Source: Gemmatimonadota bacterium
Lineage (GTDB): Bacteria; Gemmatimonadota; Gemmatimonadetes; Longimicrobiales; Gaopeijiaceae
Assembly (NCBI GenBank): GCA_026706635.1
Contig: JAPOYJ010000072.1
Span: forward strand, 62,001 to 126,000
Direction: 5' to 3'
DNA length: 64,000 bases
Both the position numbers and the translations under genes were made by a program. The notes beneath the pieces were generated by a model. It saw only the letters and a program-made list of their open reading frames with translations. It was not told where the DNA came from and did not search any database. This document shows, one piece after another, positions 1 through 64,000 of the stretch (positions are counted from its first letter, which is position 1; each line of letters begins with the position of its first letter).

Positions 1-634
1 TGAGGATCATGTTCATCAGGAGACGGGCCATCCGCCCGTTGCCGTCGTCGAAGGGATGAATACGCACGAACCGGTGGTGAAACGTCGCCGCCACGACAAT
101 CGGATGCTCGCCGCGGGCCTCCTGGTCACGATACCAGTCGATTAGATCGCCCATCTCCGAACCCACCTGTTCGGGTGGCGTGTAGTAGTGGATCTCTCCC
201 GTACTGGTCCTGACGTTGTTCGGCGCGGTCTTGTACCGGCCGACCGCAATGAGGCGCTTCGTGAGTCTGCCGTCCCGAGTCAGGGCATCCATCTCGTACG
301 GCTCCTTCAGGAGAACGGAGTGAAGATTCCGTATGAACACGCTGTTCAGCGCCTCTTCCTGCCTGACGGCCTCCTCCACTGCCTTCACGGCATCATTGTG
401 ACCCTCGATGTCCAGATGGTCACGCATTGGTTTTCCGTGGGCCGTGAGGCCGTGGAGTATGAGATTCCGGGTCTCGCCGAGGGTGAGCGCATTGCCTTCG
501 ATGGCGTTGGAATGGTAGTTGAACTCGAGGCGGATCTTCTGCGCGATCCGGGCTATGACGTCAGAAGACAAAGGACGGAGGTCGTCGAGTTCCTGCTTCA
601 GCCCGTCGACAATCTCGATGGTGTTGCGGGTCAT
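1..634 (-). CDS. Fic family protein (3' end beyond window)
   Basis: Fic proteins transfer AMP or a related group onto target proteins. The reading frame starts at an ATG (632-634) preceded by a GAGAGAGG Shine-Dalgarno-like stretch and runs off the left edge after 211 codons. The catalytic motif HPFDDGNGRMAR lies at residues 193-204 (bases 23-58) and matches HPFx(D/E)GNGRxxR exactly. Near the N terminus, around residues 32-41, is SNAIEGN, which fits the (S/T)xxxE(G/N) inhibitory helix, so this looks like a self-inhibited class II Fic protein. No separate antitoxin gene is visible upstream, as expected for that class. The target is unknown. The family call is secure; the function (AMPylation, regulation or toxin) is inference. 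Confidence 0.93.
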   Translation of the reverse strand, partial: MTRNTIEIVDGLKQELDDLRPLSSDVIARIAQKIRLEFNYHSNAIEGNALTLGETRNLILHGLTAHGKPMRDHLDIEGHNDAVKAVEEAVRQEEALNSVFIRNLHSVLLKEPYEMDALTRDGRLTKRLIAVGRYKTAPNNVRTSTGEIHYYTPPEQVGSEMGDLIDWYRDQEARGEHPIVVAATFHHRFVRIHPFDDGNGRMARLLMNMIL

Positions 635-747
635 CTTGTGCCCTCTCTCACGGTGCCAGGCTCCCACTCAAGGTAGCCTGCTGTCGCCCGAATCCAAAGA
701 TTCGGCCCGAATCGGGGCTCAGCGCTGCTAGCCACACCCCATGGCGG

Positions 748-1017
748 TCAGCAGATACCAGTCCCAACTTCGATGCCGGCTACGCCGTCGGCGCCCCGGT
801 CGATCACGATATCGACCTCGGAACCGCTGCGATCGAGGAAATGGTGGAAGGTCATCCGAGCACCGTGCCAGCTCGCGTGACGACGGAGCTCCTGCAGCAC
901 GAAGGTCTCCAGGAGCCGGCCGAAGCGGGGCCGGTTGTAATCCAGAGCGGGACCGTCCAGGCCCAGCAGTGCACTGGTTCGCGGTCGCCAATCTGGCCGA
1001 TCCCGCGAGCCGGGTCC
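748..1017 (-). pseudogene. DUF4143 ATPase C-terminal fragment
   Basis: An open frame of about 89 codons bounded by stops at both ends and lacking a plausible start. It contains RFGRLLETFVLQELRRHA, then TFHHFLDRSGSEVDIVID and GIEV, the typical core of the DUF4143 C-terminal domain of AAA-type ATPases. The N-terminal ATPase domain (usually over 250 residues) is absent and the tail ends early after GTGIC. I read this as a remnant of a deleted gene. The double dyad at 1053-1091 lies just upstream of where the lost gene would have begun. Confidence 0.75.
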
Positions 1018-1052
1018 TCATGTGCTTCATGGAGGTGGTGCTAACCCAGGAG

Positions 1053-1091
1053 TGTAAACCACGATTGTCACTATGTAATCTACAGATTACA
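1053..1091. repeat. Double-dyad element, copy A
   Basis: Two 18-bp dyads at 1053-1070 and 1074-1091 separated by CTA. Dyad 1 is TGTAAACCACGATTGTCA and dyad 2 is TGTAATCTACAGATTACA; the second is a near-perfect palindrome. The architecture (TGTAA-N8-TTACA, 3 bp, TGTAA-N8-TTACA) is shared with copies B-G in this window. The TAA stop of the TolB-like gene on the minus strand lies inside the right arm. Read on the minus strand the element would sit in front of the decayed DUF4143 gene. Confidence 0.85.
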
Positions 1092-2181
1092 AATCATCGA
1101 TCCACTCGACCAGGAAGATGTTGGTGTTGCCGGGGTGCGACATCCTTCGGTTGGAGGCGATGACAAGGAGTTCGCCGTCCGGGTGGAAGACGGGGAAGCC
1201 GTCGAAGCCCTCGGAATAGGTCACCCGCTCCAGACCCGTGCCGTCCACGTTGATCAGGTAGAGCTCGAACTCGCGTCCGCGCGGGTCGTCCATGTTCGAG
1301 GAGAAGATGATCTTCTCGCCCGATGGGTGCCAGTAGGGGGCGAAGTTGGCCGCCCCGTTGTCCGTAAGCTGGCGTGGATTCGAGCCGTCGGCGTCGGCGA
1401 CCCAGATCTCGAGCGCGGAGGGACGGATCAGCCCGTCGGCCAGCAGCGACCGGTAGTCGGCGATCTCCTCCGGGTCCTCGGGGTAGTGGGCGCGCCAGAC
1501 GATCCTGGTGCCGTCGGGGCTGTAGAAGGCGCCACCGTCGTACCCCAGGCGGTCGGTTACGCGCCGCACGTCGGAGCCGTCGGGGAGCATCGAGTAGAGG
1601 TCGAGGTCGCCGTCGCGCACCGAGGTGAAGATGATCCGGTGGCCGGTGGGCGAGAAGGTGGCTTCGGCGTCGTAGCCAGGGGAGTTCGTTAGCTGCGTCG
1701 GGTTCGACCCGTCCACGCCAGCCGCGAATATGTCGTAGCTCGGATACACGGCCCATACGTAGCCCTGCGAGCGGTCGGGTGGTTCCGGGCAGGCCTCGTC
1801 GTAGTGGTGGGTGGACGAGTAGAGGATGCGGTCGCCGGCCGGGTAGAAGTAGGAGCACGTCGTCCGGCCCAGTCCGGTGCTGACGAGAGCGGTGGCGCCG
1901 GTGGCGGGGTCGAGCGTGTAGATCTGGTCGCACCCCTCGCCCGGAACCGGGCTCGACTGGAAGACCAGGGTGGCGCCGTCGAAGGACCAGTAGGCCTCGG
2001 CGTTCTCGCCCTCGAAGGTGAGCTGGCGCATGGTGCCGAAGCGGCGCTCGCCGGGTTGTACGAGAGGAGGGGCGGCGCTGTCGACAGGCACCTGAGCGCC
2101 CGCCACGGCGGACGGCGGGGCCGCGGCCGCGATCAGCGCGACGACCGGCGCTCCTTGGACGATGCTGCGCAGACTACTCAC
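1087..2181 (-). CDS. Exported TolB-like beta-propeller (PD40 repeats)
   Basis: A 364-residue protein with an N-terminal signal peptide (hydrophobic VVALIAAAAPPSAVAGA, cleavage probable near residue 30), then repeated blades such as DAEATFSPTGHRIIFTSVRDG and NFAPYWHPSGEKIIFSSN. The recurring pattern of PxW/FSPDGxxIxFxS followed by DLYxM is that of WD40-like/PD40 repeats in TolB C-terminal domains. It is probably periplasmic or surface-exposed and binds protein or carbohydrate; no enzymatic domain is attached. The GTG start overlaps the TGA stop of the upstream oxidoreductase gene (GTGA), and it is the last gene of a five-gene operon. Its stop lies in repeat copy A. Not TolB itself, because the TolB N-terminal domain is missing. 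Confidence 0.8.
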   Translation of the reverse strand: MSSLRSIVQGAPVVALIAAAAPPSAVAGAQVPVDSAAPPLVQPGERRFGTMRQLTFEGENAEAYWSFDGATLVFQSSPVPGEGCDQIYTLDPATGATALVSTGLGRTTCSYFYPAGDRILYSSTHHYDEACPEPPDRSQGYVWAVYPSYDIFAAGVDGSNPTQLTNSPGYDAEATFSPTGHRIIFTSVRDGDLDLYSMLPDGSDVRRVTDRLGYDGGAFYSPDGTRIVWRAHYPEDPEEIADYRSLLADGLIRPSALEIWVADADGSNPRQLTDNGAANFAPYWHPSGEKIIFSSNMDDPRGREFELYLINVDGTGLERVTYSEGFDGFPVFHPDGELLVIASNRRMSHPGNTNIFLVEWIDDL

Positions 2182-3335
2182 CCCGCGTCCTCCTCGCCTT
2201 GGGCAACCGATATCCCCCGCCTCTCCAGCTCGCCGATGTAGGCGTCGGCCGGAATCACGACGTCCGGCGTGCCCACGCCAGCCGAGGCGACCTCGCCGCG
2301 CACCTGCATCAGCGCGACGATCGCGAGCGAGAATCCGGTGGTCCTGGCCATTGCGGTGATCCCGGTCGCCGGGTCGTAGCGGTCCACGACATCGTAGCGG
2401 ATGCGGGTCGGCGTGTCGGCAAGGAGGCCCGTTGCCTCGACGCGCGCCACGACCAGATCGTCGCCGTCGCTGTTGGTGAGGTGGGGGGTGACCTGTTGTA
2501 TGAAGAAGCGCCGCGGGTTGACCGGTGTGCCGTTGTAGTCGGTCTCCTGGTCGCTCAGCAGCCCCAGGTCGCGGATCGTGCGCATTGCGCAGGCATGGCC
2601 GGGATACCGGAGCGTCTTGTACGCCAAGGTGTCGATCCGTCCTTCGTAGCGCACGGGCAGCGTCGATACCCCCCCGGCGGTGTAGAAGGCCTCGAGGGGC
2701 CCAATCGGGGGGGGGAATTCCACCGTCTCAAGCCCCGAGAGCGCCTCGACCGTCACCCGCCTGCCTCCTCGCAGGATCTCGGACGGAGTCACGTAGTAGT
2801 CGAGCATCCCCTCGAGCGAGTAGACGATCTGGTAGTTGAGCGGCGGCTTGGGGTGCTGGGGCAGCCCACCGACCCAGATGCGCACTGACTCCGTCGAATC
2901 GAGGCGGTCGATTCCGCCCTGGGCCAGCACATTCACCATCCCCGGCGCGAGTCCCACGTCGGGCACGATCGAGAGCCCGAGGCCGCGGGCGCGGGCGTCG
3001 AGCCTCTGCTGCTCCGCCACCACGGCCGTGTTGCCGCCGAGGTCGGTGAAGTGGCACCCGGAATCGAGCGCCAGGCGGGCCATCTCGGCGTTGAGGTAGT
3101 ACGGAAGCGCCGAGAGCACGCCGTCCGCACCCTCCATCGCGGCCAGCACCTCGGAATCGCTCCTGGCGTCGAGGACGACCGTCCGGAGCCTGCCGCCCAG
3201 ATGGGGCGTGAGCGCGGGGTGGAGCCCGCCGACATCCAGATCGGCGATCGTCACCTCGTGTCCCCCCGCCGCGCGCAGCAGGTCGTAGGCGGCGGCCGAA
3301 CCCTGGGTCCCCGCCCCCAGAACGAGGAACATCAC
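2178..3335 (-). CDS. Saccharopine dehydrogenase family oxidoreductase
   Basis: A 385-residue NAD(P)-binding protein. The N terminus [20 protein letters not shown] is a Rossmann GxGxxG fold, and the following [25 protein letters not shown] is characteristic of saccharopine dehydrogenase-like proteins. The C-terminal half ([37 protein letters not shown]) resembles the catalytic domain seen in lysine 6-dehydrogenase and carboxynorspermidine-type enzymes. The substrate cannot be told from sequence alone. The start ATG overlaps the gyrA stop (ATGA at 3332-3335), so translation is probably coupled to gyrA, and the stop overlaps the next gene. Confidence 0.85.
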
Positions 3336-5827
3336 TCTGACCTAGCAGCCGTTGTGAGCAGACCCATGCGGCGCTGCGCCGCCGGCGCCTCGCCGAAGAG
3401 GCGGGTGAGGCGGACAATCGTGTCGGCCGAATCGGGTGGCAATATCGGAGTTGCGGCGGCTCGGCGCGGCCCAATCGGCACCTCGGAACCCGACACTCCG
3501 ATCACCTCGCCACTGGCAGCGACGAGCGCCACCCGGTCGTCGTCCGCCGCCTCCAGCGCCCCTACGACCCGAGCGCCGCCTCCTGGCGAGGGGAGCGCCA
3601 GGGTGCCGAGCCCCCCACGCCGCTGGGCCGGGAACTCGGAGGCGAGCGTCCGCTTGGCGCCACCGTCCTCTGTCGCCAGGAGGACCGGAAGGTCGCGGGC
3701 GGCCACCACCATCGCCACGACCCGATCGTCACCCCGAAGCCCGACGCCCTTCACACCCTGCGCCATGCGGCCCACGACCGAGATATCGCGCTCCGGAAAG
3801 CGGATCGCGCGGCCGCCCCCGGTGACGAGGAGGAGGTCGCCGTCCCCGGTCGTGCAGACGACGTCCAGCAAAGCGTCGCCGCTCCGCACGGCGGTGGCGA
3901 TGAGCGTCCCGCCGCGAGACCGGGCGTACTCGGCGAGGCGGGTGCGCTTCACGAGCCCGCCCCGGGTGGCGAAGACGAGGTAGCGGTCCTCCTCAAGGTC
4001 CTCGATGGCGCGGAGGGCGACAATCCGATCCCGACGGTCTACCCCGAGGAGCGCCCAGATCGCCTTGCCGCGCGAGGCGCGCGACGCCTCGGGGAGTTCG
4101 TCGATTCGAAGGAAGTGGGCGCTTCCCGTGGCGGTGAAGGCGAGGAGCCAGCCACGCGAACGGGCGACTCGGACCTTCTCGATGAAGTCGCCGGGGAAGC
4201 GCTCCATAGCGGCGAGCGAGAGCCCGCCCGCAATCCGCCGACGGTAGAGGTGGACCGGCATGCGCTTGAGGTAGCGCTGCTGCGTCACCGTCACCACCAC
4301 GTCCTCCTCGGCGGTCCTGGTCGCGGTGCGGACCCTCTCGGCGCCCTTCTCCGAGTCCAGGATCACCGTGCGGCGCTCGTCGCCGTGGCGGGCCGCCACC
4401 TCGTCGAGCTCCTCGAGCATCGTCGCCAGCTGGAGGCGCTCGTCCGCCAGGAGTGCCCGCAGCTCGGCGATGGCGGTCCTCAGCGACCCTTCGCGCTCGT
4501 GCAGCTCCTCTCCCTCCAGCGCCGTGAGGCGCGAGAGGCGCATGGCGAGGATCGCGTCGGCCTGGGCGCCGCTCAGACCGAAGCCGTCGCGGAGCCTCCT
4601 GAAGGCCTGGGCACGGTCGGCCGAGCCCCTGATCGTCGCGATCACGCGATCGATCTGCGCAAGCGCGAGGAGCAGCCCCTGCACGATGTGAAGGTCGGTC
4701 TCGGCCTTCTCGAGGTCGTGGCGGGAGCGCCTCCGGATCACCTGGAGGCGGTGGTCCCTGAAGCGTTCGAGGAGCTCCTTGAGGGTGAACTCGGTGGGCT
4801 GCCTCCCGCCGTCGAGTGCGAGCAGGATCGCCCCGAAGGTCGTCTCGAGCGCTGTCCGCCGGTAGAGCCTGGCCAGGATCGAGTCCACCTCGGCGCCCCG
4901 CTTCAGCTCGACGACGAGGCGGATCCCCTCGCGGTCCGATTCGTCGCGCAGGTCGGCCACATCGGGAAGCGCGCCCCTCCGCGCGAGCGCCGCGATCTGC
5001 GAGATCAGCCGCGACTTGGAGACGGCGTAGGGCAGCTCGGTGACGACCAGCCTGCGCCTGCCCCCCCGCACCGCTTCGGCCACGACGCGGCCCCGCACCC
5101 TGATGCGTCCCCTCCCGGTCCGGTACATCGACTCGATCCCGCTCCGCCCCACTATGAAGGCACCGGTCGGAAAGTCGGGGCCGGGGAGAGCCTCGGCGAG
5201 CTCCTCGACGCCGCACTCGGGGTTCTGGGCCAGGGTGCGGAGCGCTGCCGCCACCTCGCCCAGATTGTGCGGGGGAACGTTGGTGCTCATCCCGACGGCG
5301 ATCCCGGAGGAGCCATTGACGAGTAGGTTGGGGATGCGCGACGGGAGGACGGTCGGCTCCTGCAGCCGGTCGTCGAAGTTGCTCTCCCAGTCGACGGTGT
5401 CCCGGTCGATCTCGGCGAGGATCTCCATCGCCGCCGGCGTCAGGCGCGCCTCGGTGTAGCGGTACGCGGCGGCCGGATCGCCATCGATCGAGCCGAAGTT
5501 CCCCTGGCCGTCCACCAGCGGGTAGCGGAGCGAGAAGTCCTGGACCATCCGGACGAGCGCCCCGTAGACGGCCGAGTCGCCGTGCGGGTGGTACTTGCCG
5601 AGCACCTCGCCCACCACCGTCGCGCTCTTCTTGTGGCTCTGCCGGTCCTGGAGGCCGAGTCCGTGCATCGCCACGAGGATTCGGCGGTGGACGGGCTTGA
5701 GGCCGTCGCGGACATCGGGCAGCGCGCGTTGCACTATCACGCTCATCGAGTAGTCGATGAACGACTCGCGCATCTCCTCCTCTATCAGGCGCGGCACGAT
5801 GCGGTCGCGGAGTCCGGGTACGGTCAT
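3332..5827 (-). CDS. gyrA: DNA gyrase subunit A (type IIA topoisomerase)
   Basis: An 831-residue protein that cleaves and religates DNA with GyrB to introduce negative supercoils. The N terminus ([20 protein letters not shown]) and [12 protein letters not shown] are diagnostic. The catalytic tyrosine is Tyr124 in YRYTEARL. A GyrA-box-like QRRGGLG begins at residue 735 in the C-terminal beta-pinwheel, which favours GyrA over ParC. In the quinolone region Ser85 corresponds to E. coli Ser83, but the position of Asp87 is Gly89. The ATG overlaps the MOSC stop (ATGA) and the stop overlaps the next start. gyrB is not in the window. If gyrB proved to sit elsewhere beside another gyrA, ParC would be the alternative. 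Confidence 0.93.
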
Positions 5828-6768
5828 CAGGCCTCCGTCCTATGGGGCGATATGGTGGTATGACTGCTAGATATGGGTGTATGGCTATCCGTGACCCCGC
5901 CAGCTCCCGCCGGCCTCGCGGTGCTCGGCACAGGTCCGCGCTCCAGCACCTCGATATCGTCGCCCACGGCAATTCGCCCCTGGCCCTCGTGCACGACATT
6001 CACCCCGAAGTAGACGAGCGACTCGATCCGCCGGTAGAGCGCGAGAGAGCGCAGCGGCTCCTGGTCGGCGTCGAGCGCCCCGCTCCGCTGATCGACCGTC
6101 GTGACGCTGCACCGTGCGCAGAGCTTGACGCCCCGGAAGACGATACCCGCCACGGCGAAGCGCCTCCAGTGGTCCTCGTCGTGAGGGCGGGGCGCGGTGA
6201 CGAGCAGATTTGGCCGGAAGCGCCCGATCGGGATCGTGCGCCCGGCTCGGCGGGCCAGCTCCTCGAGCGAGGCCTGGCTGGCCAGCAGCACCGGATAGCC
6301 GTCGGTGAAGCTGGTGCGGTGTCCGGCGGCGAATGCCGGATCGGTGGCGCGGGCGTCCTCGGTCGAGAGGTGGAGCAGGTGCCGCTTCGCGCCCAGCACC
6401 TCGGAGATCCAGGCGTCGGCCTCGGCGGAAACCACACGGCCGTGGATGGCGGCACCGTGGATGCGCAGGCGAATGCGCTCGCCAGCGGCGCCGATCGGGA
6501 TCGCCAGCGGCGCTGTGCGGCGATCGGTGGCCTCCAGGTGCAGCGAGTCCCCGTCGCGGCGGGCCTTTATGGTGGCCAGCAGGGGAGTGTCGCGCTGGGT
6601 GACCGCCTGGCCGTCGGGTCGGGCGACTATCCAGCGGCGGTCAAAGCGGGGACCCAGCTCGTCGAGCTCGAGCGACTCGACCGGAGTCCCCCGCATCCCC
6701 TTCACCGGGTAGCGCCAGAGGCCGACGATCCGGGGGGGCGAATTGAGAGCGGCGGTGCTGCCCGTCAC
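5827..6768 (-). CDS. MOSC domain protein (YcbX-like)
   Basis: About 313 residues from a GTG at 6766-6768, chosen because it lies 4 bp after the stop of the preceding gene and just before the conserved [14 protein letters not shown]. The architecture is an N-terminal MOSC beta-barrel domain followed by the MOSC domain, which carries the conserved cysteine motif [17 protein letters not shown]. These proteins handle molybdenum cofactor-linked reactions, for example reduction of N-hydroxylated bases by YcbX with an electron donor. No fused ferredoxin domain is present. The open frame extends upstream to 6840 but would overlap the DUF6941 gene. The stop overlaps the gyrA start. Confidence 0.88.
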
Positions 6769-6772
6769 CGTC

Positions 6773-7189
6773 TCAGGCCAGCACCGCGCCTCCGCCCCGC
6801 TCGACGATAGAAAGCGGGAGGGTGGCCTGGTGGGACCCATTCACCATGATGTGGAAGGTATGGACCCCCGCCTCCTGGAAGACGATGCCATCCAGGTTGA
6901 TGACGTGCGGGACCCGGACGCCGGTCTGGAGGCTCGAGCGCCCTGGCGAGACGTTCAGCTCGCCGCCGAGCGAGACCATCTCCCTGCCCGAAGGGGCGGA
7001 GAGCTTGATGGTGATCTGGTGGGTGCCCGCGTCGGCCGCGCCGCCTAGGAAGCGGAGGACGAGCGAGAGGCGCCCGTGGCGGGCGGGGAAGCGCGCCACG
7101 CTGATCCGGTCGAAGACGCCGAGCAGGTTCAGCTTGCCCGACCCGTCGATCGTGGCCGCGTCGGCGGTGAGCACGAGATCTACGTCCAC
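6773..7189 (-). CDS. DUF6941-like conserved protein
   Basis: A 138-residue soluble protein without signal peptide or membrane segment. The opening DLVLTADAATIDGSGKLNLLGVFDRI and the following beta-rich stretch (LSLVLRFLGG, HQITIKLSAPSG, INLDGIVFQEAGVHTFHIMVNG) match the DUF6941 pattern as I remember it; function unknown. It begins the operon that continues through MOSC and gyrA, with 4 bp to the next start. An isolated TGTAACC half-site lies upstream near 7249, but the full double-dyad element is not present there. Confidence 0.7.
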   Translation of the reverse strand: MDVDLVLTADAATIDGSGKLNLLGVFDRISVARFPARHGRLSLVLRFLGGAADAGTHQITIKLSAPSGREMVSLGGELNVSPGRSSLQTGVRVPHVINLDGIVFQEAGVHTFHIMVNGSHQATLPLSIVERGGGAVLA

Positions 7190-7321
7190 CAGTCGTCTTG
7201 TTCCGTCGCCAGGGTCTTCCCGCTGCGGGCTGTGGCCCAGGAGCCGAATTGTAACCAGATTTCCGTGTGCCGTCGGAGCTGCCCGAGCCGCCGACGATCC
7301 TCCTCGTCCAGCTGGGGCGCC

Positions 7322-7630
7322 GTGAGCCAGGTCAGCGAGTCAGCCACCTCCTACAGCGTCATCGACGCCCTGGACCACCCGCACGGTGGCCGGATACTGC
7401 GCCTCAGGCTGCGCCAGGGGAAGGCTCTGACCGCCGGGAAGCTGAAGAGCGGTCCGCTCGTGGCCGCTTCGCCGGAGGGCGAGGAGCTACCTGTCCGGGT
7501 GAAGGGATTCGCCCTCTTCGGGGGTCGGCCAGCCGACTCGCGACTGGCCCGCACCGGCCGGGTCGATGTGCAGGTGGCGGGGGAGGGGACGGAGAAGGTC
7601 GATGTGGGGTGGCTGGTGAGGGCGGCCTAG
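7322..7630 (+). CDS. Small conserved protein of unknown function
   Basis: About 102 residues from a GTG. I chose this start because the conserved-looking body begins at SYSVIDALDHPHGGRILRLRL; the open frame extends further left but through sequence antisense to the DUF6941 gene. The protein is soluble and beta-rich, ending KVDVGWLVRAA. No recognisable catalytic motif. The ribosome binding site is weak, so the start is uncertain. It converges with the lipoprotein gene to its right with only 9 bp between stops. Codon use (G/C in third positions on this strand) supports it over the minus-strand alternative. Confidence 0.6.
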   Translation: MSQVSESATSYSVIDALDHPHGGRILRLRLRQGKALTAGKLKSGPLVAASPEGEELPVRVKGFALFGGRPADSRLARTGRVDVQVAGEGTEKVDVGWLVRAA

Positions 7631-7639
7631 CCGGCCATC

Positions 7640-8338
7640 CTAGCCTCCGCCGCGCATCCCGGGCGGGTCCCGCTCGAAGGTGTGTCTGAACCAGGCGGCG
7701 TAGGCCTCGCGCGCGTCGGGCTCCTGGGCGTGCCACTCCCGCCTCTCCGCGACATAGAGATCCGGACGAGCGGTGAGGATGAAGGCATCCAGCCAGCCTT
7801 TCTCCTTGGCGTAGACGATCTCGTCGAGTATGGCGTTGGGGCGGGCGTCGAAGACCGAGCGCTGGTGCAGCCAGGAGTCGGCCACCCGCGAGAGAATTGC
7901 CCTCTCGATCTGGAAGGGCGTCGCGTCCTGTGCCAGCTCCGGGAGCCAGCGGTCGAGACGGTTCTGAGCGACCATCAGGTGGAGGTGGGCGTAGATCAGG
8001 TACGGCCCGTAGGTCCCCGTCCGGGCCTGGTGCCAGATATGTGCGGTGTCGCCGCCCACGCTCAGCTGCAGCGTCTCCCACGGGTAGGCGGGGGCGTCCT
8101 GCTCCCGGGAGATGATCAGGAAGGAGGGGTCCTCCCGGATGCTGTCCACCTGCTCGCGCACCCACTCCTCGACCGCCTCCATGCGCTCGGGTGTTGGCGC
8201 GATCCGCTCGCCCGAGTGGATGACCAGGCGGCGCGGGGCGGGGTAGTACCCCAACGCGCCGGTCCCGCACGCGCTGAGCCCGACCGTCGCCAGCGCGACG
8301 ATGAGGAGGGCCCCGCTACCCGATACTCCGATCCGCAT
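7640..8338 (-). CDS. Putative lipoprotein of unknown function
   Basis: About 232 residues beginning MRIGVSGSGALLIVALATVGLSACG, a lipoprotein signal peptide with lipobox LSAC, so probably anchored in a membrane facing the periplasm. The mature part is helix-rich and contains conserved-looking acidic and aromatic stretches (IWHQARTGTYGPYLIYAHLHLM, AILDEIVYAKEKGWLDAFIL). I do not recognise the family. A TTG at 8347 gives three more residues. Transcribed away from mscS; the 235-bp intergenic region holds double-dyad copy B, which could serve either gene. Confidence 0.7.
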   Translation of the reverse strand: MRIGVSGSGALLIVALATVGLSACGTGALGYYPAPRRLVIHSGERIAPTPERMEAVEEWVREQVDSIREDPSFLIISREQDAPAYPWETLQLSVGGDTAHIWHQARTGTYGPYLIYAHLHLMVAQNRLDRWLPELAQDATPFQIERAILSRVADSWLHQRSVFDARPNAILDEIVYAKEKGWLDAFILTARPDLYVAERREWHAQEPDAREAYAAWFRHTFERDPPGMRGGG

Positions 8339-8401
8339 GACAGCCAATATAGGGATTCAGTCTGCTACCAGTCTGTGCGGAGCGAGGCACGGAGACGAGA
8401 T

Positions 8402-8440
8402 TGTAAACTATGAGTTACATATTGTAAAGCACACATTACA
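8402..8440. repeat. Double-dyad element, copy B
   Basis: Dyads TGTAAACTATGAGTTACA (8402-8419) and TGTAAAGCACACATTACA (8423-8440), spacer TAT. All four arms are perfect TGTAA/TTACA. It lies between the divergent lipoprotein gene (start 8338) and mscS (start 8573). TTACA at 8415-8419 and TACAGT at 8438-8443 are 17-18 bp apart, so a weak sigma70-type promoter could be embedded. Confidence 0.9.
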
Positions 8441-8572
8441 GTATGCACGAGCGAGCGAAGCGGCCCGGCAGGGATGCAGCGCCACTCCTGCCGTGGAAAG
8501 GGGTCTGCCCAAGGGCTGACGGGGAGCGTTCCACCACCTTCGTTGTGCAGTGGCAGGATTACATTCCGTGGC

Positions 8573-9649
8573 ATGAAGCTGCGCCTTGCACTCCCGATGG
8601 CGCTCTGCGGGTGCCTTGGCATCGCCGATCCTGCGACCGCGGGCGGCCCCGCCGCCCGGCCAGGCGCACAGGAGCCCGCGGACACGGTCCTCGCGACGCT
8701 GGGGGAGATCACCGCCCGTCAGGAACGGATCCTGGAACGGCTCGACTCGATCGAGGCGAGGTCGGCCGGGGTGTCGTCGCCGGAGAGCGGCGGGACGGAG
8801 GGAACCACGCTGGAAGGTGCAAGGAGCGAGGTGACAGGCCTCGGCCTAGGGCTCTTCTGGTCGGTGGTGGTGCTCGTCGCCTTCCACCTCCTGATCCGGG
8901 CCGTCATCTGGGTGCTCGAGGCGCTGGCGGAGCGGAGCGTCGCGAGGCGGCTCACCTTCAAGCGGCTGATCCCGATCAGCCGCATGTTGCTCTGGGGGGT
9001 GGCGGCGTACCTCGTCGTGAGGGTCGTCTTCGGCGTCGACTCGCAGGGAATCCTGGCGGCGAGCGCCGCTGCGGGGCTCGTCCTGGGCATTGCCGCGCAG
9101 GACCTTCTCAAGAACGTCTTCGGCGGCCTGACGGTGGTCTTCGACCAGCCCTTCCAGGTGGGGGACAAGATCGCAGTCGGGGACACCTACGGCGAGGTCG
9201 TCTCGATCGGGCTCCGCTCCACGAGGATCGAGACTGCCGACGACAACCTGGTCACCGTACCGAACTCGCAGGTCGTCGAGCAGCAGGTCGCGAACTCCAA
9301 CGCGGGCAAGGTCAATTGCCAGGTGGCGACCGACCTCTACCTGCCCGGAAGCGTCGACGAGGAGCTGGTGCGCGAGATCGCCTTCGAGGCGGCCGCCAAC
9401 TCCAGGTACACCTTCCTCGAGAGGCCGATCCAGGTCTTCATCGAGGACCAGTTCCGGACGACCTTCGTGACGCGGGTGCGGGTGCGCGCCTACGTGCTCG
9501 ACCCGCGCTTCGAGTTCCTGATGCAGAGCGACGTGACCGAGCGGGCGCGCGACGCCTTTCGGGCGGCTGGCCTCTCGCCGAAGGAGGGCTGGCCGCCGCT
9601 GGCGCTCTGGCCGGGGAAGGTGGCCGACGAGGGATCGGCCGCCTCGTGA
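8573..9649 (+). CDS. Small-conductance mechanosensitive channel (MscS family)
   Basis: About 358 residues with a signal-like N terminus (KLRLALPMALCGCLGIADPATAGG), a short coiled coil (LGEITARQERILERLDSIEA), then three hydrophobic segments: GLFWSVVVLVAFHLLIRAVI, LLWGVAAYLVVRVVFGV and the glycine/alanine-rich pore helix GILAASAAAGLVLGIAAQDL. The MscS core follows: KNVFGGLTVVFDQPFQVGDKIAVGDTYGEVVSIGLRSTRI with NLVTVPNSQV, then the cytoplasmic alpha/beta domain. It opens under membrane tension in osmotic downshock. The start ATG is chosen because it opens the signal-like helix. The stop TGA overlaps the GTG of the next gene (GTGA), a sign of a coupled pair. Confidence 0.93.
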   Translation: MKLRLALPMALCGCLGIADPATAGGPAARPGAQEPADTVLATLGEITARQERILERLDSIEARSAGVSSPESGGTEGTTLEGARSEVTGLGLGLFWSVVVLVAFHLLIRAVIWVLEALAERSVARRLTFKRLIPISRMLLWGVAAYLVVRVVFGVDSQGILAASAAAGLVLGIAAQDLLKNVFGGLTVVFDQPFQVGDKIAVGDTYGEVVSIGLRSTRIETADDNLVTVPNSQVVEQQVANSNAGKVNCQVATDLYLPGSVDEELVREIAFEAAANSRYTFLERPIQVFIEDQFRTTFVTRVRVRAYVLDPRFEFLMQSDVTERARDAFRAAGLSPKEGWPPLALWPGKVADEGSAAS

Positions 9650-12600
9650 CAGAACCCCGGGAGGACAGGGCGCCTGCTGCGTCACGGCCGGGAATTGCCG
9701 ATTCGGAGGTTGCGGCGCTCGTCCGGGCCGCGGTGCATCCACCCTTTGCGGCCGTCTGGGACGGATACGCGGCCGGGTGGGGCGAGGTGCGGGGTGCTCT
9801 CCAGGCCGCCACGGCGACGCATGCCGACGCGCTGGCGAGGCTCGAGGGTGCCCTGGAGGCCGATGGGGAGGCCGCTGGCCGGGTGCTCGCCGCGTACCGG
9901 GAGCAGGTGGCGACCCATCTGCTGACGCCGCTGCGCGAAGCGCTGGCCGCCGCTCCGGGAGCGGTCTCGTTGGCCGCGAAGCTGAGGGCCGCCGAGGCCG
10001 AGGCCCGCTCCGCCGCGGCCGAGCTCCCCGAGAGTCTGCCGGTACCGATCTCGGGAGATGCGCTGACTGCGGGCCGGGGGCTGGGCGCGGGCGTCGCCGC
10101 TAGGCGCACCGTTGCGCGGCTCCTCCGCCCGCTGATCTGGCGCTCCGGCACCCGCGAGGTCCGAGCGGCCGGGCTGGCCGAGAGGCACCTCGACCTGGAT
10201 GTGCTCCCCAGCCGGGATCGCCTCTTCGGGGTCGCCTGCCGCGCCGTGGCGGCGTGGCTTGGCCGGGTGGAGCGCCTCTCGACCGAGTGGAGTCGGGCGG
10301 TGCTCCTCCCTCCCGAGCGCAACGGAGCCGCCCGCCTCGGGGACTCGTCCGATGGCGGCGCCGCTGCTCTCCGGGAGGCCGCACGGCGGATGCAGGAGGG
10401 ACTGGAGGCGCTGGATGGCGGTGCCGACGAGGTGGTGGCTGCCGCCGCCGAGGCCGCCGAGATGGAGGCGGAGGCGCACGTGCTCGCCAGCGCGGTCGCC
10501 GTGGAGGGCACCTTCGTCGCTCGGGGCTCTGGCCGTCGGAGACGCTCGAGATGGCTACGGCAGGAGATGGCCGCTACTAGGTGGGACCGGTGGGGTGCGG
10601 AGTCGGCGGCGCGGCTCGAGCTACACCTGAGCGTCCTGGCGCTCCGCGCGGTGGCGGAGCGGCTGCTGGAGCGCCTGGCGGCGGAGTGGCGGGACGTCGC
10701 CGGGGCGGCGGCCGCCGAGATGGAGGGCGCGAAGGCGGCGCTGGTCGAGGCGGTGGCGCGAGCCGAAGCGCTGCCGGAAGGCGCGGACGACCTGGGGGAG
10801 CGCATCGCCGCCGAGCGGGAGCGCACACTCGAACGCCTCGGCCGCAGTGTGGCTAGCGCGGAGCGGCTGGAGGGCATGGGGGCGGCGCTCACGGTCTCGG
10901 CCGGGGAGGCTGTCCGGGAGCTGGAGGCGGCGTGCCTGGCGCTGCCCGAGCTCGCGGTACACGATCTTCCGAGGTCCGGCAGGCCGATGCGGCGGCCAGG
11001 GAGGCCCGCTCGCGCCGTACAGTGGCGAGACTTCGCTCTGCAGGCCTTCAACGCGCTGCGGATGGAACGCATTCGGACCTCGCCGGCGGCGCTCGCAGAG
11101 GCGCTGGCCGAGGTGCGATCCGAGCTGTCGGAGGCTGTGCAGGTGGCCAGCTACGGGCTGGACGCCGCGCTCGACGAGCTGTCCGGGAGCCCGGATGCAG
11201 CCGCACGCCCGCTGGCGCTTGCCCGCGACGCCCTCGCCAGCGCCGCGGACAAGGTGGGCCGTACTCGCGGCACTCCCGAAGAGGGCGAGCGCTCCTCTGC
11301 GGCCACCGCCACCGCCGAGACGATGGATGGGATGGAGCATGTCGCGCTCCGCGCCACCTCCCACGACCCGGCGGCACGGCATCTCGACGCGGCCCGCGGC
11401 TACCTGGCCGGGGAGGCCGCGGGGTACTGGGCACGGGTGCGCGGCCGAATCGGCGGGGCCGCGCGGCAGCTCGCTAGCGCGGCTGGCAGGCAGCTCTCCC
11501 GCCTGCGATCCGTGGTGGCAAGGATGCGGGCCGGGCCGCAGAGCGCACACCGGGGACCAACGCCGACCGAGAGCTCGCCGACCTCGGCGGCCGAGCTCCT
11601 GCACACGCTTCCCATCGTCTACCAGCGGCTCTTTGCCTTCGACCCGGTGAGGGACGAGCAGTTCCTGGCCGGGCGCGGCCGCGAGCTCGACGACATGCAG
11701 GCCGCGTGGGCGCTCCGGCGCGGGGGAGGACCCTCGGTCCTACTGGTGGTGGCGGAGCCCGGGGTGGGTGCCACGAGCTTTCTGAACATCGCCCTGCGCC
11801 GGATCGCTGATGACGGGGGCGACCTTAGGCGGGTGGAGCTCCGCGACCGGATTCGCGACGAGTCGGTCCTTGCCCGTCGGGTGGCCTCGTGGCTCGAGGT
11901 GGATGAAGCGGAGAGCCTGGATGCGATCGCCGGGAGGGGGCCGGGATACCGGCGGGACCGCGCCCCGCGGGTCGTGCTGGTCGAGGGTGCCGAACACCTG
12001 GCGATTCGGGCGCCTGGAGGGATGCACCTGGCCCGTCGCTTCTTCGAATTCGCCGCGCGAGGGCGACCGAGCGCCTTCTGGGTCGTGTCGATCGGGTGGT
12101 CGGCGTGGCAGCTGATGCGCACCCGCGCGCCGGAGCTCGCCGCCTTCCTGCCCATCCTCTCGCTCTCTCCCCTCGCCCCCGAAGAGCTCCGCTCGGCGGT
12201 GAGGTCGAGGCACCGTCGCAGCGGCCTCCCCCTGAGGTACCTGGAGCCGCGCACCGGAACCGCCCGGCTGCGTCTTCGGGTGATAGGAAGGGCCGGTCGC
12301 AGCGCCCGCCACCAGGAGCTGATCGGGAGGGACTACTTCGAACGCCTGCACAGGCTCTCTGGAGGCTCGGTCCGGCTCGCCCTCCTCTACTGGCTGCGCT
12401 CCGCCGACTTCGCCACCGAGGAGGGACGGGTGCTGGTGCGCCCGCTCGAGCCGCTCGGTGCCCGCACCGACACGCTGAACCGGGACCAGCGCTTTGCTCT
12501 CAAGGCGGTGCTCGACCACGGGACGGTGACCGCCGAGGAGTACGCCGAGATCGTGCGGGTTCGGCCGAGCGACGGAGAGCACACCCTGAAGGCGCTCAGA

Positions 12601-12783
12601 GCGGCCCGCTTCGTCGTCGAGACGGCCGCCTCCACCGGGAACGACCCGGTGCGCTACGCCATCGACCGCCTGATGGTGGGCCCGGTGGTCGAGCACCTGC
12701 GGTCGCACAACATCCTGCACAAAGGTACAGCCCCGCCTTCACCACCCGACTTGGTCACTGACCATGTAGGAGTTAGTCACTGA
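9646..12783 (+). CDS. Large helical protein with degenerate P-loop NTPase domain
   Basis: 1045 residues from a GTG overlapping the mscS stop. Residues 1 to about 640 are alanine/glutamate-rich helices without a recognised domain or clear transmembrane segments. From about residue 655 there is a STAND/AAA-like module: FLAGRGRELDDM, then AEPGVGATS at 703-711 in the Walker A position and RVVLVEGAEHL in the Walker B position. The invariant Walker A lysine is replaced by Ala709 and Walker B lacks the usual DD/DE pair, so ATP hydrolysis is doubtful. A winged-helix-like tail follows (LNRDQRFALKAVLDHGTVTAEEYAEI). Overlap with mscS suggests a channel-associated regulator or scaffold; that is inference. 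Confidence 0.8.
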   Translation: MTEPREDRAPAASRPGIADSEVAALVRAAVHPPFAAVWDGYAAGWGEVRGALQAATATHADALARLEGALEADGEAAGRVLAAYREQVATHLLTPLREALAAAPGAVSLAAKLRAAEAEARSAAAELPESLPVPISGDALTAGRGLGAGVAARRTVARLLRPLIWRSGTREVRAAGLAERHLDLDVLPSRDRLFGVACRAVAAWLGRVERLSTEWSRAVLLPPERNGAARLGDSSDGGAAALREAARRMQEGLEALDGGADEVVAAAAEAAEMEAEAHVLASAVAVEGTFVARGSGRRRRSRWLRQEMAATRWDRWGAESAARLELHLSVLALRAVAERLLERLAAEWRDVAGAAAAEMEGAKAALVEAVARAEALPEGADDLGERIAAERERTLERLGRSVASAERLEGMGAALTVSAGEAVRELEAACLALPELAVHDLPRSGRPMRRPGRPARAVQWRDFALQAFNALRMERIRTSPAALAEALAEVRSELSEAVQVASYGLDAALDELSGSPDAAARPLALARDALASAADKVGRTRGTPEEGERSSAATATAETMDGMEHVALRATSHDPAARHLDAARGYLAGEAAGYWARVRGRIGGAARQLASAAGRQLSRLRSVVARMRAGPQSAHRGPTPTESSPTSAAELLHTLPIVYQRLFAFDPVRDEQFLAGRGRELDDMQAAWALRRGGGPSVLLVVAEPGVGATSFLNIALRRIADDGGDLRRVELRDRIRDESVLARRVASWLEVDEAESLDAIAGRGPGYRRDRAPRVVLVEGAEHLAIRAPGGMHLARRFFEFAARGRPSAFWVVSIGWSAWQLMRTRAPELAAFLPILSLSPLAPEELRSAVRSRHRRSGLPLRYLEPRTGTARLRLRVIGRAGRSARHQELIGRDYFERLHRLSGGSVRLALLYWLRSADFATEEGRVLVRPLEPLGARTDTLNRDQRFALKAVLDHGTVTAEEYAEIVRVRPSDGEHTLKALRAARFVVETAASTGNDPVRYAIDRLMVGPVVEHLRSHNILHKGTAPPSPPDLVTDHVGVSH

Positions 12784-12803
12784 CCATGCTACTGACCAAG
12801 TAG
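12752..12803. repeat. Tandem TGGTCA-C-TGACCA palindromes
   Basis: A perfect 6-1-6 palindrome TGGTCACTGACCA at 12752-12764 is followed by a second copy of GTCACTGACCATG, starting 22 bp later (12754-12766 and 12776-12788), and by a third half-site CTACTGACCAAG at 12789-12800. The unit spans the stop codon of the preceding gene. Spacing of about two helical turns suggests a protein-binding array or the edge of a mobile element. Confidence 0.6.
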
Positions 12804-12821
12804 GCTACCGAGCTCGCAACA

Positions 12822-13170
12822 CTATCCGTCCGATGACCCAGCTGGGTGGCTCCGCGGCGCTGTCGGGCCGTCCCCCTCACCGCGTCCCGGTCTCGAGGGA
12901 GTCGTCCCCAGGCGCGCGCGTCCGCTTGCCCCGCAGTCGATGCCGAACGCTCTAAGAAAAGGTTTCTTCATAGGGAATTCGTTAGGAAATTTGCCCTTCA
13001 CCTCGCAAGTCTTGAACACCCTGGCGACGAAGTGGCCACTCAACTCCGTCTCGTCGCCATCCTCGTCGTAGCCAGTATGGGATGACCTCCCCAGACGCAT
13101 AGACAAATCTCGTTGTGTACACCCAGCCCTTTCCTTCAAGGTGCGCACCCTCCACGGGGCACGGATTTGT
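12822..13170 (-). pseudogene. Possible decayed gene, family unknown
   Basis: The 400-bp stretch between the NTPase-like gene and the aminotransferase holds protein-like sequence split over two frames on the minus strand: HLEGKGWVYTTRFVYASGEV in one (about 13100-13165), then DEDGDETELSGHFVARVF and KGKFPNEFPMKKPFLRA in the other (about 12950-13065). Together they read as a continuous protein with a frameshift near 13070-13090. Base composition around 12950-12990 is noticeably less GC-rich than the neighbours. No family recognised, and this may be chance. Confidence 0.3.
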
Positions 13171-13183
13171 AGGCTGGCAAGTG

Positions 13184-14485
13184 CTACGCCACCGTAGAGC
13201 GCACGGCAGCCACGACCTCCTCCAGCCCCCGCTCCAGCTCGGAGGCGGCGACCGTGGCGGGGGGCGCCAGCTCCACCACCTCGCCGCGCACGCCGGCCGG
13301 CAGCACGATCACCCCTTGGCGGAGCGCTTTCCGAGCCACTCCGACCGCCGGCTCCGAACCGCCATCCGCCGCGAGTTCGATCCCGATCAGCAGACCGCGG
13401 CCACGCACCTCCAGCACGCGATCGCACCCGTCGAGTTCCGACCTCAGGTAGGCAAGCGCGTGGCGGCCGCCGCGCCGTGCCCGCCCGATGAGATCCTCCG
13501 CCTCGAGGGCGGCCAGGAAGCCCAGCCCGGCGGCGCACCCCAGCGGGTGGCCCAGGAAGGTGCTCGTGTGGATCGCCTCGCCGGTGGATCCAGGCCACGC
13601 GTCCATGACGGCGGCCGGGCCCACGCAGGCGGAGATCGGCACACCACCCCCGAGCGCCTTGCCGAGACATACGAGGTCGGGGCGCACCCCCTCGTGTTCG
13701 CAGCCCAGGAGCGCGCCGGTTCGCCCCATCCCCGTAAGGACCTCGTCGGCGACGAAGAGGGCGCCCTCGGCGCGGGCGAGCCGCGCGACCTCGGCCAGGA
13801 AGCCCGGAGGGGGGATGCGCACTCCCGCGCGGCCCTGGACGGGTTCGGCCAGAAGAGCCCCGACCGGCACGGTGGCCGCCCCTGCCAGGAGGCGGGCGAC
13901 CTGGTCGAGCGCACGGGGAGCCTCCATCTTCGACTCCGGGAAGGGCACGAACTCGACATGGCGTGCGAGACGCTCGACGAAGCTCTGGCGGAAGTGCTCC
14001 CGACCGGTGGCGGCGAGCGCCCCGAGCGTGAGGCCGTGGTAGGCACCCTCGAAGGCGATGACACCGGGCCTGCCGGTCGCCAGCTGGGCCGTCTTGAGCG
14101 CCGCCTCGACCGCGTCCGCGCCACTCAGTCCGAGTATCGCCCGCGACGACTCCCAGGGGAGCAGCGCCGAGAGCGCCTCGAGGAACTCGACCTTGACCGT
14201 CGGCGGGTGCACGTCGCCCATCGCATGGACGAGGCGTCCGGCCTGCACCCTGATGCGCTCGACGACGAGGGGGTGGGCGTGACCGGCGAATGCCACGCCA
14301 AAGGCCCCCGAGAGGTCCAGATACCTGTTCCCTGCCGCGTCCTGCACCTCGGCGCCGGATGCGCTCGTCCAGAAGGGCGGCGGTTCGGCGAGGTAGGTGA
14401 CGTTGCGCGACTCGACCCGGGCGAGCCTCTTGGCCCAGCCAGCGGCGGCCTGACCGCCCTGACCGGCAGCCGCTTCAGCCGACAA
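13184..14485 (-). CDS. Class III pyridoxal-phosphate aminotransferase
   Basis: About 433 residues, fold type I PLP enzyme of the ornithine/GABA/adenosylmethionine aminotransferase group. Visible landmarks: YLDLSGAFGVAFAGHAHP, the phosphate-binding LSGADAVEAALKTA, FEGAYHGLTLGALAATG, the cofactor aspartate in LFVADEVLTGMGRTG, and the Schiff-base lysine in CLGKALGGGVPIS, followed by HTSTFLGHPLGCAAGL. The exact substrate cannot be assigned. A TTG at 14483-14485 overlapping the end of the upstream exchanger gene is the best start, since longer starts would run deep into that gene. Last gene of the ligA operon. Confidence 0.85.
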   Translation of the reverse strand: MSAEAAAGQGGQAAAGWAKRLARVESRNVTYLAEPPPFWTSASGAEVQDAAGNRYLDLSGAFGVAFAGHAHPLVVERIRVQAGRLVHAMGDVHPPTVKVEFLEALSALLPWESSRAILGLSGADAVEAALKTAQLATGRPGVIAFEGAYHGLTLGALAATGREHFRQSFVERLARHVEFVPFPESKMEAPRALDQVARLLAGAATVPVGALLAEPVQGRAGVRIPPPGFLAEVARLARAEGALFVADEVLTGMGRTGALLGCEHEGVRPDLVCLGKALGGGVPISACVGPAAVMDAWPGSTGEAIHTSTFLGHPLGCAAGLGFLAALEAEDLIGRARRGGRHALAYLRSELDGCDRVLEVRGRGLLIGIELAADGGSEPAVGVARKALRQGVIVLPAGVRGEVVELAPPATVAASELERGLEEVVAAVRSTVA

Positions 14486-15443
14486 GGGCGATCCACGCGG
14501 TGCAGCTGCAGTAGACCACGAGGAGGAGGACGCCCTCGGCACGGCTCACCCGTCGCCGGCTCCAGGCGATCGGCCAGAGGAGGAAGGAGATGGCCAGCAC
14601 CGCCGGTAGCTGGAGGCTGAGGACGGTTGGATCGACGGGGAACTCGCGTACCAGCGTGGCCACCCCCAGGACGGCCGTCAGGTTGAAGACGTTCGACCCC
14701 ACTATGTTGCCCACGGCTATGTCGGCCTGCTGACGCGCCGCCGCCACCACCGAGGTGACGAGCTCCGGGAGCGACGTCCCCACCGCCACGACCGTCAGCC
14801 CGATCACCTCGGCGCTCACCCCGAGCGCCGACCCGAGGTACGAGGCCCCCTCTACGATCGCCTTGCCGCCGAAGCCGAGCCCCAGCGCCCCCACGGCCAC
14901 CCGCCCGAGATTTGCCGTCAGGGCGCGCACCCTGGCCGCGTCGCGCTCCGGGTCGGCCGCCACTGGGTCTGCAATGTCGGGCAGGTCCTCCTTGTCCTCA
15001 ACCGTGTAGAAGGTGAAGGCCACGTAGAGTACGAGCAGCGCCATCAGGATCACGCCCTCCGTGCGATCCACCCGGCGGTCCAGGAGGAGCGGGAAGGTGC
15101 AGAGCGAGACCAGGAGCATGATCGGCACATCGCGGGTCACCATCCGGTCGGCTACCGCGAGTGGCCGAATCACCGCGACGGTGCCCAGGATGAGACCGAT
15201 GTTGGCCAGGTTCGACCCCATCACATTGCCGAAGAGAAGACCCGTCTCCCCTTTGAGTGCCGCGAACGCCCCCACCACCAGCTCGGGCGCGGAGGTGCCG
15301 AGCGACACCAGGGTGAGACCCACCACGAGCGGACTGACGCCCAGCGAGGCGGCGATCCTGGCGGCACCGCGCACGAGCCATTCGGCACCGAAGTAGAGGG
15401 CGCCGCACCCACCTACGATCAGGAGCAGGTTCGCGGCCATCAT
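14475..15443 (-). CDS. CaCA-type sodium/calcium exchanger (YrbG-like)
   Basis: About 322 residues, an integral membrane antiporter of the Ca2+/cation antiporter superfamily with about ten hydrophobic segments. The two alpha repeats are clear: LTLVSLGTSAPELVVG with GNVMGSNLANIGLILG in the first half, and LTVVAVGTSLPELVTSVVAA with GNIVGSNVFNLTAVLG in the second, including the GTSxPE and GNxxGSN ion-binding motifs. A cytoplasmic loop (EDKEDLPDIADPVAADPERD) separates the halves. The ATG at 15441-15443 overlaps the ligA stop (ATGA); the frame stays open upstream inside ligA but has no membrane-like sequence there. Confidence 0.92.
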   Translation of the reverse strand: MMAANLLLIVGGCGALYFGAEWLVRGAARIAASLGVSPLVVGLTLVSLGTSAPELVVGAFAALKGETGLLFGNVMGSNLANIGLILGTVAVIRPLAVADRMVTRDVPIMLLVSLCTFPLLLDRRVDRTEGVILMALLVLYVAFTFYTVEDKEDLPDIADPVAADPERDAARVRALTANLGRVAVGALGLGFGGKAIVEGASYLGSALGVSAEVIGLTVVAVGTSLPELVTSVVAAARQQADIAVGNIVGSNVFNLTAVLGVATLVREFPVDPTVLSLQLPAVLAISFLLWPIAWSRRRVSRAEGVLLLVVYCSCTAWIALVG

Positions 15444-17650
15444 CGCGCTTGGGTCGCAGCCGCCGACCTCCCCAGGCGCTCGCGGAGGCCCCTCTCGTCG
15501 AGGAGCTCCACCCCCAGCTCGATGGCTTTCTCCACCTTCGACCGTCCGGGGTTGGCACCGGCCACGAGCAGGTCGGTCTGTCCGGTCACCGTGGCGGTTA
15601 CCCTGGCGCCGAGCCCGACGAGCACCGAGGCGAGCTCGCGGCGGCTGTACCCCTCGATCCGGCCGGTCAGCACGACCCGCTTGTCCCTCCACTCATCGGC
15701 GGCCGCATCCACATCCGGGAGAAGGGATAGGGGCAGCGCTCGCACGCCGCTCGCCTCCAGCTCGGCGAGCGTTTCCACCACCTCCCTCCGGTCGAGGAAG
15801 CCGCGAATCGCCTCCGCTATGATCGGCCCGACCCCGTGGATTGCCTGCAGCTCCTCGACCGTAGCACCCCGCAGCGCCTCCAGCTCCCCAAAGCGATGCG
15901 CCAGCGACCGTGCCACCGCCGCCCCCACGTGCGGCACCCCCAGGCCGACCAGGAAGCGATCGAGGGCCACCTCGCGCCTCGCATGGATGGCCGCGACGAG
16001 ATTCCTGCGCCATTGCGTCGCCTTCCCCTCCTTCACGAAGGGTGCCAGGTCGTCGACGGCGAGCTCAAAGAGATCCGCCACCCCCGACACGACCCCCGCA
16101 TCGACCAGTCGGTCGATCGTCCTCCCCGCCAGCCCCTCGATGTCGAAGGCGTGCCGCGACGCGAAGTGGGCGATGCGTGCCTTCAGCTGCGCCGGACATC
16201 CGACCTGGTCGGGGCACGCTCTGAAGGGTCCTCGGTCGACGGCCTTCGCGCCGCAGGCGGGACAGGCAGAGGGCATCCTGTATGGGGCGCCGCGCTCCAC
16301 GCCCTCCTCCTCGACCCGCGCCACGACCTGGGGAATCACGTCGCCCGCCCTCTGCACCAGGACCCGATCGCCCTCGCGGATGTCCTTTCGCTCCACCTCC
16401 TCGCGGTTGTGCAGCGACGCTCGCGATACCAGCACGCCGCCGAGTCTGATCCCGGCCTCGGGTTCGAGCCCGTCCTCCGGCCAGACGGCCTCCAGCCGCG
16501 CCACCGGGGTCAGCACACCCGTGCGCCCCACCTGGGTCAGTATCCCGGCGACCCTCGCCTCCCTCTGGCGGGGCGGAAACTTGTACGCCAGCGCCCACCG
16601 AGGGTGGTGCGAAGTGCTCCCGAGGCGCTCCCGCTGCGCCAGGTCGTCGAGCTTGGCCACAACGCCGTCGATCTCGTAGTCGAGGCTGTCGCGGTCCGCC
16701 TCGAAGGCTCCGCGGTAGGCCGCGATCTCGTCGACCGAGCGGGCCGTCCGGACCCGCTCCGGGGTGAGGAGGCCCCACGCCCCGAGCACCGACAGAGTCC
16801 CGGTGTGGGTCTCGAGGGGCTCGCCCCCCTCCACCTCCAGGAGCTCGAAGGCCAGCACCGTGAGGCGGCGGGCCTTGGCTTCGTCCAGCTCCAGTTGGCG
16901 GAGCGCGCCGGAGGCCACGTTGCGGGGGTTCTTGTACGGCTGCGGGCCGACGCCGGTCGCGTCCCGTCCCTCCTCCCGGGCGAGGCGCATCGCCTCCTCC
17001 CGCTTCCGGGCCCTCTCCTCGTTGAGCGCCTCGAAGTCGCTCCGGTACATGATCACCTCGCCCCGGATGGAGACCTCCCTGGGAACCGGGGCGCTCTCTC
17101 TGGAAAGGCGGCGAGGCACGGACCGCACCCTAGTCACGTTGTGCGTCACGTCTTCGCCGGCCCGGCCGTCGCCGCGGGTAACGGCACGCTCGAAAGCACC
17201 GTCGCGGTATACGAGCTCCACCGAGGCACCGTCGAGCTTCGGCTCCAGCACGTAGCGGGGCGGCTCGCCCTCCAGTGCCTCCAGCACGCGTTCGTGGAAG
17301 CGGCCGACTGTCTCCAGATCGTGGGCCGAGTCGAGTGAGAGCATCGGGGCCAGGTGCTCGACCCCGCCCTCCAGGCCGACTGCGACCTCTTCGCCCGTGT
17401 CGACACCATCGGAGAGGACCTCTACCCCCTGGGTGGGCGAGTCCGCGTGCACCAGATCCGGGTGCGCGCCCTCGAGCGCCCTGAGCCGCTCGAAGAGCGC
17501 GTCGTACTCGGCGTCGGAGACCTCGGGCGCGGAGAGCCGGTAGTAGAGGGTGTTGTGACGCCGGATGGCCTCGCTCAGTCGCGCGATCTCGGCGCGAGCC
17601 TCGGCGCTGCTCGACTGGCCGGCGACGCCGCCGGTGCGCTGGACTGCCAT
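15440..17650 (-). CDS. ligA: NAD-dependent DNA ligase
   Basis: About 736 residues; seals nicks in replication and repair using NAD+. Domain order is canonical: Ia domain (HNTLYYRLSAPEVSDAEYDALF), adenylation domain with catalytic Lys138 in LEPKLDGAS, TRGDGRAGEDVTHN and SLDYEIDGVVAKLDD, OB fold (ILTQVGRTGVLTPVA), four-cysteine zinc finger (CPACGAKAVDRGPFRACPDQVGC), helix-hairpin-helix repeats (LGVPHVGAAVARSLA, IHGVGPIIAEAI) and a C-terminal BRCT domain (KRVVLTGRIEGYSRREL). The ATG at 17648-17650 is preferred over an upstream start at 17713 because family members begin here. First gene of an operon with the exchanger and aminotransferase. Confidence 0.96.
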   Translation of the reverse strand: MAVQRTGGVAGQSSSAEARAEIARLSEAIRRHNTLYYRLSAPEVSDAEYDALFERLRALEGAHPDLVHADSPTQGVEVLSDGVDTGEEVAVGLEGGVEHLAPMLSLDSAHDLETVGRFHERVLEALEGEPPRYVLEPKLDGASVELVYRDGAFERAVTRGDGRAGEDVTHNVTRVRSVPRRLSRESAPVPREVSIRGEVIMYRSDFEALNEERARKREEAMRLAREEGRDATGVGPQPYKNPRNVASGALRQLELDEAKARRLTVLAFELLEVEGGEPLETHTGTLSVLGAWGLLTPERVRTARSVDEIAAYRGAFEADRDSLDYEIDGVVAKLDDLAQRERLGSTSHHPRWALAYKFPPRQREARVAGILTQVGRTGVLTPVARLEAVWPEDGLEPEAGIRLGGVLVSRASLHNREEVERKDIREGDRVLVQRAGDVIPQVVARVEEEGVERGAPYRMPSACPACGAKAVDRGPFRACPDQVGCPAQLKARIAHFASRHAFDIEGLAGRTIDRLVDAGVVSGVADLFELAVDDLAPFVKEGKATQWRRNLVAAIHARREVALDRFLVGLGVPHVGAAVARSLAHRFGELEALRGATVEELQAIHGVGPIIAEAIRGFLDRREVVETLAELEASGVRALPLSLLPDVDAAADEWRDKRVVLTGRIEGYSRRELASVLVGLGARVTATVTGQTDLLVAGANPGRSKVEKAIELGVELLDERGLRERLGRSAAATQAR

Positions 17651-17793
17651 TGTCAAGGGTATATCCACCCGCCACCCGCTGCCAACCGCAAGCGGCCGTA
17701 GCCACGCAAACAACGCCTCTGGCGACGCGCCTGTGAACCTTGCACCTTGGAGCTGTCCAGCAGCCGCTCCAACCTCCTCTGGACTCCCAGAAA

Positions 17794-19425
17794 ATGGTAC
17801 CCGAAAGCTCCAGGCACAGGTGCGCGATCGTCGCGGTGGGGCTTGTATTGATACTCGCCGTCATTGCCGTCGGCCGGGCCACCATCCAGCAGATCGAACC
17901 CGTCCACGGGTCCGACCAGGAGTCGCCCTACTACGATGAGGCGCTGGGTCCGTACACCCGCGAGGTGACGACCTCGTCGGAGCGCGCCCAGGCCTTCTTC
18001 GACCAGGGCGTGCAGATGATGTACGCCTTCACGCCCGGTCGTGCGGCCAAGTCGTTTCGCCAGGCCCAGCGGGAGGACCCCGCGTGCGCCATGTGCTACT
18101 GGGGCGAGGCGTGGGCGCTCGGTCCCTTCTACAACGGCCCGATGGATGCGGACGACGCGCCAGAGGCCTACCGGAAGGCGCAGCGGGCCCAGGAGCTCGC
18201 CGAGGAGTCCGGGACCGAGGTGGAGCGAGCCCTTGCCCAGGCGATGGCGACCCGCTACGAGCAGGAGCACGACCCCGACGCCCGCGAGTCGCTCGACTCC
18301 GCGTACGCTCGCCAGATGGGAGAGGTGCACCGGCGGTTCCCCGACGACGCCGACGTGGCGACGCTCTACGCGGAGGCGCTGATGCTGCTCGAGCCGCGCC
18401 GAGGGCACTGGAAGATCGACAAGCCTTCCGTGAGGAGGATCCACGGGGTCCTCGAGGGCGCTCTCGACATATCAATCCGCCACCCGGGCGCCTGCCACCT
18501 CTACATCCACGCCACCGAGCCGACCGACGAGCCGGAGAGGGCCGAGGCGTGCGCGGAGCACCTTGGGAGCGCAATCCCGGGCGCCAGCCACATCCAGCAC
18601 ATGCCGTCTCACACCTACAACCGCGTCGGGCGGTGGGGCGACGCCGTACGCGCCAACCTCGCAGCGCGGCGCACCGACATCCGCGCCGAGGACGGCGGTG
18701 CCTGGGCGATCTACCCCACCCACAACCTCCACATGCTCTTCTACGCCGCCTCGATGGACGGCCAGGGGGCGGTCGCCGTCCAGGCCGCAAGGGACTACGC
18801 GGAGATCGCGCGGGGCGGCGAGTTCTACCATGCACTCGCGCTTCTGCGCTTCGGTCGTTTCGACGAAATCCTCGAGCTGGACGACCGCCCCAAGAGCCCC
18901 ATACGGCGGGGCATCTGGGACTTCGCACGCGGGTACGCGCACCTCCGCCTCGGCGACACCGGCAGAGCCCACGAGCACCTGGAGCTCGTCCGGCGCGAGA
19001 TGGAGGAGGCGCCGGAGGGCGAGGACTTCCGCGACCACACCGTCGATCAGCTCCTAGGGGTGGTGGGCGGCATCCTCGAGGCGGAGCTCCTCCGCCGCGA
19101 CCGGGGTCGCCTGGAAGAGGCGGTGGCGGTGCTCGAGGAGGCCGTCGCCGCCGAGGACGGAATGATCTACGACGAGCCCGAGCCTCTGAACTTCTCGGCC
19201 CGCCACTGGCTCGGCGACGTACTGCTCGAGATGGGAAGGCACGCGGAGGCCGAAGCGGTCTTCCGGGCCGCGCTGGAGGACCACCCGATGAACGGCTGGT
19301 CCCTCTTCGGCCTGGAGGCGTCGCTGCGCGCCAGGGGGCTGGACGAGGAGGCCGACCGCGTCCACGTGCTCTTCGAGGAGGCGTGGGCGAGGTCCGACAC
19401 GGAGATTCAGGGCCCGATCCTCTAG
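17794..19425 (+). CDS. Membrane-anchored TPR protein
   Basis: About 543 residues with an N-terminal hydrophobic segment (CAIVAVGLVLILAVIAVG) that could be a signal anchor. The mature part is all-helical with TPR-like pairs (AQAFFDQGVQMMYAFTPGRAAKSFRQA; HWLGDVLLEMGRHAEAEAVFRAAL). Motifs ACAMCYWGEAWALGP and HIQHMPSHTYNRVGRW are typical of a widespread exported TPR family of unknown role; the C-x2-C in the first motif is not followed by a haem-type His. Divergent from ligA with a 143-bp intergenic region and separate from the suf operon downstream. The start ATG at 17794 fits the signal segment; an upstream ATG at 17740 lacks support. Confidence 0.8.
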   Translation: MVPESSRHRCAIVAVGLVLILAVIAVGRATIQQIEPVHGSDQESPYYDEALGPYTREVTTSSERAQAFFDQGVQMMYAFTPGRAAKSFRQAQREDPACAMCYWGEAWALGPFYNGPMDADDAPEAYRKAQRAQELAEESGTEVERALAQAMATRYEQEHDPDARESLDSAYARQMGEVHRRFPDDADVATLYAEALMLLEPRRGHWKIDKPSVRRIHGVLEGALDISIRHPGACHLYIHATEPTDEPERAEACAEHLGSAIPGASHIQHMPSHTYNRVGRWGDAVRANLAARRTDIRAEDGGAWAIYPTHNLHMLFYAASMDGQGAVAVQAARDYAEIARGGEFYHALALLRFGRFDEILELDDRPKSPIRRGIWDFARGYAHLRLGDTGRAHEHLELVRREMEEAPEGEDFRDHTVDQLLGVVGGILEAELLRRDRGRLEEAVAVLEEAVAAEDGMIYDEPEPLNFSARHWLGDVLLEMGRHAEAEAVFRAALEDHPMNGWSLFGLEASLRARGLDEEADRVHVLFEEAWARSDTEIQGPIL

Positions 19426-19466
19426 GGCTGTTGACCAAGGCACTGGCGCGCGGTAGCTTCCTCGGC

Positions 19467-19487
19467 TATCAATAATCATTCTCGATA
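19467..19487. promoter_or_regulatory. Fur-box-like operator upstream of sufC
   Basis: The 21-bp segment TATC...GATA contains, read on the minus strand, CGAGAATGATTATTG (19470-19484). It matches the 7-1-7 Fur consensus TGATAAT-N-ATTATCA at 10 of 14 positions. It ends 12 bp before the sufC GTG and just before the AAGGAG ribosome binding site, so a bound repressor would block transcription or initiation. Iron control of suf genes is well known; an IscR-type site is the alternative. Confidence 0.5.
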
Positions 19488-19498
19488 AGGAGCGGTGG

Positions 19499-20272
19499 GT
19501 GAGGAAGTCTCCCATTCTGGCGGTGCGCGGCCTGCGGGCGAGCGTTGCCGAGACAGGGGTCGAGATCCTGAGGGGCGTGGACCTGGAGATCCGCGCGGGC
19601 GAGATCCACGCGATCATGGGGCCCAACGGTTCGGGCAAGAGCACCCTGGCCAAGGTGATTGCGGGGCATCCAGGATACGAGGCCGATGGGGGGCACGTTC
19701 GCCTGCGTGGCGAGGACCTCCTCGGTCTGGAGCCCGACGAGCGGGCCCAGGCCGGGGTCTTCATGGCCTTCCAGTACCCGGTCGAGATCCCGGGGGTGTC
19801 GATCGCCAACTTTCTGCGCAGCGCCCTTCAGGCGCGACTCGAGGACGGCGAGGAGCTCGACCTCTTCGACTTCCAGGACCTGCTCTCGGGGTGCATGGAG
19901 CTCCTTGGCATGGACCCGTCCTTCGCCCAGCGGGCCGTCAACGACGGATTGAGCGGGGGAGAGAAGAAGCGGAACGAGATACTGCAGATGGCGGTCCTCA
20001 AGCCCGCGCTTGCTGTGATGGACGAAACGGATTCGGGGCTTGACATCGACGCGCTCAAGGTGGTGGCCGCGGGAGTGAACGCCCTCCGGGAGGAGAACCC
20101 GGAGATGTCGGTGCTGCTGATCACCCACTACCAGCGCATCCTGGACCACATCCAGCCCGACATGGTGCACGTCATGGTCAACGGCAGGATCGTCGAGTCG
20201 GGCGGGCCGGAGGTGGCGCTGGAGCTGGAAGCGCAGGGCTACGAGGAATACAAGAGGACGCACGCGGCCTGA
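19499..20272 (+). CDS. sufC: Fe-S cluster assembly ATPase SufC
   Basis: 257 residues, the ABC-type ATPase that works with SufB and SufD to build Fe-S clusters in the cytoplasm. Walker [10 protein letters not shown], signature [11 protein letters not shown] and Walker [15 protein letters not shown] are all intact; the [21 protein letters not shown]-loop region is typical of SufC. GTG start with AAGGAG 9 bp upstream. First gene of sufC-sufB-sufD-Rieske-sufS; a Fur-like site overlaps the leader. The Walker B motif with DETDSGLD distinguishes SufC from transporter ATPases. Confidence 0.97.
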
Positions 20273-20294
20273 ACAAGGCGGAAGGGAGCAGACA

Positions 20295-21710
20295 GTGCCC
20301 ACGAACGAGGTAATTCACGGGCTGGGGCTCGACGACTACAAATTCGGCTTCGTCACCGACTCCGAGCCGGTCTTCAGGGCCCGGCCGGGGCTGGACGCCG
20401 ACATCGTGCGGCAGATTGCGGCCCGCAAGAACGAGCCCGAGTGGATGCTGGAGCGCCGCCTCAAGGCGCTCGCGATCTACGAGTCGAAGCCGATGCCGAA
20501 GTGGGGCGGCGACCTCTCGGAGCTCGAGGAGACGCTGGCGCAGACGTACTTCTACGCCAAGCCGCACGAGCAGATGGAGCGCTCGTGGGAAGACGTCCCC
20601 GAGAACATCAAACTCACCTTCGAGCGCCTCGGCATCCCCGAGGCCGAGCGCAAGATCCTGGCCGGGGTCGGCGCCCAGTACGACTCCGAGATGGTCTACC
20701 ACTCCCTCAAGGAGGAATGGGAGGCGAAGGGGGTGATCTTCGACTCGATCGAGGACGGATTGAGGAACCACCCGGAGCTCTTCCGCCGTCACTTCGGGAC
20801 GGTGATTCCCGCGGCCGACAACAAGTTCGCCGCGCTCAACTCGGCGGTGTGGTCCGGCGGATCCTTCGTCTACATTCCGCCGGGCGTCCACCTTGAAACG
20901 CCTCTCCAGGCGTACTTCCGCGTCAACCAGGAGCGGCTGGGGCAGTTCGAGCGCACCCTGATCATCGCCGACGAGGGATCGCGGGCGCACTACATCGAGG
21001 GGTGCACAGCCCCGGTCTACTCGACCGACTCGTTCCACTCCGGCGTGATCGAGATCGTCGTCAATCCGGGCGCCTACTTCCGCTACACGACGATCCAGAA
21101 CTGGTCCAACAACATGTACAACCTGGTGACGCAGCGCGCGCTGGTGCACGAGGGCGCACACATGGAGTGGCTCGACGGCAACCTGGGCTCAAAGTTGACG
21201 ATGAAATACCCGTCGTGCTACCTGATGGGCGAGGGCGCCCACGGCGAGATTCTCTCCATCGCCTACGCGGGCGACGGTCAGCACCAGGACACCGGCGGCA
21301 AGGTCATCCATGTGGCGCCGCGCACCACCTCGAGCATCGTCTCGAAATCGATCTCGAAGGGTACCGGCCGCGCCTCCTACCGGGGTCTGTGCAAGGTCTA
21401 CGACGGTGCCGCGCGCGCCCGCTCGAACGTCGAGTGCGATGCTCTCCTGATCAACGAGACCTCTCGGACCGACACCTTCCCCTACATCGAGATCGACGAG
21501 AGGAGCGCCACCGTCGGGCACGAGGCGACCGTATCCAAGGTCGGTGACGAGCAGCTCTTCTACCTGATGAGCCGCGGCCTTGACGAGGCCGAGGCGATGG
21601 CGCTGATCGTGCGCGGCTTCATCGAGCCGATCGCCAAGGAGCTGCCGCTAGAGTACGCGGTCGAGCTGAACCGGCTGATCGATCTCGAGATGGAGGGGAG
21701 CGTCGGGTGA
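20295..21710 (+). CDS. sufB: Fe-S cluster scaffold SufB
   Basis: 471 residues, subunit of the SufBC2D scaffold. The N-terminal [20 protein letters not shown] and DFxxFG-like region, [27 protein letters not shown], the beta-helix core with [19 protein letters not shown], and [19 protein letters not shown] are all diagnostic. The conserved cysteine in the sequence [13 protein letters not shown] near the C-terminal core (sulfur acceptor region) and the [19 protein letters not shown] tail are present. GTG start behind GGGAG. The stop TGA overlaps the sufD start (GTGA). Confidence 0.97.
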
Positions 21711-23041
21711 GCGGCGGCATCGCGGTGGGCGGCGGCGCGCGGGTGGCCGAGGTTGGCGAGGTCGCGGCGGTCGGAAGGGGCGGAGAGCCGTCGTGGCTCC
21801 GTGCCCGGCGCGACGACGCCTGGGAGCTCTACGAGGCGACTCCCTTCCCCTCGACGCGCTCCGAGGAGTGGCGGTACACGGACATCGAGCGGTTGCTCCC
21901 CTTGGGCGATCTGGAGAGGAGCGCCATCGGCCCCAATTGGTCGGGCGAGCTGCCCGAGCGGCTCCGCCGCGTGCTGGCGAGCGACGGCGAGGGGGCAGGG
22001 CGGGTGGTCGAAATGGACGGGCGCGTCGTCTCGGCAAGGCTCGACCCGGGGGTCGCTGCGGCCGGCGTGGCGCTCTCGTCGCTAGCGGACGCTGCGTGCA
22101 GCGCCGACCCGGTCGTCCGGGAGCTGCTGGGCACGCAGGCCGTCCCGGCGTCCGACGGCAAGTTCCCGGCGCTCAATGCCGCGCTCTGGAGCGACGGAGT
22201 GTTCGTGCATGTGCCTCCGGGCGTGAAGGTCGAGCTTCCGATTCGGCTAAGCCGGTGGGTCTCCCGTCCAGAGGCGCCAACCTTCACCCGTGTCCTGATC
22301 GTCGCCGAGGAGCGCAGCAACATCGCCTTCGAGGACGAGATTCTCTCGCCCGACTTCGAATCGGGCACGCTCGTCAGCACCGCCGTCGAGATCTTCGCGC
22401 GCAGAGGCGCCCGGGTGCGCTATGTCTCGCTTCAGCGCATGGGCAGGAGAGGCTGCCACCTCGCCAATCAACGCACTGTCGCCGAGCGCGACTCTTCGGT
22501 CGACACGCTGAACGTCGCGCTGGGAGGATCGGTGGACCGGGTCGACCTCAACGCAAGGCTCGTGGGGCCGGGCGCGAGCAGCGAGATGCTGGGCCTCTAC
22601 TTCGGCGAAGACGGCCAGCACTTCGACTTCAACACGAGCCAGGACCACATGGCCCCGCACGCGCACAGCGACCTGCTCTACAAGGGTGCGCTCGATGGAC
22701 GGGCGCGCGGGATCTTCCGGGGGATAATCAGGGTGCACGAGGGAGCCCAGCGAACCGACGCCTACCAGACGAACCGGAACCTCCTCCTCTCGGACCACGC
22801 AGTCGCCACATCGCTCCCCAATCTGGAGATCGAGGCCGACGATGTCCGCTGCTCGCACGGCGCGACGGTGGGGCAGCTCGATTCCGAAGCGATCTTCTAC
22901 CTGATGAGCCGGGGACTGGAGCGGGGGCAGGCCGAACGGCTCGTGGTGCGCGGCTTCCTGGGCGAGGTGCTCTCGCGGCTGGGCCCCGGCGTAGTCGCCG
23001 ACAAGGTGATGCGCACCATTGAAGCGAAGCTCGTCCGGTGA
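21707..23041 (+). CDS. sufD: Fe-S cluster assembly protein SufD
   Basis: 444 residues, the SufB paralogue of the scaffold complex. The N terminus carries the helical leader with [25 protein letters not shown], a SufD hallmark, followed by the beta-helix ([44 protein letters not shown]) and the C-terminal [22 protein letters not shown] with conserved His. GTG start overlapping the sufB stop; its own stop overlaps the GTG of the Rieske gene. Confidence 0.96.
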
Positions 23042-23346
23042 GCTGGGTGCGGGTGGCCACGGCCGACGAGGTGCCGAGCGGCAGCCTCCTCTCGGTGCAG
23101 ACCGACCAGGGCAATGTGGTGCTGGCGCGGGTCGACGACGACATCTACGCCCTCGAGGATCGCTGCTCGCACCAGGAATACCCGCTCTCGGACGGCCTGA
23201 TCGAGCACGACGAGGTGGAGTGCCCCTACCACGGCGCCCGCTTCGATGTGCGCACCGGCCGGGCGGTGCAGCTGCCGGCGATCACTCCGGTTCGGAGCTT
23301 CGAGGTCGAGGTGCGAGACGGCGATGTCTACATTCGGCTCGGCTGA
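23038..23346 (+). CDS. Rieske-type [2Fe-2S] ferredoxin in suf operon
   Basis: 102 residues, a single Rieske domain similar to the small ferredoxins of non-haem dioxygenases (NirD/BphF type). Ligands are Cys43-x-His45 in CSHQEYPL and Cys62-x2-His65 in CPYHG. It is a soluble cytoplasmic electron carrier, without the disulphide cysteines of respiratory Rieske proteins. The GTG overlaps the sufD stop and the 3' end overlaps the start of sufS by 23 nt, so it is an integral member of the operon. A role in supplying electrons for cluster assembly is inference. Confidence 0.93.
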   Translation: MSWVRVATADEVPSGSLLSVQTDQGNVVLARVDDDIYALEDRCSHQEYPLSDGLIEHDEVECPYHGARFDVRTGRAVQLPAITPVRSFEVEVRDGDVYIRLG

Positions 23347-24634
23347 ATCCGGATCGATCGAGGCAGACCGCAGGGGCTACGACAGAGCGGGTGCGGTAGC
23401 GACTTCATTCGACGTCGAGGCCATTCGGCGCGACTTCCCCGTCCTGGACCAGGAGGTGGACGGCAGGCCGCTCGTCTACCTCGACAGCGCCGCCTCCTCG
23501 CAGAAGCCGCGCCAGGTGATCGACGCCGTAGCCGGATACTACCTGCGCGACCACGCGAATGTGCACCGGGGGGTGCACGAGCTGGCGCGACGGGCCACCG
23601 AGGCGTACGAGGGCGCGCGCGCGCGGATCGCCGAGTGGATCGGGGCCACGGGACCGGGCGAGCTCGTATGGACCCGGGGAACGAGCGAGGCGCTCAACCT
23701 GGCCGCCTTCTCGGTGGGCCAGGCCCGGGTGGGCCATGGCTACGAGATCGTCATCTCCGAGATGGAGCACCACTCCAACATCGTGCCTTGGCAGCTCCTC
23801 GCGGCCCGCTCCGGGGCGAAGCTGCGCTACGCGGCGCTCACCGACGACGGCCTCCTCGACCTGGACCACCTGGCGGGCCTCCTGGGTCCGCGCACCCGAG
23901 TGGTCTCGCTCTGCCACGTCTCGAACGCCCTCGGCACGATCAACCCGGTCGCAGAGATCGGGGAGCTGGTGCGGGATCGCACCGACGCCATCTACATCCT
24001 GGACGGCGCCCAGGGCGTGCCGCACATGCGGGTCGAGGTCGCCTCGATCGGGTGCGATCTCTATGCCTTCTCGGGTCACAAGATGTGCGGCCCGACCGGG
24101 GTGGGCGGTCTTTGGGGCAGGCGGGAGCTGCTCGAGGAGCTGCCCCCGTACCAGGGCGGGGGCGAGATGATAGAGCGCGTCTACCGGGACCGAAGCACCT
24201 GGGCCGAGCCGCCCCACAAGTTCGAGGCGGGCACCCCGAACATCGCGGGCGCGGTCGGCCTCGCCGCCGCCATCGACTATCTGGACGGGATCGGAATCGA
24301 CTCCATCCACCGCCACGAGACGGAGCTCGTCGCCCACGCGGTCGCCGGGCTGAGCCGGATCGATGGGCTACGCATTCTCGGCCCCGCTGGCATCGAGCGG
24401 CGCGGCGGCGTAGTCCCGTTCGTGATCGAGGGAGTGGCGGCGCAGGACATGGGAACAATTCTCGACGTTCAGGGTATCGCCGTCAGGGCCGGGCACCACT
24501 GCGCACAGCTGGTCGTCGATCGCTACGGCGTGGAGGCCACGGCTCGCGCATCCTTCTACCTGTACAACACTCACGAAGAGGTCGAGCGGCTGGTCGAGGC
24601 GGTGGCCAACGCCCGTCGCATCCTCATGGAATAG
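23324..24634 (+). CDS. sufS: Cysteine desulfurase SufS
   Basis: About 436 residues, PLP enzyme that releases sulfur from L-cysteine for Fe-S assembly. Lys253 in FSGHKMCGPTG binds PLP, and Cys393 in RAGHHCAQ is the persulfide cysteine; its short RxGHHC context marks the group II (SufS/CsdA) type. TRGTSEALNLAA and EMEHHSNIVPWQ are also typical. I chose the ATG at 23324, inside the Rieske gene, because no later in-frame ATG/GTG precedes the conserved FDVEAIRRDFPVLDQ. No SufE or SufU gene follows in the window, so the sulfur acceptor is encoded elsewhere. Confidence 0.95.
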   Translation: MSTFGSAESGSIEADRRGYDRAGAVATSFDVEAIRRDFPVLDQEVDGRPLVYLDSAASSQKPRQVIDAVAGYYLRDHANVHRGVHELARRATEAYEGARARIAEWIGATGPGELVWTRGTSEALNLAAFSVGQARVGHGYEIVISEMEHHSNIVPWQLLAARSGAKLRYAALTDDGLLDLDHLAGLLGPRTRVVSLCHVSNALGTINPVAEIGELVRDRTDAIYILDGAQGVPHMRVEVASIGCDLYAFSGHKMCGPTGVGGLWGRRELLEELPPYQGGGEMIERVYRDRSTWAEPPHKFEAGTPNIAGAVGLAAAIDYLDGIGIDSIHRHETELVAHAVAGLSRIDGLRILGPAGIERRGGVVPFVIEGVAAQDMGTILDVQGIAVRAGHHCAQLVVDRYGVEATARASFYLYNTHEEVERLVEAVANARRILME

Positions 24635-24661
24635 GATCACAAGCTGGGGAAGGGCAGCACA

Positions 24662-25943
24662 ATGCGGGCAGTTTCCGGTGAAGCAGATCGTAGGTGGGCA
24701 GTGCAGTCGTCGGGGTGGTCGGTGGCTCTGCTCCTCGTCGGCCTCGTCCTGGCGTGCGATGCCGAGACGCTGCCCCCCGAAGACCCCCCCCTGGCCGTCA
24801 CTCCCTGCGAGATGGGGATGGCCGACATCTACCCATGCAGGGGGCTGGATCTGGTGGCGCGGGTGGAGCTCCGGGACGAGAGGATCGTCAACGACCTCTG
24901 GGGGTGGACGGATCCGGCCACGGGCGTCGAGTGGGTGATCGCGGGCCACGAAGACGGCACCTTCTTCATCAGCCTGGAGGAGCCCGACAGTGCCCTCGTG
25001 CTCGGTTTCCTGCCTCGGACCGCCGGTTCGCCGTCTGCCCTTTGGCGCGACATCAAGGTGTACAGCGACCACGCCTACATCGTCGCCGACGGCGCTGGCA
25101 CGCACGGCATGCAGGTCTTCGATCTGAGCCTGCTTCGGGGTGCGACCGCGTATCGTGACCTCTCGCCAACCTACACGTATGACGAAGTGCACAGCGTACA
25201 CAACCTCGTGATCAACGAGGAGACCGGATTTGCCTTCGCAACCGGAATGAGTGCGGGAGGCGAAACGTGCGGAGGCGGCCTGCACATTGTCGATCTGAGC
25301 AGCCCGGCGGAGCCGGAGTTCGCTGGCTGCTTCAGCGATACGGGCATCGGCCGCGGCTACACGCACGACGCGCAGTGCGTAGTCTATCGCGGCCCCGACG
25401 CCGACTACCGGGGTGCCGAGATCTGCCTGGGCTCCAACGAGGTGGGGCTGAGCATAGCCGATGTGACCGACAAGGAATCGCCGGTCGCGATCAGCTCAGG
25501 GAGCTACCCCGATGTGGGGTACCTGCACCAGGGGTGGCTCGACGCCGGGCAGGCGTATTTCTACACCAACGACGAGTTCGACGAGTTCCGGCGCGAGCGG
25601 ACGCGCACCCTGATCTGGGACGTTCGCGACCTGAACGACCCAGTCGTCGTCGCGGAGCACATCCACGAGACCGGCGCCAGCGACCACAATCTCTACGTGG
25701 CCGGCAACAGGATGTACCAGTCGAACTACAGCGCCGGGCTGAGGGTACTCGACATCTCCCACCGGGAGAGTCCGGTTGAGATCGCGTTCTTCGACACCGA
25801 CCCCGGGATAAGCGATGACACGCCTGGGTTTTACGGCTCCTGGAGCAACTTACCCCTTCTTCGCCAGCGGCATCATCGCCGTCACGTCCATGGACGGGGG
25901 CGTCTTCCTACTGCTTCCCTCGGAGTTGCGCCCGGAGGAGTAA
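24662..25943 (+). pseudogene. Choice-of-anchor B / LVIVD lipoprotein, frameshifted near 3' end
   Basis: A secreted beta-propeller lipoprotein beginning with a signal peptide and lipobox VLAC (LLLVGLVLAC). Repeats such as GLHIVDLSSPAEPEFAGCF, GLSIADVTDKESPVAIS and GLRVLDISHRESPVEIAFF are LVIVD blades; the WRDIKVYSDHAYIVADG and HGMQVFDLS segments identify the choice-of-anchor B family. At GSWSN (about 25850) the frame shifts: an extra T in AACTTACC separates this from YPFFASGIIAVTSMDGGVF-LLLPSELRPEE ending in TAA at 25941-25943. Only the last 30 or so residues are affected, so this is either a sequencing/assembly error or a very recent mutation. ATG 24662 has a GGGAAGGG ribosome binding site. 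Confidence 0.85.
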
Positions 25944-25946
25944 CAC

Positions 25947-25984
25947 TTGCACCAAGTGGTGGTGCAACCCGTTGGTGCAACCCG
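25947..25984. repeat. Hairpin and short direct repeats between convergent genes
   Basis: TTGCACCA (25947-25954) pairs with TGGTGCAA (25960-25967) in an 8-bp stem with a 5-base loop. TGGTGCAACCCG is repeated directly at about 25960 and 25973, and TGGTGCAAC occurs again near 26002. It sits between the stops of convergent genes and could be a bidirectional terminator, but no U-run follows. Confidence 0.4.
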
Positions 25985-26038
25985 GCCTCAGACACAGCGG
26001 TGTGGTGCAACGACGGGGTGCCTTCGCGCCGCGAAACG

Positions 26039-27301
26039 CTAGCCCTGCGGCTGGAACGCCACCTTGATCGCGCCGCTTCTCCGGTGGTCGAAGGCCGCCC
26101 GCAGGGCGTCGCGGTACTGCGAAAGGGGGAAGAGGTGGGTGACCAGCCCGCCCAGCGCCGCACCGTCCGGAGCCATTTGTGCGAGCGTGAGCTCGATGGT
26201 GTGCCGAGAGCTGTCCTCCCATCGCTCGGCACCGTACCCGACGTACCCCTCCACTCGAAGCTCCCGCGCCCAGAGGAAGGTCAGGTCGAGCCTGCGCACC
26301 TCGCCTACGCAGCCCAGCATGACCAAGCGGCCCCTCGCCGAGGTGTAGCGCAGTGCCTGGGCCAAGCTCGACCGGCTGCCCACGCAGTCGAAGACCGTCT
26401 CGAAGCCGCCCCCGGCGTAGACCTCGCTCCCGACGACCGGCATGTAGGCGCGGGCACCCGTCTCGATCAGCGCCTGGCGCGCCCCGTCGCCTGGCGAGAC
26501 GGTGGAGTCGGCCCCCAGTGCAGAGGCGAGCGACGCCTCGCGCGGACGCTTTGCCTGAGCCACCAGACGGCCCTCATAGCCGAACGCTCTGAGCGCCCAG
26601 ATTGTGCCCAGCGCGATCGCCCCGCTCCCGATCACGAGCACCGGACCCGCGGACGCGATCACGCCGCTCCGAAGCACACCCCGCACGCCGATCGACACCG
26701 GCTCCGCGAGGACGGCCACCCGGTCGGGAAGGGATGGCGGCACGCGGAAGAGCTGCCGCTCGTGCGCGATCATCTCCTCGCCCCACCCTCCGGGCAGGTC
26801 CCGATGGTAACCGATCGTCAGGCCGGGGGCGATCCCGCCGCCTTCGCGACCGATCGCCAGCGGTCCGGTCTCGCCAGCCTTCTCGCAGGTGGAGTGGCTG
26901 CCGATCGCGCACGACGGACACCACGATTCGTCCTCCCACCCCCGCGCCTCACAGTGCAGCATCGGGTCGACGACGACTCGGTCGCCCACCGCCACCTCCG
27001 ACACGGCAGGGTCTACCTCTATCACGCGCCCCAGCACCTCGTGCCCCAGTACCGCCGGGAAGGACCCGAAGGGCTCCATCGCCGGACTCGACCGATACGA
27101 GATGTTCCCGAGATCGCTCCCGCAGATCCCGGCGAGCATCACTTCGATCCGCGCCCACCGGTCGCCCGGCAGCGGCGTGGGCTTCCTGCGCGTCAGCGAC
27201 ACCCCGGACGGGCGCCCGTACAGGAAGGCACTGCTGAAGCGCCCTAGACCTCGAGCTAGAAGGAAGCCCGGGACGGAGACATTGAACTGGACTGCCTTCA
27301 C
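26039..27301 (-). CDS. Zinc-dependent medium-chain alcohol dehydrogenase
   Basis: 420 residues of the MDR superfamily. Catalytic zinc ligands lie in GICGSD (Cys) and the GHEVLG helix (His-Glu); the structural-zinc loop has cysteines spread over CEARGWEDESWCPSCAIGSHSTCEK, longer than the usual compact four-cysteine lobe. The cofactor fold is VLVIGSGAIALGTIWALRAFGYEGRLVAQA, with GxGxxG followed by a small residue pattern compatible with NAD(P). ETVFDCVGSRSSLAQAL and GRLVMLGCVG are standard. The substrate is unknown. The ATG is followed by KAVQFNVSVPGF, the usual first beta strand. Monocistronic, convergent with the LVIVD gene. Confidence 0.88.
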   Translation of the reverse strand: MKAVQFNVSVPGFLLARGLGRFSSAFLYGRPSGVSLTRRKPTPLPGDRWARIEVMLAGICGSDLGNISYRSSPAMEPFGSFPAVLGHEVLGRVIEVDPAVSEVAVGDRVVVDPMLHCEARGWEDESWCPSCAIGSHSTCEKAGETGPLAIGREGGGIAPGLTIGYHRDLPGGWGEEMIAHERQLFRVPPSLPDRVAVLAEPVSIGVRGVLRSGVIASAGPVLVIGSGAIALGTIWALRAFGYEGRLVAQAKRPREASLASALGADSTVSPGDGARQALIETGARAYMPVVGSEVYAGGGFETVFDCVGSRSSLAQALRYTSARGRLVMLGCVGEVRRLDLTFLWARELRVEGYVGYGAERWEDSSRHTIELTLAQMAPDGAALGGLVTHLFPLSQYRDALRAAFDHRRSGAIKVAFQPQG

Positions 27302-27698
27302 TGGGGAACGACCTCTCGTCGGATGCGCCGAAGTAGGGACGTGCTAAGGTGGCGCGAACCATGACATCGGGGAAGGTTGCGTCGCGCACCCAGGTAAGGT
27401 GCTGTGCACTTCGCCCCTCGAGGGCTCCGACGCTGACCGGCAACTGCCGCCGCGGCGATTGGCGGGGCGGACTACGCCGCCGCGACCGCGAAGACCGTGA
27501 AGCTTCGCGTACGCTCAGCGCCGGTGGGCCCGCTTCCGCGCGTAGGGCAGAGTCGCGCCCGGGATCGAAACCCCAGGATCACAGGTGCGTACTCTAAGGC
27601 AACTCTGACGGACGCCGCCCTAGCTTGCCGCCCCAAGGAGGCACGGGCGGTATTCCGGCTCGGGCTTGGCGCAACAGGGCAAGGAGAGCTGACATCCT
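27302..27698. other. Intergenic region, no supported gene
   Basis: About 400 bp between divergent genes. Short open frames on both strands are arginine-rich and protein-unlike. The only notable sequence is GGGATCGAAACCCC near 27566, which read on the minus strand resembles a tRNA T-arm, but no matching acceptor, D or anticodon stems could be found. The AAGGAG serving the next gene lies near 27680. Confidence 0.5.
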
Positions 27699-28295
27699 AT
27701 GGCCAACGTCGACGCGACGTCTGCTGCCATGGAGCACGGACAGCTACGATCGGCTGGCAGCCGGACGAACAACTCGACAGGCTGCACACGGGTTGCGGCT
27801 GCGGCCTGGTGGGCGTTGGCCGGATTGGCATCGGCCAGCCTCGGCGTCCAGGCCCAGGAGGCGGGATCCGCTTCGCTCGCGCCGGACGAGGACGGACTTG
27901 CCGTCAGCGCGCACATCGGCACCCAGTTGGCCCTTGTTGTCATTTTCCCCTTACCCGGAGTCAGCGTGGACGTGATCGTCGACTCCGACCGGCTGCCCGT
28001 ATGGGGACAGGTGCAGCTCGCTGCCCACATTCCCCTCGCAGTGGGCAGCGTTCGACTCGGCGTCGGTGGTCGCCAGGGCGCCGGAGGCTACGCTCTCTGC
28101 GAGAAGGGGGTTGGCTTAGGCCACCACGACTTCGGTGACTACCACCTGACAGGATGCGGACTCGGAGGGAGACTTGCCCGCGACCGGACGACCTTCTCCC
28201 TGGACGCCACAGTTGGCAGGAGCACCGATAGGACGTTCGGTGCGTACGCCAAGTTGAACTTCGCTGCGCACTACCGCCTCGGGCGATTCCCGTAA
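27699..28295 (+). CDS. Exported protein, possible small beta-barrel
   Basis: 198 residues from an ATG with AAGGAG about 13 bp upstream; an internal ATG at 27729 is an alternative. A long N-region precedes a hydrophobic signal segment (VAAAAWWALAGLASASLGVQA, cleavage probable after AQA). The mature part has alternating hydrophobic strands (LAVSAHIGTQLALVVIFPL, VWGQVQLAAHIPLAVGSVRLGVGG, SLDATVGRS, YAKLNFAAHYRLG) and ends in an aromatic-proline residue pair, compatible with a small outer-membrane barrel. Two cysteines (CEKGVG, TGCGLGG) could form a disulphide. No family recognised. Confidence 0.55.
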   Translation: MANVDATSAAMEHGQLRSAGSRTNNSTGCTRVAAAAWWALAGLASASLGVQAQEAGSASLAPDEDGLAVSAHIGTQLALVVIFPLPGVSVDVIVDSDRLPVWGQVQLAAHIPLAVGSVRLGVGGRQGAGGYALCEKGVGLGHHDFGDYHLTGCGLGGRLARDRTTFSLDATVGRSTDRTFGAYAKLNFAAHYRLGRFP

Positions 28296-28383
28296 TCGGA
28301 GCGTCGAGGCTTCCACTGCCCGTCTCCTCGCCGCCAAGCCCGACCCGTCACCTCAACGGCAGCCTCCGCGCGCGCCCCTCACC

Positions 28384-29415
28384 TCATCGATCCCCCGCCA
28401 GCTCCCGCAGGGCCCGCCTCGCGTAGACGGGCACCATTGCGCGGCGCCACTCCGCGTCCACGATGATGTTGTCGAGCGGCCTGCACTGCCTGCGGGCGCG
28501 TTCGGCGAGCCCCTCGACCACATCGGGTTCCAGCCGAGTCCCCGCCGCAATGGCATCCCACCCGCTCAGGAGCCGCGGCCGCGCCCCGAGAGCCGAGACC
28601 ACCCCCCTGATCGTCGCGACGCTCGCGTCCTCGGCGAAGTCCGCAGCCACAGCGAGCGAAAGCAGCGGAAAGTCGATCGAGCTGCGCTGCCTGAGCTTCC
28701 GGTACGCGCTCCTGCGGCCCGGCACAACGGGTATCCGGACGCGGGTCAGGATCTCGTCCCCGGCACGGCGTGTGTTCCTGATTCCGTCGGTAATGAAGAA
28801 GTCGGCGGCGGCGAGGTCGCGAGCGCCCGAGGGGCCCGCCAGGGTAAGGACGGCATCGTGGGCGATCAGCGCGGCGGGGGTGTCCGCCGAGTGCGCGGCG
28901 ACGCACTTCCTACCCACCCTGGTCACATGGCAGACGTCGCCGTCCTTCTTGAGGCAGTAGCCGAGGGCGTGCCGCCAGAACTTGGTCTGGTTGTAGTAGG
29001 TGCAGCGGGTGTCGAGGCATACGTTGCCACCGATCGTGCCCATGTTCCGCAGCTGGGGTCCGGCGACAAGGCCGGCCGCTTGGGCCACCGCCGGAGCGTG
29101 GAACCGTACGGCCGGGTGCGCGGCGAGATCCGCCAGCGTCTCGAGAGCGCCGATCTCGAGGAAGGCACCAGCCGGCTCCGCCGGACTCCCGTTCCTGCTC
29201 GTCCGATCGCCCCCCTCGACCCGGATGCCCTTCATGGCGTCGACCCCGTTGAGGGACACGAGGTGCGCAGGGGTGAAGAGACGGTGCTTCATGTTGGGCA
29301 TGAGGTCGGTGCCACCCGCAATGGGCATGGCACCTTCGCCGTAGCGGGCGAGCAGCGCGACCGCCTCGTCGACCGTCTCCGGGCGGTGGTAGCGGAAGGC
29401 GGGAAGCCGCAGCAC
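28384..29415 (-). CDS. Molybdenum hydroxylase FAD subunit with [4Fe-4S] loop (4-hydroxybenzoyl-CoA reductase beta type)
   Basis: About 343 residues. FAD-binding motifs PIAGGTDLMPNMK and NMGTIGGNV mark the FAD subunit of the xanthine oxidase family. Between the two FAD motifs and the C-terminal domain is a cysteine-containing insertion: Cys138, Cys154, Cys162 and Cys171, spaced 16, 8 and 9, within DTRCTYYNQTKFWRHALGYC and KKDGDVCHVTRVGRKC. This spacing is that of the extra [4Fe-4S] cluster I recall from the beta subunit of Thauera 4-hydroxybenzoyl-CoA reductase. Ordinary CoxM/XdhB proteins lack it. The GTG at 29413-29415 is the best start after the DUF1460 stop. The subunit is separated from its partners by the DUF1460 gene. 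Confidence 0.88.
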   Translation of the reverse strand: MLRLPAFRYHRPETVDEAVALLARYGEGAMPIAGGTDLMPNMKHRLFTPAHLVSLNGVDAMKGIRVEGGDRTSRNGSPAEPAGAFLEIGALETLADLAAHPAVRFHAPAVAQAAGLVAGPQLRNMGTIGGNVCLDTRCTYYNQTKFWRHALGYCLKKDGDVCHVTRVGRKCVAAHSADTPAALIAHDAVLTLAGPSGARDLAAADFFITDGIRNTRRAGDEILTRVRIPVVPGRRSAYRKLRQRSSIDFPLLSLAVAADFAEDASVATIRGVVSALGARPRLLSGWDAIAAGTRLEPDVVEGLAERARRQCRPLDNIIVDAEWRRAMVPVYARRALRELAGDR

Positions 29416-29435
29416 GTCTAGCAGTCCCGGGGTTG

Positions 29436-30482
29436 CTAGGCCCCGGGCGGAAGCGGCCGGGCCACCATGATTCCGTCCTGGCTCCCGATGCTCAGAATGC
29501 GCTCGGCCAGCGGCTCCTCGCTGATCTGTACGTGAGAACCCACCAGAGGGGCGTGCAGGAGGTGCAGCTCGCCCTCCCGCCAGAGCGCTATCCCCGTGTG
29601 TGCGATGTCCAGGCCCTTCACCGTGCTCGTCGCGGCTATGATGTCGCCGTCGCGGATCCCCGCGGCGGCCGCATCGATCGCGCCCGCCGGAATGTAGAGG
29701 CGCTCGACCTGCCCGAGCCGCGCCTCCGTGCGGGCGATCTCGGCCAGGACGCCGGAGTCCGCAAGTTGCCGGTAGGCGTCCGGGTGCGTGGACATGAAGT
29801 CGACCGCACTGCTGTCGGGCACCCCTCCGAGCTCGCGCGAGAGGTCGAGGAGCGCCCCGGAGGCCTCGTTGTCGGCGATCCACTCGGAGAAGTAGTGGAG
29901 GCGGCTGGCGTATCCGTCCAGCGCTCCGCCCCGGTAGCGGATGCGGGCGAGTTCGTCCCGGTAGGCTGCCTGGAAGCGGTCCGGGTCGTCCAGGAGGGCG
30001 GGGTTACGGGAGACGGCGTCGCCGGTGCCGGGAGGGTCGGTCGCCCGGGGGGAAAGAGACCAGGCCAAACGTGCAAGAACCAGGACGTTCTCCACCAACG
30101 TCACGCAGTCGAGGGCCTCCAGGTTGATGACCAGACGCTCGGAACCGGGGAGCTCCAGCGTGCGGGGTTCGTACGGTGTGCCGACGAAGCGCTCGCCGAT
30201 ACGCGCCACCAGGTCGCCGAAACGGGGGAAGGAGCCAGGGGGTTGGGCGACGGCCCAGGCGAAGTGCTCCCAGGCAACCTCCCAGTCGCGGGCGGTGCCG
30301 GAGGCCGGGCGGTCCAGGGTGTCGCCCGCGGGCGCATCTGCCGGGGACTCCAGCTCGCCGCCCCCTGAAGCACCCCCCGAGACCGACGCGAACCACCACT
30401 CAACGACAACGAGCAGAATCAGCAGCGCGGCGCAGACGCATGCCACGAGCCGCAACCCCCCGAATCTTCGCAGCCAGCTCAC
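29436..30482 (-). CDS. DUF1460 (NlpC/P60-like amidase) membrane-anchored protein
   Basis: 348 residues with an N-terminal transmembrane anchor (LVACVCAALLILLVVVEWWF) and an extracytoplasmic domain. Family landmarks are LINLEALDCVTLVENVLVLAR (probable nucleophile Cys), the long insertion with RIRYRGGALDGYASRLHYFSEWI, and DIAHTGIALWREGELHLLHAPL (His). DUF1460 proteins are N-acetylmuramoyl-L-alanine amidase-like cysteine peptidases acting on peptidoglycan or recovered muropeptides. The GTG start lies 19 bp from double-dyad copy C, read in the same orientation. Its location between subunits of a molybdenum hydroxylase is odd and probably reflects insertion into an older operon. Confidence 0.88.
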   Translation of the reverse strand: MSWLRRFGGLRLVACVCAALLILLVVVEWWFASVSGGASGGGELESPADAPAGDTLDRPASGTARDWEVAWEHFAWAVAQPPGSFPRFGDLVARIGERFVGTPYEPRTLELPGSERLVINLEALDCVTLVENVLVLARLAWSLSPRATDPPGTGDAVSRNPALLDDPDRFQAAYRDELARIRYRGGALDGYASRLHYFSEWIADNEASGALLDLSRELGGVPDSSAVDFMSTHPDAYRQLADSGVLAEIARTEARLGQVERLYIPAGAIDAAAAGIRDGDIIAATSTVKGLDIAHTGIALWREGELHLLHAPLVGSHVQISEEPLAERILSIGSQDGIMVARPLPPGA

Positions 30483-30500
30483 TTGCCCACCCGTTCACAC

Positions 30501-30539
30501 TGTAAACTAGGCATTACAAAATGTAATGTACAGTAGACA
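30501..30539. repeat. Double-dyad element, copy C
   Basis: Dyads TGTAAACTAGGCATTACA (30501-30518) and TGTAATGTACAGTAGACA (30522-30539), spacer AAA. One outer arm is degenerate (AGACA). Read on the minus strand it lies immediately upstream of the DUF1460 GTG, with ATTACA and TACAGT 17 bp apart as possible -35 and -10 hexamers. It separates DUF1460 from the Mo-subunit gene. Confidence 0.88.
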
Positions 30540-30556
30540 TTTCCAATCCACCTGCC

Positions 30557-33004
30557 TCACCCCGCACGCCCAGCCCCCACCGCCTGTCTGGTCCTTCCAG
30601 CCGCCTTCCCCCTGCCAGCCGCCTGCAGCGCCCGCCACACCCTGGGCGGCGAGAAGGGGAGCGAGTCCATTCGCACCCCCACCGCATCGTAGATCGCATT
30701 GGCGATCGCCGGGATCGACGGGTGCAGCGGCCCCTCGCCAGCCTCCTTCGCCCCGTACGGGCCCTCGGGGTCGATCGACTCGACGATCAGCGACTCGAGT
30801 GCAGGAGTGTCGAGGCTCGTCGGGATCCGGTAGTCGAGGAGCGAGGGCGCATTGTGCAGTCCGGCCCGACCTTCGTCGGCGGACTTGAAGATGTGCTCCT
30901 CCATGAGCGCCTCGGCGAACCCCATGTACGCAGAGCCCTCCATCTGTCCGGCCACGAGCACCGGGTTGAGAGCCCGCCCGCAGTCGTGCGCGATCCAGAT
31001 CTTGTCGACCGTGACGAATCCGGTCTCCGTGTCCACCTCGACCTCGGCCACATGCGCCGTGAAGGAGTAGGCGGGCGACGCGCCGATCGTGCCGCCCCGG
31101 TAGCTGCCGTGCACGTCCTTGGGGGTGTTGTACGACCCCGTCGCACCCAGGGTGCCGAACTTTGCCTCGGCCAGGTTGAAGGCCGCGCGGAGCGGCATGC
31201 TCGTCCCGGTGTCGCCGGCCCGCAGCGCCATCCCGCCCGCCAGCAGCACCTCGCGCGGCTTTGCTTCCCACTCCTCCGCCACCGCGTCACGTACCATCGC
31301 CTTGAGCTTCCGGGCCGCCTGCAGGCAGGCATTGCCCAGCATGAATGTCACCCGCGACGAGTAGGCGCCCAGATCGACCGGAGTGAAGTCGGTATCGCCG
31401 GCGAGCACCCGGATGTGGTCGAGCGGCACGCCCAGCTCCTCGGCCACGACGTACGCCACCATCGAGTCCACCCCCTGCCCGATCTCCGAGGCACCGGAGA
31501 AGATCGCCACCCTCCCCGAGCGATCGACCTGAAGCTGGATCCCACTCTGCGGCATCTCGTTCGGGTAGATCGGGTAGTTGGTGCCCGAGATGTAGGTGGA
31601 CCCGGCCACGCCGACGCCTCTGCCGAAGGGAAGCCGCCGGTGCTTGCGCTTCCAGTCGCTCGCCCGCTCCACCTCGGCCAGGCACTCCAGGAATCCGTTC
31701 GAGGTGACCCGCAGCTCGTTGACGGTGCGCGTGTTGGCGCCGATGAAGTTCCGCCGCCTGAGCTCGATGGGGTCGATCTCGAGGCGCTCGGCGATCCGGT
31801 CGAGCTGCACCTCGAAGGCGAAGCGTGGCTGCACCGAGCCGTGACCGCGCTTGGGCCCGCACGCCGGCTTGTTGGTGTAGGCGCGCGTCGACTGGAAGCG
31901 GTACGCCGGCATCTGGTAGGGTGCCGTGAGGAGCTGCCCCGAGTAGTAGGTGGTGACGAGCCCGAAGGAGGCGTAGGCGCCGCCGTCCAGGACGATCCTG
32001 GCGTCGACGGAGGTGAGCATCCCGTCGCTCGTCGCGCCGGTCCGGTAGCGCATGTGGAAGGGGTGGCGGCCACGATGGGCGTAGAAGACCTCCTCGCGCG
32101 TGTAGAGGATCTTGACCGGGCGGCCCGTCAGCATCGACAGCTTGGCGACGCAGAACTCCAGGTCGAAGGGTTCCGACTTGCCTCCGAAGGCCCCACCCAC
32201 GGGGGGTTGGATGACGCGCACCTTCGCCGGGTCCACCTCCAGGACGCGGGCGAGCTCGCGGTGCAGGTAGTGGGGAACCTGGGTCGCGGACCAGACCGTC
32301 AGCTTGCCGTCGCCCGCGGCCAGCCCGATGGCGCAGTGGGGCTCAATCGGCGTGTGAGTCGTCCCCTCGAAGAAATAGTCGTGCTCGGCGATGACGTCCG
32401 CCTCGGCGAAGCCGGCCTCGACGTCGCCGAACTCGAGCTTCACCACCTTGGTGATGTTGCCGCTCCACCCGGGCTTGCGCGGCTCGTGAATGTACGGGCC
32501 GGACGGCGCCGCGATCGCCTCGTGCGGGTCGAAGTACTCGGGAAGCTCCTCGTACGCCACATCGATCAGGTCGAGTGCGGCGATGGCCGTGTCCTCGTCG
32601 ATCGCGGCGACCGCTGCAACCCCGTCGCCGATGTAGCGGACCTTGTCCACGCAGAGCGGATGCTCGTCAGGCGTCCAGGGGATGATACCGTACGGCGTGG
32701 GCATGTCGCGGCCGGTGACGACCGCGTGGACGCCCTCAAGCGCCTCGGCGCGCGAGGTGTCGATCCGCACGATGCGCGCGTGCGGGTGGGGGCTCCGCAG
32801 GATCTTGCCGTGAAGCATCCCCGGGAGCTGGATGTCGTCGGTGTAGCGGGCGCGGCCGGTTGCCTTGGCCAGTCCGTCGACCTTCCGCATCGGGCGGCCG
32901 ATGGTGTTCAGGGGGGAAGCCTCGCCGGTTCGGTCCGGCCGCCCGTTCGCCGCCGGGGACGATCCGCTCCCCCCGTCAATACCGCGTCCGTTGCGCCCCG
33001 TCAC
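30557..33004 (-). CDS. Molybdenum-cofactor subunit, 4-hydroxybenzoyl-CoA reductase-like
   Basis: About 815 residues of the xanthine oxidase family large subunit, which holds the molybdopterin cytosine dinucleotide cofactor. Landmarks: GRPMRKVDGLAKATGRARYTDDI near the N terminus, QPPVGGAFGGKSEPFDLEF (Mo-site loop), VRFAFEVQLDRIAERL-like segment (RFAFEVQLDRIAERLEIDPIELRRRN), EIGQGVDSMVAYVVAEELG, and the C-terminal EAGEGPLHPSIPAIANAIYDAVGVR with the active-site glutamate position in KEAGEG. The start GTG overlaps the stop of the [2Fe-2S] subunit gene (GTGA). An open frame extending to 33328 runs antiparallel in frame through that gene and is not used. The exact substrate is inferred from the FAD subunit only. 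Confidence 0.9.
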   Translation of the reverse strand: MTGRNGRGIDGGSGSSPAANGRPDRTGEASPLNTIGRPMRKVDGLAKATGRARYTDDIQLPGMLHGKILRSPHPHARIVRIDTSRAEALEGVHAVVTGRDMPTPYGIIPWTPDEHPLCVDKVRYIGDGVAAVAAIDEDTAIAALDLIDVAYEELPEYFDPHEAIAAPSGPYIHEPRKPGWSGNITKVVKLEFGDVEAGFAEADVIAEHDYFFEGTTHTPIEPHCAIGLAAGDGKLTVWSATQVPHYLHRELARVLEVDPAKVRVIQPPVGGAFGGKSEPFDLEFCVAKLSMLTGRPVKILYTREEVFYAHRGRHPFHMRYRTGATSDGMLTSVDARIVLDGGAYASFGLVTTYYSGQLLTAPYQMPAYRFQSTRAYTNKPACGPKRGHGSVQPRFAFEVQLDRIAERLEIDPIELRRRNFIGANTRTVNELRVTSNGFLECLAEVERASDWKRKHRRLPFGRGVGVAGSTYISGTNYPIYPNEMPQSGIQLQVDRSGRVAIFSGASEIGQGVDSMVAYVVAEELGVPLDHIRVLAGDTDFTPVDLGAYSSRVTFMLGNACLQAARKLKAMVRDAVAEEWEAKPREVLLAGGMALRAGDTGTSMPLRAAFNLAEAKFGTLGATGSYNTPKDVHGSYRGGTIGASPAYSFTAHVAEVEVDTETGFVTVDKIWIAHDCGRALNPVLVAGQMEGSAYMGFAEALMEEHIFKSADEGRAGLHNAPSLLDYRIPTSLDTPALESLIVESIDPEGPYGAKEAGEGPLHPSIPAIANAIYDAVGVRMDSLPFSPPRVWRALQAAGRGKAAGRTRQAVGAGRAG

Positions 33005-33468
33005 GTGCTCAGCCTCGCCGCGGCCGCCTCGACGGCGTCGTAGATCTTCTCGTAGCCAGTGCAGCGGCACAGGTTCCCCGCCAGCGCCGCCCTGATCTCC
33101 TCGCGCGTCGGCGTCGGGTTGCGGTCGAGCAGCGCCACCGAGCTGCACAGGATGCCGGGGGTGCAGAAGCCGCACTGCGCAGCCCCGTTCAGGTCGAACT
33201 CGTCCTGGACGGGGTGCGTCTCCATCCCGCTCGCGAGTCCCTCCACGGTGCGCACCTCGCGTCCCTCCGCCTCCCAGACGGGGGTGATGCACGACAGGAT
33301 GGCGCGCCCGTCGACAATGACCGTGCACGCGCCGCAGTCACCCTTGTCGCACCCCTGCTTCGACCCGGTCAGACCAAGTCCGTAGCGGAGCGTCTCCAGC
33401 AGCGTGTAGTGGGCGGGCACCCCGCACGAGCGCTCGTCGCCGTTGACCCGCAGGCGGACTATCTCCAT
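33001..33468 (-). CDS. [2Fe-2S] subunit of molybdenum hydroxylase
   Basis: 155 residues with two clusters: a plant-type [2Fe-2S] site at Cys40, Cys45, Cys48 and Cys60 (CDKGDCGACTVIVDG...C) and the C-terminal four-helix site at Cys99, Cys102, Cys134 and Cys136 (QCGFCTPG, LCRCTGY). It shuttles electrons between the FAD subunit and the Mo site. The ATG at 33468 has a strong GAGAGGAGG ribosome binding site. First gene of the operon; divergent from the TonB-dependent receptor gene, with about 225 bp between the two starts available for promoters. Confidence 0.95.
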   Translation of the reverse strand: MEIVRLRVNGDERSCGVPAHYTLLETLRYGLGLTGSKQGCDKGDCGACTVIVDGRAILSCITPVWEAEGREVRTVEGLASGMETHPVQDEFDLNGAAQCGFCTPGILCSSVALLDRNPTPTREEIRAALAGNLCRCTGYEKIYDAVEAAAARLST

Positions 33469-33694
33469 CCGCAGCCTCCTCTCGCTTGGAATATATCGGT
33501 CTGGCCGCGAACGAGTGAATGGTAGCTTCGGACGGATTGCACGCTCATGTTGCAGGTGTACGCGCTCCGGCGGCGGAGGAGAACGCCTTGGAGCATCGGG
33601 GGACAAACGGACGGGCGACCGTATGGCACGAGTGGGAAGATCGGCAGGTGCCTGGCGCGGTTACCCCCAGGGCGCCTGGAGGACGAGCAGCGTT

Positions 33695-36415
33695 ATGTCG
33701 GGGGTGACCCGCGCCCTCCGTCTCGTCCTGGTCGCTGCCCTGTTTCCACTCGGCCTCGCCGCCCAGGACCCCCGGAAGATCGCCCTGCTGAGGGGCCAGA
33801 TCGGCGTCGAGCCCCAGCCCGGCTCTCTCCTGGCCGCGCCGGCCCGCCTCGAGGTCGCTCGCTCGCCACTCTCGGACGCCCTCGCCCAGCTCTCGCACCG
33901 CTCCCGCGTTCAGGTCGCCTTCAGTCCCAGCGTGCTGCCCCCCGACCGGCTTGTGGACTGCGAGTGCGCGGATCTCAACGTGGCCCGCGCCCTCGACCGG
34001 CTCCTGGCGGGCACCGACCTGGGCTACGTCGAGATGGGATCCCAGATCGTTGTGGTGCCCAAGGCGGAGCCGGAGATCCCCGGTGCGGGCGGCGAATTAC
34101 GCAGCCGGGTCCGAGCAGTGGCAACGATGACCGGCGTGGTACGTGACAGCGTCGACCTGGAACCGATTGCCTTCGCCCTGGTCACGGTTGCGCCGTCCGG
34201 AGGCGAGGCTGTCGCCGGGTCAGGATTATCGGACCGTTTCGGGGCATTCGTGGTCCCGGGAGTGTCGACTGGCGGGCCGGTTCGCATTGAGGTGAGTGCA
34301 TTCGGCTACGCCGCCTGGGCCCACACCTACGAGGCCGTGGCCGCCGACCCGGTACGCGTCCTGCTTAGTCCCGCGCCGATTGCCCTGGAGGGGCTCGATG
34401 TGATCGCAAGCGGCCGTGCCGGAGACCCGCTGTCGTTGTCCCGGGACGCGTTCGTGATCGATTCCGCGCTGCTGCGGAGGCTCCCGACGATCGTGGAAAC
34501 GGACGTGCTGCGCGCGATCGCGGTCTCGCCGTCCGCGTCCGCGTCCTCCGACTACATGTCCGTCCCCTTCATCCGTGGCGGCGCCAGCGATGGTACGCCG
34601 GTACTTCTCGACGGGGTGCGGCTTTTCAACGCCTTCCACCTGGGAGGCTTTATCTCGGCAATCAACCCGGAAGCGGTGGAGCGCGCGACACTGCTCGCCG
34701 GGTCGGGCGGGGAGGGACTCGCCGTCGGGTCGCTGTCGGGTGCGATCGACATCGCAACCCGAGACGGTTCCCGGGACAGGATGCGGATGGGTGGCGCCCT
34801 GGGAGCCCTATCGTCGCGACTGTCGATCGAAGGCCCTGTCGGCGAGAGCGTGTCCTTTCTGGTGGACGGGCGCCGCACCTGGATCGACGGGTTTACGCGG
34901 GCGCTCGACAAGATGGGGATCATCGACGGGCATGCTCCCTACTTCTTCCGAGATCTGCACGCCAAGGTGACGACTGACCTGGGCGGGGTCCGTCGGCTGT
35001 CGGTGAGCGGCTACATGAACTTGGAATCGGTGGACGATGTCGACGCGCGGGAACAGGTGACCAGACAGCTTGCGATGACTTGGGGCAACGCCGCCTTCTC
35101 GGGTCACTACCGCACCGGGTTCGGGGGCAGTGGGATCCTGGACGCCACCCTGGGGCACAGCCGGTTCACCGGTGAACTGTTTCACGTCGAGGACCTTCCT
35201 CGGGCCGTTCCGGACACGGGTCTCTTCGGCCACGGTTCCATGGGTGAGAGCCGCGCCGACCTGAAGGTGACGATGCACGCCCCCGGGGCGACGATCATCG
35301 CTGGAGCCCGGGCGACACGATTCGACGCTGACCACGACTACCGCTTCAGCGAAGACTGCTACAGCTCCTGTTCCTGGGACTTCGACCACGACCTCTCCGA
35401 CTTCTTCACCAAACGCCTTTCGTTGAGCGAGACCCAGTGGCGCCTGGCTGGCTATTCGAGAGTCGAGGCCCCTCTGCCCAGCGGGTTCTCGGCCCAGGGA
35501 GGCGTGCGGCTGGACCGCTTCGTGGGCTTGGCGACCGAATTCTCGCCCTTCGCCGAGTTGGGCTACGCCGCGTCGTGGTGGAGCGCACGCATCTCGGCGG
35601 CCCGCTCGCACCAGGCGCTGGCCTCGGTGCGCAACGAGGAGTCGCTGTTCGCGAGCTTCCTGGCCTACGACCTCCTCGCCCCCGTGAGCGAACCATCGGT
35701 TCCCCGCAACACCGAGTTCACTGCCGGGTGGGAGGGTTCGCGGGGACGGCTCAGGATTCGGCTGGACGCCTATGCGCGCATGCTGGACAACCTCAGGCTG
35801 CCAGCGTTCGAGTCCAACCCGATCCAAGTTCCGGTGCTGGGGAATCCTGCCCAGTGGGAGCAGGCCAGCGGTACGGCTCGGGGAATCGAGGCGACCTGGA
35901 GCTGGCTGCCGGACCTGGGGCTTTCTGCTCTGGGGACGTACCGGTGGGCCAGGGTGTCGCGAACCGTGTCCGCGCGGAGCTACACGCCGCGCTTTCACCG
36001 TGAACATGAACTCGAACTCGGGGCGTCCTACAGGCGCGGCACCTCCTCCTGGTCGGCCCGGTTCTCCCTGCGCTCGGGACAGCCGGTCACGCCCGTACTC
36101 GCCCTCGCCAGGCTTTCCGCTTCCCTCCCGTGGAACCTCTACCCCGAGGGTGGACACCTCGCCGATACGAGACTGCTCGCTGGCGGGTACAACTCCGAGG
36201 AGCTGCCGCGCTATGCACGCATGGACGTGGGCTGGCGTCGGGAGAGCGAGGTGTCGTGGTTCGGAGGCGGGGTGGCGATGGTCTATGCCTCGGTGGCCAA
36301 CCTCCTCAACCGTGCCAATGTGGTCGGCTGGACCGTGGGGGGGGGCGGTTTCACGCGGGTTCGGCGTCGCCAGCTCCCGGTGATGCCGTCCCTGGGCGCG
36401 GAGTTCCGGTTTTGA
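33695..36415 (+). CDS. TonB-dependent receptor with STN domain
   Basis: About 906 residues. Signal peptide ALRLVLVAALFPLGLAAQ, then an STN (secretin/TonB N-terminal) domain at roughly residues 45-130 (ARSPLSDALAQLSHRSRVQVAFSP to SQIVVVPK), a carboxypeptidase-regulatory-like beta sandwich (MTGVVRDSVDLEPIAFALVTVAPSG), a plug domain (VPFIRGGASDGTPVLLDGVRLFNAFHLGG, INPEAVERATLLAGSGG) and a beta barrel ending GAEFRF with the terminal Phe. It imports a ligand across the outer membrane with TonB. STN domains usually signal to FecR-type anti-sigma factors, but none is encoded here. The stop TGA overlaps the TTG start of a lipoprotein gene. Confidence 0.9.
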   Translation: MSGVTRALRLVLVAALFPLGLAAQDPRKIALLRGQIGVEPQPGSLLAAPARLEVARSPLSDALAQLSHRSRVQVAFSPSVLPPDRLVDCECADLNVARALDRLLAGTDLGYVEMGSQIVVVPKAEPEIPGAGGELRSRVRAVATMTGVVRDSVDLEPIAFALVTVAPSGGEAVAGSGLSDRFGAFVVPGVSTGGPVRIEVSAFGYAAWAHTYEAVAADPVRVLLSPAPIALEGLDVIASGRAGDPLSLSRDAFVIDSALLRRLPTIVETDVLRAIAVSPSASASSDYMSVPFIRGGASDGTPVLLDGVRLFNAFHLGGFISAINPEAVERATLLAGSGGEGLAVGSLSGAIDIATRDGSRDRMRMGGALGALSSRLSIEGPVGESVSFLVDGRRTWIDGFTRALDKMGIIDGHAPYFFRDLHAKVTTDLGGVRRLSVSGYMNLESVDDVDAREQVTRQLAMTWGNAAFSGHYRTGFGGSGILDATLGHSRFTGELFHVEDLPRAVPDTGLFGHGSMGESRADLKVTMHAPGATIIAGARATRFDADHDYRFSEDCYSSCSWDFDHDLSDFFTKRLSLSETQWRLAGYSRVEAPLPSGFSAQGGVRLDRFVGLATEFSPFAELGYAASWWSARISAARSHQALASVRNEESLFASFLAYDLLAPVSEPSVPRNTEFTAGWEGSRGRLRIRLDAYARMLDNLRLPAFESNPIQVPVLGNPAQWEQASGTARGIEATWSWLPDLGLSALGTYRWARVSRTVSARSYTPRFHREHELELGASYRRGTSSWSARFSLRSGQPVTPVLALARLSASLPWNLYPEGGHLADTRLLAGGYNSEELPRYARMDVGWRRESEVSWFGGGVAMVYASVANLLNRANVVGWTVGGGGFTRVRRRQLPVMPSLGAEFRF

Positions 36416-37224
36416 GGAAGGGGGTTGGATTCGGGCTCCTCGTCGTGCTGGCGATGGCGGCCGCGTTGGCGTGCGAGGACTTCGATCCGCTCGAGCTGCA
36501 CCCCGACGTGGTCTCGCTCGAGGTCCTGCTCGTCGCAGGCGAGAGCGAGGCGCGCATGCTGGCCAGCCACCCCCATCAGGAGGGGGCGATACCGGAGGTC
36601 TCCGCGCACCTGGAGGGACCCGGGTGGGAGGCTGAGTTCTCCGAGACGCTGGAGCTGGAGGCATGCACGGTCGCCGAGGATGTCGAGTCGGCCAAGTGCC
36701 TTGGAGCGGTGCTTCCGGAGCCTCTCCGCGCGGGCACGACCTACGCCCTGCGCGGAACAGCTCCTTTGGGGTCGTTCACTGGCGAAACCCGGGTGCCCGG
36801 CGGTCCACGCCTGTCGGTCGATACTCTGCGCCTTTCCTGGCCGGACGGAGGCGAACCGCGGCTCCCCATACCCTTCCGACACCAGGCGGGCTCGGACATC
36901 GGCGTACTTGCGGTCGACGTGCGGGACATCTTCGAGACCCGGGAACGCGGGACGGAAGTGGAACTGCCCCCTTACACCCTGCGCCTCCTCCCCAGGGCAA
37001 TCGATCCTGCCGCAACCGCCGACACGGTCTGGATAGACGTGCTCGGGAATCCCCTGCGCTTCTCCCTCACACTGCTGGGAATTGGCTGGCACTGGACGAA
37101 CTTTGCTAACGTCGTCACCCCCGCGATCCGCCCGTGGCCCGCCTTCGGCATCGAGGGCGACGGGGTGTACGGGTACTTCGACGGCGTAACGCGGTCACCG
37201 CCTCTGCGCGTGCTGGTAAGGTGA
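36412..37224 (+). CDS. Lipoprotein partner of the TonB-dependent receptor (DUF4249-like)
   Basis: About 270 residues from a TTG that overlaps the receptor stop (TTGA). Signal peptide with lipobox ALAC (LVVLAMAAALACEDFDPLEL), then two beta-rich halves: SLEVLLVAGESEARMLASHPH, followed by LRAGTTYALRGTAPLGSFTGETRVP. The layout of lipoprotein, beta-sandwich and partnership with a TonB receptor resembles DUF4249 proteins, but the similarity is structural rather than exact. Probably surface- or periplasm-facing and involved in ligand capture. Four mature cysteines are few, and no enzymatic motif is visible. Confidence 0.7.
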   Translation: MRKGVGFGLLVVLAMAAALACEDFDPLELHPDVVSLEVLLVAGESEARMLASHPHQEGAIPEVSAHLEGPGWEAEFSETLELEACTVAEDVESAKCLGAVLPEPLRAGTTYALRGTAPLGSFTGETRVPGGPRLSVDTLRLSWPDGGEPRLPIPFRHQAGSDIGVLAVDVRDIFETRERGTEVELPPYTLRLLPRAIDPAATADTVWIDVLGNPLRFSLTLLGIGWHWTNFANVVTPAIRPWPAFGIEGDGVYGYFDGVTRSPPLRVLVR

Positions 37225-37309
37225 GGGGTCGACCGACTGATCGATTCGCTGGAGGACGCGGCGACATGGCGGGATTGCGTAATTCCTGTAAAATCCGTAA
37301 TGTGTGGGA

Positions 37310-37615
37310 ATGACGAAACGAACCGCAGGACCAACGCATTCGCGCGTCGTGAGCGCCACCGAAGCCGCCAGGAACCTCGGCGAGGTCCTGGCGCGTGTCC
37401 GGGAGGAGCGCGCCGTCTACGTCGTGGAGCGGCACGGGAAACCGGTCGCCCAGATCGCCCCGGTGGAGGACCGGATCTTCACCGGTCGTGATTTTGTCGA
37501 ACTGATTCGCTCCGGAAGGGTCCCCTCAGCCGGTCCCGAATACACACGTGCGGTGGAGGATGGCATCGCACTGTTCAACCGCGTCGAGGTGCCGAAGAGT
37601 CCTTGGGAACCCTGA
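37310..37615 (+). CDS. Phd/YefM-type antitoxin
   Basis: About 101 residues. The N-terminal half (VVSATEAARNLGEVLARVREERAVYVVERHGKPVAQIAPVE) is a Phd/YefM DNA-binding fold; the charged C-terminal tail (GRDFVELIRSGRVPSAG...VEVPKSPWEP) would wrap the toxin. It overlaps the PIN toxin gene by 13 bp, the usual antitoxin-first order. A GTG six bases upstream (37304) is an alternative start. The AT-rich leader (GTAATTCCTGTAAAATCCGTAAT) may hold the autoregulated promoter and operator. Confidence 0.85.
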   Translation: MTKRTAGPTHSRVVSATEAARNLGEVLARVREERAVYVVERHGKPVAQIAPVEDRIFTGRDFVELIRSGRVPSAGPEYTRAVEDGIALFNRVEVPKSPWEP

Positions 37616-38007
37616 TCGATGCCAGCGTCCTGATCGCGGTGGAACACGGGCTGCTGGACCGGGAGCGCGTATTGGCACGCCCGGGTGCACGGGACGGGCA
37701 CTTGGCGATCGCCGCGATCACCGCGGCAGAAGTGCTCCACGGCCTCCACCGCGTGGCCGGAGCCCGGCGCGTCGCGGCGGAGGCTTTCGCCCGGACATGG
37801 CTCGAGGTTTTCCCCGTGGTTTCCTTCGATCTCGAGGTCGCCCAGGTGCACGCGACACTCGGTGCCCAGCTGTCACGCGCCGGGACCCCCATTGGTGCCC
37901 ACGATCTCATGATCGCGGCCACGGCATTGCACCTCGGCCACCGCGTTGCCACCCGGGACCGCCGCAGCTTCCACCGGGTCGAAGGCCTGGAAGTGGAGTA
38001 CTGGTGA
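37603..38007 (+). CDS. PIN domain toxin (VapC family)
   Basis: 134 residues, a PIN-fold Mg2+-dependent RNase, presumably neutralised by the Phd-type antitoxin encoded just before it. The four acidic positions are intact: Asp6 in LIDASVL, Glu43 in AAEVLHG, Asp101 in GAHDLMIAATAL and Asp119 in ATRDRRSF. The TTG start overlaps the antitoxin gene, so translation is coupled. Targets of VapC proteins are usually tRNA or rRNA; the target here cannot be inferred. Confidence 0.92.
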   Translation: MGTLIDASVLIAVEHGLLDRERVLARPGARDGHLAIAAITAAEVLHGLHRVAGARRVAAEAFARTWLEVFPVVSFDLEVAQVHATLGAQLSRAGTPIGAHDLMIAATALHLGHRVATRDRRSFHRVEGLEVEYW

Positions 38008-38037
38008 AAGCGAGCGGTCCATGGACGAACCCGCGCC

Positions 38038-38271
38038 TCACCGCGCGCCCGGCAGACCCGCGTCGCCGCCATCGCCAGCGTCGTCACCCCCGAATCCCAG
38101 AGCGCCCGCCAACAGGCCCTCCCCGCCCAGCGCACCTTCCGTCAGGTTGCGCCGGATCGCACCCGAAAGGCTGTTGACGGACAGGTTCAGTCCTCGTAGT
38201 TCCGGTAGGTCGCGCAGCTCCTTCGGGATCTCGCCCGAAAGGCTGTTGGCCGCCAGCAGCAGGTCCTCCAT
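38038..38271 (-). pseudogene. Leucine-rich-repeat fragment
   Basis: 77 codons from an ATG. It contains two plant-type LRR units (ANSLSGEIPKELRDLPELRGLNLS; NSLSGAIRRNLTEGALGGEG) and then a glycine/aspartate-rich tail. There is no signal peptide, cap or upstream LRR sequence in frame. The repeats resemble those of the large metalloprotease-like lipoprotein at 58799-62734 (LxGxIPxELGxL). I read it as a relic of an LRR gene, though a short expressed protein cannot be excluded. Confidence 0.55.
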
Positions 38272-38590
38272 GGTTCAGCCCTCCGTGCCATTGGTGTGAT
38301 TGCCTGTGCGCTGGCGAAGATCGATGATGACGCGCCTGGACGGGGAGTACAAGGGCAGGGTGGGCGCGGCACCGCATCCCCTTCGCGGTCCGGGCGCAAG
38401 TAGCTGGGAGCCCCCTAGGAAGGCGATCTGACCGGGGATCACGGCAGCGGGAGCTGCGGACAACCGGCGGGAGCGGCGAGGCGTCCCAAGTTTGGCTTCG
38501 CGGCTACCGGCGACTGGGAGCCGCACGCTAATTTGGAGTGCGATTGCCGAGCATTCCGTGGGTAGCTTCGCGTGAACCTCAGATGGGAAA
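38272..38590. other. Intergenic region without a supported gene
   Basis: About 320 bp between the LRR remnant and double-dyad copy D. Open frames on the minus strand are long but proline/arginine-rich and lack a start with a ribosome binding site. The last 60 bp become AT-rich towards copy D, as expected for a promoter region of the Bat operon. Confidence 0.5.
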
Positions 38591-38629
38591 TGTATATCAT
38601 ACATGACATTATGTAAAGTAAGTATTACA
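38591..38629. repeat. Double-dyad element, copy D
   Basis: Dyads TGTATATCATACATGACA (38591-38608) and TGTAAAGTAAGTATTACA (38612-38629), spacer TTA. ATGACA at 38603-38608 and TACAAA at 38626-38631 are 17 bp apart, so a sigma70-type promoter for the downstream MoxR/Bat operon may be embedded. It lies 34 bp upstream of the first ATG of that operon. Confidence 0.9.
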
Positions 38630-38662
38630 AACTGGAGGAGTGACCGCAGCGCTCCGGCACGA

Positions 38663-39168
38663 ATGCGGCGCGGCGTCGTCGCCCGGTTGTCGCTCGCTCT
38701 GGCCGGCTTCGCCCTGACGGTGCCGACCGCCGCAGTCGAGGCCCAGATGCTCGAGGCCATGAAGGCGCTATCGGAAGGCGGGAGCTGGCTCAACCTGCCT
38801 GTCCAAGACGGGAAGGCCGCGCTCCGCGGACCCTTGCTTCCCCTCGCCGGACTCGCGGTCGACGTTTGCTTCGTGGTCTGGCGGCGGCACTCGGGCGAAT
38901 GGACCGTGCGCGCCAGGGACGAGCGCAGCGGGCAGGCGATCGACACCGTGGCGACACCGGGAGCCCCGGTCAGGTTCGCCTACAAGGCCGGGTTCACGGC
39001 CCGGTTCTCCGTCGAGGTCGAGTGGAGCGAGCCGCGCGACACGACGCTCTTCCTGTGGGTGGGGGCCTCGCGGGTTCGAGACGGGGACGGCGACGACGGG
39101 GCCGAGGGGGAGGGCGAGGACATCTGCACGCCCCGCAGCGGAGGTTCCCGGTCCGAAGGCGGGACGGA

Positions 39169-39172
<4 letters not shown>
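38663..39172 (+). CDS. Exported protein of unknown function, first gene of Bat operon
   Basis: About 169 residues with a signal peptide (VVARLSLALAGFALTVPTAAVEAQ). The mature protein has a beta-rich core (VVWRRHSGEWTVRARDERSG, GFTARFSVEVEWSEPRDTTLFLWVGAS) and an acidic tail (DGDGDDGAEGEGED). No family recognised. The ATG at 38663 opens the signal peptide but has no strong ribosome binding site; GGAGGAG lies 27 bp upstream. Its stop overlaps the moxR ATG (ATGA), so it belongs to the operon and probably acts in the periplasm with the Bat proteins. Confidence 0.7.
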
Positions 39173-40158
<986 letters not shown>

Positions 40159-40333
40159 GCAGCCCGTGGACAAACCTCCCACGGCATTCGAGCGGCGCTG
40201 CATCCCCGCTGGACCGCTTTGCTCTGCGTTGCTCCTCGGACCAATAGCGCTGCGGCTATTGGTCCTTCGTCGCGCCTTGCCAGCCCGGCGCAGCACCCCT
40301 CTCGGTGCTCGCGCGAGATTGTCCAAGGACTGC
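40159..40333. mobile_element. MITE-like interspersed element, copy R1
   Basis: About 175 bp inserted between moxR and the DUF58 gene. Ends are inverted: GCAGCCCGTGGACAA (40159-40173) matches the complement of TTGTCCAAGGACTGC (40319-40333) at 13 of 15 positions, flanked on both sides by TAG. Inside is a perfect 11-bp stem, GGACCAATAGC (40238-40248) with GCTATTGGTCC (40255-40265). Related sequence occurs at 47806, 57448 and 58621. No coding capacity. Confidence 0.7.
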
Positions 40334-40358
40334 TAGGACGGGATCGGCGCAGGCTGCG

Positions 40359-41237
40359 GTGGTTACGCGCGACATACTGCGGCAGGTGCGCCGGATCGAG
40401 ATCACGACGCGCGGTCTCGTGAACGAGGTGCTTGCGGGCGAGTACAACTCGGTCTTCAAGGGGCGGGGGATGAGCTTCGCCGAGGCTCGCGAATACCAGC
40501 ACGGCGACGACATTCGGGGTATCGACTGGAATGTGACGGCTCGCACCGGCTCGGCCCACGTCAAGGTCTTCGAGGAGGAGCGGGAGCTGACGCTGATGCT
40601 CGTGGTGGACGTCAGCGGATCGGCGGGATTCGGGACCCGCGACCGCCTGAAATCGGAGCTCGCGGCCGAGCTCTGCGGCGTCCTCGCCTTCTCCGCGACC
40701 AGGAACAACGACAAGGTCGGGCTGATTCTCTTCTCGGACGGGATCGAGAAGTTCGTCCCGGCCCGCAAGGGTCGGCGCCATGCGCTGCGCATTCTCCGCG
40801 AGCTGCTCTACCACAGGGCCGAGGGGAGGGGGACCGACATCGAGGGTGCGCTCGAGTATCTGGCGCGGGTAACGAGGCGGCGGGCGGTCGTCTTCGTCGT
40901 CTCGGACTTCAACGCCCGCGGCTACGGGCGAGCGCTCTCCATAGCGGCCCGTCGCCACGACCTGAACGCTGTCCGGGTGACCGACCCACGCGAGGACGAG
41001 ATGCCGCGGCTCGGGCTCGTCGAGTTCGAGGACCCGGAAACGGGCGAGCGGAGCCTCGTCAACACCTCCGCCAGGGGATTCCAGGAGAGGTATCGCGCCC
41101 ACCGGGCGGAGGCGCGCGGGGAGGCCGATCGCCTCTTCCGCCGCAGCCGCGTGGAGGTGATCGACGTGGTCACGGGCACACCGTACGAGCTGGTGCTGAG
41201 GCGCTTCTTCGAACAGCGGGCCCGGAGGTCGAGGTGA
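40359..41237 (+). CDS. DUF58 protein (VWA-like), Bat operon
   Basis: About 292 residues from a GTG at 40359. It contains the DUF58 core: IEITTRGLVNEVLAGEYNSVFKGRGMSFAEAREYQHGDDIRGIDWNVTART, then a VWA-like fold with LVVDVSGSAGFG and an intact metal-site pattern DxSxS. This family is almost always found beside MoxR and the Bat proteins and probably tethers them. The protein has no membrane segment. The open frame continues upstream into element R1, which argues that the element was inserted just before the start. Its stop overlaps the next GTG. Confidence 0.92.
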   Translation: MVTRDILRQVRRIEITTRGLVNEVLAGEYNSVFKGRGMSFAEAREYQHGDDIRGIDWNVTARTGSAHVKVFEEERELTLMLVVDVSGSAGFGTRDRLKSELAAELCGVLAFSATRNNDKVGLILFSDGIEKFVPARKGRRHALRILRELLYHRAEGRGTDIEGALEYLARVTRRRAVVFVVSDFNARGYGRALSIAARRHDLNAVRVTDPREDEMPRLGLVEFEDPETGERSLVNTSARGFQERYRAHRAEARGEADRLFRRSRVEVIDVVTGTPYELVLRRFFEQRARRSR

Positions 41238-42241
41238 GGGGCAGCGGCGGAGCGGCGAGGTGGTTGCGCCCGGCGCGCGTGCCGGTGGCGGCGCTGCTGC
41301 TGGCAACGGGGGCGCTCGCGGCGCAGGAGGAGGTGCGCATCGAGACCGCGATCGACACGACGCTGATCACCGTCGGCGCCCGCGTAACGATGACCGTCGC
41401 GGTGGAGCACCCGGCGGGATGGGTGGTCGAGTGGCCCGATTCGCTCGACGCATCCACGGTGGAGCTCCTCGCCGTCGAGGTCGCTCCCACGACCGGGACG
41501 GACGAGGAGCGGCGGGAGCGCTCTGCGGCCAGCTTCGCCTTCACCAGCTTCGGGCTGGGCGAAGCCGAGGTGCCGTCGTTCGAGATTGCGGTCGTGGCAC
41601 CCGATGGCACAACCGAGGCGGTCGCCACCGACGCCTACGGGATCGCGGTGCAGAGCGTCGGAGTCGACGAGTCGGGTGCCATCCGCGACATCAGGGGGCC
41701 GCTCTCGGTGCCCGGAAACCCGTGGCGTTTCCTGCCGTGGATCGCGCTGGCGGCGCTGCTGGTCGCGGCAGTGGCGCTCTACATTCGGCGCCGCCGTCGC
41801 CCGGGCTCCGGCGAGGTGTCGGCGATCCCCCGTGCCCCGCCCCGCCCCGCCCACCTCGTGGCGCTGGAGGCGCTGGCCGAGCTGGAGCGGTCGCAGCTCC
41901 TGGAGCGCGGTCGGGTCATGGAGTACCATGTGCGAGTATCCGAGGTGGTGCGCGCCTATCTCGAGGGGCAGTTCGAGGTTCCCGCGCTGGAGCTCGCGAC
42001 GGGCGAGGTGGTTGACGCGATGCGCGCTGCTGCGCTCGGGACGAGGATCGTAGGCGGCTTCCAGCGCTTCCTGGAGAGCTGCGACCTGGTGAAGTTTGCC
42101 AAGGCGAGGCCGGGAATGGAGGAGTCGAGGGTGCTCCTGACGCGCGCCAGAGAGCTCGTGGCGGCGACGAGTCCTGCACAGGCGGTCGCCAGCGACACGG
42201 ACGGCGAGGTGGCCCACAGAGCGAGCGGTGCGGCGGCATGA
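41234..42241 (+). CDS. Membrane-anchored Bat operon protein (DUF4381/BatD-like)
   Basis: 335 residues. Signal peptide (VPVAALLLATGALAAQ), a periplasmic beta domain (VRIETAIDTTLITVGARVTMTVAVEHP, resembling a short BatD Ig-like module), one transmembrane helix (WRFLPWIALAALLVAAVALYI) followed by an Arg-rich stop-transfer, and a cytoplasmic helical tail (MEYHVRVSEVVRAYLEGQFEVPAL). It resembles the DUF4381 proteins that sit between DUF58 and BatA. GTG overlaps the DUF58 stop and its own stop overlaps batA (ATGA). Confidence 0.8.
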   Translation: MRGSGGAARWLRPARVPVAALLLATGALAAQEEVRIETAIDTTLITVGARVTMTVAVEHPAGWVVEWPDSLDASTVELLAVEVAPTTGTDEERRERSAASFAFTSFGLGEAEVPSFEIAVVAPDGTTEAVATDAYGIAVQSVGVDESGAIRDIRGPLSVPGNPWRFLPWIALAALLVAAVALYIRRRRRPGSGEVSAIPRAPPRPAHLVALEALAELERSQLLERGRVMEYHVRVSEVVRAYLEGQFEVPALELATGEVVDAMRAAALGTRIVGGFQRFLESCDLVKFAKARPGMEESRVLLTRARELVAATSPAQAVASDTDGEVAHRASGAAA

Positions 42242-43230
42242 TCCTACGTTTCGACGATCCGCTCCTCTTCCTCCTCCTTCTCGGAGTTGCTGGACTTGGG
42301 TGGTGGCGTCTGGCGGTGGCAGACCGGCGGCGGCGGTCGCTCCGGCACCCCGACACCGTCGGTCTCGCCGGGGTCGGCGGGGACCGTTCCCGCTGGATCC
42401 GGCACGTCGCGCCGACGCTCAGGGGGCTGGCCTGCGTCTGCCTGGTAGTCGCGCTGGCCCGCCCACAGACCGGCGTCACGGCCGAGAACGTCTCGACCGA
42501 GGCGGTCGACATCGTGCTGGCGATCGATATCTCCTCCTCGATGCTGGCCGAGGACCTGGCGCCGAATCGCCTCGAGGCGGCCAAGGAGGTCGCGGCAGAC
42601 TTCGCAGCCGCCCGCACCAGCGACCGAATCGGCGTCGTGATTTTCGCCGGGAAGGCCTTTACCCAGGCGCCCCTCACCCTCGACCACTCGGTCGTCGAGT
42701 CGCTGATCGGAGAGCTCGAGGTCGGGATGGTCGAGGACGGCACCGCGGTCGGGATGGGGCTCGCCACCGCCGTCAAGCGGCTGCAGGCGAGCGAGGCCGC
42801 CTCCAAGGTCGTGATCCTCCTCACCGATGGGAGGAACAACCGGGGCGAGATCGACCCGATCACCGCCGCCGATGCAGCGGCGGCGCTGGGGGTGCGCGTC
42901 TACACGATCGGTGCCGGTGCGCAGGGAGCCGCGCGGGTTCCGGTCACGGATAGATTCGGGAATCGGCGCTACGCCACGATGAGGGTCGACGTCGACGAGG
43001 CCACGCTGCGGGCCACGGCCGAGAAGACCGGCGGGCGCTACTACCGTGCCACCGATCGCGCGAGCCTGGAGGCGATCTACGCCGAGATCGACGAGCTCGA
43101 GACGACCGCAATCCTGGTCGAGAACTTCACCAGCTACGGCGAGCGCTTTCGCATACCGCTTGTCGCAGGGCTGATCCTGCTCCTGGCCGAGGCGGCGCTG
43201 GCGAGCACCTGGCTGAGGACGATCCCCTGA
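42238..43230 (+). CDS. batA: BatA, VWA-domain membrane protein
   Basis: 330 residues: N-terminal membrane segment (LLFLLLLGVAGLGWWRLAV), second segment (GLACVCLVVALARP), VWA domain and a C-terminal transmembrane helix (IPLVAGLILLLAEAALASTWL). The metal-binding MIDAS motif is Asp97-x-Ser99-x-Ser101 in AIDISSSMLAEDL, with the threonine and aspartate loops in KAFTQAPLT and LLTDGRNNRGEIDP. Bat proteins support aerotolerance/stress resistance in Bacteroides and spirochaetes; the periplasmic VWA domains are probably matured by MoxR. ATGA overlap with the upstream gene, 1-bp overlap with batB. Confidence 0.92.
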   Translation: MILRFDDPLLFLLLLGVAGLGWWRLAVADRRRRSLRHPDTVGLAGVGGDRSRWIRHVAPTLRGLACVCLVVALARPQTGVTAENVSTEAVDIVLAIDISSSMLAEDLAPNRLEAAKEVAADFAAARTSDRIGVVIFAGKAFTQAPLTLDHSVVESLIGELEVGMVEDGTAVGMGLATAVKRLQASEAASKVVILLTDGRNNRGEIDPITAADAAAALGVRVYTIGAGAQGAARVPVTDRFGNRRYATMRVDVDEATLRATAEKTGGRYYRATDRASLEAIYAEIDELETTAILVENFTSYGERFRIPLVAGLILLLAEAALASTWLRTIP

Positions 43231-44261
43231 TGTTCCGCTGGGGATCCCAACTCGCGCTATGGGCCCTCGCCCTGCTTCCGCTCCTCCTGGCGCTGGAGTG
43301 GCGTTCGGGACGGCGCCGTCGGCAGCTCCTGGACCGCTTCGGCGATCTCCGCCTGCTTCGGCAGGTGAATCCCCACCGGGGCGCGGCTGCCAGGCGCTGG
43401 AAGGTCGCGCTCCTATTGGCGGGGGTGGCTCTGGTCTTGCTGGCGCTCGCGAGGCCGCAGTTCGGCACCCGGGTCGAGACGGTCAGACGCGAGGGTCGGG
43501 ACCTCGTCGTGGCGCTTGACGTGTCGCGATCGATGTACGCCGAGGACGTGGAGCCAAGTCGGCTGGAGCGCGCCAGGATCGAGATCGGGCGGATCGTGCA
43601 GAGGCTCGAAGGCGACCGCATCGGACTGGTCGCCTTCGCGGGCGACGCCTTCGTGCAGAGTCCCCTCACCACCGACTACGGCGCCGCGATGATGTTCCTG
43701 GGGGCGATGGACCCTGAGATGCTCTCCGCCCAGGGCACAGACCTGGCCCGCGCGATCGAGATCGCGGTCGAGGCGCTCACCGAGACCCCGGAGGGGAATC
43801 GCATGGTGGTGATCGTGACGGACGGCGAGGACCACGAGGGCGGCTTGGCCGAGGCGCTGGCGCTCGCGGGGGAGGCGCAGGTCGCCATTCACACGGTCGG
43901 CGTGGGGTCGCCCGAAGGGGTGCCGCTCCCCGCCGGGGCCGGCGAGGGAGGCCGGTTCCTGCGCGACGCGGACGGCAAGGTCGTCACCTCGCGCCTGAAC
44001 GAGGCCGCGCTCCAGGACATCGCGCTCCAGACAGGTGGCGAATACCACCGGATCGGGTCGGCGGGCGGACTCGAGTCGCTGGTCGAGCGGATTGGGGGTG
44101 GTGGACGCGAGCTCGAGGCCAGGGAGGTGACGGAGTTCGAGGAGCAGTACCAGATCTTCCTGGGCGCGGCGCTCCTGCTCCTGGCGCTGGAGTTCGTGCT
44201 TCCGCGGCGCACAGCGAGGCGCGCGAGTGCCTTTATGTATACTTTACCTGACAATATGTAA
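43230..44261 (+). CDS. batB: BatB, VWA-domain membrane protein
   Basis: 343 residues with the same plan as BatA: N-terminal segment (LALWALALLPLLLALEW), second (VALLLAGVALVLLALARP), VWA domain with MIDAS Asp97-x-Ser-x-Ser (ALDVSRSMYAEDVEPSRLERA), VTDGEDHEGG, and a C-terminal helix (FLGAALLLLALEFVL). The last eight codons (MYTLPDNM and stop) are encoded by the double-dyad element E, so the element has become the end of this gene. batC follows after 26 bp, a break from the overlaps elsewhere in the operon. Confidence 0.92.
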   Translation: MFRWGSQLALWALALLPLLLALEWRSGRRRRQLLDRFGDLRLLRQVNPHRGAAARRWKVALLLAGVALVLLALARPQFGTRVETVRREGRDLVVALDVSRSMYAEDVEPSRLERARIEIGRIVQRLEGDRIGLVAFAGDAFVQSPLTTDYGAAMMFLGAMDPEMLSAQGTDLARAIEIAVEALTETPEGNRMVVIVTDGEDHEGGLAEALALAGEAQVAIHTVGVGSPEGVPLPAGAGEGGRFLRDADGKVVTSRLNEAALQDIALQTGGEYHRIGSAGGLESLVERIGGGGRELEAREVTEFEEQYQIFLGAALLLLALEFVLPRRTARRASAFMYTLPDNM

Positions 44262-44274
44262 TGTGTACTTTACA
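44236..44274. repeat. Double-dyad element, copy E, inside the Bat operon
   Basis: Dyads TGTATACTTTACCTGACA (44236-44253) and TGTAATGTGTACTTTACA (44257-44274), spacer ATA. It overlaps the last codons of batB and ends 13 bp before the batC ATG. CTGACA (44248-44253) and TACATA (44271-44276) are 17 bp apart, suggesting an internal promoter that would allow batC-batE to be expressed apart from the first half of the operon. Confidence 0.9.
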
Positions 44275-44287
44275 TAATCAACGAGTC

Positions 44288-45127
44288 ATGTCGATGCGAC
44301 GGGAAGCGGCCGCGCGGGGTTTCCACTCCGGCCTGGCCGCCGCGCTTGCGCGCCGTGTTCGTTTCCTGGCAGCCCCGGGCGGGACGGCGCTGACCTGCCT
44401 GCTGGTGTCGTTCCTCGCCGCTGGGGCGCTCGCCTCCCAGGAGGGACGCGTCGAGATCGAGGAGGGGAACCGTCTCTACGAGGAGCAACGCTACGAGGAG
44501 GCGCGGGCGCGGTATCTGGAGGCGCTCCGGAAGGCGCCCGAGCTGGCGCTCGCGCACTTCAACGAGGGTGCCGCGCTCTACAAGCAAGGCGATTTCGAGA
44601 GCTCGGCAGAGGCGTACATGGAGGCGCTCGGCCGGAGCGACCCCGAGTGGCGCTCGCAGGCGTGGTACAACCTCGGCAACGCCATGCTGGAGCAGCAGCA
44701 GGCCGAAGGAGCGATCGATGCGTACAAGGAGGCCTTGCGGCTGAACCCCGCCGACCAGGACGCGAAGCACAACCTGGAGTACGCGCTCCGCCTGCTCCAG
44801 CAACAGCAGCAGCAAGAGCAGGACCAAGAGGAGCAGGACGGCGAGGAGGAGGACGAGGAGGAGCAGTCCGGGGAGGATCGGCAGGATCAACAAGGCCAGG
44901 GCGAGCAGGACCAGTCGGAGGATGGCGAGGAGCAGAGTGACCGGGAGGCGAGCGCCCCCGAGGGTGGGGACGAGGGCGAGGACGAGACGCCGCCAGCCGA
45001 TGGCGAAGTGTCGGAGATGACCCCGGAGCAGGCGGCACGTCTCCTCCAGGCGGTGACCGAGGACCCCGGCGAGGTGAACCGCAAGGCGGCGCAGCCGGCC
45101 GGCCGCAACCCCAGGAAGGAGTGGTAG
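44288..45127 (+). CDS. batC: BatC-like TPR protein with acidic tail
   Basis: About 279 residues. A long positively charged leader with a signal segment (LTCLLVSFLAAGALASQ), then TPR repeats (EGNRLYEEQRYEEARARYLEALRKAPELA; WYNLGNAMLEQQQAEGAIDAYKEALRLNPAD), followed by a low-complexity Gln/Glu/Asp tract of about 60 residues (LLQQQQQQEQDQEEQDGEEE...) and a C-terminal helix EMTPEQAARLLQAV, typical of BatC. Probably periplasmic, bridging the BatA/BatB VWA proteins. ATG at 44288 or 44294; neither has a clear ribosome binding site. Located directly after element E. Confidence 0.85.
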   Translation: MSMRREAAARGFHSGLAAALARRVRFLAAPGGTALTCLLVSFLAAGALASQEGRVEIEEGNRLYEEQRYEEARARYLEALRKAPELALAHFNEGAALYKQGDFESSAEAYMEALGRSDPEWRSQAWYNLGNAMLEQQQAEGAIDAYKEALRLNPADQDAKHNLEYALRLLQQQQQQEQDQEEQDGEEEDEEEQSGEDRQDQQGQGEQDQSEDGEEQSDREASAPEGGDEGEDETPPADGEVSEMTPEQAARLLQAVTEDPGEVNRKAAQPAGRNPRKEW

Positions 45128-45129
45128 CG

Positions 45130-46986
45130 GTGAGGGCGTCGCCGCACCCCTGGTTCCGCGGACTGCTGGCCGCCGCGCTCGCGGCGTGCGCGAGCGCGCC
45201 GCCGGCTCTCGCCCTCCCCGTGCCAGCCCTATCGGGGCACGCGACGGCTCAGCAGGTGCAGGTGCGCTCCTACCTGAGCTCGCCGAGGGTTGGCTGGGGC
45301 GGCCAGTTCGTGCTGAACGTCGAGGTCTCCGGCGCCCAGCAGGCCGACTCCGAGCCGGTGCTCCCCGACCTCGGCGGCTTCGGTCGCTACCTCGGGTCGA
45401 GCACCTCCACCTCGCTCCAGATCGTGAATGGCCGCACCCGGATGTCGCTCACCTACCAGTATCGCTTCCAGGCCACCCAGGAGGGCGTCTTCGAGATCGG
45501 GCCGGTGGAGGTGACGGCCGGGGGCGCCACCTACCGTACTGAGCCGATCTCGCTGACGGTCGCCGACACGCCCGCCCCGAGGGGCGGCGTCGCCGATCCG
45601 GGCGCCGAGGGCAGCGGAGTCTCCGAGGCGGAGGTCTTCCTCGAGGCGACGCCCGCCCGGGCGACGGTCTACGAGAACGAGCCGGTGATCGTCGAGTACC
45701 GGATCTTCACCCGCGTTTCGGTCGAGCGCTACAACATCACGACGCTGCCCGAGGCGGCCGGCTTCTGGATCGAGGAGCTCGAACAGCCCGAGTCGCCAGA
45801 GGTGCAGCGGGTCGAGCGCGACGGCGTGGAGTACCTAACCGCGCTGGTGCGCCGCGTCGCGTACTTTCCGACGAGCAGCGGAGAGAAGTCGATCGCGCCG
45901 CTGGGGGTCGAGGCCCAGACGCGCGTCAGCCGCCGGGGGGGATTCGGTGGATTCTTCGGGGGCAGCCTCTTCGACCGCTTGGTCCCGGTGGCGGTGGCGT
46001 CGCGCCCGATCGAGGTCGAGGTGCTGCCCATTCCCACAGACCGTCGCCCGGAGTCCTTTTCGGGACACGTCGGGAGGCTCGCCGTTTCGATGGAGGCCGA
46101 CCGGGCCGAAGTGCCGGTCGGCGAGGCGGTGACCGTGCGCCTGACGCTCTCCGGCTCGGGGAACATAAGCGCGTTGGCTCCTCCCGCGATCGACTTTCCC
46201 GACGAATTCGAGGTCTTTCCGCCCGAGATCAGCCGGAGCGTCGAACGGGGGGATTCCTCGGTCGAGGGGAGGAGCACGGCCACCTACGTGCTGATCGGGC
46301 GCGTGCCCGGCAGGGTGACCGTACCAGCGGTCGAAGTCTCGTACTTCGATCCGCCGACGGGCACCTTCCGGACGGTCCGCTCGGAGCCGATCACGATCGA
46401 GGTGACCGGCGAGGCCTCCCGGGGGCCGGGCGATGCGGGATCGCTACCCGCCAGCGTGGCACCGATCCGCGAGGAGATTCGCTTCATCGACACCGGTCCG
46501 CCCTTGCTTCGACCGGCCGGGGAGCCGCTCCACACCAAGGCCGCCTTCTGGCTGGTCGCGCTCCTTCCGCCTGTGGCGCTGGCAGGCGCGGCCGCAATCC
46601 GCCGCCGCCGCGACCGCACCGCGACCGACCTGGCGTACGCACGGGAGCGATCGGCTCGGCGAATGGCGAAGAAGCGCCTGGCCAGGGCCCGCTCCCTCGC
46701 CGGGGGCGATCCGCGCGACTTCTACGCCGAGATCGCTGGCGCGCTCGAGGGGTTCGTGGCCGACAAGCTGAACATCGCCCGCGCCGGGCTGCTGCGCGAC
46801 GAGGCCGCCAAGCTGGCCCGTAGCGGCGGAGCCTCGGATGAGACGCTTGCAGAGCTGTCCGACTTCCTCGCCGACTGCGATGTGCAGCGCTTCGCCCCCG
46901 CCGGGTCGGAGAGGCCGCCCGCCGGGGAGGTGCTCGATCGGGCCGCCAGGATCATGCGTACGCTCGACCGGGAGCTCTCCCGATGA
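45130..46986 (+). CDS. batD: BatD, exported oxygen-tolerance protein
   Basis: About 618 residues. Signal peptide (GLLAAALAACASAPPALAL), a large periplasmic region of repeated beta-sandwich modules (VRSYLSSPRVGWGGQFVLNVEVSG; VFLEATPARATVYENEPVIVEYRIFTRVSVERYNI; LAVSMEADRAEVPVGEAVTVRLTLSGSGNI), one transmembrane helix (AAFWLVALLPPVALAGAAAI) and a cytoplasmic helical domain. This is the BatD layout. I preferred the GTG at 45130, nine bases after AGGAAGGA, over a GTG at 45121. The stop overlaps the next ATG (ATGA). Confidence 0.92.
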   Translation: MRASPHPWFRGLLAAALAACASAPPALALPVPALSGHATAQQVQVRSYLSSPRVGWGGQFVLNVEVSGAQQADSEPVLPDLGGFGRYLGSSTSTSLQIVNGRTRMSLTYQYRFQATQEGVFEIGPVEVTAGGATYRTEPISLTVADTPAPRGGVADPGAEGSGVSEAEVFLEATPARATVYENEPVIVEYRIFTRVSVERYNITTLPEAAGFWIEELEQPESPEVQRVERDGVEYLTALVRRVAYFPTSSGEKSIAPLGVEAQTRVSRRGGFGGFFGGSLFDRLVPVAVASRPIEVEVLPIPTDRRPESFSGHVGRLAVSMEADRAEVPVGEAVTVRLTLSGSGNISALAPPAIDFPDEFEVFPPEISRSVERGDSSVEGRSTATYVLIGRVPGRVTVPAVEVSYFDPPTGTFRTVRSEPITIEVTGEASRGPGDAGSLPASVAPIREEIRFIDTGPPLLRPAGEPLHTKAAFWLVALLPPVALAGAAAIRRRRDRTATDLAYARERSARRMAKKRLARARSLAGGDPRDFYAEIAGALEGFVADKLNIARAGLLRDEAAKLARSGGASDETLAELSDFLADCDVQRFAPAGSERPPAGEVLDRAARIMRTLDRELSR

Positions 46987-47798
46987 GGGCGGCGGTCGTT
47001 CTGGCGGCAGCTGGGCTCCTGCTCGTCCCGCCCCTGGCAGCCCGGGGACAGGGAGCGCTGGAAGCTCGAGGACACGGAGGGCTGGCGCTCGACGAAGGCG
47101 CCCAGGAGGAGCTGGTCGCCGACGGCAACCGCCTCTACCAGGAGGGTGACTTCGCCGGGGCGGCCGCCCGCTACGAGGCCGTCCTCGAGGCTGGCCTCGA
47201 GTCGGCGGTGCTCCACTACAACCTCGGCAATGCCCACTACCGCATGGGTGACGTCGGCTTGTCGGTGCTCGGCTACGAGCGGGCTCTGCGCCTCGATCCC
47301 CGCCACGACGACGCACACGCCAACCTCGCGCTCGTCAACCGGCAGCTGCGGGACCGCATCGAGCCGCTCCCGCGATTCTGGCTCCTCGTGGCGCTCGAGT
47401 GGTGGAGGGACCTGCTGCCGAGGCCCGTCCTGGTGCTGCTCCTGGCTCTCTGCTACCTGGTGACGGGTACGGCGGTAGTTCTCCGCATCCTCGGCCGCGG
47501 GGCGCGGGGCCGCGGACTCTTCGTCCGCACCGCGTGGAGTGCGGGCGCAGCGACCTTGCTCCTGGGCACGACCCTCTTGGTGCGCGAAACCGGTCTGGGA
47601 AGCCCGACCGAGGCGATCGTCGTCGCGAAGGAGGTCCGGGTGCTGAGCGCCCCATCGGAGGAGTCCGGCCTCACCCTCTTCGCCCTCCACGAGGGCACCA
47701 AGGTGCGCATCGACGACCGCGCCGGCGAGTGGGCCGAGATCGTCCTTGCGGACGGCAAGGTTGGGTGGCTCAGGCTGGAGCTGCTTGTGGTCATCTGA
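46983..47798 (+). CDS. BatE-like TPR/SH3 membrane protein
   Basis: 271 residues: signal peptide (VVLAAAGLLLVPPLAARG), a TPR pair (LVADGNRLYQEGDFAGAAARYEAVLEAGLESAVLHYNLGNAHYRMGDVGLS), two transmembrane helices (VLVLLLALCYLVTGTAVVL; TAWSAGAATLLLGTTLLV) and a C-terminal bacterial SH3-like domain (AIVVAKEVRVLSAPSEESGLTLFALHEGTKVRID to GKVGWLRLELL). BatE proteins have this order. Last gene of the operon; followed by repeat R2 and double-dyad copy F. Confidence 0.88.
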   Translation: MRAAVVLAAAGLLLVPPLAARGQGALEARGHGGLALDEGAQEELVADGNRLYQEGDFAGAAARYEAVLEAGLESAVLHYNLGNAHYRMGDVGLSVLGYERALRLDPRHDDAHANLALVNRQLRDRIEPLPRFWLLVALEWWRDLLPRPVLVLLLALCYLVTGTAVVLRILGRGARGRGLFVRTAWSAGAATLLLGTTLLVRETGLGSPTEAIVVAKEVRVLSAPSEESGLTLFALHEGTKVRIDDRAGEWAEIVLADGKVGWLRLELLVVI

Positions 47799-47805
47799 GC
47801 GCGAG

Positions 47806-47950
47806 CAGCCCGTGGACAGAGCTCCACGAAACTCTGTGAGACAGTGCCAGCGAGCGCAGCGCGTTTCGGCCCCGCGGGGTGGCCGCTCGCGGCCATGGGA
47901 GATTCGAGCGGCGCTTGCAATCCCCGCTGAACCGCTTCGCCCGCCTCTCC
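47806..47950. mobile_element. MITE-like interspersed element, copy R2 (rearranged)
   Basis: Begins GCAGCCCGTGGACA like R1, then has about 70 bp of different sequence including CCCGCGGGG and GGCCGC/GCGGCC short palindromes, and returns to the shared stretch GATTCGAGCGGCGCTTGCAATCCCCGCTGAACCGCTT. The stem-loop present in R1 and R3 is missing. It lies just after the last Bat gene and could help end the transcript, but no U-run is present. Confidence 0.55.
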
Positions 47951-47954
47951 ACAG

Positions 47955-47993
47955 TGTAATGTATGCTTTACAATGTGTAATCCACGGTTTACA
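47955..47993. repeat. Double-dyad element, copy F
   Basis: Dyads TGTAATGTATGCTTTACA (47955-47972) and TGTAATCCACGGTTTACA (47976-47993), spacer ATG; all four arms are perfect. Five bases later comes TGTATCC...CAGATTACA (47999-48023), which looks like a third dyad enlarged by 7 bp and contains the TAA stop of the RNase H gene. This copy lies between convergent genes and so is not obviously a promoter element. Confidence 0.9.
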
Positions 47994-48018
47994 GTTCCTG
48001 TATCCGTGGCTTCGCAGA

Positions 48019-48705
48019 TTACAGTATCTCCCGAGGCGGAGCGAACTCAAGGAAGTCGAAGAAGCGGTCGTGCGTCTCCCGCTGCCCTTCCAGCCAGGCT
48101 TCGAAGCCCGAGGGCACCGGAGGCGACCGAGACTGCTCGCCGGCCGCACGGCGGGCAAGGAAGTCGACGTACTCGTTGCGCGGGTCGCCCGCGTGGCCCC
48201 GCACCCACCTCCAGTCGATCTCGTGGCGCGCCGCCGTCCGGTCAAGCTCCTGCCATAGCTCCAGATTCTCGACCGGCCCGCCCTTTCGCCGCCACCCCCT
48301 CCGCTTCCACTTCGGCACCCAGCTGGAGGCACCCTCGACGAGGTAGCGAGAGTCCGAACGAAAACGCACCCGGCAGGGGCCTCCGAGCGCCCGAAGCGCC
48401 ACCAGAGCGCTCGTTAGAGCCATGCGGTTGTTCGTGGTGGAGGGAGCGCATGTCCAAACGTCCTTCCGGGTCCAGGCACCGTCCCTCCAGTGCTCGAGCA
48501 TGGCGGCCGCCCCGCCGGGCCGCTCCGTGCCCTTGTACTGGTTGCCCAGACACGACTCGTCGGCAGATATGAGTACGACCGGCTTCTCCCCCGCGATATT
48601 CCGCCCTCCGGCCTGAGGTTCCGCGTCCGGGGAAAATGTAGCGCCCTGCCCTCCTCGCCCGGTCCCGACCTCTGAACCATGCCGCCTCGAAGCGAATCCG
48701 CCCAC
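48019..48705 (-). CDS. RNase HI family protein with altered active site
   Basis: 228 residues. RNase HI cuts the RNA strand of RNA-DNA hybrids. The fold signature is clear: ISADESCLGNQ (Asp49, first catalytic Asp), TTNNRMALTSALVALRAL, RFRSDSRYLVEG (Asp118) and WRWVRGHAGDPRNEYVDFLARR (His171 and Asp181). The residue matching E. coli Glu48 in NNRMEL is Ala96 here. Glu50, next to the first aspartate, is unusual and might compensate. I recall related proteins with the same NNRMAL variant, so this may be a clade trait rather than a mutation. The GTG start at 48705 gives a 40-residue extension of uncertain reality. Confidence 0.85.
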   Translation of the reverse strand: MGGFASRRHGSEVGTGRGGQGATFSPDAEPQAGGRNIAGEKPVVLISADESCLGNQYKGTERPGGAAAMLEHWRDGAWTRKDVWTCAPSTTNNRMALTSALVALRALGGPCRVRFRSDSRYLVEGASSWVPKWKRRGWRRKGGPVENLELWQELDRTAARHEIDWRWVRGHAGDPRNEYVDFLARRAAGEQSRSPPVPSGFEAWLEGQRETHDRFFDFLEFAPPREIL

Positions 48706-48753
48706 CCGTGGCCCTCCCGGAAAACTGGCCGTTTAGGCAATGCTGTCAGAACG

Positions 48754-49458
48754 TCACCGCTGGCAGCGCCGGTACCAGTCCTCGACATGCTCTGGAAGCC
48801 CGTCGGGAACGGGAGGCGGATACCCGGCAGCTCCGCCGCGCCAGCCGCCGGGCGTCCGGTCCCAGGCCTGGCTCACGGTGTCCCGGTAGAGCATGTCCCC
48901 CGCCCGGCACCATGTCACCCGGTGGAACGTGTGGTACCCGCGCACGCACTGCGGCGGCTCGTAGCGGCCGCTGTCGTAGCTCCACCGGCACAGCGGCGGC
49001 CGCTCGCTCCGCTCGAAGACGTCTTGCACATAGGCGGGGCCGCGCTCCGGATCGAGCCGGAAGATAGTGGACAGCGCCCTGTCGTAGCCGCCCTCGTGCA
49101 GCTGCACCAGAAGGTCGAAGGCGCGGGCGTAGGGCTTGCCTCTCCGGCTCCTATCGAGGTCCGCCGCACCCGCCAGGGCGAACATGGCGTGCAGCCGGAC
49201 AGGCTCGGAGACCGTGGTGTCGGCCGCCATCGCGGCCAGCCGGTCGGCGAGCCAGTCGAGCTCGGCCAGCGTGCGCGGCCCGAAAGCCTGGCGGAGGATG
49301 GCGACTGTGGAGTCGCCGAGCCAATACGAGCCTTCCACCATCCGCTCGAGCTCCTCGATCGCAGCGGTCACCGCCGCATCCTGGGCGCTCGCCGTCGTCG
49401 AAGGGAGCAGCCAGGCCAGCGCCGCGAGCGTGGCAATCGTCTTCAGGGTCCTCTTCAT
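48754..49458 (-). CDS. Exported protein of unknown function
   Basis: 234 residues with a clean signal peptide (TIATLAALAWLLPSTTASAQ). The first part of the mature protein is helical (TAAIEELERMVEGSYWLGDSTVAILRQAFGPRTLAEL), followed by FALAGAADLDRSRRGKPYARAFDLLVQLHEGGYDRALSTIF, and a C-terminal third with four cysteines (PPLCRWSYDSG, PPQCVRGY, VTWCRAG, RRCQR) likely to form disulphides in the periplasm. The ATG has GAAAGGAAC upstream. It is followed in the opposite upstream direction by a broken lipoprotein gene (49492-50089), with which it may once have been co-transcribed. Family not recognised. Confidence 0.75.
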   Translation of the reverse strand: MKRTLKTIATLAALAWLLPSTTASAQDAAVTAAIEELERMVEGSYWLGDSTVAILRQAFGPRTLAELDWLADRLAAMAADTTVSEPVRLHAMFALAGAADLDRSRRGKPYARAFDLLVQLHEGGYDRALSTIFRLDPERGPAYVQDVFERSERPPLCRWSYDSGRYEPPQCVRGYHTFHRVTWCRAGDMLYRDTVSQAWDRTPGGWRGGAAGYPPPVPDGLPEHVEDWYRRCQR

Positions 49459-49491
49459 CGGTCGGTTCCTTTCTCTCGGTTCTCCGGTTTG

Positions 49492-50089
49492 TCAGCACCC
49501 GTACATGCCGCTGTGACCGGCGGTTAGCACACCGTCCGTCCATCTCCCGAGCTTGCGGTGCTCCCAGATGTCCGCGCTAATGGACCCTTGCGCAGTCTCC
49601 TTGGCGTCGAGGAGGTCGTCGACCACCTGGCGCCACGCGCCATCCAGGTCCCTGTTCACATCGTCGTAGCTGCCGGTCGACTCCTCGACGTACGGCAGCC
49701 TGCGGGGGTTCACGGCGCGGATGCAGTCGTTGAGGCTGTTCTGGTGCTCGTACTCGTGGGCGACGACGTCCGAGCGGAAGTTGGCCCAGCGGGGTGTCGC
49801 GGTAGATCTCGACTATGATCCCGAGCGTCTCCGTGGCGTAGCCGCCCCACTCCGCGCCTCTATCGCCGATTCCGGAGTGCGTGTTCCCCCCCCCTCTCCG
49901 TGTACCACTCGAACGTGTGGAGTCGTAGTCGAGCCCACCCGTGACCCTGCACCAGACATAGCCGCCGCGCGTCGCTTCGGGGAGCTCGTCGACGGGCTCG
50001 AGCTCGTCGACGACGCACCCAAGGAGCAGCGGGATGCCAGCCAACACGGCCAGCGGGAGGGCAAGGGGAGGGGTTCAGTTCGTTCGCAT
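49492..50089 (-). pseudogene. Broken lipoprotein gene with HEYEH (zincin-like) motif
   Basis: An ATG at 50087-50089 with a near-perfect GAGAGGAG ribosome binding site is followed by an in-frame TGA at codon 5 (50075-50077). Beyond it the frame continues as PLALPLAVLAGIPLLLGCVVDELEPVDELPEA, a signal peptide with lipobox LLGC. The middle (about 49885-49925) shifts twice, around a run of eight C's, and a further shift near 49790 leads from EIYRDTP into WANFRSDVVAHEYEHQNSLNDC, containing an HExxH zinc motif. The tail ends KLGRWTDGVLTAGHSGMYGC. One nonsense codon and several frameshifts indicate a decaying gene or a poorly assembled stretch. A GTG at 50047 could give a truncated product. Confidence 0.65.
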
Positions 50090-50204
50090 TGCCGGGGCTC
50101 CTCTCGCTGAAGGTGACTGTCGCCAGCCCGGCCGGGCAAGGGGGGGGGCGCACCCGCGCCAGCCCCTCCCTGTCCTGTCGTAGCCTTCACCTTATCTTCA
50201 CCCG

Positions 50205-51389
50205 ATGACGAGCCCCCAGCCGCCCAGCCCTCCCCCCGCCCCCGGTCCCATTGGAGGCGCCTACCTGCTCCTCGAGGACGGTCGCCGCTTCGACGGCGCA
50301 CCGCTCGGAGCGCTCGGCGTGGCGGTCGGCGAGGTGGTCTTCAACACCGCGATGACCGGCTACCAGGAGGTGCTGACCGACCCTTCCTATTCGGGACAGC
50401 TGGTCGCGATGACGTGCCCTCAGATTGGCAACTACGGCACGAACCTGGACGACATCGAGTCCGCCGGGCCCCAGGTGGCGGGCTTCGTGGTGCGGGAGTC
50501 AGCTCGGCTTCCCAGCTCGTGGCGGAGCACCTCGACGCTGGGCGACTACCTAGCCGAGTACGGCGTAGTTGCGATTCAGGGGGTCGACACGCGCGCGCTC
50601 ACGCGCCACATCCGCAGCGGCGGGGCGATGCGTGGGGCTCTTGCCCCAGCGGACCATCCAGCCGACGAGCTCCTGGCGAGAGTCCGGTCGCACCCACCCA
50701 TGGAGGGGCTGGAGCTGGCGGGCGGCGTCTCGACCGAGCGGAGCTATGTGGTGCGGGCGGTTGGCGAGGAACGCTTCCATGTCGTCGCCCTCGACTTCGG
50801 GATAAAGGGGAGCTCGCCCCGGATGCTCTCGGAGCGCGGTTGCCGCGTCACCGTCCTCCCCGCAGCTGCCGAGCTGGAGGAGATGCTGGCGATCGAGCCG
50901 GACGGCATCTTCATCTCGAACGGTCCGGGCGACCCCGCGGCTATCGAGCGAGTGGCAGGCGCGGTCAGAGAGGTGGCAGCCCGTAGAATCCCGATCTTCG
51001 GGATCTGCCTGGGGCACCAGCTGATCGCCAGGGCCTTCGGCGCCGAGACCTTCAAGCTCCCCTTCGGGCACCACGGCGCCAACCACCCCGTAATGAACCG
51101 CGACCGGGGAAGTGTGGAGATCACCTCGCAGAACCATGGCTTCGCCGTGCGGGGGGGCGACGGCGACGAGATCCCGGGAGCGCCGGGCATCCGGGTCACC
51201 CACGGCAACCTCTACGACGGAACGGTGGCCGGACTTGCCCACTCGGAGCTCCCGGTGATCGCAGTCCAGTACCACCCCGAGGCCGCTCCTGGACCGCACG
51301 ACAGCCGCTACCTCTTCGACGACTTCGTGGCGCTGATGGCCGACCGCGCGTCCGGTGGCCAGCGCTCACGAGTGGGGGCATCGCCGTAG
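50205..51389 (+). CDS. carA: Carbamoyl-phosphate synthase small subunit
   Basis: 394 residues; hydrolyses glutamine and passes ammonia to CarB for arginine and pyrimidine synthesis. The N-terminal CarA domain (GEVVFNTAMTGYQEVLTDPSYSGQLVAMTCPQIGNYG) is followed by a class I glutamine amidotransferase domain with FISNGPGDP, nucleophile Cys268 in FGICLGHQ and the His/Glu pair in QYHPEAAPGPHDS. carB is not adjacent: a small gene and an asparaginase follow instead. ATG start; the leader has no obvious attenuator. Confidence 0.95.
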   Translation: MTSPQPPSPPPAPGPIGGAYLLLEDGRRFDGAPLGALGVAVGEVVFNTAMTGYQEVLTDPSYSGQLVAMTCPQIGNYGTNLDDIESAGPQVAGFVVRESARLPSSWRSTSTLGDYLAEYGVVAIQGVDTRALTRHIRSGGAMRGALAPADHPADELLARVRSHPPMEGLELAGGVSTERSYVVRAVGEERFHVVALDFGIKGSSPRMLSERGCRVTVLPAAAELEEMLAIEPDGIFISNGPGDPAAIERVAGAVREVAARRIPIFGICLGHQLIARAFGAETFKLPFGHHGANHPVMNRDRGSVEITSQNHGFAVRGGDGDEIPGAPGIRVTHGNLYDGTVAGLAHSELPVIAVQYHPEAAPGPHDSRYLFDDFVALMADRASGGQRSRVGASP

Positions 51390-51517
51390 CGACAGGCCGT
51401 AGCGACAGGCCGTTCTTGCTATTGCCCGGTCTTCTCGTACCTTACGGGCTGCCCGGATGGCGGGTAGGGGGTCGGGGTCCCGAGGGCCGACAATACCAGT
51501 AGAGTCAAGGAGAGAGA

Positions 51518-51814
51518 GTGGCGAAGCGAGAGCCGATCGAGCGGGCGAGGGACGAGCTTTTCAGTCATATCCACCGGTGCGGGGTTCTGGATGCGCATCA
51601 GGACGACCAGGACTCCTGGATGACGGAGACGATCGAGTACCTGGCCGAGCGGTACCCGGACCTGGCAGCTGGCGAGCTGACGAAGCTGAGGGCGGTCGGG
51701 ATGCAGTTCTGCAAGCCCGTCATCTCGCGTCTGCGCAGCGAAGATCCCCCGGAGGAGCCCGCAGCCGAGGCGGAGAATGGGGAGGTAGCTCTCGAGGCCC
51801 CGATCAAGGCCTAG
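51518..51814 (+). CDS. Small conserved acidic protein
   Basis: 98 residues from a GTG with AAGGAG ten bases upstream. The core KREPIERARDELFSHIHRCGVL...WMTETIEYLAERYPDLAAGELTKLRAVGMQFCKPVISR is helical with two conserved-looking cysteines; the tail (EDPPEEPAAEAENGEVALEAP) is acidic. I believe similar proteins exist in Gemmatimonadota but know no function. Ten bases before the asparaginase start, so probably co-transcribed. Confidence 0.75.
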   Translation: MAKREPIERARDELFSHIHRCGVLDAHQDDQDSWMTETIEYLAERYPDLAAGELTKLRAVGMQFCKPVISRLRSEDPPEEPAAEAENGEVALEAPIKA

Positions 51815-51824
51815 CAGCTAGCAC

Positions 51825-52940
51825 ATGACCGACCGCCGCGACTTTCTGAGGCGCTCTGTCGCCGCGGGGGTGGGCGCGGCCGCCGGGCTGGCCACGTCGC
51901 GGGAGCTCTCGGGCGCACCAGCCGTGCTCTCGGCCCGGGTGGCACCCACGGCGATCGCGAGCGCAAATGGCCTCGAAGCCGTAGAGCTGGCATTCGGCCG
52001 GGTGGCGGACGGGCGCAGCACCCTTGACGCAGTGGTCAAGGGCGTGAACATCGTGGAGCGCGACCCCGACGACATGTCGGTCGGGTACGGCGGACTCCCG
52101 AATCTGGACGGGATTGTTCAGCTCGACTCCTCGGTCATGCACGGTCCGAGCCGCGGCGCGGGCGCGGTTGCGTGCCTTGAGGGCGTGAAGACCCCTTCGC
52201 GGGTGGCGGTCGATGTGATGCGCCACACCGACCATGTGCTGCTCGTGGGCAAGGGTGCCCAGCGCTTCGCCAAGTCGATGGGCCACCCGATCGAGAATCT
52301 GCTCACCGAGCGGGCGCGCAGGCGGTGGATCGAGTGGCGCGCCTCGATGAGCGACTCCGACGACTACCTCACCCCCGAGGAGACCGGAGTGCCGACATCG
52401 GCGGCCTTGGTGGACGGCGGTGCCGCCGAGGTAGCGGTGGCGGCCGAGATGCTGGACTCGCACGACGGTGTTCGCCCAGGCGGGACGATCAACTGCAACG
52501 TCGTGGATGCAAAGGGCGACATCTCGGGCGCCACGACGACTTCGGGCCTCGCCTGGAAGGTGCCCGGGCGGGTGGGCGACTCCCCGATCGTCGGGGCCGG
52601 GCTCTACGTCGACAACGATGTGGGCGCGTGCGGATCGACCGGTCGAGGGGAGGCGGTCATCAAGACGTGCGGGTCGCACACCGTAGTCGAGCTGATGCGT
52701 TCGGGAATGTCGCCGACCGACGCCTGCCTGGAGGCGCTTCGTCGGATCGTGGCCTTCACCGTCGAGCCCAGGCTGACGAATCGCGACGGGCTCCCGAACT
52801 TCAATGTGAACTACTACGCAGTGAGCAAGAGCGGCGAGTACGGTGCGGCCGCGATATGGTCGGGCGGGCGATTTGCCGTTTGCAGAGACGGCGCGAGCCG
52901 TCGCGAGGACACCGCGTACCTATTCGAGAGGGCCGGTTGA
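51825..52940 (+). CDS. Tat-exported Ntn asparaginase (N4-glucosaminyl-asparaginase family)
   Basis: 371 residues. A twin-arginine signal (RRDFLRRSVAAGVGAAAGLATSRE) targets it folded to the periplasm. The body is an N-terminal-nucleophile hydrolase of the aspartylglucosaminidase/isoaspartyl-peptidase family: YGGLPNLDGIVQLDSSVMHG, then the autoprocessing site before Thr221 in GGTINCNVVDAKGDISGATTTSGLAWKVPGRVGDSPIVGAG and CGSTGRGEAVI. The usual HDT before the nucleophile is GGT here, though the threonine is retained. It cleaves asparagine side-chain amides or glycosylated asparagine. Its stop overlaps the next TTG. Confidence 0.9.
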   Translation: MTDRRDFLRRSVAAGVGAAAGLATSRELSGAPAVLSARVAPTAIASANGLEAVELAFGRVADGRSTLDAVVKGVNIVERDPDDMSVGYGGLPNLDGIVQLDSSVMHGPSRGAGAVACLEGVKTPSRVAVDVMRHTDHVLLVGKGAQRFAKSMGHPIENLLTERARRRWIEWRASMSDSDDYLTPEETGVPTSAALVDGGAAEVAVAAEMLDSHDGVRPGGTINCNVVDAKGDISGATTTSGLAWKVPGRVGDSPIVGAGLYVDNDVGACGSTGRGEAVIKTCGSHTVVELMRSGMSPTDACLEALRRIVAFTVEPRLTNRDGLPNFNVNYYAVSKSGEYGAAAIWSGGRFAVCRDGASRREDTAYLFERAG

Positions 52941-53578
52941 GCGCCGGGGAGGAGAGCCGGGGCGTCGCCGGGGACACCGGTACCGACGCTTCCGATCCTA
53001 AGGAGGAGGCCAGCGCGCCCGAGGCTCCCGATCCGAAGGAGAAGGCTGGCGCATGCGACGCTTCCGATCCTAAGGAGGAGGCCAGCGCGCCCGAGCCTCC
53101 CGATCCAAAGGAGGAGGTTGGCACGCCCGAGGATTCCGACCCGAAGGAGGAGGCTGGCGCGCCCGAAGCTTCCGACCTAAAGGAGAAGGCTGGTGCATCC
53201 AAGGCCCCAGACCAGAAGGCGAAGGCCTCCAGAGTCGGCTTCGGAGTCCCGGAGCTACCCGAGGCCAAGCGGATGGAGCGACTACACTGCGCTGGCAGGC
53301 AGGTCCCCTCGCCCGTGGGCGGCTTCGTAATGGCTCTCGGAGTGCGTCAGGAGGAGGACCGAACGAGCACGATCCTCTTCGAGTGCAAGACCTCCGCGCT
53401 CCGCTACGAGCTGCCGATGCGGGTCAGCGGCTGGCGAGAGCGCAGGAAGGTCAGGATCCAGGTGGAGGAGGGGCTCGACCCGCTCTGCCCCAGGGCCGAG
53501 CTCGGCCCGCCGCTCGTGCGGCGCGGCAAGGACTTCTACTGCCCCCGTTGCAACATCTGGTTTGGGAGGGTGCCGTAG
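52937..53578 (+). CDS. Protein with 12-residue repeats and Cys-rich C terminus
   Basis: 213 residues from a TTG overlapping the asparaginase stop (TTGA). Residues 18-97 are about 6.7 copies of a 12-residue repeat (consensus xSDPKEEAGAPE), highly charged and probably disordered. The C-terminal half is a compact domain (MERLHCAGRQVPSPVGGFVMALGVRQ...FECKTSALRYELPMRVSGWRERRKVRI) ending LCPRAELGPPLV and FYCPRCNIWFG, with cysteine pairs that could bind zinc. No family recognised. The next gene starts within or just at its 3' end. Confidence 0.7.
   Translation: MSAGEESRGVAGDTGTDASDPKEEASAPEAPDPKEKAGACDASDPKEEASAPEPPDPKEEVGTPEDSDPKEEAGAPEASDLKEKAGASKAPDQKAKASRVGFGVPELPEAKRMERLHCAGRQVPSPVGGFVMALGVRQEEDRTSTILFECKTSALRYELPMRVSGWRERRKVRIQVEEGLDPLCPRAELGPPLVRRGKDFYCPRCNIWFGRVP
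52988..53227. repeat. 36-bp tandem repeat (about 6.7 copies)
   Basis: Period 36 bp, units starting at 52988, 53024, 53060, 53096, 53132, 53168 and a partial unit at 53204. They encode the 12-residue repeat of the 52937-53578 protein. Units 1 and 3 are nearly identical (GATCCTAAGGAGGAGGCC), indicating recent slippage or unequal exchange. Confidence 0.85.
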
Positions 53579-54624
53579 CGAAGGTAGCGCTGATCGGGGG
53601 CGACGGGATCGGCCCCGAGGTCGTCGGGGTCGCTGGCAAGGTGCTGGCAGCAGCGGCCGCCAGGCACGGCGGAGACCTCGCGCTCGACCCCTGGGAGCTG
53701 AGCGCCGATCGCTACCTGAGCGATGGCGTCACGATCACCGACGAGGAACGGGAGCGACTCGTAGGCGAGTACGACGCCGCCCTGCTGGGGGCGCTGGGAG
53801 ACCCCCGCGTGCCGGACGGGAGGCACGCTCGCGATATCCTGCTGGGGCTGCGCTTCCGGGCCGACCTCTACATCAACTTCCGCCCCTGCCGACTCCTGGC
53901 GCCGGAGCTCTCGCCGCTGCGCGCTCCAGACCCGAGTACCGACATCGTCTTCTTCCGCGAGAACACCGAGGGACTCTACGCCGGGGTAGGCGGTTCGCTG
54001 AGGGCCGGGACCCCGTACGAGGTGGCCACCGAGCAGAGCGTCAACACCTACCGGGGCGTCGAGCGCATCGTTCGGGCTGCCTTTCGCTACGCCCGCGACC
54101 ATGGCCGCAGCCGGGTCACGATGGTCGACAAGGCCAACGTGCTCAGATACGAGGGTGGACTCTGGCGCCGGGTATTCGGGGAGGTGGGGGAGGATTACCC
54201 CGAGATGGAGCGCGAGACGATGTACGTCGACGCCATGGCGATGGACTTGGTGCGGCGGCCCGAGCGCTACGATGTCGTGGTGACCTCCAACCTCTTCGGC
54301 GACATCCTTAGCGACCTGGGCGCACAGGTCACCGGCGGTCTCGGCCTCGCGCCCTCGGGAAACCTCCACCCCAGCAAGTGGGCGCTCTTCGAGCCGGTGC
54401 ATGGCTCCGCGCCGGACATCGCCGGACGGGGGATCGCCAACCCGCTGGCCGCGGTGGCGTGCGCGGCGCTGACGCTGGAGCACCTGGGGATGACGGAGGC
54501 GGCCGAGGATGTGGGCGAGTGCATCGAGGCGTCGATCGCCCAGGGGGTGACCACCCCCGATCAGGGCGGCACCTCGTCGACTCGCGAGGTGGGTGAGTGG
54601 ATGATTGAGAGGTTGGCTGTGTGA
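53548..54624 (+). CDS. Isocitrate/isopropylmalate dehydrogenase family protein
   Basis: About 358 residues from a TTG, but a strong GGGAGGG lies in front of GTAGCGAAG, so true initiation may be at a non-canonical codon near 53575, giving 349 residues. Family motifs: VALIGGDGIGPEVV, FFRENTEGLYAGVGG, RSRVTMVDKANVL, YVDAMAMDLVRRPERYDVVVTSNLFGDILSDLGAQVTGGLGLAPSGNL and FEPVHGSAPDIAGRGIANP (metal and NAD sites). GALGDPRVPDG and LRFRADLYINFRPCRLL are close to the actinobacterial LeuB pattern, so 3-isopropylmalate dehydrogenase is likely; tartrate or isocitrate dehydrogenase are alternatives. Repeat G lies just after the stop. Confidence 0.88.
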   Translation: MQHLVWEGAVAKVALIGGDGIGPEVVGVAGKVLAAAAARHGGDLALDPWELSADRYLSDGVTITDEERERLVGEYDAALLGALGDPRVPDGRHARDILLGLRFRADLYINFRPCRLLAPELSPLRAPDPSTDIVFFRENTEGLYAGVGGSLRAGTPYEVATEQSVNTYRGVERIVRAAFRYARDHGRSRVTMVDKANVLRYEGGLWRRVFGEVGEDYPEMERETMYVDAMAMDLVRRPERYDVVVTSNLFGDILSDLGAQVTGGLGLAPSGNLHPSKWALFEPVHGSAPDIAGRGIANPLAAVACAALTLEHLGMTEAAEDVGECIEASIAQGVTTPDQGGTSSTREVGEWMIERLAV

Positions 54625-54633
54625 TCTGCCAAG

Positions 54634-54672
54634 TGTAAACTAAAGTTGACATTATGTAAACACTGGTTTACG
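54634..54672. repeat. Double-dyad element, copy G
   Basis: Dyads TGTAAACTAAAGTTGACA (54634-54651) and TGTAAACACTGGTTTACG (54655-54672), spacer TTA. TTGACA (54646-54651) is a perfect -35 hexamer; 17 bp later TACGGA (54669-54674) is the only -10 candidate. It lies 9 bp after the IPMDH-like stop and 133 bp before the thiolase start. Confidence 0.9.
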
Positions 54673-54805
54673 GAATACGGGGATTTTTCGCTCCGTGGGC
54701 CATGGACGGCGCACTCGCTCCGTTAGGGTTGAATCGCCCATCGCCTGATCGGTAGCTTTCTGGCCGGAGACACACGAGACACGGGTTGGACCGGGAGGAG
54801 ACACA

Positions 54806-56038
54806 GTGCAGCGGGACAAGGTTGCGGCGGGTTCGGGGACACAGGGCAAGGGCAGGGACGTCGTCTTCCTCTCCGGAAAGCGCACGCCCTTCGGCACCTT
54901 CGGCGGGACGCTCAGGGACTTCACCGCCACCGACCTTGGCGTCCACTCGGCCGAAGCCGCGCTTGAGGCCGCGGGGATCGAGGGCGAGCAGGTCGACCAG
55001 GTGATCTACGGCAACGCGCTCCAGACCTCCGCCGACGCCCTATACCTGGCGCGTCACGTCGGACTGCGGGCCGGGGTGCCCCAGGAGGCAGGTGCGCTGA
55101 CAGTGAACCGGCTCTGCGGCTCGGGCTTCCAGGCGATCGTGACCGGGGCGCAGGAGATCCTCCTCGGCGGGGCCCAGGTGGCTCTCTGCGGAGGCTCGGA
55201 GTCGATGAGCCAGGCGCCCCATGTGGTGCGCGGCGCCCGCTGGGGCGGCCTGAGGCTGGGGCCTACCGGCAACAGCTTCGAGGATCTGCTCTGGGAGTCG
55301 CTCCTGGATTCGCACTGCGGGCTGACGATGGCGCAGACGGCCGAAGAGCTCGCCGAGCGCTACGGAGTCACCCGCGAGGAGGCCGACCAGGTGGCCGTCA
55401 ACAGTCAGCGGCGCGCGAAGGCGGCGTGGGACGAGGGCCGCTACGACGCCGAGGTGGCGCCGGTGACCGTGCGCACCCGCAAGGGCGAATCGCTCTTCGC
55501 AACCGACGAGCACATGCGGCCCGACACCACGATGGAGGCGCTCGGTCGACTGCGGCCCTACTTCAAGGAGGACGGTCTGGTCACGGCCGGCAACGCGAGC
55601 GGGATCGGCGACGGCGCCGCGTCGCTCGTGCTGGCGGAGCTGCATTGGGCCGAGAAAAACGGTGCGAAGCCGATCGGGCGACTTGTCTCGTGGGGATTCT
55701 CGGGCGTCGATCCCCGCATCATGGGTATCGGACCCGCCCCGGCGTCCCGGGCCGCGCTGGGGATCACCGGCCTGTCGCTGGAGGATATGGACCTGGTCGA
55801 GGTCAACGAGGCCTTCGCGCCGCAGTACAAGGCGGTCGAGAAGGAGCTCGGACTCGATCCCGAGCGGACCAACGTGAATGGCGGCGCGATTGCGATCACG
55901 CACCCTCTCGGGGCGTCGGGCGCTAGGATTACGCTTCACCTGCTGCACGAACTCCGGCGCCGGGGTGGTCGCTACGGCCTCGGATCGGCTTGCATCGGGG
56001 GCGGACAGGGGGGAGCGGTCGTCGTGGAGTCGCTCTGA
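54806..56038 (+). CDS. Acetyl-CoA acetyltransferase (thiolase)
   Basis: 410 residues. Condenses two acetyl-CoA or cleaves 3-ketoacyl-CoA. Catalytic Cys104 in VNRLCGSGFQA, His366 in NGGAIAITHPLGASGAR and Cys396 in SACIGGGQGGA; EVNEAFAPQ is also present. GTG with GGGAGGAG upstream. Followed after 68 bp by a 3-hydroxyacyl-CoA dehydrogenase, so the pair makes or breaks 3-hydroxybutyryl-CoA (fermentation, polyhydroxyalkanoate or beta-oxidation). No enoyl-CoA hydratase is present, so the pathway cannot be fixed. Confidence 0.95.
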   Translation: MQRDKVAAGSGTQGKGRDVVFLSGKRTPFGTFGGTLRDFTATDLGVHSAEAALEAAGIEGEQVDQVIYGNALQTSADALYLARHVGLRAGVPQEAGALTVNRLCGSGFQAIVTGAQEILLGGAQVALCGGSESMSQAPHVVRGARWGGLRLGPTGNSFEDLLWESLLDSHCGLTMAQTAEELAERYGVTREEADQVAVNSQRRAKAAWDEGRYDAEVAPVTVRTRKGESLFATDEHMRPDTTMEALGRLRPYFKEDGLVTAGNASGIGDGAASLVLAELHWAEKNGAKPIGRLVSWGFSGVDPRIMGIGPAPASRAALGITGLSLEDMDLVEVNEAFAPQYKAVEKELGLDPERTNVNGGAIAITHPLGASGARITLHLLHELRRRGGRYGLGSACIGGGQGGAVVVESL

Positions 56039-56106
56039 CCGGTGCGCCGGAGCGCCCTGGTCAATCATCGAAAGCAACTACGAACGGGGTCACAAGGAGA
56101 GTTGAA

Positions 56107-56985
56107 TTGGGGATCGAGAAGGTAGGGGTCGCGGGGTGCGGCCTGATGGGGAGCGGCATCGCGGAGATCGCCGCCAAGGCTGGGTGCGACGTGGTGGTGC
56201 GGGAGGTGGACGACGGGGCGCTGGCGGCGGGAAGAGCCAGGGTGGCGAAGTCGCTCGCCCGGGCCGTCGATAGGGGGAAGCTGGCCGCGGAGCTGCGCGA
56301 CGAGGCGCTCGGCCGGATTACCTTCACGACCTCGCTCGACGACCTCGGGAGCTGCCAGCTGGTGATCGAGGCGATCGTGGAGTCGCTCGGGGCGAAGAAG
56401 GAGCTCTTCGGCTACCTGGACGGTGTGTCTCCCCCCGAGACGATCTTCGCCTCCAACACGAGCTCTCTCACCGTTACCGAGATGGCCGCGGCCACCTCGC
56501 GCCCGGATCGCTTCGTGGGGCTGCACTTCTTCAACCCGGTGCCGGTCATGAAGCTGGTCGAAGTGGTGCGCACGATCGTCACCAGCGACGAGACCTTCGA
56601 CGCCGCCCGCGCCTTCGCGAAGAGGGTGGGGAAGACTCCGGTCGCCGCCAAGGACAACTCGGGGTTCGTGGTGAACCTGCTCCTGGTGCCCTACCTGCTC
56701 GACGCGATCCGCCAGGTGGAGCGGGGGGTGGCGTCCATCGAGGACACCGACCGCGCGATGACGCTCGGCTGCGGATACCCAATGGGCCCCCTCACCCTCA
56801 GCGACTTCGTCGGGCTCGACACCCTGATGCAGGTGGGCGACATCATGTACGACGAGTACCGCGAGGAGCGCTACGCCCCGCCGCCGCTACTGAGGCGGTT
56901 GGTGGCGATGGGTCGGCACGGCCGCAAGTCGGGCGCGGGATTCTACGACTGGACGCCGAGCGGCCCTGTAGCGATCAGGGTCTGA
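56107..56985 (+). CDS. 3-Hydroxybutyryl/3-hydroxyacyl-CoA dehydrogenase
   Basis: About 292 residues. NAD-binding GVAGCGLMGSGIAEIAAKAG, the FASNTSSLTVTEMAAATSRPDRFVGLHFFNPVPVMKLVEV segment with catalytic Ser/His, the Glu-containing PMGPLTLSDFVGLDT and the conserved NSGFVVNLLLVPYL are all intact. It interconverts 3-hydroxyacyl-CoA and 3-ketoacyl-CoA. The TTG start at 56107 follows AAGGAG by 7 bases. Downstream of and probably co-transcribed with the thiolase. Confidence 0.95.
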   Translation: MGIEKVGVAGCGLMGSGIAEIAAKAGCDVVVREVDDGALAAGRARVAKSLARAVDRGKLAAELRDEALGRITFTTSLDDLGSCQLVIEAIVESLGAKKELFGYLDGVSPPETIFASNTSSLTVTEMAAATSRPDRFVGLHFFNPVPVMKLVEVVRTIVTSDETFDAARAFAKRVGKTPVAAKDNSGFVVNLLLVPYLLDAIRQVERGVASIEDTDRAMTLGCGYPMGPLTLSDFVGLDTLMQVGDIMYDEYREERYAPPPLLRRLVAMGRHGRKSGAGFYDWTPSGPVAIRV

Positions 56986-57119
56986 CCCGGCGGCTGGTCG
57001 TCCCGGGGCGCGGGGTCAGCAGGCTTCCCTCTGCTGCGAGCGGAGCTGCATTGGCGCTGTGACCACTTGCCCGCCCTCCTCGTGAGAAGGGCCGTACGAC
57101 GAGTGCCCGCAGCCTGCTA

Positions 57120-57314
57120 CTAGCGCCTACCCCTTCGCTGCCGTCGTCGCTCGCGGCGGATAGCCGCCTCCCGCCGACGCTTACGCTGCGCGCTGGGCTT
57201 CTCGTAGAAGCGGCGCTTCCTCAGCTCCGAGTAGAGGCCTGAGCGCTGCACCTTGCGCTTGAACCTGCGCAGCGCTCGCTCCAGGCTCTCGTTTTCCTTG
57301 ACGATGACTTCCAA
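57120..57314 (-). CDS. rpsU: 30S ribosomal protein bS21
   Basis: 64 residues. [46 protein letters not shown] is the standard bS21 sequence, followed by an Arg-rich tail ([17 protein letters not shown]). It binds the 3' end of 16S rRNA near the anti-Shine-Dalgarno. The start is a TTG (57312-57314) with AGGTGG seven bases upstream; the open frame extends further but has no reason to be used. Solitary here, without dnaG or rpoD. Confidence 0.93.
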
Positions 57315-57447
57315 TTCGATCCACCTGGCCCGATCGGGCGCGTTCCGGTTGTCTGTGGGCGGTGAATGATAGGCGAAGCGCCAGCCAGCGACAAGGAACG
57401 CTGCGGCCTGATCGCCCGGAACCGACGCACCGGCCACATCCGCTTCA

Positions 57448-57510
57448 TCCACGGACTCCTAGCGCTGCGTTGCTATTGCGCACTGCGCGGCGCTCCTCAA
57501 GATTGTCCGT
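57448..57510. mobile_element. MITE-like element, partial copy R4
   Basis: About 60 bp resembling the right part of R1: CTGCGTTGCTATTGCGCA and a terminal AAGATTGTCC matching the right terminus of R1 (GAGATTGTCC). It starts after TCCACGGACTCC, a degenerate version of the terminal sequence. It directly precedes the amidohydrolase GTG, so that gene's leader is built from the element. Confidence 0.4.
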
Positions 57511-58620
57511 GTGTCCCCCTCCGTGATCGCCCGCCGGGCCGGGCCCATCTGCTCGGTGAGTCTACTCCTCGGCGCGCTCGGCTGCACGAAGCTGCGGCCC
57601 GATATCGGCATCTTCGGGGGTTCGGCCCAGGTGTGCTACGACCGCTCCGCCCAGCTCCAGACGGCGGTGGTCGACACCCATCTCCACTTCCGCCCCTTCG
57701 GCGGCCCTCCGGTGCCCTTCGACGAGGTCATGGGGTACCTGCGCGAGACCGGGGTGTTCTTTGTGAACATCTACGGCATCGGCCAGATGCTCCCGGTGGA
57801 TTCCCCCTGCACCTACTACCTGGACTGCCCCGGCACCCCGGTCGTTCCCACCCTGAAGAACGATTTCGCCAACGCCTCCAACCTGCTGGCCAGCGCACCT
57901 TCGGATATCCACGTGACCTTGGCCATGACCTTTCCCGACCTCGCCAGCCCCGGAGAGATCCTGATGGGGATGGACCTTCTGGAGAGGGAGTACCCGCGCA
58001 TGTTCCGCTGGATGGGCGAGGTCAACCTGGTCAAGCAGGCGCTCTTCAACAATGATCACCAACCCGTGCCGCTCGACAGCATCGCGGAGTGGGAACCCTT
58101 CATGAAGCGGCTGCGTGAGCACGACATTCCGATTGCCATCCACTCCGACCTGGGAGACGACGACGAACCGACGCGCTACCTGCCGTGGATGCAGAAGGTG
58201 CTCGACCTCTATCCCGACAACAAGGTCGTCTGGATGCACATGGGTCTCTCGCTCGAGCTGACCTCCATGCCGGCCAGCGAGCATATCGGCCTCATGAAGT
58301 CGCTGCTGGACCGGCATCCCAACCTCATGCTGGACATCGCCTGGCGGATCATCGACGACAACTACTTCTCCAAGGAGGAAAACCAGCCGCTGTACGTGGA
58401 CTTCCTGAACGAGTATTCGGACCGCATACTGCCCGGGACGGATTTCCTGGCATCGTCCAACAAGGACTTCGAGGTCTACAGGTCGGAGCTGGAGGTGACG
58501 AGCCGCATCAATCGCTTCCTCGACGACGAGGCCTTCCGCGACATAGCGTTGGGGCGGAACTACTTCCGCCTGATGGGCCTCGACTACAGCGCGCCGCCGA
58601 TCTGTGGGACAGAGGACTAG
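57511..58620 (+). CDS. Amidohydrolase-family lipoprotein
   Basis: 369 residues. Signal peptide with lipobox ALGC (ICSVSLLLGALGC) anchors it at a membrane. The metal-dependent hydrolase fold of the amidohydro_2 type follows: VDTHLHF (HxH), PIAIHSDLG (His), VWMHMGLS (His), and LPGTDFLASS (Asp), in the expected order. No substrate is known; similar proteins include decarboxylases and lactonases. The GTG start is at the end of MITE-like copy R4; another copy (R3) follows the stop immediately. It has no adjacent operon partner. Confidence 0.83.
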   Translation: MSPSVIARRAGPICSVSLLLGALGCTKLRPDIGIFGGSAQVCYDRSAQLQTAVVDTHLHFRPFGGPPVPFDEVMGYLRETGVFFVNIYGIGQMLPVDSPCTYYLDCPGTPVVPTLKNDFANASNLLASAPSDIHVTLAMTFPDLASPGEILMGMDLLEREYPRMFRWMGEVNLVKQALFNNDHQPVPLDSIAEWEPFMKRLREHDIPIAIHSDLGDDDEPTRYLPWMQKVLDLYPDNKVVWMHMGLSLELTSMPASEHIGLMKSLLDRHPNLMLDIAWRIIDDNYFSKEENQPLYVDFLNEYSDRILPGTDFLASSNKDFEVYRSELEVTSRINRFLDDEAFRDIALGRNYFRLMGLDYSAPPICGTED

Positions 58621-58745
58621 CAGCCGTGGACAAGCCTCCCCCGGCATTCGAGGTGCCCTGCATCCACGCTGGGCCCCTTCGCCCTGCGTTGCCTCTTGCG
58701 AGAATAGCGCTGCTATTCGCGCATCGAAGCGCCTTGCCAGTGGGG
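58621..58745. mobile_element. MITE-like interspersed element, copy R3
   Basis: Begins GCAGCCGTGGACAAGCCTCC, closely matching R1, and continues GGCATTCGAG...CTGCATCC. The stem-loop is at 58698-58722: GCGAGAATAGC pairs with GCTATTCGCGC (one mismatch, 3-base loop). Compared with R1 (GGACCAATAGC/GCTATTGGTCC) the outer half of both arms has changed together, keeping the pairing. The end matches CGCCTTGCCAG in R1. The right terminal inverted repeat is missing. Confidence 0.7.
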
Positions 58746-58798
58746 CGGCCCGCGAACGGGACCCCGACGGCCTGGCGGACGGGCCGCCACCCACCGGG

Positions 58799-61700
58799 AT
58801 GGTGAAGAACCCGTCTAGGCGGCGGGGACGCGGGCGCAAGCGCGGCCGCAGGCCCGTGCTCGGAGCCCTGGGGTCGGCCCTCATCTGCCTAGCGAGTTGC
58901 GACTCGAACGAGATGCCGGTCACGGTGGGCAGCATCCCCGGCCATACCGTCCATGTCGGAGAGATGGCCACCATTTCGCTCGACCGCTACTTCAGCGATC
59001 CGGACGGGGACGACCTGATCTACGGGGCGGAGTCTTCGGACGAGGGTGTGGTAGCGGTGTCGGTGTCGGGCGGCGCTCTAGAGGTGGCGGGGGTGTCGCA
59101 GGGATCGGCGACTGTAACGGTCGTGGCCACCGACGCGGGTGGCCTCTGGGCCGAGCAGGGCTTCACGGCGACGGTGCCGAATCAGGCACCGGAGCTCTCC
59201 GATTCGATTTCCGACGCCGAGGTCTTCGTGGGCGATGCGATCGAGGTTTCGCTCTCCGAGCACTTCAGCGATCCAGACGGCGACCCCCTGAGCTACCTGG
59301 CTGAGTCCTCCGACCCGGCCACGGCGACGGTGTCGGTGTCGGGCGGCGCTCTCGAGGTGGCGGGCGTGTCGCAGGGATCGGCGAGGGTAACGGTCGTCGC
59401 GAGCGACGCGGGCGGCCTCTCGGCCGAGCAGGGCTTCACGGTGACGGTGCCGAACCGGGCGCCGGAGCCCTCCGGTTCGATCTCCGACGCCGAGGTCTTC
59501 GTGGGCGATGCGATCGAGGTATCGCTCTCCGAGCACTTCAGCGATCCGGACGGCGACCCGCTGAGCTACGGTGCTGAGTCCTCCGACCCGGCCACGGCGA
59601 CGGTGTCGGTGTCGGGCGACACTCTCGAGGTGGCGGGGGTGTCGCAGGGATCGGCGAGCGTAACGGTCACGGCCATCGATGCGGGTGGCCTCTCGGCGGA
59701 GCAGGGCTTCACGGTGACGGTGCCGAACCGGGCACCGGAGCCCTCCGATTCGATTTCCGACGCCGAGGTCTTCGTGGGCGATGCGATCGAGGTATCGCTC
59801 TCCGAGCACTTCTCGGACCCGGACGGCGACCCGCTGAGCTATCTGGCCGAGTCCTCCGACTCGGCAACGGCGACGGTGTCGGTGTCGGGCGACACTCTCG
59901 AGGTGGCGGGGATGTCGCAGGGATCGGCAGCCGTGACGGTCGTCGCGAGCGACCCGGGCGGCCTCTCGGCGGAGCAGAGCTTCACGGTGACGGTGCCGAA
60001 CCGGGCGCCGGAGCCCTCCGATTCGATTTCCGACGCCGAGGTCTTCGTGGGCGATGCGATCGAGGTATCGCTCTTCGAGCACTTCTCGGACCCGGACGGC
60101 GACCCGCTGAGCTACGTGGCCGAGTCCTCCGACTCGGCAACGGCGACGGTGTCGGTGTCGGGCGACACTCTCGAGGTGGCGGGGATGTCGCAGGGATCGG
60201 CAGCCGTGACGGTCGTCGCGAGCGACCCGGGCGGCCTCTCGGCGGAGCAGAGCTTCACGGTGACGGTGCCGAACCGGGCGCCGGAGCCCTCCGATTCGAT
60301 TTCCGACGCCGAGGTCTTCGTGGGCGATGCGATCGAGGTATCGCTCTTCGAGCACTTCTCGGACCCGGACGGAGACGAACTGAGCTACGGTGCGGAGTCT
60401 TCGGACGGGGGCGTGGTCGCGGTGTCGGTGTCGGGCGACACTCTCCAGGTGACCGGAGTTGCCAAGGGATCGGCGATCGTGACGGTCACGGCCACCGACC
60501 CGGAGGGCCTGTCCGCCGAGGAGAGCTTCGAGGCGAACGTGGTCTACACAACCCGTCAGGTTCTGGAGGCCTTCTACCACGCGGCTGGCGGGGACGGGTG
60601 GAGGTACAGGAGGAATTGGCTGAGCGACAGGGATCCGCGGAACTGGCATGGCATTGACTATGATAACGATGGAATCGCCAGCATTAGTTTAATCACCAAC
60701 AACATGTCGGGAACGCTCACTCCCCTGCTGGGTGAACTCACCAACCTCAAGGCACTCAACTTTCTGATCAACAACCTCCGAGGTGGGATACCTCCGGAGT
60801 TGGGCGAGCTGCGCAAGTTGGAAGGTCTGACTCTGGCTCGCAATCCGATTGGCGGATCCATCCCGCCCGAACTTGGCAATTTGACCGAACTGGTCGCCTT
60901 CAACATGGATCGCACCGATCTCGAGGGATCGATCCCGCCCGAACTGGGCGAGTTGCCGGATCTTCGGCACCTCCACCTCGACCAGAACGAGCTGACGGGG
61001 GCGATTCCGCGCGAACTGGGCGATCTCTCCAATCTTGTGAGACTCTCGCTTACCAACAACGATCTCTCCGGCAACATCCCTTCGAGCCTTGGCCGCCTGG
61101 GGCGGCTGCATCGCCTGGAGGTCAGCCACAACCCGAAGCTGACGGGGACGATTCCGTCGAGCTTCACCAACCTCACCGAGTTGTGGGTCTTCTACACTGG
61201 CGGAACCGGAGTGTGCGGTCCCGACGATTCCACTTTCCTCGACTGGCTCGGGGGGATCATGCTCTTGCGGGTGAAGATCTGCGGGCGTGAGGGCCTGGCC
61301 GCCTATCTCGTCCAGGCCACCCAGTCGCGAGAGTATCCGGTCCCTCTGGTCGCCGAGAAACAGGCGTTGCTGCGGGTCTTCGTGACCGCGACCAGGGAGA
61401 CCGACGAGGAGATTCCGCCGGTGCGGGCTCGATTCTACAGGGACGGTTCGGAGACGTACACGGTGACGATCCCCGGCAAGTCCGTCGTGATTCCGACCGA
61501 GATTGACGAGAGCTCGCTCGAGACTTCGTCCAACGTGACCATTCCAGATACGGTCCTGCATCCCGAACTCGAGATGGTGATCGAGATCGATCCGGATGGC
61601 ACGCTGGACGAAGACCTCCTCCTAACCAAGCGCATTCCCGAAGAGGGCCGGCTGGCGCTGGAAGTTCACTCCATGCCCGACTTCGATCTGACCTTCGTCC

Positions 61701-62734
61701 CCTTCCTCTGGGAAGAGGATCCAGACTCCTCGGTCCTAGAGGCGACCGAGGCAATGGTGGATGACGAGGAAGAACACGAACTGCTCCACGACACCTACGA
61801 CCTGCTGCCAGTGGAGGGGCTGAGCGTGTCGGAGCACGACCCCGTCGTGAGTTCGTCGAATGTGCACGTCCACTTGCTCCACCAAACCTATGCGATCCGG
61901 GCCGTGGAGGGTGGGTCCGGCTACTGGATGGGGTTGATGGCCGGAAAGGTCTTGGGCGGTCGTGGGGTCGCCCTCCTGGCCAACAAGGTCAGCTTCTCGG
62001 TTCTCGACTCCTGGGTGATGGCGCATGAGCTCGGTCACAACCTGTACTCCCTGCACGCTTCGGGCTGCGGGACTCTTCCAAATACGGTCGATCGCAACTA
62101 TCCGTACCTGGACGGCGAGATCGGGGCGTGGGGATACAACCATCGCACCAGGAAGGTGGTGCAACCTTCCACATCCGATTTCATGAGCTACTGCGACCCC
62201 AGATGGGTCAGCGACTACTTCTTCTCCAACATGACGCGCTTTCGGGCGAACGGGGCCGTTATCCCCGGAGACCCCACCTTCGAACGCCGTGGTCTTCTGG
62301 TGTGGGGTAGCGTGGACGACGAGGGAGTGCCTTCGCTGGAACCGGCCGTGGTGGTCGATGCCCCGCCCAGCGGACGGCGCGGGCCCGGTCCCTACACGTT
62401 GACCGGTAAGGACGCGGCTGGCGCCCGGCTCTTCTCGTTCTCGTTCGACATGGAGGAGGTCGCCGACGCGGAGGAGGGGGTCGCCCAATTCGCATTCGTC
62501 CTTCCGGTCGAGCCCGGATGGGCGGGCTCGCTGGAGAGTATCACGCTGACGGCCCCGGACGGGTCGGCCTCTCTGGACGGCGAGACCGACGCCCCGATGG
62601 CGATCATCCGCGACGTCCGGAGCGGCCAGGTGCGGGCGTTCCTGCGTGGGCTGTCCGAGCGCCCGGCACCGCCAGCCGGGTTCGAGGTGTACTGGAGCCG
62701 GGGGATCCCAGACCGGGAGGAGTGGGCACGGTAG
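58799..62734 (+). CDS. Large lipoprotein: cadherin-like repeats, LRR and metzincin-like zinc protease domain
   Basis: About 1311 residues. Lipobox LASC closes the signal peptide (VLGALGSALICLASC). Six tandem ~91-residue cadherin-like modules follow (EHFSDPDGDPLSY, ESSDxATATVSVSG, FTVTVPNRAPEPSDS), then a linker (LEAFYHAAGGDGWRYRRNWL) and about eight plant-type LRR units from residue 600 (LxGxIPPELGxLxxL). The C-terminal half contains HELGHNLYSLH (His1076, His1080, His1086) and a likely Met-turn in SDFMSYCDPRW, which fits a metzincin-type zinc peptidase with Tyr in place of the usual Gly. Surface-anchored adhesion or degradation of protein is likely. The ATG at 58799 is inferred from the signal peptide. 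Confidence 0.85.
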   Translation: MVKNPSRRRGRGRKRGRRPVLGALGSALICLASCDSNEMPVTVGSIPGHTVHVGEMATISLDRYFSDPDGDDLIYGAESSDEGVVAVSVSGGALEVAGVSQGSATVTVVATDAGGLWAEQGFTATVPNQAPELSDSISDAEVFVGDAIEVSLSEHFSDPDGDPLSYLAESSDPATATVSVSGGALEVAGVSQGSARVTVVASDAGGLSAEQGFTVTVPNRAPEPSGSISDAEVFVGDAIEVSLSEHFSDPDGDPLSYGAESSDPATATVSVSGDTLEVAGVSQGSASVTVTAIDAGGLSAEQGFTVTVPNRAPEPSDSISDAEVFVGDAIEVSLSEHFSDPDGDPLSYLAESSDSATATVSVSGDTLEVAGMSQGSAAVTVVASDPGGLSAEQSFTVTVPNRAPEPSDSISDAEVFVGDAIEVSLFEHFSDPDGDPLSYVAESSDSATATVSVSGDTLEVAGMSQGSAAVTVVASDPGGLSAEQSFTVTVPNRAPEPSDSISDAEVFVGDAIEVSLFEHFSDPDGDELSYGAESSDGGVVAVSVSGDTLQVTGVAKGSAIVTVTATDPEGLSAEESFEANVVYTTRQVLEAFYHAAGGDGWRYRRNWLSDRDPRNWHGIDYDNDGIASISLITNNMSGTLTPLLGELTNLKALNFLINNLRGGIPPELGELRKLEGLTLARNPIGGSIPPELGNLTELVAFNMDRTDLEGSIPPELGELPDLRHLHLDQNELTGAIPRELGDLSNLVRLSLTNNDLSGNIPSSLGRLGRLHRLEVSHNPKLTGTIPSSFTNLTELWVFYTGGTGVCGPDDSTFLDWLGGIMLLRVKICGREGLAAYLVQATQSREYPVPLVAEKQALLRVFVTATRETDEEIPPVRARFYRDGSETYTVTIPGKSVVIPTEIDESSLETSSNVTIPDTVLHPELEMVIEIDPDGTLDEDLLLTKRIPEEGRLALEVHSMPDFDLTFVPFLWEEDPDSSVLEATEAMVDDEEEHELLHDTYDLLPVEGLSVSEHDPVVSSSNVHVHLLHQTYAIRAVEGGSGYWMGLMAGKVLGGRGVALLANKVSFSVLDSWVMAHELGHNLYSLHASGCGTLPNTVDRNYPYLDGEIGAWGYNHRTRKVVQPSTSDFMSYCDPRWVSDYFFSNMTRFRANGAVIPGDPTFERRGLLVWGSVDDEGVPSLEPAVVVDAPPSGRRGPGPYTLTGKDAAGARLFSFSFDMEEVADAEEGVAQFAFVLPVEPGWAGSLESITLTAPDGSASLDGETDAPMAIIRDVRSGQVRAFLRGLSERPAPPAGFEVYWSRGIPDREEWAR
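59204..60540. repeat. 273-bp tandem repeat array (about five units)
   Basis: The sequence TCGATTTCCGACGCC and its surroundings recur at 59204, 59477, 59750, 60023 and 60296, exactly 273 bp apart, coding one cadherin-like module each. The units at 59750-60022 and 60023-60295 differ at only about three positions, so the last duplication is recent. A more diverged unit precedes (about 58931-59203). Confidence 0.9.
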
Positions 62735-62834
62735 CTCCAGGCGGGCGTCACGATTTCGCCGGGCATGTGGCAGGAGTGGCATCGTCTCCGCGCCTCCCCA
62801 GCGCAGGCGTCGAGGTCCACCGCACCGTCTCCGG

Positions 62835-63470
62835 TCATGCGATCCGTGCCGCCCCGTCCCCACCGCCTCGGCCAATCCGACTCAGCGCCCTCACCTGGCC
62901 TCCGGAATTCATGTGCGCAAGGCGCATCTCGCAGATCTCGACGAGCCGCGCCCGTCCCCCCGGCCCGAGGAGCGTCGTCGCCTCGCCCAGCGCGATCCTC
63001 CGCCGCTCCTCCAGGGCAAGCCAGGCCGCGCGCTGGCCATCGGACACCTCGCCGACCAGGTGGAAGGGACGGCCCCCGAAGGCGCACGCCGCCGCGAGCC
63101 CGCGCCGCGAGAGGACCTCGGCGACCGCGTGGCCGTGCAGGTGCTCGCAACCGCGAAAGATGAAGTAGCGCAGGACGGAGCGGGACGAGTCCCGGCTACG
63201 GAGGAGCAGCCCGGCGACGACCTCGTCCGCGCAGCTGAAGTCCATGACCCTGACGCCGGAGAGCTCGACGAGCGCCACGGTCCCACCCGATGCGCCCGCC
63301 GTGCACGCCTCGATCGCCTCGCGCACCGCCCGGCCCGTCGGACGGGTGATTAGGTCGCTCTGCGAGAGGCCGAGGCGGTCGCTCATCAGGCGGCCGACAT
63401 CGACCGTAAGCGCCTCTCCCAATGCGACGGCCGGGGTGCCGTCGGATGGGCTGGGTGCGGATTCAGCCAT
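62835..63470 (-). CDS. STAS-like (DUF4325-type) regulator
   Basis: 211 residues. The N-terminal part (ALGEALTVDVGRLMSDRLGLSQSDLITRPTGRAVREAIEA) is followed by a STAS-like fold: GGTVALVELSGVRVMDFSCADEVVAGLLLRS, matching the strand-helix order of anti-anti-sigma-like proteins that work with HATPase partners. The C-terminal half contains a possible winged-helix segment (RAAWLALEERRRIALGEATTLLG). The ATG (63468-63470) overlaps the TGA of the upstream HATPase gene (8-base overlap), so the two are translated together. Targets unknown. Confidence 0.75.
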   Translation of the reverse strand: MAESAPSPSDGTPAVALGEALTVDVGRLMSDRLGLSQSDLITRPTGRAVREAIEACTAGASGGTVALVELSGVRVMDFSCADEVVAGLLLRSRDSSRSVLRYFIFRGCEHLHGHAVAEVLSRRGLAAACAFGGRPFHLVGEVSDGQRAAWLALEERRRIALGEATTLLGPGGRARLVEICEMRLAHMNSGGQVRALSRIGRGGGDGAARIA

Positions 63471-64000
63471 CGCGCACTCCCGGGAGCACGATGTTGATCT
63501 GGGCACCCGGGAAGGCCGGGAGCCTCTCGAGCATCCGGGGGCTCTGGCTCCACGCCGGCGCATCCGCGATCCGGGCCGTCCCGCTCCTGATCGAGAGCAG
63601 GCCGTCCCAGCGGGCAACCTGTCTCCGGATCTGCTGGATCCCCTGCCCTCGGCCTGCATCGCGAAAGCGGGTGTAGCCGTGCAGGAAGGCGGCTTCGAGT
63701 GCGGCCGCGTCGCCCCACCTTTCCCCGAAGCGCTCGGCGTGCTCCTCGGCGAGCGAGGCGGAGAAGCCCCGGCCCAGGTCGCAGACGGCGATCACCGCCA
63801 CATGGCGACCAAGCCGTCGGCTCCAGTTGTAGGCCTGCGCCGCGACCCACCCCGGCGCGTCGGCGTGCTCGATGATGTTCTGGCAGACCTCGGAGAGGAT
63901 CACCGAGAAGCGCACCACGGCGTGCGCCGGGTAGCGGAGCGTCTGGGCGAGGATTGCGCCGGCGCGGCTCTGCACCCGGTCGACCACCCGGTGGACATCG
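63463..64000 (-). CDS. HATPase-domain regulatory protein (5' end beyond window)
   Basis: At least 178 codons, open to the right edge; an internal GTG at 63987 is possible but the frame continues upstream. It has the GHKL ATPase fold: N-box FSVILSEVCQNIIEHA, G1 box AVCDLGRGFS and G2 box DAGRGQGIQQIRRQV, ending in GAQINIVLPG. No histidine phosphoacceptor domain is visible in this part, so it resembles serine-kinase/anti-sigma regulators rather than a full sensor kinase. Overlap with the STAS-like gene suggests a partner-switching pair. Confidence 0.82.
   Translation of the reverse strand, partial: DVHRVVDRVQSRAGAILAQTLRYPAHAVVRFSVILSEVCQNIIEHADAPGWVAAQAYNWSRRLGRHVAVIAVCDLGRGFSASLAEEHAERFGERWGDAAALEAAFLHGYTRFRDAGRGQGIQQIRRQVARWDGLLSIRSGTARIADAPAWSQSPRMLERLPAFPGAQINIVLPGVRDG

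Follow-up and report, generated by a model that had tools for sequence, protein, structure and literature searches.

An AAA+ protein without the Walker A lysine is encoded with an MscS channel subfamily and is a candidate regulatory subunit of the channel

The window, a 64,000-nucleotide stretch of a Gemmatimonadota MAG contig, carries an mscS gene whose stop codon overlaps the start of a gene for a large AAA+ protein, here termed P2, that lacks the Walker A lysine. Where P2 genes had enough flanking sequence, mscS was adjacent in nearly all cases, and since the family, its place next to mscS, the overlap of the genes and the loss of the lysine are all conserved across dozens of genomes, the pair is not a product of chance. 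The reading that we favour, with modest confidence, is that P2 regulates, as a dedicated subunit in the cytoplasm, an MscS channel that serves osmotic and K+ homeostasis. The MscS family itself is well known, and its pairing with an obligate, unnamed AAA+ partner appears, on genome comparison, to be a system for which we found no description: a full-text literature search, in which subscription papers were thinly covered, found no published account of the MscS-P2 pair, of MscS accessory proteins of this kind or of Trk/MscS/antiporter fusions. This agrees with a first reading made from the sequence alone (the sequence-only reading), which had not recognised the pairing as a described system.

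Table 1. Features of the mscS-P2 pair in the window, with the basis of each assignment.
Feature	Coordinates	Strand	Basis
mscS, MscS-family channel, 358 aa	8573..9649	+	PF00924 match, 78 bits
mscS transmembrane region including pore helix, residues 97-176	8861..9100	+	hydropathy and alignment
mscS beta-domain, residues 177-243	9101..9301	+	PF00924 match
GTGA, P2 start codon over mscS stop	9646..9649	+	window sequence; 4-nt overlap
P2, MscS-partner AAA+ protein, 1045 aa	9646..12783	+	translation
P2 helical arm, residues 1-635, a unit present in two divergent copies (about 15-296 and 297-575)	9646..11550	+	AlphaFold2, hhalign
P2 AAA+ core, residues 650-939, ORC/Cdc6-like	11593..12462	+	Foldseek and VIA
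Lysine-less Walker A AEPGVGATS, residues 703-711; Ala709 at 11770-11772	11752..11778	+	sequence and alignments
Walker B strand VVLVEGAEHL, residues 776-785, with Glu780	11971..12000	+	alignment and model
Near-invariant RHxxSG motif, residues 855-860	12208..12225	+	alignment
C-terminal winged-helix domain, about residues 940-1025, with the conserved NILH of the family at its end	12463..12720	+	model secondary structure, profile matches to SmtB and OhrR
20-aa C-terminal extension of the window P2	12721..12780	+	aligned relatives stop after NILH

The mscS gene runs from an ATG at 8573 to a TGA at 9647-9649, and P2 begins inside that stop codon, as the sequence-only reading had stated, with a GTG at 9646-9648 and a reading frame open to 12783. 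A promoter and terminator scan at the locus gave nothing useful. The PF00924 beta-domain match of the channel lies far above the cut-off of 20.2 bits, hydropathy indicates three transmembrane segments, the third directly before the beta-domain, and the N-terminus is predicted to hold a signal-like segment and a periplasmic helix. A profile of the MscS family matched 41 MscS-type sequences in the PDB. Over its transmembrane and cytoplasmic parts, the partner MscS had about 27% identity with an MscS paralogue from the same genomes. When the two were compared in the same 18 genomes, the cytoplasmic domain was conserved to 0.86 in the partner and to 0.83 in the paralogue without P2, so that no specially conserved cytoplasmic interface on MscS showed against this control, a negative result that tempers the regulatory-subunit reading; TM1-2 alone were more conserved in the partner (0.80 against 0.66).

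Co-occurrence of the two families was analysed across genomes. P2 was present in 49 of the 121 genomes of the GTDB family of the window, including every genome of its genus (23/23) and of a second genus (11/11). All 45 genomes of that family with the partner MscS subfamily also held P2; 44 of them exceeded 450 bits with the partner MscS profile and one (G004) was cut by a contig start, while, with the exception of one contig-cut fragment (G025), the next MscS paralogues scored below 100 bits. The four genomes with P2 and no such MscS (G015, G016, G099 and G111) all had P2 at a contig end. In the order holding a Rhodothermales genome, P2 was found in 36 of 99 genomes and the MscS subfamily (>390 bits) in 34, each of them with P2, the remaining two P2 copies again lying at contig ends; one genome (G291) held an intermediate MscS of 155 bits without P2. 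Taken together, 79/79 genomes with the MscS subfamily held P2 and all six P2 copies without MscS were at contig ends. The pairing is thus strict (45/45 and 34/34), and adjacency to mscS, on which the sequence-only reading had made its proposal depend, is kept. Distances between P2 proteins and between their MscS partners correlated with r = 0.90 over 59 loci (best shuffle 0.25), a correlation that can be expected from shared descent alone.

The two genes overlapped in all 42 Gemmatimonadota loci in which both were seen, by 4 nt in 36 of them and by 8 to 41 nt in the others. The reversed order, P2 followed by mscS, occurred in Bacteroidales and Myxococcota and in Cesiribacter andamanensis, a cultured species of Cytophagales; the three Myxococcota loci inspected each had a possible 4-nt overlap. 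No other neighbour of the pair was conserved in Gemmatimonadota, and a larger conserved locus was therefore rejected for that phylum. Among the named carriers of P2 are 'Candidatus Palauibacter' and many MAGs of Gemmatimonadota, and no copies of the window protein were found on plasmids. Five MAGs labelled Gammaproteobacteria (L075, L076, L077, L085 and L108) carry P2 copies that fall among those of Gemmatimonadota, and their labels are probably wrong. In one genome the P2 C-terminus recurs as a second, partial copy some 5 kb downstream of the complete gene (G006:C60:49558-49893), and open frames of about 1690-1760 aa with weak matches to the P2 profile (G225:C448, G230:C122, G112:C230 and G150:C239) possibly form a further branch of the family.

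No Pfam model matched the window P2 above its cut-off, AAA_16 being sub-threshold (E 0.0018), and none of the NCBIfam and PADLOC models matched it. The protein is soluble, with no membrane-like segment. An AlphaFold2 model of P2 built from 71 sequences had a pLDDT of 86.6 and a pTM of 0.75. Residues 19-627 were modelled as long helices (pLDDT 89.1 when modelled alone), which bears out the earlier description of about 640 helical residues before an NTPase-like module. This helical arm contains an internal duplication, detected by hhalign with E 4.7e-6 over 160 columns, column shuffles giving E > 0.5. No PDB match to the arm was obtained at E < 0.001. Its VIA matches were to designed bundles (Z 15.4) and to the bacterial dynamins 5owv (Z 10.0) and 4aur (Z 9.0); a Z of 9 to 10, as for the dynamin stalks, is within the noise for bundles.

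The remainder of the model predicts an AAA+ fold with a winged helix. Residues 650-939 matched ORC/Cdc6 chains in Foldseek (E 3.4e-7), the best VIA match was 7jgr_G (Z 16.1 over 247 residues, 3.5 A), and the VIA match list for the core was filled by chains of the ORC/TnsC/RFC type. Foldseek matches to NLRs (plant resistosomes) and to Apaf-1 were weak (E 2.5e-4 to 1.2e-3) and ranked below ORC, and profile similarity to ClpC and RuvB was also weak. The winged helix resembles the SmtB, OhrR and MarR families by profile matches. In the window P2 the stop codon that the family has after NILH is missing, and the frame reads 20 aa further.

The P-loop of the window P2 reads VVAEPGVGATSF, with Ala709 at the position expected for lysine, just as the sequence-only reading had it. 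Alignment of homologues showed that the loss is clade-wide: residue 709 was lysine in 0/71 Gemmatimonadota and Bacteroidota rows, which had V, I, L, R, T, H, S, M or A instead. Among the distant Myxococcota rows, lysine was kept in 12 of 26, the others having Q, R, N, T, L, S, G or A. The possibility that this copy is simply mutated is thus contradicted in the two main phyla, with the qualification that Myxococcota homologues partly keep the lysine. On a quick tree the state at 709 changed five times, and as the tree is unrooted, gain and loss are not distinguishable; a canonical P-loop as the ancestral state of the family would be the natural reading of these alignments.

The Walker B motif had been read as LVEGAEHL, lacking its acidic residue. 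The motif is real, and the acid is present: Glu780 aligns with the Walker B acidic position, which was D or E in 71/71 homologues, many as D-N-x-E-H, in an alignment of 64 Gemmatimonadota and Bacteroidota rows plus seven lysine-bearing Myxococcota rows. Within the 64, Thr/Ser710 was kept in 63, Gly708 in 62 and Asp/Glu780 in all, whereas the seven Myxococcota rows had the lysine and mostly lacked Thr710. Outside the nucleotide motifs, W812, W821 and R855-H856-x-x-S859-G860 were near-invariant across all groups, R855/H856 being found in 70/71 and S859/G860 in 71/71. Arg910, assigned as the sensor-2 arginine by motif alone, was present in 39/49 Gemmatimonadota, 3/15 Bacteroidota and 5/7 Myxococcota. 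Because Thr/Ser710, Gly708, Asp/Glu780, the R855-H856-x-x-S859-G860 motif and W812/W821 are kept without the lysine, the pattern would fit a site with changed chemistry and not simple decay. P2 of the window's clade is probably not an ATP-hydrolysing motor. The sequence-only reading had proposed a channel-gating scaffold or a catalytically dead, STAND-like sensor; a conserved MscS partner with a predicted AAA+ fold of the ORC/STAND type and no lysine is what we found, which supports that reading in part, and 'dead' exceeds the evidence because the Walker B acidic residue is retained.

A local mutation or pseudogene was likewise rejected, as the whole clade is without the lysine and the fast divergence of the window copy is genome-wide. 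The end branch of the window P2 was 1.08, against 0.16 and 0.21 in sister rows, and the ratios of divergence to the sisters were 2.2 for LigA, 1.55 for P2, 1.4 for MscS and 1.4 for CaCA. The genome itself is 2.8 Mb, compared with 3.3-4.9 Mb in its genus. The small genome of this lineage (G000) and four proteins that are 1.4-2.2 times more diverged than those of sister species suggest a reduced, perhaps host-associated lifestyle. Being fast-diverging, from a small genome and extended by 20 aa, the window P2 is a poor representative of its family, and a sister copy is better for the bench. In the window, an Na/Ca exchanger-type gene and ligA adjoin (14478-15602 and 15443-17710, both on the minus strand); in several relatives the exchanger gene also lies near ligA, away from mscS-P2, and the window context is therefore a rearrangement. 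Elsewhere in the window, 58574-62731 encodes a surface-type protein with Big/cadherin-like domains followed by leucine-rich repeats, in which a 273-bp (91-aa) repeat occurs in 5.4 copies that are 91% alike, and an array of about six copies of a 36-bp unit (52983-53227) lies just downstream of an asparaginase-type gene and includes stops in the frame translated.

The strongest clue to the function of P2 came from its neighbours in Myxococcota. The homologues there are distant, the P-loop part being 29% identical over 300 aa (E 5e-19), and form the C-terminal two thirds of proteins of about 1500 aa whose N-terminus is an Na_H_Exchanger-type membrane domain; PF00999 was above its cut-off in five of six fusions scanned and the sixth was recognised by BLAST. 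The gene order is trkA, trkH, the antiporter-P2 fusion and mscS, with the operon seen at L125, L126 and L128-L131 and mscS at L125, L128 and L131, where contig and frame allow. A second, more distant Myxococcota lineage (L163, L164, L190 and L193) has proteins of roughly 1200 aa in which an AAA+/winged-helix part can be recognised; each of their genes precedes an mscS of its own. Outside Myxococcota, no Trk or antiporter genes were found near the pair within the fetched flanks, and function would be carried over to the window's clade by the homology of the P-loop part.

In the mechanism that we propose, coupled translation would lead to MscS and P2 being made together, and the duplicated helical arm would reach the channel at its cytoplasmic vestibule or the adjoining membrane. 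The ORC/Cdc6-like AAA+ and winged-helix head would sense an intracellular cue and decide when opening is permitted. In Gemmatimonadota and Bacteroidota the head would work without normal ATP hydrolysis and may still bind nucleotide or another ligand as a switch, because the Mg-ligand threonine and the Walker B acid are kept though the lysine is gone. The Myxococcota P2 is joined to an antiporter, and its operon also holds TrkA, TrkH and MscS; as the cytoplasmic end of that antiporter it therefore probably coordinates K+ uptake, exchange and release. The pairing with its strict co-occurrence, the gene overlap, the reversal of order, the Myxococcota fusion and operon, the predicted fold and the lysine loss are observations, while physical contact between P2 and MscS, gating of the channel, the ligand, the stoichiometry and the absence of ATP hydrolysis in the clade are inferred. 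The winged helix could also bind DNA.

Such binding might even be the whole function, P2 being a regulator that binds DNA and controls transcription in the osmotic response, is co-transcribed with its target channel and never touches it. The folds nearest to P2 are those of origin-binding and TnsC-type DNA-binding AAA+ proteins, and its winged helix is like those of SmtB, OhrR and MarR; a helical arm of 630 residues is unusual for a regulator, however, the gene overlap suggests a fixed stoichiometry, and the Myxococcota P2 is covalently joined to a membrane antiporter, so that we consider this reading improbable. Slightly more credible, and still unlikely, is that P2 is a degenerate, drifting P-loop protein without a switch, its AAA+ head giving the channel no more than structural anchorage or a scaffold. 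The lysine position does vary freely (V, I, L, R, T, H, S, M, A) and the sensor-2 Arg910 is lost in most Bacteroidota, but Gly706, Gly708, Thr/Ser710, Asp/Glu780, R855-H856 and S859-G860 remain near-invariant despite the lysine loss.

The same loss weighs on a role for P2 as an ATP-dependent assembly or quality-control factor, a chaperone-like AAA+ protein acting on the channel and not gating it. The AAA+ fold, the weak profile similarity to ClpC and RuvB and the strict pairing would suit this role, which we hold to be quite improbable, since the lysine is lost in every Gemmatimonadota and Bacteroidota row and its loss normally abolishes the ATP cycle needed. We give the least credence to an NLR-like anti-phage or cell-death system, with P2 as a STAND sensor that would open the MscS pore so that an infected cell dies or is arrested. 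The Walker A lysine is normally required in STAND switches, the distribution is that of a core gene and not patchy (all genomes of the two main genera), the window protein is absent from plasmids, PADLOC, which covers described defence systems, recognised nothing in the window pair and only weak coiled-coil or P-loop matches in relatives, and the link to Trk and the antiporter points elsewhere; in favour there are Foldseek matches, all of them weak, to plant resistosomes and Apaf-1, and a channel is a plausible effector.

Returning to P2 as a regulatory subunit, a more far-reaching and tentative form of it, which we rate as possible though doubtful, is that P2 represents a general AAA+ control module, in which one cytoplasmic ORC-like protein binds and gates MscS channels (or, when fused, an antiporter next to Trk) by means of a ligand switch that hydrolyses no ATP. 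Textbooks present MscS as a model channel for which membrane tension is enough to cause opening; if the proposal is true, this MscS would be a ligand-licensed valve and not opened by tension only. An MscS subfamily tied to an AAA+ partner in at least two phyla, with a similar pair in a third, would place some MscS channels in machines under signal control. In the Myxococcota operon one protein links TrkA/TrkH K+ uptake, an antiporter and a release valve, which makes coordinated turgor control directly testable, while the P2 family, with the lysine kept or lost, offers a natural series for how AAA+ modules become non-hydrolysing switches.

Among known systems, E. coli MscS, YnaI, MscK and MscM have the PF00924 beta-domain and the transmembrane pore arrangement in common with the window mscS, and the solved chains of all four are profile matches of the partner MscS. 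The partner is nevertheless a distinct subfamily, paired with a separate AAA+ protein, whereas in other regulated members of the MscS family the additional domains are part of the channel chain itself. KefB/KefC-type antiporters have a membrane domain followed by an RCK/KTN regulatory domain; the Myxococcota P2 is likewise a cytoplasmic module after an Na_H_Exchanger domain, beside TrkA and TrkH, with the P2 AAA+ protein in place of the RCK/KTN domain. With STAND NTPases such as NLRs and Apaf-1, P2 shares an AAA_16-like GR box and a Walker B of the D-x-x-E-H type, and it differs in having no repeat sensor domain, no lysine and, in the window's clade, no fused effector. The best structural matches are the ORC/Cdc6 initiators (VIA Z 15 to 16), in which an AAA+ core is followed by a winged helix, as in P2; in contrast to them, at 10 to 16% identity, P2 is without the Walker A lysine and has a long N-terminal helical arm and a membrane channel as its partner.
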